Shown here: piece after piece, positions 1 to 21,614 of the stretch
How positions within the stretch are numbered: position 1 is the stretch's first letter
Layout of the letters: every line of letters begins with the position of its first letter
Source: a virus
Direction: 5' to 3' (one strand)
DNA: 21,614 bases
Virus record (IMG/VR): IMGVR_UViG_3300025674_000474
Location: 1 to 21,614 of that record
Notes under the pieces: generated by a model
What the model saw: only the letters and a program-made list of their open reading frames with translations
What the model was told of the DNA's origin: nothing
Database searches by the model: none
Made by a program: the position numbers and the translations under genes

Positions 1-24
1 AATGAAACTGATGGGGAAGAAATA

Positions 25-402
25 GTGGCGTTTAAAGATTACATAAAAGGTAAAAAATTAGTAGGCAAAAAAACTAATTTAAAAACAACGTATAAAGGTA
101 AACCTGTAAATAGACCTGTATATATAGACAAAAATGGTAAACCAGTATCTGAAATTTCAAGAACATTTGAATACAAGAATAAAGTAATAAATATACCAAG
201 TGTACATAGGGGGTATCAATTTAAGATATCAGAGTTAAGAGACATGCTAGATGAAGGAGTTATAAAGCCAACAAGCACAAGTAAAGTTAATTTAACTAGC
301 AAAGCAACAGGTAATCCTACTGCTGATTTAAAAACTCAATATAAGACTATGGGTAAAAAAGCAGGACAAAGAAGCACTAATTTACAGATGAGGAAAAAAT
401 AA
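25..402 (+). CDS. Small basic hypothetical protein (125 aa, start uncertain)
   Basis: I do not recognise this gene. It encodes a Lys-rich, soluble-looking protein with no membrane segment or cysteine. The middle (residues about 55-80) reads as a conserved-looking block with INIPSVHRGYQF followed by a helical LRDMLDEG and IKPTS. The C-terminus (GKKAGQRSTNLQMRKK) is strongly basic. The GTG start at 25 overlaps an upstream TAG (23-25) that would end a gene in another frame, and GGGGAAGA lies just upstream, which supports this start. However, the same frame stays open to the first base of the window, so the protein could begin further upstream. It sits one base before another very basic small gene and just upstream of the lysozyme. 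A structural or DNA-contact role is possible but unproven. Confidence 0.65.
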   Translation: MAFKDYIKGKKLVGKKTNLKTTYKGKPVNRPVYIDKNGKPVSEISRTFEYKNKVINIPSVHRGYQFKISELRDMLDEGVIKPTSTSKVNLTSKATGNPTADLKTQYKTMGKKAGQRSTNLQMRKK

Positions 403-403
403 C

Positions 404-580
404 ATGGCTATGGACACACACAAAACTAAGTCTGGTAAAACAGCTAAGAAGGGTCTTTATTACAACATTAACCAGAAGAAGAAGGCTGGTACAAGTGCTA
501 CTAAGAAGAAGTCAACTATATCTACCAAAGCATACGCAAATATGCAAGCAGGCTTTCCTAAGAAAAAGAAAAAGAGTTAG
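404..580 (+). CDS. Very basic 58-residue protein with KKGLYYNIN motif
   Basis: A short ORF encodes 58 residues, of which 17 are lysine (29%), with a single aspartate and no cysteine. Lysine clusters sit at residues 25-27, 34-36 and 53-57, around a KKGLYYNIN segment (15-23) and an NMQAGFP segment (46-52). The charge suggests a nucleic-acid-binding or DNA-packing peptide, but this is inference. Similar short Lys-rich proteins with this motif are, to my knowledge, common in marine phage structural regions and remain unnamed. A GAGGA ribosome-binding site at 390-394 lies 9 bases before ATG 404; ATG 410 is a possible alternative. It follows the preceding stop by one base and ends two bases before the lysozyme start, so the three genes are probably co-translated. 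Confidence 0.8.
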   Translation: MAMDTHKTKSGKTAKKGLYYNINQKKKAGTSATKKKSTISTKAYANMQAGFPKKKKKS

Positions 581-582
581 AC

Positions 583-1068
583 ATGAAATATGACCGTGAC
601 GAACTAGTTAAGATGGTAGCTTTACACGAGGGGATTGTTCTCAACGTCTACCAAGATCATCTTGGCATAAATACAGTGGGGATTGGTCGTAACTTAGATG
701 ACAGAGGTATCACAGACGGTGAGCTTTTGTTTATGAACAAGACTATAGATGATGTTTACGACAATGGTCTTACAGAAGAAGAAGCCTACTATCTGTGTAT
801 GAATGACATAGCTATTGTAGAGAAAGAGTTACTAGACAGTAAGCCTATCGTAAATCAGCTTAATGATGTACGACAAATGGTACTTGTTGACATGGCATTT
901 AATATGGGTGTTCCAAGATTAAAATTATTTAAGAACATGTGGTTGGCGATAGAGAAAGTTAACTATCCTCTTGCTTGTGAAGAAATGATTGACTCAAGAT
1001 GGGCAAGTCAAGTGGGAAATCGTGCAATGAAGTTATCTTTAGCAATGAAGAATGGAGAGTGGATATGA
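583..1068 (+). CDS. Endolysin, T4-type lysozyme (GH24 muramidase)
   Basis: This is a peptidoglycan hydrolase that cuts the MurNAc-GlcNAc bond to release progeny. The N-terminus carries the GH24 catalytic pattern: Glu16 (LHEG), Asp25 (YQDH) and Thr31 in NTVGIGRNL, matching the Glu-8/9 residues-Asp-5 residues-Thr layout of T4 lysozyme (E11, D20, T26). NLDDRGIT follows, and the helical DMAFNMG segment is typical of the C-terminal lobe. The 161-residue length is normal for the family (T4 is 164). There is no signal peptide or signal-arrest segment, so it should need a holin to reach the wall. Its stop TGA overlaps the next start (ATGA). The ribosome-binding site is only a purine-rich stretch (AAAAAGAG) before ATG 583. 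Confidence 0.93.
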   Translation: MKYDRDELVKMVALHEGIVLNVYQDHLGINTVGIGRNLDDRGITDGELLFMNKTIDDVYDNGLTEEEAYYLCMNDIAIVEKELLDSKPIVNQLNDVRQMVLVDMAFNMGVPRLKLFKNMWLAIEKVNYPLACEEMIDSRWASQVGNRAMKLSLAMKNGEWI

Positions 1069-1241
1069 ATTTAAATAAAAGATATCAACAACCTAGAAAG
1101 GCACAACAAGATAATAATGTGTTTGATGATAAGAGAACAGGTAGAAAAGTATATAATAACTATTCAGGTAACGTTTTTAAAAATCCGGGTGGGGTTAGAG
1201 CATTTATGAAAGAAATGCAATCTTATAAAAAGAAAATATAG
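1065..1241 (+). CDS. Small hypothetical protein (58 aa)
   Basis: Unrecognised. It is a polar, basic protein with an Asn/Gln/Lys-rich N-terminus, a central FDDKRTGRKVYNNY and a C-terminal helix with FMKEMQSYKKK. There is no cysteine and no membrane segment. The frame stays open upstream to an ATG at 999 inside the lysozyme, but I choose ATG 1065. It overlaps the lysozyme stop as ATGA and has GGAGAG at 1054-1059 about 5 bases upstream, which is typical of translational coupling. It ends two bases before the Cys-rich mini-gene. The neighbourhood hints at a lysis or small-virion role, but nothing in the sequence assigns a function. Confidence 0.75.
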   Translation: MNLNKRYQQPRKAQQDNNVFDDKRTGRKVYNNYSGNVFKNPGGVRAFMKEMQSYKKKI

Positions 1242-1243
1242 AT

Positions 1244-1348
1244 ATGTCTGAAGAGAAAAAGAAGTGTGACACCTGTGAATGTTACGAATGTGATAAAGAA
1301 GAATGTAACTGTGACTGCCACAAGGAGGTAGAAGGAGTACCTGTGTGA
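1244..1348 (+). CDS. 34-residue cysteine-rich mini-protein
   Basis: This 34-codon ORF encodes seven cysteines at residues 8, 11, 13, 16, 21, 23 and 25, followed by His26, within an acidic/Lys-rich peptide starting MSEEKKK. The pattern C-x2-C-x-C-x2-C-x4-C-x-C-x-C-H resembles metal-cluster ligands (metallothionein-like or a small zinc site). I know of no named phage family that fits. The gene lies two bases after the preceding stop and overlaps the next start by three bases (GTGA at 1345-1348). Its last codons contain two tandem Shine-Dalgarno sequences serving the next gene. No strong ribosome-binding site precedes ATG 1244 (only AAAAAGAAAA), so coupling from the upstream gene is likely. It could be non-coding, but the exact fit between two neighbours argues for a gene. 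Confidence 0.6.
   Translation: MSEEKKKCDTCECYECDKEECNCDCHKEVEGVPV
1322..1337 (+). promoter_or_regulatory. Tandem Shine-Dalgarno sites before the GTG start at 1345
   Basis: AAGGAGG (1322-1328) and AAGGAG (1332-1337) lie inside the end of the Cys-rich mini-gene. The second is 7 bases from GTG 1345, ideal for initiation, and this decides that non-ATG start. The first is 16 bases away and may help hold or reload ribosomes. Confidence 0.7.
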
Positions 1349-1527
1349 TTGAGTTTGTGTTAGTGTTTATGATGGGATTAAGAGTAGTAGACCAAACACA
1401 AACCTTCCAAGATTTAGATAGATGCCTATACTTCGCAGAGAGATTACACAAACAACCTTCAATACCACAAAAGGAAGGACCTAACTTACAGATAACTGCA
1501 TATTGCAAACCAATGAGGAAAAGATAA
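1345..1527 (+). CDS. Small protein with hydrophobic N-terminus (60 aa)
   Basis: Unrecognised by name. Residues 2-15 (IEFVLVFMMGLRVV) form a short hydrophobic segment that could be a signal peptide or anchor. A polar domain follows with two cysteines (27 and 54), a helical LDRCLYFAERL and an IPQKEG motif, ending ITAYCKPMRKR. A disulfide between the two cysteines is plausible if the protein is exported. The GTG start is supported by AAGGAG 7 bases upstream and by the GTGA overlap with the previous stop. Its TAA overlaps the next start (TAATG). Being next to the lysozyme and another membrane protein, it could belong to the lysis set (holin, antiholin or spanin part), but no diagnostic motif such as a lipobox is visible. 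Confidence 0.75.
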   Translation: MIEFVLVFMMGLRVVDQTQTFQDLDRCLYFAERLHKQPSIPQKEGPNLQITAYCKPMRKR

Positions 1528-2273
1528 TGGTAGTCGCTGAAATTTTAACGGGTATCGCATTAGTGCAGAAAAGCGTTGAGTTTATAAAATCAAACATTGG
1601 TACAGCAAACGACATTAAAGATATAGCTAAACAAATAGATGGCTTCTTTACTGGTGCTGATCAAATGAACAAAAAAACTGGCAAAGGTTTGTCCATAGCA
1701 GAACAGTTTGGTTCAGTAGAAAATTCAGCCACAGATTTTATAGACCGTAAGTTACTTGAAGAAAAACGTGACGAACTAAAGATGATGATCAATATGAGAT
1801 TTGGTCCTACTGCATGGGATGAGATTATATCCGAAAGAGCTAACAAGATTAACGAAGTTAAAGAAGCACAAAGATTACAAAGGGTAGAAGCAAGACAACA
1901 CCAAAAAGAATTAGTTGATACTCTACAAACTATAGGTATTATTTTCTGTGTAATTGCAGTTTTGTTTATAGGGGTAGTTGTTACATTCAAAGCCTTTGCA
2001 TACGAATACAAATCTAAAGAATACACAAGACAACAAAAGATACATCAAGGTAAGATAACACAGCCTCAATACACTCGATGTTTACGTAAGAAGATGGTTT
2101 CGTACAAAGGTGGATTAGCCTGTATATATCAGGGTGCAGGTAGAACATTTGAGATTGAGTTTACTGATAAGAGCATAGGATGTCCTAGACAGTATCAATG
2201 CATATACAATCCGGGAGGTTCTGAACCTAACATAGATGACGTAATGAAGAGTCTGCGAGACATAGCTAAATAA
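1527..2273 (+). CDS. Single-span membrane protein with Cys-containing C-terminal domain (248 aa)
   Basis: Unnamed. I recall similar proteins beginning MVVAEILTGIALV in uncultured marine phages. Visible parts: a hydrophobic/amphipathic N-terminus (residues 1-22), a helical charged region with likely coiled coil (about 70-134), one strong membrane segment (about 135-159, IGIIFCVIAVLFIGVVV), and a basic C-terminal domain with four cysteines (185, 199, 219, 225). If the C-terminus is periplasmic these could form two disulfides. The ATG at 1527 is preferred over a TTG at 1503: it overlaps the previous stop as TAATG and has GAGGA at 1515-1519, 7 bases upstream. It ends the lysozyme cluster. A role in lysis or in the cell envelope is possible; the length is large for a classical holin. 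Confidence 0.8.
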   Translation: MVVAEILTGIALVQKSVEFIKSNIGTANDIKDIAKQIDGFFTGADQMNKKTGKGLSIAEQFGSVENSATDFIDRKLLEEKRDELKMMINMRFGPTAWDEIISERANKINEVKEAQRLQRVEARQHQKELVDTLQTIGIIFCVIAVLFIGVVVTFKAFAYEYKSKEYTRQQKIHQGKITQPQYTRCLRKKMVSYKGGLACIYQGAGRTFEIEFTDKSIGCPRQYQCIYNPGGSEPNIDDVMKSLRDIAK

Positions 2274-2278
2274 ACTTC

Positions 2279-2307
2279 TTGCTATTTATACAATTTATGT
2301 GTATAAT
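2279..2307 (+). promoter_or_regulatory. Putative sigma-70-type promoter
   Basis: TTGCTA (2279-2284) and a perfect TATAAT (2302-2307) are separated by exactly 17 bases, the optimal spacing. The -35 box matches TTGACA at four of six positions. It lies in the only sizeable intergenic gap (53 bases) of the window, just upstream of the tail genes. Transcription would start near 2313-2315, giving a leader of only about 13 bases. Recognition by the host polymerase is inference. Confidence 0.65.
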
Positions 2308-2315
2308 CAGACAAC

Positions 2316-2321
2316 AGGGAG
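2316..2321 (+). promoter_or_regulatory. Shine-Dalgarno site fixing the ATG at 2327
   Basis: AGGGAG lies 5 bases before ATG 2327. This favours that start over a TTG at 2279, which would put the coding region across the promoter boxes. Confidence 0.65.
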
Positions 2322-2326
2322 TTCGT

Positions 2327-2536
2327 ATGAAAAACTTAGCAGCACAAGCATTAGCCTTTCAGTATAAGTTACAGATAGACAATGCTACATCGTTAATAAA
2401 CGTAAACCATAAGCCACTTCAAGAACTAGATAAAGCACTTGGCGAAATGGTAATAGCTAATCAAAAGTTACAGTTACTTAACAAGATAGTAGCTGAAAAC
2501 AATCCCAAAGAGATTGATACCTCCGAAAGTAAGTAA
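2327..2536 (+). CDS. Small helical hypothetical protein (69 aa)
   Basis: Unrecognised. The whole protein looks alpha-helical (AAQALAFQYKLQIDNA, LQELDKALGEMVIANQKLQLLNKIVAENN) with heptad-like leucine spacing, so a small coiled-coil oligomer is plausible. There is no cysteine, signal peptide or membrane span. The ATG at 2327 has AGGGAG 5 bases upstream; the frame is open back to 2279, but that would overlap the promoter. It is the first gene after the promoter and is followed, after three bases, by the tail adaptor gene. The position suggests a minor virion component or an assembly factor for the tail, without direct evidence. Confidence 0.7.
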   Translation: MKNLAAQALAFQYKLQIDNATSLINVNHKPLQELDKALGEMVIANQKLQLLNKIVAENNPKEIDTSESK

Positions 2537-2539
2537 TAC

Positions 2540-3604
2540 ATGGCAAGCACATATCTTACGTTAGTTAATAATGTACTGAGAGATATGAACGAAGTGGAGT
2601 TAACAAGTTCTAACTTTACTAGTTCTAGAGGTGTACAAACTACCGTCAAAGACTACATCAACAGAGCTATATCTGATATACTTAACTCTGAACTAAACTG
2701 GCCCTTTACTAGAGCAGAGGGTGCAGTTGATGCAATTGCAGGTAAGCAACTATATAGTTTTGAATCTATAGCGTCTACTCTTAAGTACATAGACTACGAC
2801 AATGTATTTCTAGAAGCAAAAGATTACATTGCAAATGGTGACTTTGAAATAGATGGTTCAGCTAGTATAACTAACTGGACTACAGTATCAGGTTCTCCTG
2901 CTGCAAGTTCTAAGTTTGGTAACACACTTTTACTTACTAGTGCAAAGGCAACACAAGAAGTAACTGATTTAATTGTAGGTAGGTCTTATACCATACTAAC
3001 TCAGATAAGTGGTGCTACTCTTACTTTAGATGTGGGTACTAGTTCAGGTGGCACACAAACTAAGTCGTCTACTCTTACCATAGCAAGTGGCAACGAAGTC
3101 TTAATATCCCAAACAGTTTTTACAGCAACAGCAACAACTCACTATGTTACATTTACAGAATCAGCAGGGTCTGCGGCTTTTGTTAAGTTGGTGCAACTTA
3201 TGGAAGATGTAACTGCTATACCTCTTAAGTATATATCTTACGAAGAATATAACGAGAAGTACAGAGAACGAGACGCTAGACCTACTACAGATAAGTTTGC
3301 TGATCCAGAATACGTATACACAACATACAACAACGAATTAGGCTTGACTCCTATACCTGACACAAGCAATAGAACATTAAAGTTTGATTACTACGTAACA
3401 AACACTGATCTAACAGCTCACGGTGACACAGGAATAATCCCGACAAGGTTTGAACCAATAGTCAATGCACGTGCAAAGTACTACACCTACATGTTTAGGT
3501 CAGACGTACAGACAGCACAATACGCCCTCAAAGAATACGAAGACGGTATTAAACGGATGAGGGTCGAACTAATAAACAGAAAGAATTACATGAGGGCAGT
3601 ATAG
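2540..3604 (+). CDS. Putative tail adaptor (tail tubular protein A-like) with inserted jelly-roll-like domain
   Basis: The likely role is a head-tail connector ring that binds the portal, comparable in place and size class to T7 gp11. Residues 1-75 form the helical start typical of such adaptors (LVNNVLRDMNEVELTSS, then VKDYINRAISDIL and WPFTRAEG). Residues about 227-354 carry the second half: PLKYISYEEYNEKYRERD, a beta region with LGLTPIPD, then a long C-terminal helix (about 306-350). Between them, residues about 96-224 form an extra beta-rich, Ser/Thr-rich domain opening with NGDFEIDG and NW, like carbohydrate-binding CBM4/9-type jelly rolls. No cysteine is present. The next gene follows without a gap. 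The family call rests on motif memory plus position before the nozzle gene. Confidence 0.7.
   Translation: MASTYLTLVNNVLRDMNEVELTSSNFTSSRGVQTTVKDYINRAISDILNSELNWPFTRAEGAVDAIAGKQLYSFESIASTLKYIDYDNVFLEAKDYIANGDFEIDGSASITNWTTVSGSPAASSKFGNTLLLTSAKATQEVTDLIVGRSYTILTQISGATLTLDVGTSSGGTQTKSSTLTIASGNEVLISQTVFTATATTHYVTFTESAGSAAFVKLVQLMEDVTAIPLKYISYEEYNEKYRERDARPTTDKFADPEYVYTTYNNELGLTPIPDTSNRTLKFDYYVTNTDLTAHGDTGIIPTRFEPIVNARAKYYTYMFRSDVQTAQYALKEYEDGIKRMRVELINRKNYMRAV
2825..3211 (+). other. Inserted CBM-like beta domain within the tail adaptor
   Basis: This covers residues about 96-224 of the adaptor. It reads as a beta-sandwich of the carbohydrate-binding type: a NGDFE opening, a conserved Trp in TNW, GRSYTILTQISG, and alternating Thr/Ser/Val strands to HYVTFTES. 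The flanking halves (ending VFLEAKDY and resuming IPLKYISYEEY) would join sensibly without it. Boundaries are approximate, and the domain identity is inference from pattern. Confidence 0.5.
3592..3596 (+). promoter_or_regulatory. Shine-Dalgarno site supporting the TTG start at 3605
   Basis: GAGGG lies 8 bases before TTG 3605, inside the last codons of the adaptor gene. It decides the unusual TTG start, since no in-frame ATG occurs until well inside the conserved N-terminus. Confidence 0.6.
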
Positions 3605-5116
3605 TTGGCTGACTTAAGTGAAACCGCTGCATTTCCATTCGTCTGTGAAGGTGGATTAGTTCTTAACCAATCTACGTTTATAATGAAACCCGGACAGGCT
3701 TTGGAGCTAGAAAACTTTGAACCTGACATTGATGGTGGGTACAAAAGGATAAACGGTTTTAGCAAGTACGTATCTGCAGTTGTTCCTTTTACATCAAGCA
3801 GTGGTGAAGAAGTTCTTATGGTTGCATCATTTGCCGACAAGGTTGTGGCAGCTAGAGGTACAAGCATATACCAAGCTACTCCTGCAGGATCATCTTGGAC
3901 AAGCATAGATAGTGGCAGAACAAGTGCTACTAAATACAGCTTTGAACGATTTAACTTTGATGGCAACGACAAACTAATAGTTGTGGATGGTGCAAATGCA
4001 CCTACCGTGTTTAACACATCATTTAGTGCAACAGACGTAAGTACAAGTTCTGTATCAGGCTCTAAATTTGTAGTTGCATTTAAAAACCACATGTTCTACG
4101 CAGGTAAATCAACAACTAAACAAGAAGTCGTATTCAGTGAACCTTTTGATGAAGATGGTTTTGACGCTTCAGATGGTGCAGGTAGCATCAAGGTCGATGA
4201 CACAATCGTAGGACTTAAGGTTTTCCGTGATAATTTATTTATCTTTTGTGAAAACAGAATATTTAAACTAGGTGGTAGTTCATCTAGTGACTTTGCTGTT
4301 GTACCAGTTACAAGAAACATCGGGTGTATAAATGGTAACACTATTCAGGAATTTGCTGGTGACCTTATCTTTCTTGGTCCTGATGGCTTGCGTACCATCG
4401 CAGGTACAGCTAGGATCGGTGACGTGGAGTTGGGAACTATAAGTTCTAATGTGCAACCTTTGTTTGATAGACAGATAGCTAACTCTACAAAGTTTGAGTC
4501 TTTGGTTATACCTGACAAGACACAATACAGAATATTTTTTACACAAGACAACGTAGCCGAAAATGGTACTACAGGTGTTATCTGTGTTATGAAAGGTCAA
4601 ACGTTTGAGTTCTCTAAAGTAAAAGGAATCAAGCCAACTTGTACAGATACGTTTGTAGATGATGGAGATGTTATTGCTCTTCACGGATCAATATCAGGTT
4701 TTATTCAAAGACAAGAACAGGGCAGTGATTTTGATGGGGTAGCAATAAATGGAAAGTATCGTAGTCCAGACCTTACAATGAACGATCCGGGAATACGTAA
4801 GCACATGCAGAAAGTTGTAATTAACTACGCACCTGAATCAACTATTGATGCAGATTTGTTTGTTAGATATGATTACGAAAGTGCGGCATCCACTAGACCA
4901 GCAGCATACCCTCTTGATTCAGCAGAAGTGGCAATACTTTATGGTTCATCAACTTACGGAACAGGGGTTTATGGAGGCCCTTCCCAACCACTTGTTAGAC
5001 AGGCAGTTGAAGGTTCAGGATTTGCAGTAGCATTAAGAGTTAACGATGGAGGTACTACTGCACCCTATTCAATAAAAGGATTTCAGTTAGAATACCAATT
5101 AGGAGCAAGACGTTAA
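3605..5116 (+). CDS. Putative tail nozzle / DNA stabilisation protein (tail tubular protein B-like)
   Basis: The likely role is the hexameric nozzle under the adaptor, sealing the packaged DNA, comparable to T7 gp12 or the P22-type stabilisation protein. The 503 residues are almost entirely beta-rich, with repeats that look like propeller blades: VLMVASFADKVVAARGTSIYQ, KLIVVDGANAPTVFN, FVVAFKNHMFYAG, LKVFRDNLFIFCENRIFKLGG and LIFLGPDGLRTIAG. The N-terminus (PFVCEGGLVLNQSTFIMKPG, then ELENFEPDIDGGYKRINGF) matches what I recall of this group in marine phages. Five cysteines are scattered. The start is TTG, directly after the adaptor stop, with GAGGG 8 bases upstream. The gene order adaptor-nozzle-fibre supports the call. 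The C-terminal domain (about 410-503) may contact fibres. Confidence 0.7.
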   Translation: MADLSETAAFPFVCEGGLVLNQSTFIMKPGQALELENFEPDIDGGYKRINGFSKYVSAVVPFTSSSGEEVLMVASFADKVVAARGTSIYQATPAGSSWTSIDSGRTSATKYSFERFNFDGNDKLIVVDGANAPTVFNTSFSATDVSTSSVSGSKFVVAFKNHMFYAGKSTTKQEVVFSEPFDEDGFDASDGAGSIKVDDTIVGLKVFRDNLFIFCENRIFKLGGSSSSDFAVVPVTRNIGCINGNTIQEFAGDLIFLGPDGLRTIAGTARIGDVELGTISSNVQPLFDRQIANSTKFESLVIPDKTQYRIFFTQDNVAENGTTGVICVMKGQTFEFSKVKGIKPTCTDTFVDDGDVIALHGSISGFIQRQEQGSDFDGVAINGKYRSPDLTMNDPGIRKHMQKVVINYAPESTIDADLFVRYDYESAASTRPAAYPLDSAEVAILYGSSTYGTGVYGGPSQPLVRQAVEGSGFAVALRVNDGGTTAPYSIKGFQLEYQLGARR

Positions 5117-7591
5117 ATGGGAGCAACATACACTAGACAGTCTACGTATACTGACGGTGATACAATCACTGCGGCACATACCAATGACGAGTTTGATCAA
5201 TTACTAGCGGCATTTGCAACAAGCACAGGACATACCCACGATGGTACGACTGCAGAAGGTGGACCTATAACTAAGTTATTAGGTAACACACTTACGTTTG
5301 GAGCAGGCACAGCAGGCACAGATATAACTATTACATACGATGGCGAAACCAACGATGGTGTAATGAAATGGATGGAAGACGAGGACTATTTTGAATTTAG
5401 TGACGACATACTTATTGCTTCTACAGAAAAGCTACAATTTAGAGACACAGCAATATACATCAATTCAAGTACAGACGGACAACTCGACCTCGTAGCTGAC
5501 ACAGAAATACAGATAGCATCCACGACTATTGATATGAATGGTGCAGTGGATATATCAGGTAACTTAGGAGTTGGTGGCAACCTTACTGTAACAGGTACAA
5601 CCACATTCAACGGTGGCACACTTACTCTTGGCGATGCTAACACAGATAACATTGTGTTTGGTGGCGAGATAGATTCTGACATTATACCTGACGATGATGA
5701 CACTCACGACTTAGGATCAGCTAGTAAGCAGTGGAAAGACATATATATTGATGGTGTTGCTTATCTAGATTCAATAGATTTAAATGGTACAACAATTACA
5801 TCTACTGCCGCCGAGTTAAACATTCTTGACGGTGTAACCTCTACTGCAGCTGAGTTAAATGCTTTGGATGGCATTACAGCAGTCGTAGGTGAACTTAACG
5901 CACTAGACATAGGTAGTACTGCTATTGGTACTGCTGTTGCTTCTAAGGCAGTCATACTAGATGCTAATAAAGACTACACAGGAATAAGAAATCTTACACT
6001 AGCAGGTGACTTGACCATATCAGGTGATGATTTGACTATGGCTACTAACACAGCAGGTGCTTTACTTATAGCTGATGGTACAAACTTTAATCCTACAGCA
6101 GTGGGTGACTTATCTGAAATTTCTACAGTAGCTAACGATGATGTATTCCTAGCAGTAGACACTTCAGGTGGTGGTCTTAAAAAGATTACTAGAAGTGCAG
6201 TCGTTGCAGGTCTTGCTACATCAAGTGCTATATCAAACTTATCAGAAGACAGCACTCCACAATTAGGTGGCAACCTAGATTTAAATGGTAATGATATTGT
6301 TACTACATCAAATGCTACATTAGACCTTGCACCAAACGGAACAGGTACAGTCGTTATCAGAGGTAATACAAATTCTGGTGCAATAGTATTTAACTGTGAA
6401 TCTAACTCACATGGACAAACAGTTATTGCTCAACCACATTCTGCAAGTGTAACAAACACTATGTTACTTCCAGCAGGTGCTAACTCAACTCTTGTATCTC
6501 TTGTATCAACAGACACACTAACAAACAAAACACTTACAAGTCCTAAAATTAATGAAGATGTAGCTGTAACATCCACAGCAACAGAACTTAATCTTCTTGA
6601 TGGTGTTACAGCCACAACAGCAGAGTTAAACATTTTAGATGGTGTTACGTCAACTGCTGCTGAACTAAACATACTAGATGGAGTTACATCAACTGCGGCA
6701 GAACTAAATGCCTTAGACGGTATAACAGCAGTAGTAGGAGAACTTAATGCTCTTGACTTAGGTGCGACAGCAGTAGGTACAGCGATTGCATCAAAAGCAG
6801 TTATATTAGATTCAAACAAAGATTACACAGGTATAAGAAACTTTACTGTAAGTGGTGAGTTAGATGCTGCAACAGGAGATTTCTCTGGTGATGTTGATGT
6901 AGATGGTACGTTAGAAGCAGATGCAATCACGATTGGTGGTACTGCTGTAGCTTCTATTTTCAGTCCTATTGCAGGTGGTACAGGCATACTTACAACAGGT
7001 GCATTAGATGCAGGGTCAATTACAAGTGGGTTTGGTACTATTGATAATGGTGCAAGTACAATAACAACAACTGGAGTTATCACAGGTGGTACACTAGAAG
7101 CCACAACGGATACAGCAGCAGGTGATAATGCAGCGATTGGTTACACAGCAGGTGAAGGATTAATACTTACAGGTCAGGGTTCAACTTCAGATGTAACCAT
7201 TAAGAATGATGCAGATGCCACAGTCGCTTCTATTGCAACTGGAACAACTGTTTTTACAATGGCAGATGATGTATTTGTTACTGGCAGAGCTGCAGGAACT
7301 ATGACAACAGATAATGATGGAAGTCTTGATTTAGCTGTAAGTAATAACTTCAAAGTGACTACAGGAGGAGATTTAACATTAACTCTTACAAATCCTGCTA
7401 TTGGTCAGTCAGGTAACATATTGTTTATTAATGCAAGTAATCATACAATATCAGCACACGCATCTATATTGATTAATGCAGATGTATTAACTGCCATATC
7501 AGCAAGTGGTAGTTATCATCTAACATATTATGCAACAGCGACTAGTGGTAACAATACCATACTAGTGTCAGCTTCAGCCATACTAACATAG
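5117..7591 (+). CDS. Repeat-rich tail fibre protein (824 aa)
   Basis: This is a fibre-like virion protein, probably a trimer attached to the tail. The N-terminal domain (1-60) contains DGDTITAAHTNDEFDQL and GHTHDGTTAEGGPI, a head often seen on marine phage fibres. The shaft is Thr/Gly/Asp-rich beta sequence with 13-residue TSTAAELN-LDG repeats in two clusters (residues 228-266 and 485-549). Each cluster ends in the same 52-residue block closing KDYTGIRN. The C-terminus (about 735-824, DLTLTLTNPAIGQSGNILFI onward) looks like a knob with SGSYHLTYYATAT near the end. There is one cysteine (NCESNSHG). AGGAG at 5101-5105 precedes the ATG, which abuts the previous stop. It could also be a head fibre, but its place after the nozzle favours the tail. 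Confidence 0.82.
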   Translation: MGATYTRQSTYTDGDTITAAHTNDEFDQLLAAFATSTGHTHDGTTAEGGPITKLLGNTLTFGAGTAGTDITITYDGETNDGVMKWMEDEDYFEFSDDILIASTEKLQFRDTAIYINSSTDGQLDLVADTEIQIASTTIDMNGAVDISGNLGVGGNLTVTGTTTFNGGTLTLGDANTDNIVFGGEIDSDIIPDDDDTHDLGSASKQWKDIYIDGVAYLDSIDLNGTTITSTAAELNILDGVTSTAAELNALDGITAVVGELNALDIGSTAIGTAVASKAVILDANKDYTGIRNLTLAGDLTISGDDLTMATNTAGALLIADGTNFNPTAVGDLSEISTVANDDVFLAVDTSGGGLKKITRSAVVAGLATSSAISNLSEDSTPQLGGNLDLNGNDIVTTSNATLDLAPNGTGTVVIRGNTNSGAIVFNCESNSHGQTVIAQPHSASVTNTMLLPAGANSTLVSLVSTDTLTNKTLTSPKINEDVAVTSTATELNLLDGVTATTAELNILDGVTSTAAELNILDGVTSTAAELNALDGITAVVGELNALDLGATAVGTAIASKAVILDSNKDYTGIRNFTVSGELDAATGDFSGDVDVDGTLEADAITIGGTAVASIFSPIAGGTGILTTGALDAGSITSGFGTIDNGASTITTTGVITGGTLEATTDTAAGDNAAIGYTAGEGLILTGQGSTSDVTIKNDADATVASIATGTTVFTMADDVFVTGRAAGTMTTDNDGSLDLAVSNNFKVTTGGDLTLTLTNPAIGQSGNILFINASNHTISAHASILINADVLTAISASGSYHLTYYATATSGNNTILVSASAILT
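5798..5914 (+). repeat. First cluster of 39-base ELN-LDG repeats
   Basis: Three 13-codon units (5798-5836, 5837-5875, 5876-5914) encode TSTAAELNILDGV, TSTAAELNALDGI and TAVVGELNALDIG. They build part of the fibre shaft. Confidence 0.85.
5837..5992 (+). repeat. Long block repeat in fibre gene, copy 1 (52 codons)
   Basis: Encodes TSTAAELNALDG through KDYTGIRN. It matches copy 2 at 6686-6841 at 47 of 52 residues by hand count, but with about 38 base differences in 156. Confidence 0.85.
6569..6763 (+). repeat. Second cluster of 39-base ELN-LDG repeats
   Basis: Five 13-codon units (starting 6569, 6608, 6647, 6686 and 6725) each carry the ELN-x-LD core: TSTATELNLLDGV, TATTAELNILDGV, TSTAAELNILDGV, TSTAAELNALDGI and TAVVGELNALDLG. 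Protein conservation is high, while third codon positions vary freely. Confidence 0.85.
6686..6841 (+). repeat. Long block repeat in fibre gene, copy 2 (52 codons)
   Basis: The second copy of the block at 5837-5992. The five amino-acid changes are conservative (I/L, S/A, I/V, V/I, A/S). Most DNA differences are silent. Confidence 0.85.
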
Positions 7592-7600
7592 GGAACAAGT

Positions 7601-10120
7601 ATGAGTTTAATAGCAAATGGTGCAGGAGAAAGTGCCGCTTCTAATTTTTACAGTGGAGCAGTTAGCAGTTCTATAAGGATGCAGAATGCTAGGTTAACTG
7701 AAACTCCGGGTGCTACTGGCAATGATAAAAAATGGACTTTTAGTGCGTGGATAAAAAGAGGAAATTTAGGAGCTTCATATATATTTGCAGGTACTCCTCA
7801 CGGTGGTTATAATGGTATTGCTGCTATATATTTTAATGCTGCTGATCAATTACATACATATTATGATACGTCTGGTGCTAATCCTTACGGAGCAGTTGGT
7901 CCTCGTTTATATAGGGATACTTCTTCTTGGTATCATCTTGTTTGGGCAGTTGATGCAGCAAATACTGTTCATAAAATATGGATAAACAACGAGCTTGTTT
8001 CCACAGACACAGGTAAGTACCCACCTAATTATAACTATGGTATTAACAGAAGTGGTTCTGAAATGGTTATTGGAGATGGTTCTTGGGATAGCTACGGAAG
8101 TACAGATTTTAATGGTTATATGGCAGAAATTAATCATTGTGATGGTCAATATCTTGAACCAGATTCCTTTGGAGAGACGAAGAATGGGGTTTGGATTCCT
8201 TTAAAAGACCCTAGTTTAACTTACGGTACTAATGGTTTTAGATTACAGTTTTTGCAAACAGGCACTAGTGCTAACTCAAGTGGTATAGGTGCTGATACAA
8301 GTGGTCAAGCTAATCATTTTGCAGTTACTGCTTTAGCTGCTTCTGACGTTGTGCCTGACTCGCCAGAAAATAACTTCTGCACCCTTAACTCTGTAGGCAG
8401 AAGATATGGACATTCTTATAGTGGTACTTTTAGTGAAGGTAATTTAAAATTTGCAAGTTCAGGAAATTCTTCAATGGCTTTTGGAACTATGGCTATTAAT
8501 GAAATAGCATCTCAAGGTGGTGTTTATTTTGAAATAAGACTAGATTCTCAAGATGTATCTAGAACTTATGTTGGTGTTATTGGTGATAATGGTGTTAACA
8601 ATAAAAACTCAGGTTCAAATAATGCTTCATATTCATTACCAATCAAAGGTTTGCTAAGACCATCAGCACCTGATGGGTCTATGGCAGCGTATTTTGGAAC
8701 GAGTACTAGTGCTTCTATGAATTTAAGTTCACATAATAGTAATTATAGTAATGGTGACGTAGTGGGAGTAGCAATTTTATCTGATGGAAAAACTTTCTTT
8801 CATAAAAATGGAACATATTTAGATGATTCTAGTGGTAATGTTGGTAATCCTTCAACTGGTGCAAATCCACTTGGAACTTTAGATTTAACTTTAGGGGATT
8901 GGGTTGCACATGTAGGATATAACTCTACTTTTAGTATAAATTTTGGGCAAGATGGTACTTTTAGTGGTCAAGAAACAAGTGGTGGCAATCAAGATGGAAA
9001 TGGCATAGGTGACTTTATGTTCGCTGTGCCAACTAACTGTTTTGCTATTTGCTCAAGCAATATGGCAGAACCAACCATAGGTCCTAATTCAGATACACAA
9101 GCTGATGATTATTTTAATACAGTTCTTTATACTGGTAATGGTGGAACAGGTCATGCTATATCAGGTGTTGGATTTCAGCCAGATTGGACTTGGATAAAAG
9201 GAAGAAGTGATGCAGATTATAATTACTTAGTAGACAGTAGCAGAGGATATACAGAAAGACTTTTTTCTAATTTGACTGATGGTGCATCAGTAGAAGCTAA
9301 TACAGTTACACAAGCAGATAGTGATGGTTTTACACTTGGAAGTGATGCAGGCGTTAATAGAAATAACAGTACATATGTAGCTTGGAACTGGAAAGCAAAT
9401 GGTGGCACAACCTCAAGTAATTCAAGTGGCTCTATAACAAGCACAGTACAAGCAAATGTTGCAGCAGGATTTAGCATAATTTTGTATGCTGGAAACTCTA
9501 CAAAAGGTGCTACAATAGGTCACGGATTAAGTGCCGCACCTGAAATGATATGGTTTAAAAGAAGAAACGCAAGTGCAGGTTGGGCAGTTTACAATAAAGA
9601 TTTAACAGATAATGGTTATGCTTTGTTACTTAACAGTACTGCTGCTCAAGATAATAGAAACACTCAATTTTTAAATGAAACATCTCCTAGCTCTACATTA
9701 ATAACTCTAGGTGATTGGAATGAAGCTAATGCAGGTTCTAATTATGTGGCATATGCTTTCCATTCAGTAGAAGGCTACTCAAAAATTGGCAGTTATATTG
9801 GAAATGGCTCTACAGATGGTACGTTTGTCTATACTGGATTTAGACCTGCTTTCTTAATGTATAAAAGGACAGATTCAACTGGAAATTGGTTAATAGATGA
9901 TAACAAGACACAAACTTTTAATCCAGACAGTAATTATTTGTTGGCTGATACGTCAGATGCAGAGGGTGACACAACTACAAATACGGCAGGTCATGTTTTT
10001 GATATGTTGTCAAATGGATTTAAAATGAGAAACACAAACTCTGCAAGAAACGCAAGTGGTGGCACATTCATCTATATGGCATTTGCCGAAGCACCATTTA
10101 AGTATGCAAACGCAAGATAA
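7601..10120 (+). CDS. Receptor-binding fibre/spike with LamG-like, SPRY-like and triplicated C-terminal domains (839 aa)
   Basis: Probably a cell-surface-binding tail protein. Residues about 44-178 resemble a LamG/concanavalin A-type lectin fold (WTFSAWIKRG, SSWYHLVWAVD, HKIWINNELV, MVIGDG, FNGYMAEINH). Residues 205-262 form a linker (GTNGFRLQF, then SGQANHF, then PENNFCTLN) common in marine phage proteins. Residues about 280-455 look SPRY-like (YFEIRLD, GDVVGVAILSDGKTFFHKNG, FGQDGTFSG). The C-terminal third shows three degenerate repeats of about 100 residues (510-601, 627-725, 731-833), each starting with a YxGN-type strand and P-x-(W/M/L) then (I/F/Y)K(R/G), and ending in Y(V/M)A(W/Y/F), the last as IYMAFAEAPF. 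There are four cysteines (180, 260, 480, 484). A weak GGGA precedes ATG 7601. I believe the C-terminal unit belongs to a family of unknown function in phage fibres; the exact accession is not certain. Confidence 0.8.
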   Translation: MSLIANGAGESAASNFYSGAVSSSIRMQNARLTETPGATGNDKKWTFSAWIKRGNLGASYIFAGTPHGGYNGIAAIYFNAADQLHTYYDTSGANPYGAVGPRLYRDTSSWYHLVWAVDAANTVHKIWINNELVSTDTGKYPPNYNYGINRSGSEMVIGDGSWDSYGSTDFNGYMAEINHCDGQYLEPDSFGETKNGVWIPLKDPSLTYGTNGFRLQFLQTGTSANSSGIGADTSGQANHFAVTALAASDVVPDSPENNFCTLNSVGRRYGHSYSGTFSEGNLKFASSGNSSMAFGTMAINEIASQGGVYFEIRLDSQDVSRTYVGVIGDNGVNNKNSGSNNASYSLPIKGLLRPSAPDGSMAAYFGTSTSASMNLSSHNSNYSNGDVVGVAILSDGKTFFHKNGTYLDDSSGNVGNPSTGANPLGTLDLTLGDWVAHVGYNSTFSINFGQDGTFSGQETSGGNQDGNGIGDFMFAVPTNCFAICSSNMAEPTIGPNSDTQADDYFNTVLYTGNGGTGHAISGVGFQPDWTWIKGRSDADYNYLVDSSRGYTERLFSNLTDGASVEANTVTQADSDGFTLGSDAGVNRNNSTYVAWNWKANGGTTSSNSSGSITSTVQANVAAGFSIILYAGNSTKGATIGHGLSAAPEMIWFKRRNASAGWAVYNKDLTDNGYALLLNSTAAQDNRNTQFLNETSPSSTLITLGDWNEANAGSNYVAYAFHSVEGYSKIGSYIGNGSTDGTFVYTGFRPAFLMYKRTDSTGNWLIDDNKTQTFNPDSNYLLADTSDAEGDTTTNTAGHVFDMLSNGFKMRNTNSARNASGGTFIYMAFAEAPFKYANAR

Positions 10121-10134
10121 TAGGAGACAATAAG

Positions 10135-10941
10135 ATGGTTTGGAAATATGATGGCAGACAAATAAGAGTAGGTCGTGTTTGGACAGACAATGATGGCACT
10201 ATGCACTCAGGAAGATGGGCTAATTGGGATGCCGATAGAAAAGAAGCAATGGGTGTTACATGGGAAGATGACCCTAAATCATATGATGGAGAATACTATT
10301 GGGGTTGGAACTCTGATGAAAGTGCTTTGCTACCTAAACCACTAGCAGGATTACAGGCAAACAAAGTTGCTTCAGCTAAATCAATGTCAGCAAGTACATT
10401 ATCACAAACTGATTGGTATATAACACGTAAAGCAGAAACAGATGTAGCAATACCAAGTGGGATAACTGCATACAGAACAGCAGTCAGAACAAACTATACA
10501 GCACTCAAGACAGCAATTAACAATGCTTCTGATATAGATGAGTTAAAGGCTTGTTATGAAACAGTAGCAGGTGCATCACAGACAGCTAAAGAAATAGATG
10601 CAACATCATCTAGTGTAGTCAGTACCTCTGATAACACAATAACTAGTAATGGACATGGCTTTGTAAATGACGAGCAAGTTTATTATAGTGTAGGTCAAAA
10701 TTCTGATAGTGAAAATACAGCAGTAATTGGTGGCTTGGTAAATAATACAACTTACTTTGTAATAGCAAGTACAACCAACACATTTAAGTTATCAGAAAGT
10801 CATAGTAACTGTGGAGATGCAGCAGTTGTATCACTAACAGGTTTATCAAGTGATGGCACAGCACAGACGTTTACATCGCAAGGTAAGCCAAGTGCAGGGC
10901 AGACATTCCCTGACAGTCGTATGCCTAAGTATGGAGTATAA
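10135..10941 (+). CDS. Fibre-associated / tail fibre assembly-like protein with inserted beta domain (268 aa)
   Basis: Residues 1-60 (KYDGRQIRVGRVWTDNDG, GRWANWDADRKEAMGVTWEDDP, EYYWGW) and 80-145 (TDWYITRKAETDVAIPSGIT, AYRTAVRTNY) match a pattern I know from small proteins encoded beside phage tail fibres. The second part is like the conserved segment of fibre-assembly proteins, where it ends the polypeptide or is followed by a short WP-type tail. Here residues about 153-250 insert a beta-rich domain (NTITSNGHGF, IGGLVNNTTYFVIASTTNTF, TGLSSDGTAQTF) often found in virion and surface proteins. The end reads SRMPKYGV. There are two cysteines (140, 226). AGGAGA lies about 8 bases before ATG 10135. 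It may be a structural fibre tip or a chaperone; the sequence does not decide. Confidence 0.65.
   Translation: MVWKYDGRQIRVGRVWTDNDGTMHSGRWANWDADRKEAMGVTWEDDPKSYDGEYYWGWNSDESALLPKPLAGLQANKVASAKSMSASTLSQTDWYITRKAETDVAIPSGITAYRTAVRTNYTALKTAINNASDIDELKACYETVAGASQTAKEIDATSSSVVSTSDNTITSNGHGFVNDEQVYYSVGQNSDSENTAVIGGLVNNTTYFVIASTTNTFKLSESHSNCGDAAVVSLTGLSSDGTAQTFTSQGKPSAGQTFPDSRMPKYGV
10591..10884 (+). other. Inserted beta domain (HGF to QTF type) in the fibre-associated protein
   Basis: Residues about 153-250 form a self-contained Ser/Thr-rich beta module: NTITSNGHGF, VNDEQVYYS, IGGLVNNTTYFVI, TNTFKLS and GTAQTFTSQ. Such NTI-HGF-TTYYVI-NTFKL modules recur in unrelated phage structural proteins. The boundaries are approximate. 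Confidence 0.55.
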
Positions 10942-10944
10942 TAA

Positions 10945-11139
10945 TTGAAAATGAGTATGCAACCTGAACTAAAAGTACAACTAGAATTAGATGCACACGA
11001 AAAAGAATGTGCCATCCGTTATCAAGCAGTCAATGATAAATTAGAAGCACTAGATAAAAGAATGTGGCGAATAGAAGCTATGTCTATGGTGGGAACTTTA
11101 GGCGTGGTAGCTTTGGTTGTCGCAATAGTAATGAAATAG
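10945..11139 (+). CDS. Coiled-coil protein with C-terminal membrane anchor; possible holin-like (64 aa)
   Basis: Residues 5-45 form a charged helix with heptad spacing (LKVQLELDAHEKECAIRYQ, LEALDKRMWRIEAM). Residues about 46-63 are a single hydrophobic span (SMVGTLGVVALVVAIVM) ending at Lys64. This helix-then-tail-anchor layout resembles the XhlA/haemolysin-type small phage proteins, some of which work with holins. A holin or holin-helper role is therefore plausible but not shown. The TTG start at 10945 has GGAG at 10934-10937, 7 bases upstream; ATG 10951 (two residues shorter) is the alternative. There is one cysteine. It lies between the fibre and core genes, about 9 kb from the lysozyme, an unusual split if both act in lysis. 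Confidence 0.65.
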   Translation: MKMSMQPELKVQLELDAHEKECAIRYQAVNDKLEALDKRMWRIEAMSMVGTLGVVALVVAIVMK

Positions 11140-11148
11140 GATTAGAGT

Positions 11149-12486
11149 ATGGCAATAGATTTAGATACTAAAACCGAAGATTTAGCAGGGAAATTAGGAA
11201 CTTCAGAAACTACAGTAACACCTATTACTCAAGGAGTTCAGGAAAATGAGCTATTAGGAACTCAAGGTCAAACATTATCGCAGACCGATATTCCAACTGT
11301 AGACCCTAAAACGTTAGACCCAACTACAGTAGGAACTACTGCTAAACCTACAGCAACCACAGATTTAGGACAGATAACTACTCCCGTTGCAGGATCAACA
11401 ACTGCAATACAAGGGCAAACATTTACAGGTGCAACCTCTGATTTTAGTGCATCTGACTTAATTGATTTAGATGATATATCCGATGCAACTTTATCTGCAG
11501 GTGCAACAGCAAGTCCTGCACAAGAAGCTTTAGATGAAAAAGCTACTGTAAAGTATCAACTAGAATCTTTATTGGGTGGTATAGAAGATGGAGAACCCCT
11601 ACCTGCTTGGGCATCTCCTGCGGCTAGAAAAGTTACAGCTATAATGCAACAAAGAGGGTTAGGTGCATCTAGTATGGCTGCCGCAGCTTTGACACAAGCT
11701 GTTATGGAATCAGGTATATCTATTGCAGCCAGAGATGCAGGTGCGTATGGAAATATACAACTTAAGAATTTAGATAATAGGCAACAAGCAGCCTTGCAAA
11801 ATGCGTTACAAGTTGCTACAATGGATAGACAGAACGCTGATGCTAGAACTAAAGGTGCAATAAGTAATGCTCAGGCACTTCTGTCCATAGATGTAAAAGA
11901 ACTTGATGCCCAACAACAATCTAACGCTATTAAATACAACGCACTAGCTCAGTCAGCTTTAACAGAAGCTGCCGCTGAAAATGCTAGACAACAGTTTAAT
12001 GCTAAAAATGATTTGCAGGTTGAAGAATATTTTGCAGAGTTAGGGGTTCAAGTAGACACAGCTAATATAAATAGAGATGTTGCAATTAAACAAAACAACA
12101 TAAATCAAGAAAATTCTTTTGCAGAATTTAACGCTAGCATGAAAGATCAACGTGAAAAATTTAATGCTAATATGAGAAACATAATTGATCAATCTAACAC
12201 TAAATGGCGTAGAGAAACAAACACAGCAAATACTGCAGTACAAAATGAAACTAACAGAATAAATGCACAGTTAATGTACAACATGAGTTCTACTGCAATG
12301 AATGACTTATGGCAGAAGTACAGAGACAATGCTACTTTTAACTTTACAGCGTCTGAATCAGAACTGCAAAGAAAACATGAGCAGGTAATTCAAGCGTTGG
12401 AAGCCGCAGCAAATGCAGATGCTTATTCTGCAGCCAATAAGACAACGTTAGCATCAAACATTATTAGAGTAATAGGAGCTTGGTAA
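11149..12486 (+). CDS. Putative internal virion (ejection) protein, 445 aa
   Basis: Residues 1-120 are low-complexity and Thr/Ala/Gln-rich, probably flexible. Residues about 125-430 are helical: YQLESLLGGIEDGEPLPAWA, then an Ala-rich RGLGASSMAAAALTQA, then long Gln/Asn/Ala-rich coiled coil. The PAWASPAARKVTAIMQQRGLG region is a block I associate with marine podovirus virion proteins. There is no cysteine, membrane span or enzymatic motif. Its place right before the two giant proteins matches the T7-like order of a smaller core protein (gp14) followed by larger ones (gp15, gp16), though no direct homology is visible. AGGA overlaps the previous stop. The next gene starts directly after its TAA. 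Confidence 0.6.
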   Translation: MAIDLDTKTEDLAGKLGTSETTVTPITQGVQENELLGTQGQTLSQTDIPTVDPKTLDPTTVGTTAKPTATTDLGQITTPVAGSTTAIQGQTFTGATSDFSASDLIDLDDISDATLSAGATASPAQEALDEKATVKYQLESLLGGIEDGEPLPAWASPAARKVTAIMQQRGLGASSMAAAALTQAVMESGISIAARDAGAYGNIQLKNLDNRQQAALQNALQVATMDRQNADARTKGAISNAQALLSIDVKELDAQQQSNAIKYNALAQSALTEAAAENARQQFNAKNDLQVEEYFAELGVQVDTANINRDVAIKQNNINQENSFAEFNASMKDQREKFNANMRNIIDQSNTKWRRETNTANTAVQNETNRINAQLMYNMSSTAMNDLWQKYRDNATFNFTASESELQRKHEQVIQALEAAANADAYSAANKTTLASNIIRVIGAW

Positions 12487-12867
12487 ATGCAATTTATAGA
12501 TAGTGTTCTTACAGTTCTTTCTGTAGTTAAAAAGGGAGCAGAAATTGTAAATGAACTTAGTGACAAAGATGAAAGTTTAGGCTTTGCTCAACCTAAGAGA
12601 GTTGATTTAGGTTCTAACTTAACTGCAGCTAAAGCACCTTTGAGAGAAATGGAAAATCCTATAGGTATGAGGTTACCTAATATAGAAACAGCCTACCGAT
12701 ATTTTTCAAACAATCTTGCAAGAGATACTAACTTTAGAACACTACAAGGTGAAAACTACGTTGCCAGAAGAAGAAAAGCTACTCCTGCTACAATGACTGT
12801 GGCAACAGATGCAAAAGTCAAAGGCTTTACAGCATCATATAAAACAACTGGCGTACCAACATCGTAA
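12487..12867 (+). CDS. Small virion-region hypothetical protein (126 aa)
   Basis: Unrecognised. It has a helical N-terminus (FIDSVLTVLSVVKKGAEIVNEL), a mostly coil middle with AKAPLREMENPIG and LPNIETAYRYF, and a basic C-terminal half with ARRRKATPATM. There is no cysteine and no convincing membrane span. ATG 12487 abuts the previous stop, and AGGAG at 12474-12478 is 8 bases upstream, so expression should track the 445-aa protein. Embedded between putative core proteins, it is probably a minor virion component or assembly partner. Nothing visible points to an enzyme. Confidence 0.7.
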   Translation: MQFIDSVLTVLSVVKKGAEIVNELSDKDESLGFAQPKRVDLGSNLTAAKAPLREMENPIGMRLPNIETAYRYFSNNLARDTNFRTLQGENYVARRRKATPATMTVATDAKVKGFTASYKTTGVPTS

Positions 12868-12876
12868 GGTAACATA

Positions 12877-13386
12877 ATGGATCAAATACAAACACAGACT
12901 AATGTAAGGTCAGGGTCTATAGAAGCAAAAGACCCCTTTGCACAATCTATTCCCGGAACATCACTTACAGTCGATAATAAAAAATGGGCGTGGGGTAATC
13001 CTCCTGAGAACTCTGATCCAGAAGTTGTACTACAAGAAGCATCAGATAGGCTAGATGATCCTAGATTTAGAGAAGACATGATGAAGTTACTACTAGCAGG
13101 GGTATCAATAGAACACATAGTAGAGACTTGGGTCATTGATGGATTTGAAAGTGGTAAATTTAATTTAGATGTAGGTATGTTAACGAAAGGACCTTTAGGG
13201 GTTTACATAGCATATATAGCTGAAGAAGAAGATGTTCCCTATAGGATGTTTGAAAAAGATGATGGTGGCAGAAATGATAATCGTGTTGATGATGAGTCTT
13301 TCTTTATGCTTATGAAGGATAACAATCCTACTATGTTTGAGACTTTGAGAGAAGGACTAAACAGCACTTTAAGAAAAGGAAAATAG
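12877..13386 (+). CDS. Virion-associated hypothetical protein (169 aa)
   Basis: I recognise the pattern but have no name for it. A disordered N-terminus leads to PGTSLT and W-x-W-x-NPPENSDPEVVLQ, then a helical LDDPRFREDMMKLLLAGVSIE and IVETWVIDGF, then a hydrophobic MLTKGPLGVYIAYIAEEEDV. This PGxSLT / PP-x-(S/T)DP / LLxAGV / GF layout is, from memory, widespread among marine tailed phages as a structural protein of unknown role. There is no cysteine. A short AAGG follows the previous stop, and ATG 12877 lies a few bases on. It ends directly before the 961-aa gene. Acidic residues dominate the C-terminal third (FEKDDGGRNDNRVDDES). Confidence 0.7.
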   Translation: MDQIQTQTNVRSGSIEAKDPFAQSIPGTSLTVDNKKWAWGNPPENSDPEVVLQEASDRLDDPRFREDMMKLLLAGVSIEHIVETWVIDGFESGKFNLDVGMLTKGPLGVYIAYIAEEEDVPYRMFEKDDGGRNDNRVDDESFFMLMKDNNPTMFETLREGLNSTLRKGK

Positions 13387-16272
13387 ATGAGTATTTTTAG
13401 TGATATGCTAAGTGGCAAAGACCCTGTAGGGTTTGGTCTTTTAAATGGTAGCATGGAAGTTTTTGTAGCAGGTAGAACTGCAGAAAAAAAACAAGCAAGA
13501 GAAGCTGCTAAAAAAGCAGTAGAGGTAAAAGAAGCCAATCAGCAGACTTTTGTTGACTTAATAAAAGATAGCCAAGAACTTTCTTCAATAGCATTAAATA
13601 GTCCATATTTTAAAAATAGGATGGTAAATTTAGCTAAGACAAATCCAGATTTGTACAACGCTGTAGCAATTAAATCTTTAGGTGCAAGAGAAGTCACACC
13701 TTACAATGAAAAAATTATAACACAGGCTTCTGGAAATTCAACATTTGCAGCAAATTTTATAGCTAGTAATGGTGATTACTTAAAACAAAACCCTAACCTT
13801 GCTAGAATTTTAAAAACGACTGCAGCTTCTCCTACTTTAACTGAAGGACAAAACAGAATACTATCATCTGTTAGAACTAAACAAGACGCTGTAAACTTAA
13901 GAGATAGTTATTTTCCTGTAATAAAAACTAAAGAATCATTTGAAGGACCTTTAAGTGTTACAATAGATGGGGGAAGACCTGTTGATACTAAAACAGGAAA
14001 AGAAATTACAGGAGACTTAACAGAGTACAGGGATGGCAACCCAACAAAAAACTCTTTATTCTGGGTATTAAATGCAAGAGCAGAGCAGGAAGATGAGTTT
14101 GAAGGTTTATCCGATACAAATATAAACACTATGAAAGCTACAATTAAAGAATCAGAAAACCCTATTCAAACTGTGGCTAAATTAAAAGAAAGAATAGACC
14201 CTAAAGATGTTAAATCTTTATTCTTTTTGGAAGCTTTTAAAAGTGCATTTGCAAAAAAAGAAAATTCTACATTGACAGTAAGTCAAATACTTGAACAAGC
14301 TGTGACTATGACTTCCGATAGTATTAAAGATGACACCACTAGAGGTATGTTTGCAAAAGAAATACTAAACACTGCCGAAATTAAAAACTTAGCAGGTGGT
14401 GATCTTAACGCAATGTTAAATTCTACCGATAAAAAAGAACAAAAAAATGCTATGAATATTTTTGCTCTTAAGTCATTAGCTAATACAGTAGATAAAGTTG
14501 CAAAAGGTGAAGGCAAATCAGGAGTAACCTACGGTAACGTTACTTTATTTCCTGCAAAGATAACTGAGATAGGAAAAAATAGAGAGACAGCAGATTCATT
14601 TTTGTCAAGAATGAATAACTTAAACTTAAAATACAATGGTAAAGCAGTAGACATTAAAGGTTTCTTAGAAGTATTACCTGAACAAGAAAAAGCTATGCTT
14701 ATATCAGATATAACATCAACTATGAAAAACCATAATACTTTAGTTACGCAAAGGACAGTAACTGATAGTGGAAAAAAGTTTCAAGAAAGACCAATTGATT
14801 ACAGAATAAGTTTTCCTGCACTGTATGAGATACCAGAAATAAAAGCGTTTATACACGGGCCACGTTTAGGTCAACCTCCAGAGGGATTTAGCCTTGAAAA
14901 TAATAATATAGCAAATGCTCAAACTAGTGATGGAACAGAAACAGGTAATCCTCTTCCTGCTAATCAATTTAAATTAAAGAATGAAGATACTGTTACGGTA
15001 CAACCTGAAGTTGTACAATTTGCAAATGCAAAAGGGTTTAGTAAAATTTCTGACATGCTAAAAGATGACGGGTACTTTGAAGCACTAGAGGGGTCAGGTG
15101 GATTCAGAGCTAATATGAGTGGTGTGCTAGAAGGCAATAACAAAATATTTAAAGCCAGTAACGCTATTATTAAACAAGTTCCTAACATTTCAAACGTTGC
15201 TATGCTAAGACAAAAAGACTTTGCATCTATAGCTCGTACTATCATTAATCAAAATATTGACGATGATGCCGATGTATTTCAAGTAATATCAACTTTGATG
15301 AGTGATGATTTTAATATACAAAAACAAGCTGGAACACTAGGTTATTCTCAAGAACAGATTGATGCTGCTATACAAAGATTGAGTAAAGGTCAATTAAATG
15401 CAGATGATTTAGCAAAACAAAATAATAATTTAAACGCTTATGTTTCCACCTTAAATAGTGCTATTAATAATATAGGAGTACAAGGTGACAGAAACAATGC
15501 AGCAATAGCTCTTGAAAATATTGTAACTGATTTATATTCATCTCAAACTGGTCTTATACCATCTACTATAGGATTTGTTCTTGAAAAATTTCAAGGTGAT
15601 AACTTTGAAAGAGATCAAGGTCAAAGAACTGTAGATAGTATGAACTCTGCGTTAAAAAGATTAACAGCAGACTCAAGATTAACAAAGGACAGAAGAATTA
15701 GTAGTGCAAAGTTAGCGTCTAATTTAATAACAATAGCGTATCAAAGAGCAAAAACTTTAGACCCTAATGGTAGAATATCTGACAGAGACTTTAAAGCTGC
15801 CCTAGAAAGTATTGAGTCTTCATTTTTTGCAAGTAATCAAATTACAAAAACTTTGTTAATAGGTTTTAAAAATGATGTTGAAGCACAGTTGACAATAAAT
15901 GAAAATCTTCTAGAGGTGTTTACAAACACATCAACAGATAATAGCACAGCCTTATTAAAGAAAAATATTCGTGCTATACGTGCAGTTCCTGCTTTTAAAA
16001 GAATAAGACAAATGATTAGTTCTATAAATAACGTCAAAGAATATAGAGATAGATTTACAGAAGGTAACAAAATACCCAGTAATTTTTCCCTTGATATAGT
16101 ACAAAGCCACAATACAAATCAGTTAGGTATATCCTCAGAGTTACAAATATATCAAGTGGTGCGAAAAACCAACACAAGAGACCCTATAGCTGTAGGTCTA
16201 CCTGTGTATACAGATAAAATGGGAAAAATGTTAACATCTAAGGAATTAGCAGAGAGAGGTTTTAGACCATAA
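13387..16272 (+). CDS. Large putative internal core protein (961 aa)
   Basis: A long, mainly alpha-helical, polar protein with high Lys/Asn/Asp/Ser content and no cysteine. Near the N-terminus is a coiled-coil-like basic helix (residues about 33-55, EKKQAREAAKKAVEVKEANQ). I see no enzymatic motif, signal peptide or clear membrane span. Size and position fit the middle member of a T7-like set of ejected core proteins (gp15-like), but this is inferred from context, not from shared motifs. ATG 13387 abuts the preceding TAG, with AAGGA upstream. The stop overlaps the next start as TAATG at 16270-16274, so the two giant proteins are probably translated in step. A tape measure is less likely because long uniform coiled coil is absent and the tail genes are of short-tail type. 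Confidence 0.6.
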   Translation: MSIFSDMLSGKDPVGFGLLNGSMEVFVAGRTAEKKQAREAAKKAVEVKEANQQTFVDLIKDSQELSSIALNSPYFKNRMVNLAKTNPDLYNAVAIKSLGAREVTPYNEKIITQASGNSTFAANFIASNGDYLKQNPNLARILKTTAASPTLTEGQNRILSSVRTKQDAVNLRDSYFPVIKTKESFEGPLSVTIDGGRPVDTKTGKEITGDLTEYRDGNPTKNSLFWVLNARAEQEDEFEGLSDTNINTMKATIKESENPIQTVAKLKERIDPKDVKSLFFLEAFKSAFAKKENSTLTVSQILEQAVTMTSDSIKDDTTRGMFAKEILNTAEIKNLAGGDLNAMLNSTDKKEQKNAMNIFALKSLANTVDKVAKGEGKSGVTYGNVTLFPAKITEIGKNRETADSFLSRMNNLNLKYNGKAVDIKGFLEVLPEQEKAMLISDITSTMKNHNTLVTQRTVTDSGKKFQERPIDYRISFPALYEIPEIKAFIHGPRLGQPPEGFSLENNNIANAQTSDGTETGNPLPANQFKLKNEDTVTVQPEVVQFANAKGFSKISDMLKDDGYFEALEGSGGFRANMSGVLEGNNKIFKASNAIIKQVPNISNVAMLRQKDFASIARTIINQNIDDDADVFQVISTLMSDDFNIQKQAGTLGYSQEQIDAAIQRLSKGQLNADDLAKQNNNLNAYVSTLNSAINNIGVQGDRNNAAIALENIVTDLYSSQTGLIPSTIGFVLEKFQGDNFERDQGQRTVDSMNSALKRLTADSRLTKDRRISSAKLASNLITIAYQRAKTLDPNGRISDRDFKAALESIESSFFASNQITKTLLIGFKNDVEAQLTINENLLEVFTNTSTDNSTALLKKNIRAIRAVPAFKRIRQMISSINNVKEYRDRFTEGNKIPSNFSLDIVQSHNTNQLGISSELQIYQVVRKTNTRDPIAVGLPVYTDKMGKMLTSKELAERGFRP

Positions 16273-19200
16273 TGGCAACAGTTGTAGATTATCTAGGAGC
16301 AGGCCCTGAAGTTTTACAAAGTGATATTGTATCTAACAGGTTTCCCAGTGGCAATGATGGTGATCCTAAAAGAAGCATAGTAGATTTTCAGGCAGAAGAA
16401 GCAGGTAGCGTTGAACTTAACCCTAGAGAAGTGCAGGAAGATGTTTTTAAAAAAGCTTTGAATAAAGAAGTTGATGTTAATTCTTTTTTTCAAGGCCCTA
16501 ACAAAATAGATTCTACTGTAATTGAAAACGCTTTAAGTGCTAACGAAGCTTTAAACCTTGCTGCTTCAGCTAATCAAGTTCTTCCTAATGCACAACAATT
16601 AAATGAACAGATTAATTTGTTTAAAACAAGTTATGATAGGTCTGTACCTACTAGTGACACGTTATATCAGGGAGTTAAGGAAACAGGTTCGTTTCCTATA
16701 AACGTTGCTACAGGCGAAGTAATGATGCCTGATAATATTAAGTTTGTTGAAAGTGATCAAAATACATTTATGAAGAATGTGTTTCCTAACAATAGAACTA
16801 TCTTAGAAGATAAAGCTAAGGTTGAAGGTAAATTCATAGAGTGGTCTTCTACTCAGCCTGAAGCACCTGCAGACCCAAAAATACTTAAAGCAATAGCTAG
16901 AAGATTTAACCCTACTTTGGGAGCTAACCTCGCTAGGAGAACCTATGAAACTGTTGGATTTTTAAAAGAGGGTCTTGCTTTTTATCTTCCTGAGTTAGTT
17001 GAGGGAACTGCTAAGATGCTGTTGCCCGATTCTATTTTTGACGAACCTAGAGATACATTTTTTTCTGATACAATGGAAAAAGAATTAGCACAGTTTAGAA
17101 AAGATGGTGCGTTTGGTCTTTCACAATTGCTACCTGACACAGACAGGCATAGGATACTTAACGATCTAATACGTGATGATATTAGTAAAACTATGAGTCC
17201 TGAAGAATTTGAACAAAGAGGTTATAATGAAAAAATAACCGTTGATGGAATAGAAGTATTTAAAAAGAATTTTGTAACTCCTAAATTTGCTAGTCAAGTG
17301 TTTGAATATGCAATAGATGAAATGGGATTTTTTAATCAGGTAGCCACATTTATAGCAGAAGGAGGGGTAGCATTTAAAGCTTTAACTGCTCCTGTTATTT
17401 TAACAAAAAGAATATCAGATGGTATAAATGGTACACAAAGAATACTACATAAAAGAAAATATGGTTCATCAAATGTGCCTTTTGTAAAAGATACAATAAA
17501 CAGTCAAGTGGCAAGATCAAAGTCGTATGCCCTTACTCACGGTGTAACTGTAAAAGATGCAGCAAAAGAAATAGCTTTGATGAATACTAATGAAGGCAGG
17601 CTTGCTAAATTTTCTGCTAACAGAATAGCTAATATTGTAAATAAAAGATTTAATTACGAATCTGTTAAAGATAAAACTAAAACTATACAGACTCAAATAG
17701 ATGAAAAAGGAAGACTTCTTACACAAGCACGTTTGTCTAAAAATTCTACCTATGCAGATAAATTAGCTGATGAATTACGTACACTAAAAAATAATAGAAA
17801 CTATCAAATGTATAAAATAGCAGGTGCAAACGCCCTGCTTGTTGGTCTTAACCCTAGACAGGATTTAACTATAGGTATGGTTCAAGCTTCGGGTAGAACT
17901 GCATTTGCAAGCTCGGATGGAACAAGAGATGGCTCTATGGGGGAGGGTGTAGCTGTCGCAGGTTATTTATTATTTGGTGGAATTAAAAAATTATATAACT
18001 ATCAATCAGGAATTAAAATACCACTTGTTGAGGATTTTGTACAAAACAGAGCTTTTCAGGCTAAGATAGGAATAGAAAGTATTGCTGACATACTACTACT
18101 TGGCTACGGAAAAGGTATGTTAGTCAATCCAGATTTAAGCAGTTTAAATAGCTTAAAGGGTAAGCTAAATATAAGCGTTACAGGTATAAGAACTATTGAT
18201 CAATTTACAAAAAACGCTTTGGGATTACCAAAATACCAATCAGACGCAATTATAAAAAATTTAATGGAGTCCGTTCAAGACATACATCTTATGACTAAGG
18301 ATATACCTGAACAGTTTAGAAAAGGTATACAAGATAAACTAGTTTTAAGTTTAGCAGACTCAGCAGGAATAAACGTTTTTCACGGGATATCACAGGTCTT
18401 AAGCTTAGAGCAACTAGGGTATAAAAAAAGAGATATTCTTAAGTTTAGTAAAAATGTTAAGAGAGCTATGGATGTTCAAGATTTTGGGGAAGAAAGAATT
18501 AAAAATTTTTCTGCTGTTGCTGATGGTCTTAAGGCACAGATACTTGAACTAGAAAATTCAGCAACAGTTGCACCTGAAGTTATAGGCAGATTAAGAACAG
18601 TAGCTCGTCAATACGAAGAGACTGCTAAGAATCAACAGCTAATGTTTGACCAATCTGTACAATCAGATATTGTAGACATTGACAATTTCCTTACTGAATT
18701 ATCTAACCCACAAAATGAAGAGATACTTAAAATGTGGACTTCAGGAAAAAACGTTGACAACGGTTTAGCTAAACTTTTTGAACTTAGAAATAAAGCAGAG
18801 ACGTATCTAACAGGGCGACTTGCCAGTGGTACTAACGTAGAAATTATATATGAAGCAAAAGATAAATTAGTAGATTTAGCAGGGGGTCTTGTAGATGCTA
18901 TAATAAAAACTAACAAGAGATTGGAACTTACCTCTAATCAAGCTTCAGCTATAGATAACTCAAATAAATCTATAAAAGCATTAACAACAATAATAAGAGA
19001 GGTATCTAACTCTAAAATTGAAACTGCTTACAGCCGAATAGACCCATCACAGTCAATTGATTTTGTAAACACAGGTGATAATATAGTTACTATGTTCCAA
19101 GATTTTGCGGCAGGGTATGGTACGGATATATCTAAGATGACTAATCTTGATACGTCTCCTCTTTTAGGAAGTTCGGCAGGATCACAGTTGTTAAGAAATC

Positions 19201-21341
19201 TTGAAAAGGGATCAAAACGTGGTCTTATGAGAGTATTTAATGATTCTGATATTCTTGATATAATGAATAAACAGCTAAATAAAGATGATACCCCGTTTGA
19301 ATCAGGTGATGATCTTTACAAATATTTTAAAGATGAAGCACAATCAAATTCTGCAATCAGAACTAAATATGGCTTGAGTGAAAATGATACCATGAGTAAT
19401 TTTCAAATGCTACAATACATGGTGCAAAATGATAAGTTAGCTTTTAATGCTGACGACTTTGGATTCTTAGCATCCCCAATAGAATTTGAAAAACTACGAC
19501 AATCATTTCAAGTTTTCTCAAAAGATAGTAACTCTACTTTGCGTTCTTTAGGTGTACGCATGGTTAATTTAATTGATCAAGATTTTAAACTTTGGGGTCA
19601 ATCTGCAAACGTTGACACCTACAATGACGTTATTAGAGCAAGAACTATAGCAAGGCTTGAAAAACAAAGGTTTGATAAAAATACTATAGGAGATCAAATA
19701 GATCAAGTAGCAAGTGGTAGTCCTATTAAATTTTTAGGGATAGATGGTAAAGAGACAACTATAACTAAAAGTAGCATAAATAAAATATTTGACCCTATGA
19801 TAAATGCTATTATTAAACCTAGTGATACAACTAGATCATTTGTAGAAAGTGAAATGGATAGGTTTATATCAACTTTTGCATCCACATCAGACACTCTACC
19901 AAGTAACATATTAGTTAAAGATTCAACAGGTAAATTTCAAAACCCATCAAGCCAACAGATAAGTGGTATGGTAAAGCCTGTATTTGATTTAACTCAAAAA
20001 GATGGAGTTGCAGGGTTAAAGGCATTAAGTGAAACATTACAATCATTAATGTATAGCAAATTTATATCTACTAAAGGTATGTCTAATGTAGCCGAACAAA
20101 TAAAAAATGGGGATACTCCTGACGTAACACAGATGACTCTTGGAAATTTAAGAACAAAAGATACTGAAGGATTTAATCTACCTAAAGCAGTACCTCTTCC
20201 TACTCAATTTAAAAACTATGAAGAATACATTAGTGCAATGGAAGAACTTATAACAGTAACTGTAAGAAAAGTTAACAAAGAAACTGGTGAAATTGAAGAG
20301 ATACCTATGCCAGCTTTTAATGTTAGGGATATGATAAGGTCAGAGGAACACATAACTAACACCATAATGTCTTCTAAAAATTTTAAACAGACACATAAAG
20401 AATTTGTAGATTTAGTAAAAAAAGAAAATGAAGTTGCTCAAAGTGCTACAGTTAAATTATTTCAAGCAGAACAAAGTGAAGTTTATAAAAAAAGTAGATT
20501 ATACAAAGAGAACATGACAGGTGAATCTTTTTTTAATGATGTAATAATGAGAGGTGATCCTAACTCAGTAGACATATATGTATCCGATATAAACAGATTA
20601 GTTGATGCAGGTGAAATGACATTACAACAAGGTCAAAAAGCTTTACAAGCTCTTGTGGTAGATGTGCTAAGGGCATCAGGACAGGAGAGCAAGAACGGTG
20701 CAACATTTAAATTTTATAATGGTCAAAAGATGCCTATAAGTTCTTACCAAACTCCCGAAGTTCCATTTGCTTTATTGACTGCGTTTGATGATTTAGCAAA
20801 TGATGGCACAAAGACTGCCTTATCTTTTTCCTCACAAAAATTTAATGCTCTTATGGATGCAGCAGGCGTAACTGAAGATCAAAAAGAAGTTCTTATAGCA
20901 ATGTATAGACATTCAACAAAGACAGATGCCCAAGCTGTTTTAAAAAGAGCCAGCCAAAGTGGATCAAAATTAGTAGGTCCTAATCCCGGATTTACATTAA
21001 ACAACACTTTATCTAAAGCCTTTAACATAGCTAGAGGTATGGTTAGTAAAGAATATGTAATGGCAGAAATGGCTATAAGATATGCGGCCTTAGCTGATGG
21101 TGCGATACTTAATACTATCTTGAATGATGAAAGAGTGTCAAACACTATTCTTAATTTGATGAATGATCCTACACGAGTGTTAGAAGCCGATGCTGATTAC
21201 TTTGTACGAGCAATGATAAAATTCTCAGCCACTGCTCTTAAAAATGTAACACAATTAAACCACGATAATATGTACAAAGAAGAAGACTACTGGCGATCTG
21301 GAGGGGTTGTATACCCTAAACAAAAGAAACAATTAAACTAA
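16272..21341 (+). CDS. Giant putative internal/ejection protein (1689 aa)
   Basis: The largest gene of the window. Most of it is helical and polar. Three regions are hydrophobic enough to touch or cross a membrane: residues about 350-378 (MGFFNQVATFIAEGGVAFKA then LTAPVIL), about 515-530 (IAGANALLVGL) and about 555-575 (GVAVAGYLLFGGIKKLY), with a weaker one at about 600-615 (IADILLLGYGKG). It has no cysteine. I looked for lysozyme or transglycosylase active-site motifs near the N-terminus and saw none. By size and order it resembles the largest ejected core protein (T7 gp16-like) that helps DNA cross the envelope; that is contextual inference. The start overlaps the upstream stop by one base. 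The C-terminus ends YWRSGGVVYPKQKKQ, and GGAGAG follows the stop as the next gene's ribosome-binding site. Confidence 0.6.
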   Translation: MATVVDYLGAGPEVLQSDIVSNRFPSGNDGDPKRSIVDFQAEEAGSVELNPREVQEDVFKKALNKEVDVNSFFQGPNKIDSTVIENALSANEALNLAASANQVLPNAQQLNEQINLFKTSYDRSVPTSDTLYQGVKETGSFPINVATGEVMMPDNIKFVESDQNTFMKNVFPNNRTILEDKAKVEGKFIEWSSTQPEAPADPKILKAIARRFNPTLGANLARRTYETVGFLKEGLAFYLPELVEGTAKMLLPDSIFDEPRDTFFSDTMEKELAQFRKDGAFGLSQLLPDTDRHRILNDLIRDDISKTMSPEEFEQRGYNEKITVDGIEVFKKNFVTPKFASQVFEYAIDEMGFFNQVATFIAEGGVAFKALTAPVILTKRISDGINGTQRILHKRKYGSSNVPFVKDTINSQVARSKSYALTHGVTVKDAAKEIALMNTNEGRLAKFSANRIANIVNKRFNYESVKDKTKTIQTQIDEKGRLLTQARLSKNSTYADKLADELRTLKNNRNYQMYKIAGANALLVGLNPRQDLTIGMVQASGRTAFASSDGTRDGSMGEGVAVAGYLLFGGIKKLYNYQSGIKIPLVEDFVQNRAFQAKIGIESIADILLLGYGKGMLVNPDLSSLNSLKGKLNISVTGIRTIDQFTKNALGLPKYQSDAIIKNLMESVQDIHLMTKDIPEQFRKGIQDKLVLSLADSAGINVFHGISQVLSLEQLGYKKRDILKFSKNVKRAMDVQDFGEERIKNFSAVADGLKAQILELENSATVAPEVIGRLRTVARQYEETAKNQQLMFDQSVQSDIVDIDNFLTELSNPQNEEILKMWTSGKNVDNGLAKLFELRNKAETYLTGRLASGTNVEIIYEAKDKLVDLAGGLVDAIIKTNKRLELTSNQASAIDNSNKSIKALTTIIREVSNSKIETAYSRIDPSQSIDFVNTGDNIVTMFQDFAAGYGTDISKMTNLDTSPLLGSSAGSQLLRNLEKGSKRGLMRVFNDSDILDIMNKQLNKDDTPFESGDDLYKYFKDEAQSNSAIRTKYGLSENDTMSNFQMLQYMVQNDKLAFNADDFGFLASPIEFEKLRQSFQVFSKDSNSTLRSLGVRMVNLIDQDFKLWGQSANVDTYNDVIRARTIARLEKQRFDKNTIGDQIDQVASGSPIKFLGIDGKETTITKSSINKIFDPMINAIIKPSDTTRSFVESEMDRFISTFASTSDTLPSNILVKDSTGKFQNPSSQQISGMVKPVFDLTQKDGVAGLKALSETLQSLMYSKFISTKGMSNVAEQIKNGDTPDVTQMTLGNLRTKDTEGFNLPKAVPLPTQFKNYEEYISAMEELITVTVRKVNKETGEIEEIPMPAFNVRDMIRSEEHITNTIMSSKNFKQTHKEFVDLVKKENEVAQSATVKLFQAEQSEVYKKSRLYKENMTGESFFNDVIMRGDPNSVDIYVSDINRLVDAGEMTLQQGQKALQALVVDVLRASGQESKNGATFKFYNGQKMPISSYQTPEVPFALLTAFDDLANDGTKTALSFSSQKFNALMDAAGVTEDQKEVLIAMYRHSTKTDAQAVLKRASQSGSKLVGPNPGFTLNNTLSKAFNIARGMVSKEYVMAEMAIRYAALADGAILNTILNDERVSNTILNLMNDPTRVLEADADYFVRAMIKFSATALKNVTQLNHDNMYKEEDYWRSGGVVYPKQKKQLN

Positions 21342-21353
21342 GGAGAGAGACTA

Positions 21354-21614
21354 ATGAAGATGTATAATAACGGACAACGTAAAGGTATGATGTATGGTGG
21401 TGGCGTAACCCCAAGAAAGCCTATGATGTACGGTGGCACGACCCCAAAGAAAATGAACATGGGTGGACTTGCTGGTGAAAACAGACAATCATCTGCAGGT
21501 CAAGCAGGCATGATGAACCCAATGGGTAGCATGACTGAGAAGAAGAAGTTCAGCATGGGTATGATGTATGGTGGTCAGGCTAAGTTGGACATGAACAAAG
21601 ATGGTAAGATATCA
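21354..21614 (+). CDS. Met/Gly-rich protein with MMYGG repeats and calcium-loop-like motif (3' end outside window)
   Basis: Eighty-seven codons are visible and the frame is open at the window end. The product is rich in Met, Gly and Lys, with three MMYGG units (codons starting 21387, 21423 and 21561) and an NMGGLAG segment. The last codons read LDMNKDGKIS. Asp79, Asn81, Asp83, Gly84 and Ile86 match positions 1, 3, 5, 6 and 8 of an EF-hand/dockerin-type calcium loop; position 12 lies beyond the window. GGAGAG at 21342-21347 is 6 bases before ATG 21354. I recall small Met/Gly-rich MNMGG-type proteins from marine phages, without known function. A minor capsid or scaffold-like part is conceivable, but the sequence does not say. 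Confidence 0.75.
   Translation, partial: MKMYNNGQRKGMMYGGGVTPRKPMMYGGTTPKKMNMGGLAGENRQSSAGQAGMMNPMGSMTEKKKFSMGMMYGGQAKLDMNKDGKIS

Follow-up and report, generated by a model that had tools for sequence, protein, structure and literature searches.

The cysteine-rich gene and its neighbours

In the window (the whole 21,614-base stretch of viral DNA analysed here) and in its group of relatives, genes follow one another in the order lysozyme, cys, g60, g248, g69 and tail gene, where cys denotes the gene of a 34-residue cysteine-rich protein, MSEEKKKCDTCECYECDKEECNCDCHKEVEGVPV (Table 1). The spacing given for this protein in an earlier note on the same DNA, C-x2-C-x-C-x2-C-x4-C-x-C-x-C-H, is exact, with Cys at residues 8, 11, 13, 16, 21, 23 and 25 and His at 26, and the joins it described are likewise correct: the preceding frame stops at 1241, leaving a 2-base gap, and the next frame opens with GTG at 1345, producing a GTGA overlap. 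The 2-base gap is peculiar to the window's virus, and elsewhere (L001 and others) the 58-residue gene that precedes cys is missing and cys begins within the end of the lysozyme gene.

Table 1 Features around cys in the window
Feature	Position	Strand	Remarks
Lysozyme gene	583..1068	+	PF00959, E 2e-9; adjoins cys in the window's group only
Gene of 58-aa basic protein, between lysozyme and cys	1065..1241	+	Lacking in most relatives; seen elsewhere in the L036/L116 contig alone
cys, 34-aa cysteine-rich gene	1244..1348	+	Translated; member of a conserved family
19-codon core, C-x-T-C-x-C-Y-x-C-x4-C-x-C-x-C-H	1265..1321	+	Sole exact match in the window; holds the invariant positions
Tail codons of cys	1322..1348	+	Variable; overlap the GTG start of g60 and the purine-rich stretch before it; tail differs with the g60 start in relatives
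g60, 60-aa conserved partner gene	1345..1527	+	Predicted beta-beta-alpha-beta fold
g248, gene of 248-aa protein after g60	1527..2273	+	Context

Although the window contains the exact Cys/His pattern a single time, cysteine density alone is weak evidence for a gene, and is not unique within the window. Four open stretches there hold at least seven Cys in 20 residues, three of them, besides cys, being minus-strand frames, and simulating the window 300 times with a first-order Markov model yielded 24 such stretches in total (about 0.08 per simulated window). We consequently base the case for cys on its conservation in relatives rather than on its cysteine density.

Two other genes of the window are recorded here as separate observations. 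The gene of a 58-residue basic protein at 404-580 (phrog_25774) has a 96-base match, at 81% DNA identity, to gp59 of cyanophage Syn5, and also matches the pelagiphages HTVC010P and Skadi, its DNA being unusually conserved across distant phages. The 824-residue protein encoded at 5117-7591, with repeated TAAELNILDGVTSTAAELN-type motifs, is one that we take to be perhaps a tail fibre.

Conservation and distribution of the cys family

We recovered 325 cys locus hits, in which some contigs are counted repeatedly; once duplicates are collapsed, there remain 217 distinct neighbourhoods, with 177 different DNA sequences and 97 different protein sequences for the core. Throughout the 97 cores the seven Cys, the His, the Thr and the Tyr are invariant and their spacing is unchanged, and the acidic positions are near-invariant. 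Core position 11, a Lys in the window, is an extra Cys in 69 of the 97, and some relatives read C-P-T-C at C-x-T-C. With the tail gene at 2540-3604 as anchor (80 loci taken of the 142 that encode a relative), 30 of the 80 carry the family; the other 50 end before the interval, belong to a clade lacking cys, or have different genes there. A DNA pattern in which Cys, Asp, Tyr, Glu and His were fixed matched at least 119 stretches.

Three freer samples were chosen against circularity. The first was anchored on g60 and required only seven Cys and a loop of 3-6 residues; among the best 80 of 305 loci, those nearest to the window's g60, cys lies directly upstream in 70 of 78 informative loci (2 were too short), and all 70 sequences have the Thr, Tyr and His that were left free. 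The 8 loci without cys share one clean absence, in which the end of the lysozyme gene runs straight into the start of g60. In the second sample only Cys and His codons were fixed (with a second codon not starting with G), and Thr and Tyr are both present in 75 of 100 matches, which are family members, the remaining 25 being unrelated, low-complexity or interrupted frames. The third fixed mainly the Cys, Thr, Tyr and one Asp of the amino half and found at least 120 stretches; the full carboxy half, including the His and with the same spacing, is present in 97 of the 100 loci examined, the exceptions being two near-identical unrelated frames and one frame with a stop.

The comparison of synonymous and nonsynonymous change that the earlier note had proposed, made on close pairs among 113 distinct core DNAs, indicates that changes at non-ligand codons are mostly silent (pN 0.16, pS 0.77), with the proviso that these loci are motif-selected, so that pN is biased low by the fixed Thr and Tyr, and that the ligand positions, fixed by the search, necessarily have a pN of zero and provide no evidence. 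That note had also regarded an interval kept in relatives after loss of its cysteines, or stops in the frame of close relatives, as evidence against its claim, and neither outcome was seen; instead, the seven Cys and the His are retained across the three freer samples, and where cys is absent the whole interval is absent. Its proposal of a real short gene is thus well supported by a conserved family of 97 distinct cores. An open frame arising by chance has a negligible probability: although the frame is short and the 50,697 phage records searched hold nothing credible as a homologue, conservation of the core across 97 different proteins and 177 different DNAs, together with the freer samples, contradicts it.

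Within the sequences searched, the family was seen only in viral contigs. Across 84,980 prokaryote species, each represented by a single genome, the Cys/His-only pattern yielded 103 stretches with 110 matches, and Thr and Tyr occurred together in none of them. A tblastn search of the 50,697 phage records with the window's cys protein and its L301 relative gave nothing credible, the sole matches being to a single record present in duplicate, at E 6, and a looser five-Cys pattern revealed no such ORF in the stretches read of HMO-2011, CRP-1, CRP-345 and HTVC033P (L461, L462, L463, L394, L396). Furthermore, we found no significant match to the family in Pfam, PHROGs, NCBIfam or PDB sequences. At E<=1, 70 members matched only Kelch_1 in Pfam (2 members, best 0.082) and only FibroRuminTarg in NCBIfam (1 member, 0.3), and no metallothionein model in either; a profile of the 70 members found no PDB chain at E<=10, and a single cys sequence matched only integrin beta-6, over 12 residues at an E of at least 1.1. 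The earlier remark that the pattern belongs to no named phage family therefore holds for the profile libraries searched. No description of the family was found in the open-licence literature, although one may be published elsewhere, and the accessible portion of PMC9038755 contains nothing on the gene. Judging from their relatives, the carriers are probably of marine origin: one carrier (L176) has a terminase that shares 79.7% identity with its counterpart in Roseobacter phage CRP-1 and 78.8% with that of HMO-2011, and the tail gene of the window shares 35% identity with that of pelagiphage HTVC033P.

Gene order and the partner gene

Of the 214 cys loci, 207 have g60 as the next gene. In 3 of the seven exceptions the contig ends, two of these retaining a partial match to g60; from the other 4 loci, which lie on 3 contigs (L005; L007/L135; L101), g60 has been lost. 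In L005 (1084-1107) g60 is cut to an in-frame remnant of about seven codons, which reads as an in-frame internal deletion, and cys is intact. The two genes are separable, and neither strictly requires the other; a toxin-antitoxin pair was thought unlikely because each occurs without its neighbour.

The beginning of g60 also delimits the conserved part of cys. In the window the cys tail, KEVEGVPV, overlaps the purine-rich sequence before g60, and in L035 and L297 g60 begins right after the Cys-His codons, so that the tail is another frame of the g60 beginning. Since the tail varies with the g60 start, the working unit would stop at Cys-His, and the conserved protein appears to consist of a Lys/Arg-rich lead of about 6 residues followed by the core, some 26 residues in all.

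Across 45 sequences g60 has 23 of 60 positions invariant, including two Cys, and a structure prediction from 45 members has a mean pLDDT of 90.9, with strands at 2-10 and 13-16, a helix at 24-35 and a strand at 50-58. Foldseek against the PDB returned nothing for this model at E<=0.001, VIA gave weak matches, to part of a topoisomerase III (Z 5.8, the best) and to 8g9s_A (Z 4.6), and the best match in a viral library (E 2.4e-3) was to an uncharacterised protein; this lack of strong fold matches is no evidence of a new fold. The resemblance of HMO-2011 gp62 to a distant g60 is visual only. On inspection by eye, a second family of small genes (L176:6141-6374, L297:8262-8507) has a g60-like layout, its products containing several Cys and beginning with a similar hydrophobic stretch.

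Between the window and five carriers of a second group (L115, L120, L090, L114, L082), g60 DNA is 86-92% identical (pS 0.34-0.52), despite distant tail genes (30-41% identity in L114). This fits an exchange of the cys-g60 pair between backbones, or very strong constraint. In that other group the order is phrog_3704 gene, cys, g60, g248-like gene, phrog_2524 gene (presumably holin-like), lysozyme, and small and large terminase. The phrog_3704 gene lies upstream of cys in 116 of 129 eligible second-group loci and in 4 of 47 loci of the window's group. The earlier note's placement of cys in a lysis-region cluster consequently stands only in part: lysozyme adjoins cys in the window's group, but lies about 1.5-3.6 kb downstream in most loci outside it, and for g60, the constant partner of cys, structure prediction indicates a small soluble fold, after which we dropped our earlier idea that it is a membrane lysis protein.

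In some relatives (L176:10411-10677, L355:10997-11263 and L124) the lysis and packaging cassette holds a NifU-domain gene of the Fe-S scaffold type (PF01106, E 1.7e-24). Separately, the phrog_3704 gene at L176:7618-8313 matches a 'ferredoxin' label at E 1.8e-29, yet has no Pfam domain, and its cyanophage relatives are named variously, which makes the label doubtful. That cys might encode an iron-sulfur-related peptide, as a cluster carrier or scaffold accessory, draws on the NifU-domain gene lying about 1.4-2 kb downstream in some relatives; we judge it very improbable, given that this gene was present in just 14 of the 121 eligible loci in the other group and in none of the 46 in the window's group, and that the 'ferredoxin' label has no Pfam support. 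A general Fe-S linkage through NifU was rejected on the same counts.

The usual position of cys directly upstream of g60, overlapping its start region, is also what would be expected of a regulatory leader peptide, whose translation would set that of g60 through cysteine availability or nascent-chain metal sensing. This is the main rival explanation, and there are precedents for it. In the polycysteine short ORFs of mycobacteria, function is said to rest on the Cys codons, leaving other residues free. These ORFs are reported to respond to cysteine availability (Canestrari et al. 2020, as cited in PMC9094748) and, in what is accessible of that source, resemble cys in being Cys-rich and directly upstream of, and overlapping, the next gene; they differ in that the Thr, Tyr and His of cys and its spacing are invariant, and cys and g60 each also occur without the other. 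Likewise, the copper-sensing nascent proteins CutF / DUF2946 are small ORFs with a Cys motif just before the gene under control, but the accessible part of PMC9973294 describes them as exported, with a signal sequence, a CxxxC motif and a proline-rich C-terminus, none of which the 34-residue cys protein has. Moreover, an attenuator that counts codons would require only that Cys codons be present, leaving the exact spacing and the invariant Thr, Tyr and His unexplained; cys persists where g60 has been lost (3 contigs) and g60 persists without cys (8 loci); and no common RNA structure is evident, z-scores of 7 sequences ranging from +0.83 to -4.04. We thus regard a leader peptide as unlikely. 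An RNA element at cys was rejected, no shared structure being evident in the same 7 sequences.

A candidate metal-binding miniprotein

That cys is a genuine gene, with a fixed core, a free tail and a usual place before g60, is established, and its product is probably a miniature metal-binding protein made together with g60. We give a probability of roughly 60% to the reading that cys, a gene of HMO-2011-like and related uncultured phages, encodes a cytosolic, metal-organised miniprotein that is co-translated and co-acts with g60. The location and metal-thiolate nature are suggested by eight invariant ligands within 19 residues, fixed spacing, acidic composition (predicted pI 4.4, charge about -7 at pH 7.5) and the lack of an export signal, and we favour metal over disulfides because the protein has no signal-like N-terminus. 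The same pI and charge argue against nucleic-acid binding. Under this reading, seven Cys thiolates and one His would organise the 19-residue core around metal, the eight ligands being enough for two tetrahedral zinc sites, or for a small Cu(I)/Zn-thiolate cluster; two Zn would be the simplest count, and no structure or family match in Pfam, PHROGs, NCBIfam or the PDB points to a particular metal. Translated together, cys and g60 would most likely share a target or process in the host cell during infection. AlphaFold2, run without metal on 70 aligned members, gave a mean pLDDT of 64 and no secondary structure, which would be expected of a metal-organised peptide and equally of a disordered one, and so says little.

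Cys shares its very small size and its dense C-x-C and C-x2-C motifs with metallothioneins such as the plant Ec-1 gamma domain and fungal Cu-metallothioneins, and the Ec-1 gamma spacing (C-x3-C-x-C-x3-C-x5-C-x-C) resembles the cys core. A metallothionein-like store or detoxifier, buffering Cu, Zn or Cd generically during infection and acting without a partner, would accord with seven Cys in 19 core residues and several C-x-C. However, the spacing of cys differs and is rigid, which with the invariant Tyr and Thr suggests a defined structure, the final His is also invariant, and cys is frequently paired with g60; we hold such a role to be decidedly unlikely. As no metallothionein model in Pfam or NCBIfam matched, we place cys among putative small metal-thiolate proteins rather than metallothioneins. 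Zinc knuckles and ribbons share C-x-T-C, with C-P-T-C in some cys relatives, whereas cys is acidic and packs its ligands far more tightly along the sequence than a classical ribbon or cross-brace does.

A more specific form of the metal-binding reading, which we offer tentatively and think rather doubtful, is a phage-only two-gene module in which a two-zinc unit of about 26 residues complexes or matures g60, the pair hits a host target (in takeover or counter-defence), and both genes move between distant backbones as a unit.

Since g60 is a constant neighbour and lysozyme is not, the unit worth studying is the cys-g60 pair rather than the neighbouring lysis enzyme. In phages related to the HMO-2011 type, cys represents a strictly conserved gene family below the usual gene-calling lengths, missing from the profile libraries searched; as judged from its sequence matches, it is widespread in phage contigs and unannotated. 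If metal binding is true, cys would be among the smallest phage metalloproteins.

Follow-up and report, generated by a model that had tools for sequence, protein, structure and literature searches.

A cysteine-free block of five late proteins in an HMO-2011-type podophage genome and its probable identity as an ejection-protein module

The internal proteins of phage T7 are ejected ahead of the DNA and form a channel across the envelope (PMC8954989, PMC11784390), and five proteins of phage SU10, gp20-24, are lost from the head upon genome release (PMC9509320). The absence of cysteine from the N4 vRNAP, gp50, has been proposed to aid its passage through the tail or through the Dsb-containing periplasm (PMC3715699, PMC3915230); the same proposal, citing Kazmierczak 2002, is made in PMC2784036. 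The idea appears to have been limited to the N4 vRNAP, and its extension to whole ejected sets appears to be new in the literature we searched. Ejection proteins are among the least recognizable phage proteins, and the five described here have no match in Pfam or PHROG.

These five proteins are encoded in a viral window (the whole stretch of DNA analyzed, 21,614 nucleotides) which, judged from its sequence, is from an HMO-2011-type marine podophage. Its tail nozzle (3605..5116, + strand), which is not ejected, marks the phage as such, being 56.9% identical to the HMO-2011 counterpart over its full length, and the late gene order is also of the HMO-2011 type: nozzle, fibers, E1, E2, the E3 anchor, and two large proteins. 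Upstream of the nozzle lies an SU10-type tail adaptor (2540..3604, + strand; 354 aa), a nonejected virion protein which matches PF24175 and PHROG 10775. The block consists of five abutting + strand ORFs: E1 (11149-12486; 445 aa), a predicted ejection protein; the small E2 (12487-12867; 126 aa); E3 (12877-13386; 169 aa), whose family anchors the block; E4 (13387-16272; 961 aa), the first of two large proteins that follow the anchor (d1); and E5 (16272-21341; 1689 aa), the largest block protein (d2) and the positional counterpart of gp16-type ejection proteins. As in podophage ejection sets, the block sits in the late operon near the tail genes and ends in very large proteins. On its left, outside the block, is a 64-aa protein (10945..11139, + strand) with one C-terminal transmembrane segment and one cysteine, which shares the motif HEKECAIRY with HMO-2011 gp26 and is holin-like on our reading.

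A preliminary description of this DNA had claimed that the five products contain no cysteine while cysteine occurs elsewhere in the window, and both claims held: all five ORFs are present, each with 0 Cys (3,390 aa in total), and there are five cysteines in the nozzle, four in the LamG protein, five in a membrane protein, and seven in a 34-aa protein. Two further virion proteins, which that description had omitted, are the tail adaptor (0 Cys) and the first fiber (824 aa, 1 Cys), indicating that virion proteins of this window are cysteine-poor in general. The window's other large tail genes carry 12 Cys in 2,788 aa, a rate that would put about 14.6 in the block (P of about 5e-7, assuming independent sites). 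A regression with the remaining 19 amino acids as predictors gave an expectation of 15.4, and codon-position base composition gave 37.3; tryptophan, which also has a TG codon, was not depleted (12 seen versus 8.2 expected). When the window's 31 cysteines were placed at random, a cysteine-free stretch of 3,432 aa or longer arose in 0 of 200,000 trials, and limiting this test to the virion genes (13 Cys) gave P = 4e-4.

Homologues from elsewhere make this deficit overwhelming. The block is also present in HMO-2011, HTVC033P, HTVC115P, and CRP-1, and relatives occur in phages of Rhizobium, Vibrio, Pseudoalteromonas, Aeromonas, Roseobacter, SAR11, and E. coli hosts. We compared 76 loci, dereplicating proteins at 70% identity. 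The homologues proved to be cysteine-free too, as a check on their content had been proposed to reveal: d1 (49 clusters, 24,374 aa) and d2 (36 clusters, 45,309 aa) together contain 0 Cys in 69,683 aa, where codon-position base composition predicts 877. The smaller families are free or nearly free of cysteine (E1, 2 Cys in 12,343 aa over 23 clusters; E2, none in 4,463 aa over 38 clusters; E3, 2 in 5,323 aa over 30 clusters), and most E3 members carry the N-terminal motif P(I/V)(P/A)GxSLT...PW..PP. For distant E3 relatives, the alignment was too weakly conserved to search with, and three single-protein queries were used instead. By BLAST these proteins fall into 90 homology groups, only eight of which contain any cysteine; the absence is spread over about 90 groups. 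Because out-of-frame TGY triplets are no rarer in the block than in other parts of the sequence, avoidance of the triplet at the DNA level is ruled out; together with the undepleted tryptophan, this establishes that selection acts on the protein, at the level of the amino acid.

The d2 proteins of relatives tie the block to known internal virion proteins: they show direct BLAST homology to P-SSP7 gp16 and match PHROG 342 and 6651, both internal virion protein families. They also show homology to LPD38, and the CRP-207 block contains a LysM + GH19 peptidoglycan hydrolase. The window's own E4 and E5 showed no sequence homology to known ejection proteins in Pfam, PHROG, tblastn, or profile searches, the tblastn search of isolated phages returning no match to either. 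Profile comparison found no homology between E5 and HTVC033P-type d2, and both contain 0 Cys. Searching the PDB with profiles from alignments of E1, d2, and E5 yielded nothing credible (for E5, no match at all), syntaxin matches to E1 being coiled-coil noise, and Pfam detected no peptidoglycan hydrolase domain in the window's block. An AlphaFold2 model of E1 was almost all helix and of low confidence (mean pLDDT 53, pTM 0.26), and its quality did not warrant searching for similar folds. We found no proteomics or ejection data for any HMO-2011-type phage in the literature searched.

Other short-tailed phages show the same absence. No cysteine is present in T7 gp15 and gp16, P22 gp7, gp20, and gp16, N4 gp50, gp51, and gp52, or the ejection proteins of SP6, phiKMV, P-SSP7, and phiEco32; the comparison with T7 gp14, gp15, and gp16 that had been suggested thus came out as anticipated, the only cysteine of gp14 being Cys2. 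P-SSP7-like gp15/16 from 80 loci, clustered at 90% identity, contain 0 Cys in 78,075 aa, and phiKMV and LUZ24, which infect Pseudomonas, follow the same pattern. Ejected peptidoglycan hydrolases mostly have 0 Cys, versus 1-7 in the 118-244 aa of endolysins from the same kinds of phage. It had also been suggested that the edge of the block marks the ejected set. Where experiment exists, this was borne out: the cysteine-free run of SU10 is exactly gp20-24, and the adjoining gp19 has six cysteines. In 11 of the 13 podophages examined, this window included, the ejection set falls within the longest cysteine-free run; for HMO-2011 and epsilon15, that run takes in only part of the set.

We conclude that 11149-21341 is likely an ejection-protein (internal virion protein) module from which cysteine has been purged by selection on the protein, with ejection and a disulfide hazard as the inferred cause. 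The window's five proteins are inferred to be ejected, probably, into the host before the DNA. They would be packed in the head, pass through the tail partly unfolded and ahead of the DNA, and, once refolded in the host envelope, form an extension of the tail that spans the periplasm. During unfolding, threading, and refolding in this oxidizing compartment, a chain with a reactive thiol could form wrong disulfides, either internally, with other copies of itself, or with an oxidoreductase of the host (DsbA, for instance), and such bonds may jam the channel or block refolding. On this view, intermolecular bonds must matter in addition to intrachain loops, since even single cysteines are absent.

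Not every ejected protein obeys this pattern. P1 DarB has 9 Cys in 2,255 aa and T4 Alt has 2 in the 501 aa read; both are delivered by long contractile tails into the cytoplasm, so passage through a tail is not by itself an explanation. Epsilon15 gp15-17 (4 Cys in 2,394 aa) are only cysteine-poor, and the crAss001 cargo proteins have 7 in 7,478 aa. The exceptional cysteines are mostly terminal (9 of 18, versus 0.78 expected), demonstrating that cysteine is tolerated at chain ends. Some apparent exceptions were set aside. Two apparent P22 gp20 homologues with cysteine (L305 and L267), whose starts are gp10-like or, on our reading, Rz-like, were treated as chimeras. In P22 gp7 homologues the apparent cysteines all lie at residues 10-18: C18 of L276 and L299 falls within the N-terminal 20 aa cleaved according to the P22 record, C17 of L289 is probably within the cleaved N-terminal stretch, as in P22 gp7, and C10 of L284 is upstream of a likely later start.

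The preliminary description had held that equally cysteine-free virion proteins which are not ejected would refute its reading, and here it is partly contradicted. Scaffolding proteins, which do not leave through the tail, contain 0 Cys in 5,853 aa in HMO-2011-type phages (20 clusters; 40 expected from base composition) and are also cysteine-free, or almost so, in T7, P22, SP6, P-SSP7, LUZ24, and HTVC010P, and the second-longest cysteine-free run is often at the scaffold. Fibers and the adaptor are cysteine-poor as well (1.0 and 2.2 Cys per 1000 aa, respectively). The absence of cysteine alone is therefore an insufficient mark of ejection. These observations would fit a constraint of the procapsid interior, in which any densely packed scaffold or cargo loses cysteine because it would cross-link in the shell or be blocked from leaving, with ejection not the cause. 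We regard this as unlikely, though it cannot be dismissed: DarB and Alt are packed in the head and keep their cysteines, portal proteins keep 1-7, simple cross-linking of packed copies does not predict the tolerance of terminal cysteines, and the longest cysteine-free run of lambda is its tape measure gpH (0 Cys), which is outside the head.

Much less probable is that the deficit is a compositional by-product, long helical structural proteins rich in Gln, Asn, Lys, and Glu being cysteine-poor anyway and an AT-rich genome adding to this. Scaffold, fiber, and E1-type proteins are indeed cysteine-poor, and for the E1 family the composition model predicts no more than 1.4 per 1000, so that composition remains a possible source of part of the E1 deficit. 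For d1 and d2 it is contradicted: taking the other 19 amino acids into account, 132 and 455 cysteines are expected and none is seen, their composition neighbors carry 4-5 per 1000, base composition predicts the 877 given above, and the Pseudomonas phages phiKMV and LUZ24 behave alike. Inheritance of one ancestral cysteine-free module without present-day selection is the least credible account, for although E1 and E3 are recognizably homologous across the HMO-2011 group, the large proteins form many groups without detectable similarity that all have 0 Cys, tryptophan has been kept, and divergence is not too recent for cysteine to arise, so without selection it would have returned, as it has not in the P-SSP7-like gp15/16.

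Beyond this locus, and with somewhat less assurance than for the module itself, we favor a convergent and near-absolute rule that excludes internal cysteine from proteins pushed across the envelope by short-tailed phages of Gram-negative hosts, relaxed only at chain ends and N-terminal leaders and not extending to contractile-tailed delivery into the cytoplasm, such that the longest cysteine-free run marks the ejected set without homology. If true, ejected sets could be named in many uncultured podophages; the near-total absence of cysteine from the equivalents in many unrelated short-tailed phages means that a missing amino acid can flag envelope-crossing proteins. The passage of large folded proteins through a 30-45 Å tail is an open question, and the fact that thiols are missing altogether, chain ends excepted, speaks for unfolded threading and refolding in an oxidizing compartment.

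Among the closest known systems, the ejection modules of HMO-2011, HTVC033P, and CRP-1 are syntenic with the window's block, lie downstream of the fibers, share the E3 family, and are cysteine-free or nearly so, whereas the window's E4 and E5 fall in homology groups of their own (L082-L085, L152, L153, and fragments). The T7 core/ejection set resembles the block in that gp15 and gp16 have no cysteine and gp14 and gp6.7 have only Cys2; by contrast, homology of E5 to gp16 types could not be detected, and the block yielded no transglycosylase domain. SU10 and phiEco32 (Kuravirus) differ in gene order and fibers, and the phiEco32 set has no BLAST similarity to the block, yet gp20-24 and gp22-26, respectively, are likewise five consecutive late cysteine-free proteins, and the SU10 tail adaptor belongs to the same family, PF24175, as the window's. 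N4 gp50 (Schitoviridae) is a giant ejected podophage protein without cysteine, and gp51 and gp52 also lack it; searches of E4 and E5 in Pfam and PHROG, and of E5 in the PDB, found no polymerase domain in the window's block, which is likened to the vRNAP in how it works without being classed as one. The remark on the N4 vRNAP concerned one enzyme in one phage family, whereas here the absence extends over a five-gene block and unrelated families.

The window is a single viral contig of 21,614 bases whose nozzle is 57% identical across the whole protein to that of Puniceispirillum phage HMO-2011, followed among its matches by those of HTVC033P, HTVC115P and the Roseobacter CRP phages. Its fibres and a 64-aa membrane protein precede five abutting plus-strand genes, E1 (11149-12486, 445 aa), E2 (12487-12867, 126 aa), E3 (12877-13386, 169 aa), E4 (13387-16272, 961 aa) and E5 (16272-21341, 1689 aa), none of whose products contains a cysteine. 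A recount bore out the coordinates, lengths and contrast-protein cysteine counts of the preliminary description, which had omitted the tail adaptor (354 aa, no cysteine) and the first fibre (824 aa, one cysteine); these two give the virion proteins a low cysteine baseline. The window also encodes a 34-aa protein with seven cysteines (1244-1348, pattern CxxCxCYxCDxEECxCDCH), possibly a metal-binding microprotein; similar mini-proteins occur in many HMO-2011-type loci (L003-L022, where L-numbers denote loci or records compared with the window); L119 and L131 carry a different type.

From the base frequencies at each codon position in these genes, 37.3 cysteines were expected in E1-E5 and none was seen; tryptophan, whose codon shares the TG start of the cysteine codons, showed no such deficit (12 against an expected 8.2). 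When cysteine was instead predicted from the remaining 19 amino acids, by a Poisson regression fitted to 456 further phage proteins, the expectation was 15.4. When the window's 31 cysteines were placed at random, none of 200,000 placements produced a cysteine-free run of 3,432 aa; for the virion genes alone (13 cysteines), P was 4e-4. By itself, the window is significant, not extreme, and its homologues decide.

E1-E5 had no match in Pfam or PHROG. Among relatives, the second large protein after E3 is homologous by BLAST to P-SSP7 gp16 in HTVC033P-type phages, matches PHROG internal virion protein families 342 and 6651 in L119 and L134, and carries the LPD38 domain of large polyvalent proteins in L102 and L134. 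The CRP-207 block holds a LysM and GH19 peptidoglycan hydrolase, a common part of ejection sets; ejected hydrolases have no cysteine (epsilon15 gp15 has two), versus 1-7 in small endolysins of comparable phages. Given position, size and relatives, we think it very probable that E1-E5 are ejected. E3 is the least certain member, because two of its relatives have internal cysteines. E3 and its relatives keep an N-terminal motif, PIPGxSLT...PW..PP, while the remainder drifts; this motif could be a docking tag for portal or core.

The syntenic blocks of HMO-2011 (gp25-22), HTVC033P (gp56-52), HTVC115P (gp40 covered only in part) and CRP-1 contain one cysteine in total. Blocks of relatives on Rhizobium, Vibrio, Pseudoalteromonas, Aeromonas, Roseobacter and SAR11 hosts, and that of the more distant E. 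coli phage PTXU04, are likewise nearly cysteine-free, with single exceptions. Using the E3 family as an anchor, without selection on cysteine content, we gathered 76 loci and dereplicated their proteins at 70% identity. As the preliminary description of a cysteine-free block would predict of homologues, the first large protein after E3 had no cysteine in 24,374 aa and the second none in 45,309 aa, against 268 and 609 expected from base composition. The other families had 2 in 5,323 aa (E3), 2 in 12,343 (E1) and none in 4,463 (E2 position). Across these and nozzle-fetched loci, cysteines per 1000 aa were 8.1 for TerL, 8.4 for the nozzle, 4.7 for the portal, 2.2 for the adaptor, 1.7 for the coat, 1.0 for the first fibre and 0.0 for the scaffold. 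The pressure acts on the protein, not the DNA: read in either of the remaining two frames, the block genes have plentiful TGY triplets, some 40 per 1000 codons. Between portal and scaffold, the HMO-2011 gp49-type protein (430-1,095 aa) is cysteine-poor (0-3 per protein; L089, L092, L159, L164, L028, L064) and is perhaps a further internal protein. In HTVC115P (L091, 25861-26310) and CRP-235 (L163, 25525-25947), genes with the annotation toxin-activating lysine-acyltransferase, an odd function for the place, sit between fibres and block.

E5 and the HTVC033P-type protein at the same position showed no relation, even in profile-profile comparison, and BLAST divided block proteins and other podophages' ejection proteins into 90 groups (INDEPENDENCE), 82 without cysteine; zero cysteine has thus been reached by proteins with no detectable shared sequence. 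The comparison with T7 agreed: gp15 and gp16 together (2,065 aa) lack cysteine, and gp14 has a single one, Cys2. There is no cysteine in P22 gp7, gp20 and gp16 (1,309 aa) or N4 gp50, gp51 and gp52 (4,294 aa), nor in the SP6, phiKMV, P-SSP7 gp15/16, LUZ24 gp50-53 and phiEco32 gp22-26 sets, although for several of these phages the label 'ejected' comes from annotation, position or size. We assigned the LUZ24 and HTVC010P sets ourselves, partly guided by cysteine, and they are not independent support. Epsilon15 gp15-17 has 4 cysteines in 2,394 aa. In 80 P-SSP7-like IMG/VR loci, gp16 had none in 44,357 aa and gp15 none in 33,718 at 90% dereplication, the fibre having 2.6 per 1000; 80 P22-like loci had none in gp16 (4,984 aa) and 11.6 per 1000 in the tailspike. 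Two chimeric ORFs adjoin P22 gp16 homologues (L305, 1-1587; L267, 2424-4001), one starting gp10-like and the other with apparent Rz sequence, and are possibly decayed prophages or assembly errors.

SU10 was inspected only after we had formed the rule that the longest cysteine-free gene run marks the proteins ejected across the host envelope. Its gp20-24, present in the virion and absent from the genome-release intermediate (PMC9509320), are exactly the cysteine-free run (0 in 2,956 aa), and the preceding gp19 has six. The crAss001 cargo proteins gp45-50 (PMC10172136) are cysteine-poor, not cysteine-free (7 in 7,478 aa, 0.94 per 1000); its muzzle, gp25 and gp26 have 7-13 per 1000. The ejection set lay inside the longest late-region run in 11 of 13 podophages, the window included; in HMO-2011 and epsilon15 that run covers only part of the set. 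In lambda the longest run is the tape measure protein gpH. The second-longest run is often at the scaffold. The suggestion that the block edge marks the ejected set is exact in SU10. Because a run can extend into adjacent genes, the edge is a guide to within about one gene and not to individual residues.

Nine of the 18 cysteines in ejection-set proteins, examined singly, are no more than 10 residues from a terminus (0.78 expected); in background proteins, terminal cysteines are slightly rarer than expected. This test was devised after the data were seen. Cys2 of gp14 in T7, epsilon15 and P-SSP7 accounts for three of the nine. Where start codon choice is consistent, the sole cysteine of P-SSP7-like gp14 is at residue 2 in 35 of 36 distinct proteins, the remaining one being truncated. 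Conservation of this residue in an otherwise cysteine-free set points to a role, for instance in modification or anchoring. T7 gp6.7, gp14's partner in the channel, also begins MC (L155; gp14 loci L158, L169, L178-L257). The few cysteines of P22-like gp7 are all at residues 10-18 (L156, L276, L299, L289), in or near a 20-residue N-terminal stretch which, according to the P22 record, is cleaved by a host protease; cleavage may clear ejected gp7 of cysteine, the cysteine-free mature protein being inferred.

The main difficulty for a mechanism based on ejection is that scaffold proteins are not ejected, yet are almost cysteine-free. Either scaffolds, which also leave the shell, are under a related exit constraint, or a procapsid-interior effect contributes to cysteine loss. 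For ejection itself, P1 DarB (9 cysteines in 2,255 aa) and T4 Alt (2 in 501 aa covered) keep cysteines though they leave the head via the tail. A long contractile tail releases its cargo beyond the periplasm, so on these two proteins, and no others, exposure to the periplasm is a better explanation than passage through the tail. Intrachain bonds alone would permit a single cysteine, yet zero is seen; links from one copy to another, or to host oxidoreductases, must therefore matter. Terminal cysteines are tolerated, as they should be if the harm lay in branching or looping of the threading chain.

Cysteine and disulfides go unmentioned in a review on ejection proteins (PMC8954989) and in the recent open-access structural studies of N4 and T7 that were consulted. 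In the open-access literature we found the idea for N4 vRNAP only, and it may have been put in general terms before. There, cysteine absence is proposed to let N4 vRNAP through the tail or through a periplasm where disulfides form (PMC2784036, citing Kazmierczak 2002; PMC3715699; PMC3915230). Our data extend that proposal and add three constraints, and what appears new is that a known remark on one protein is widened to whole ejected sets of unrelated phage families.
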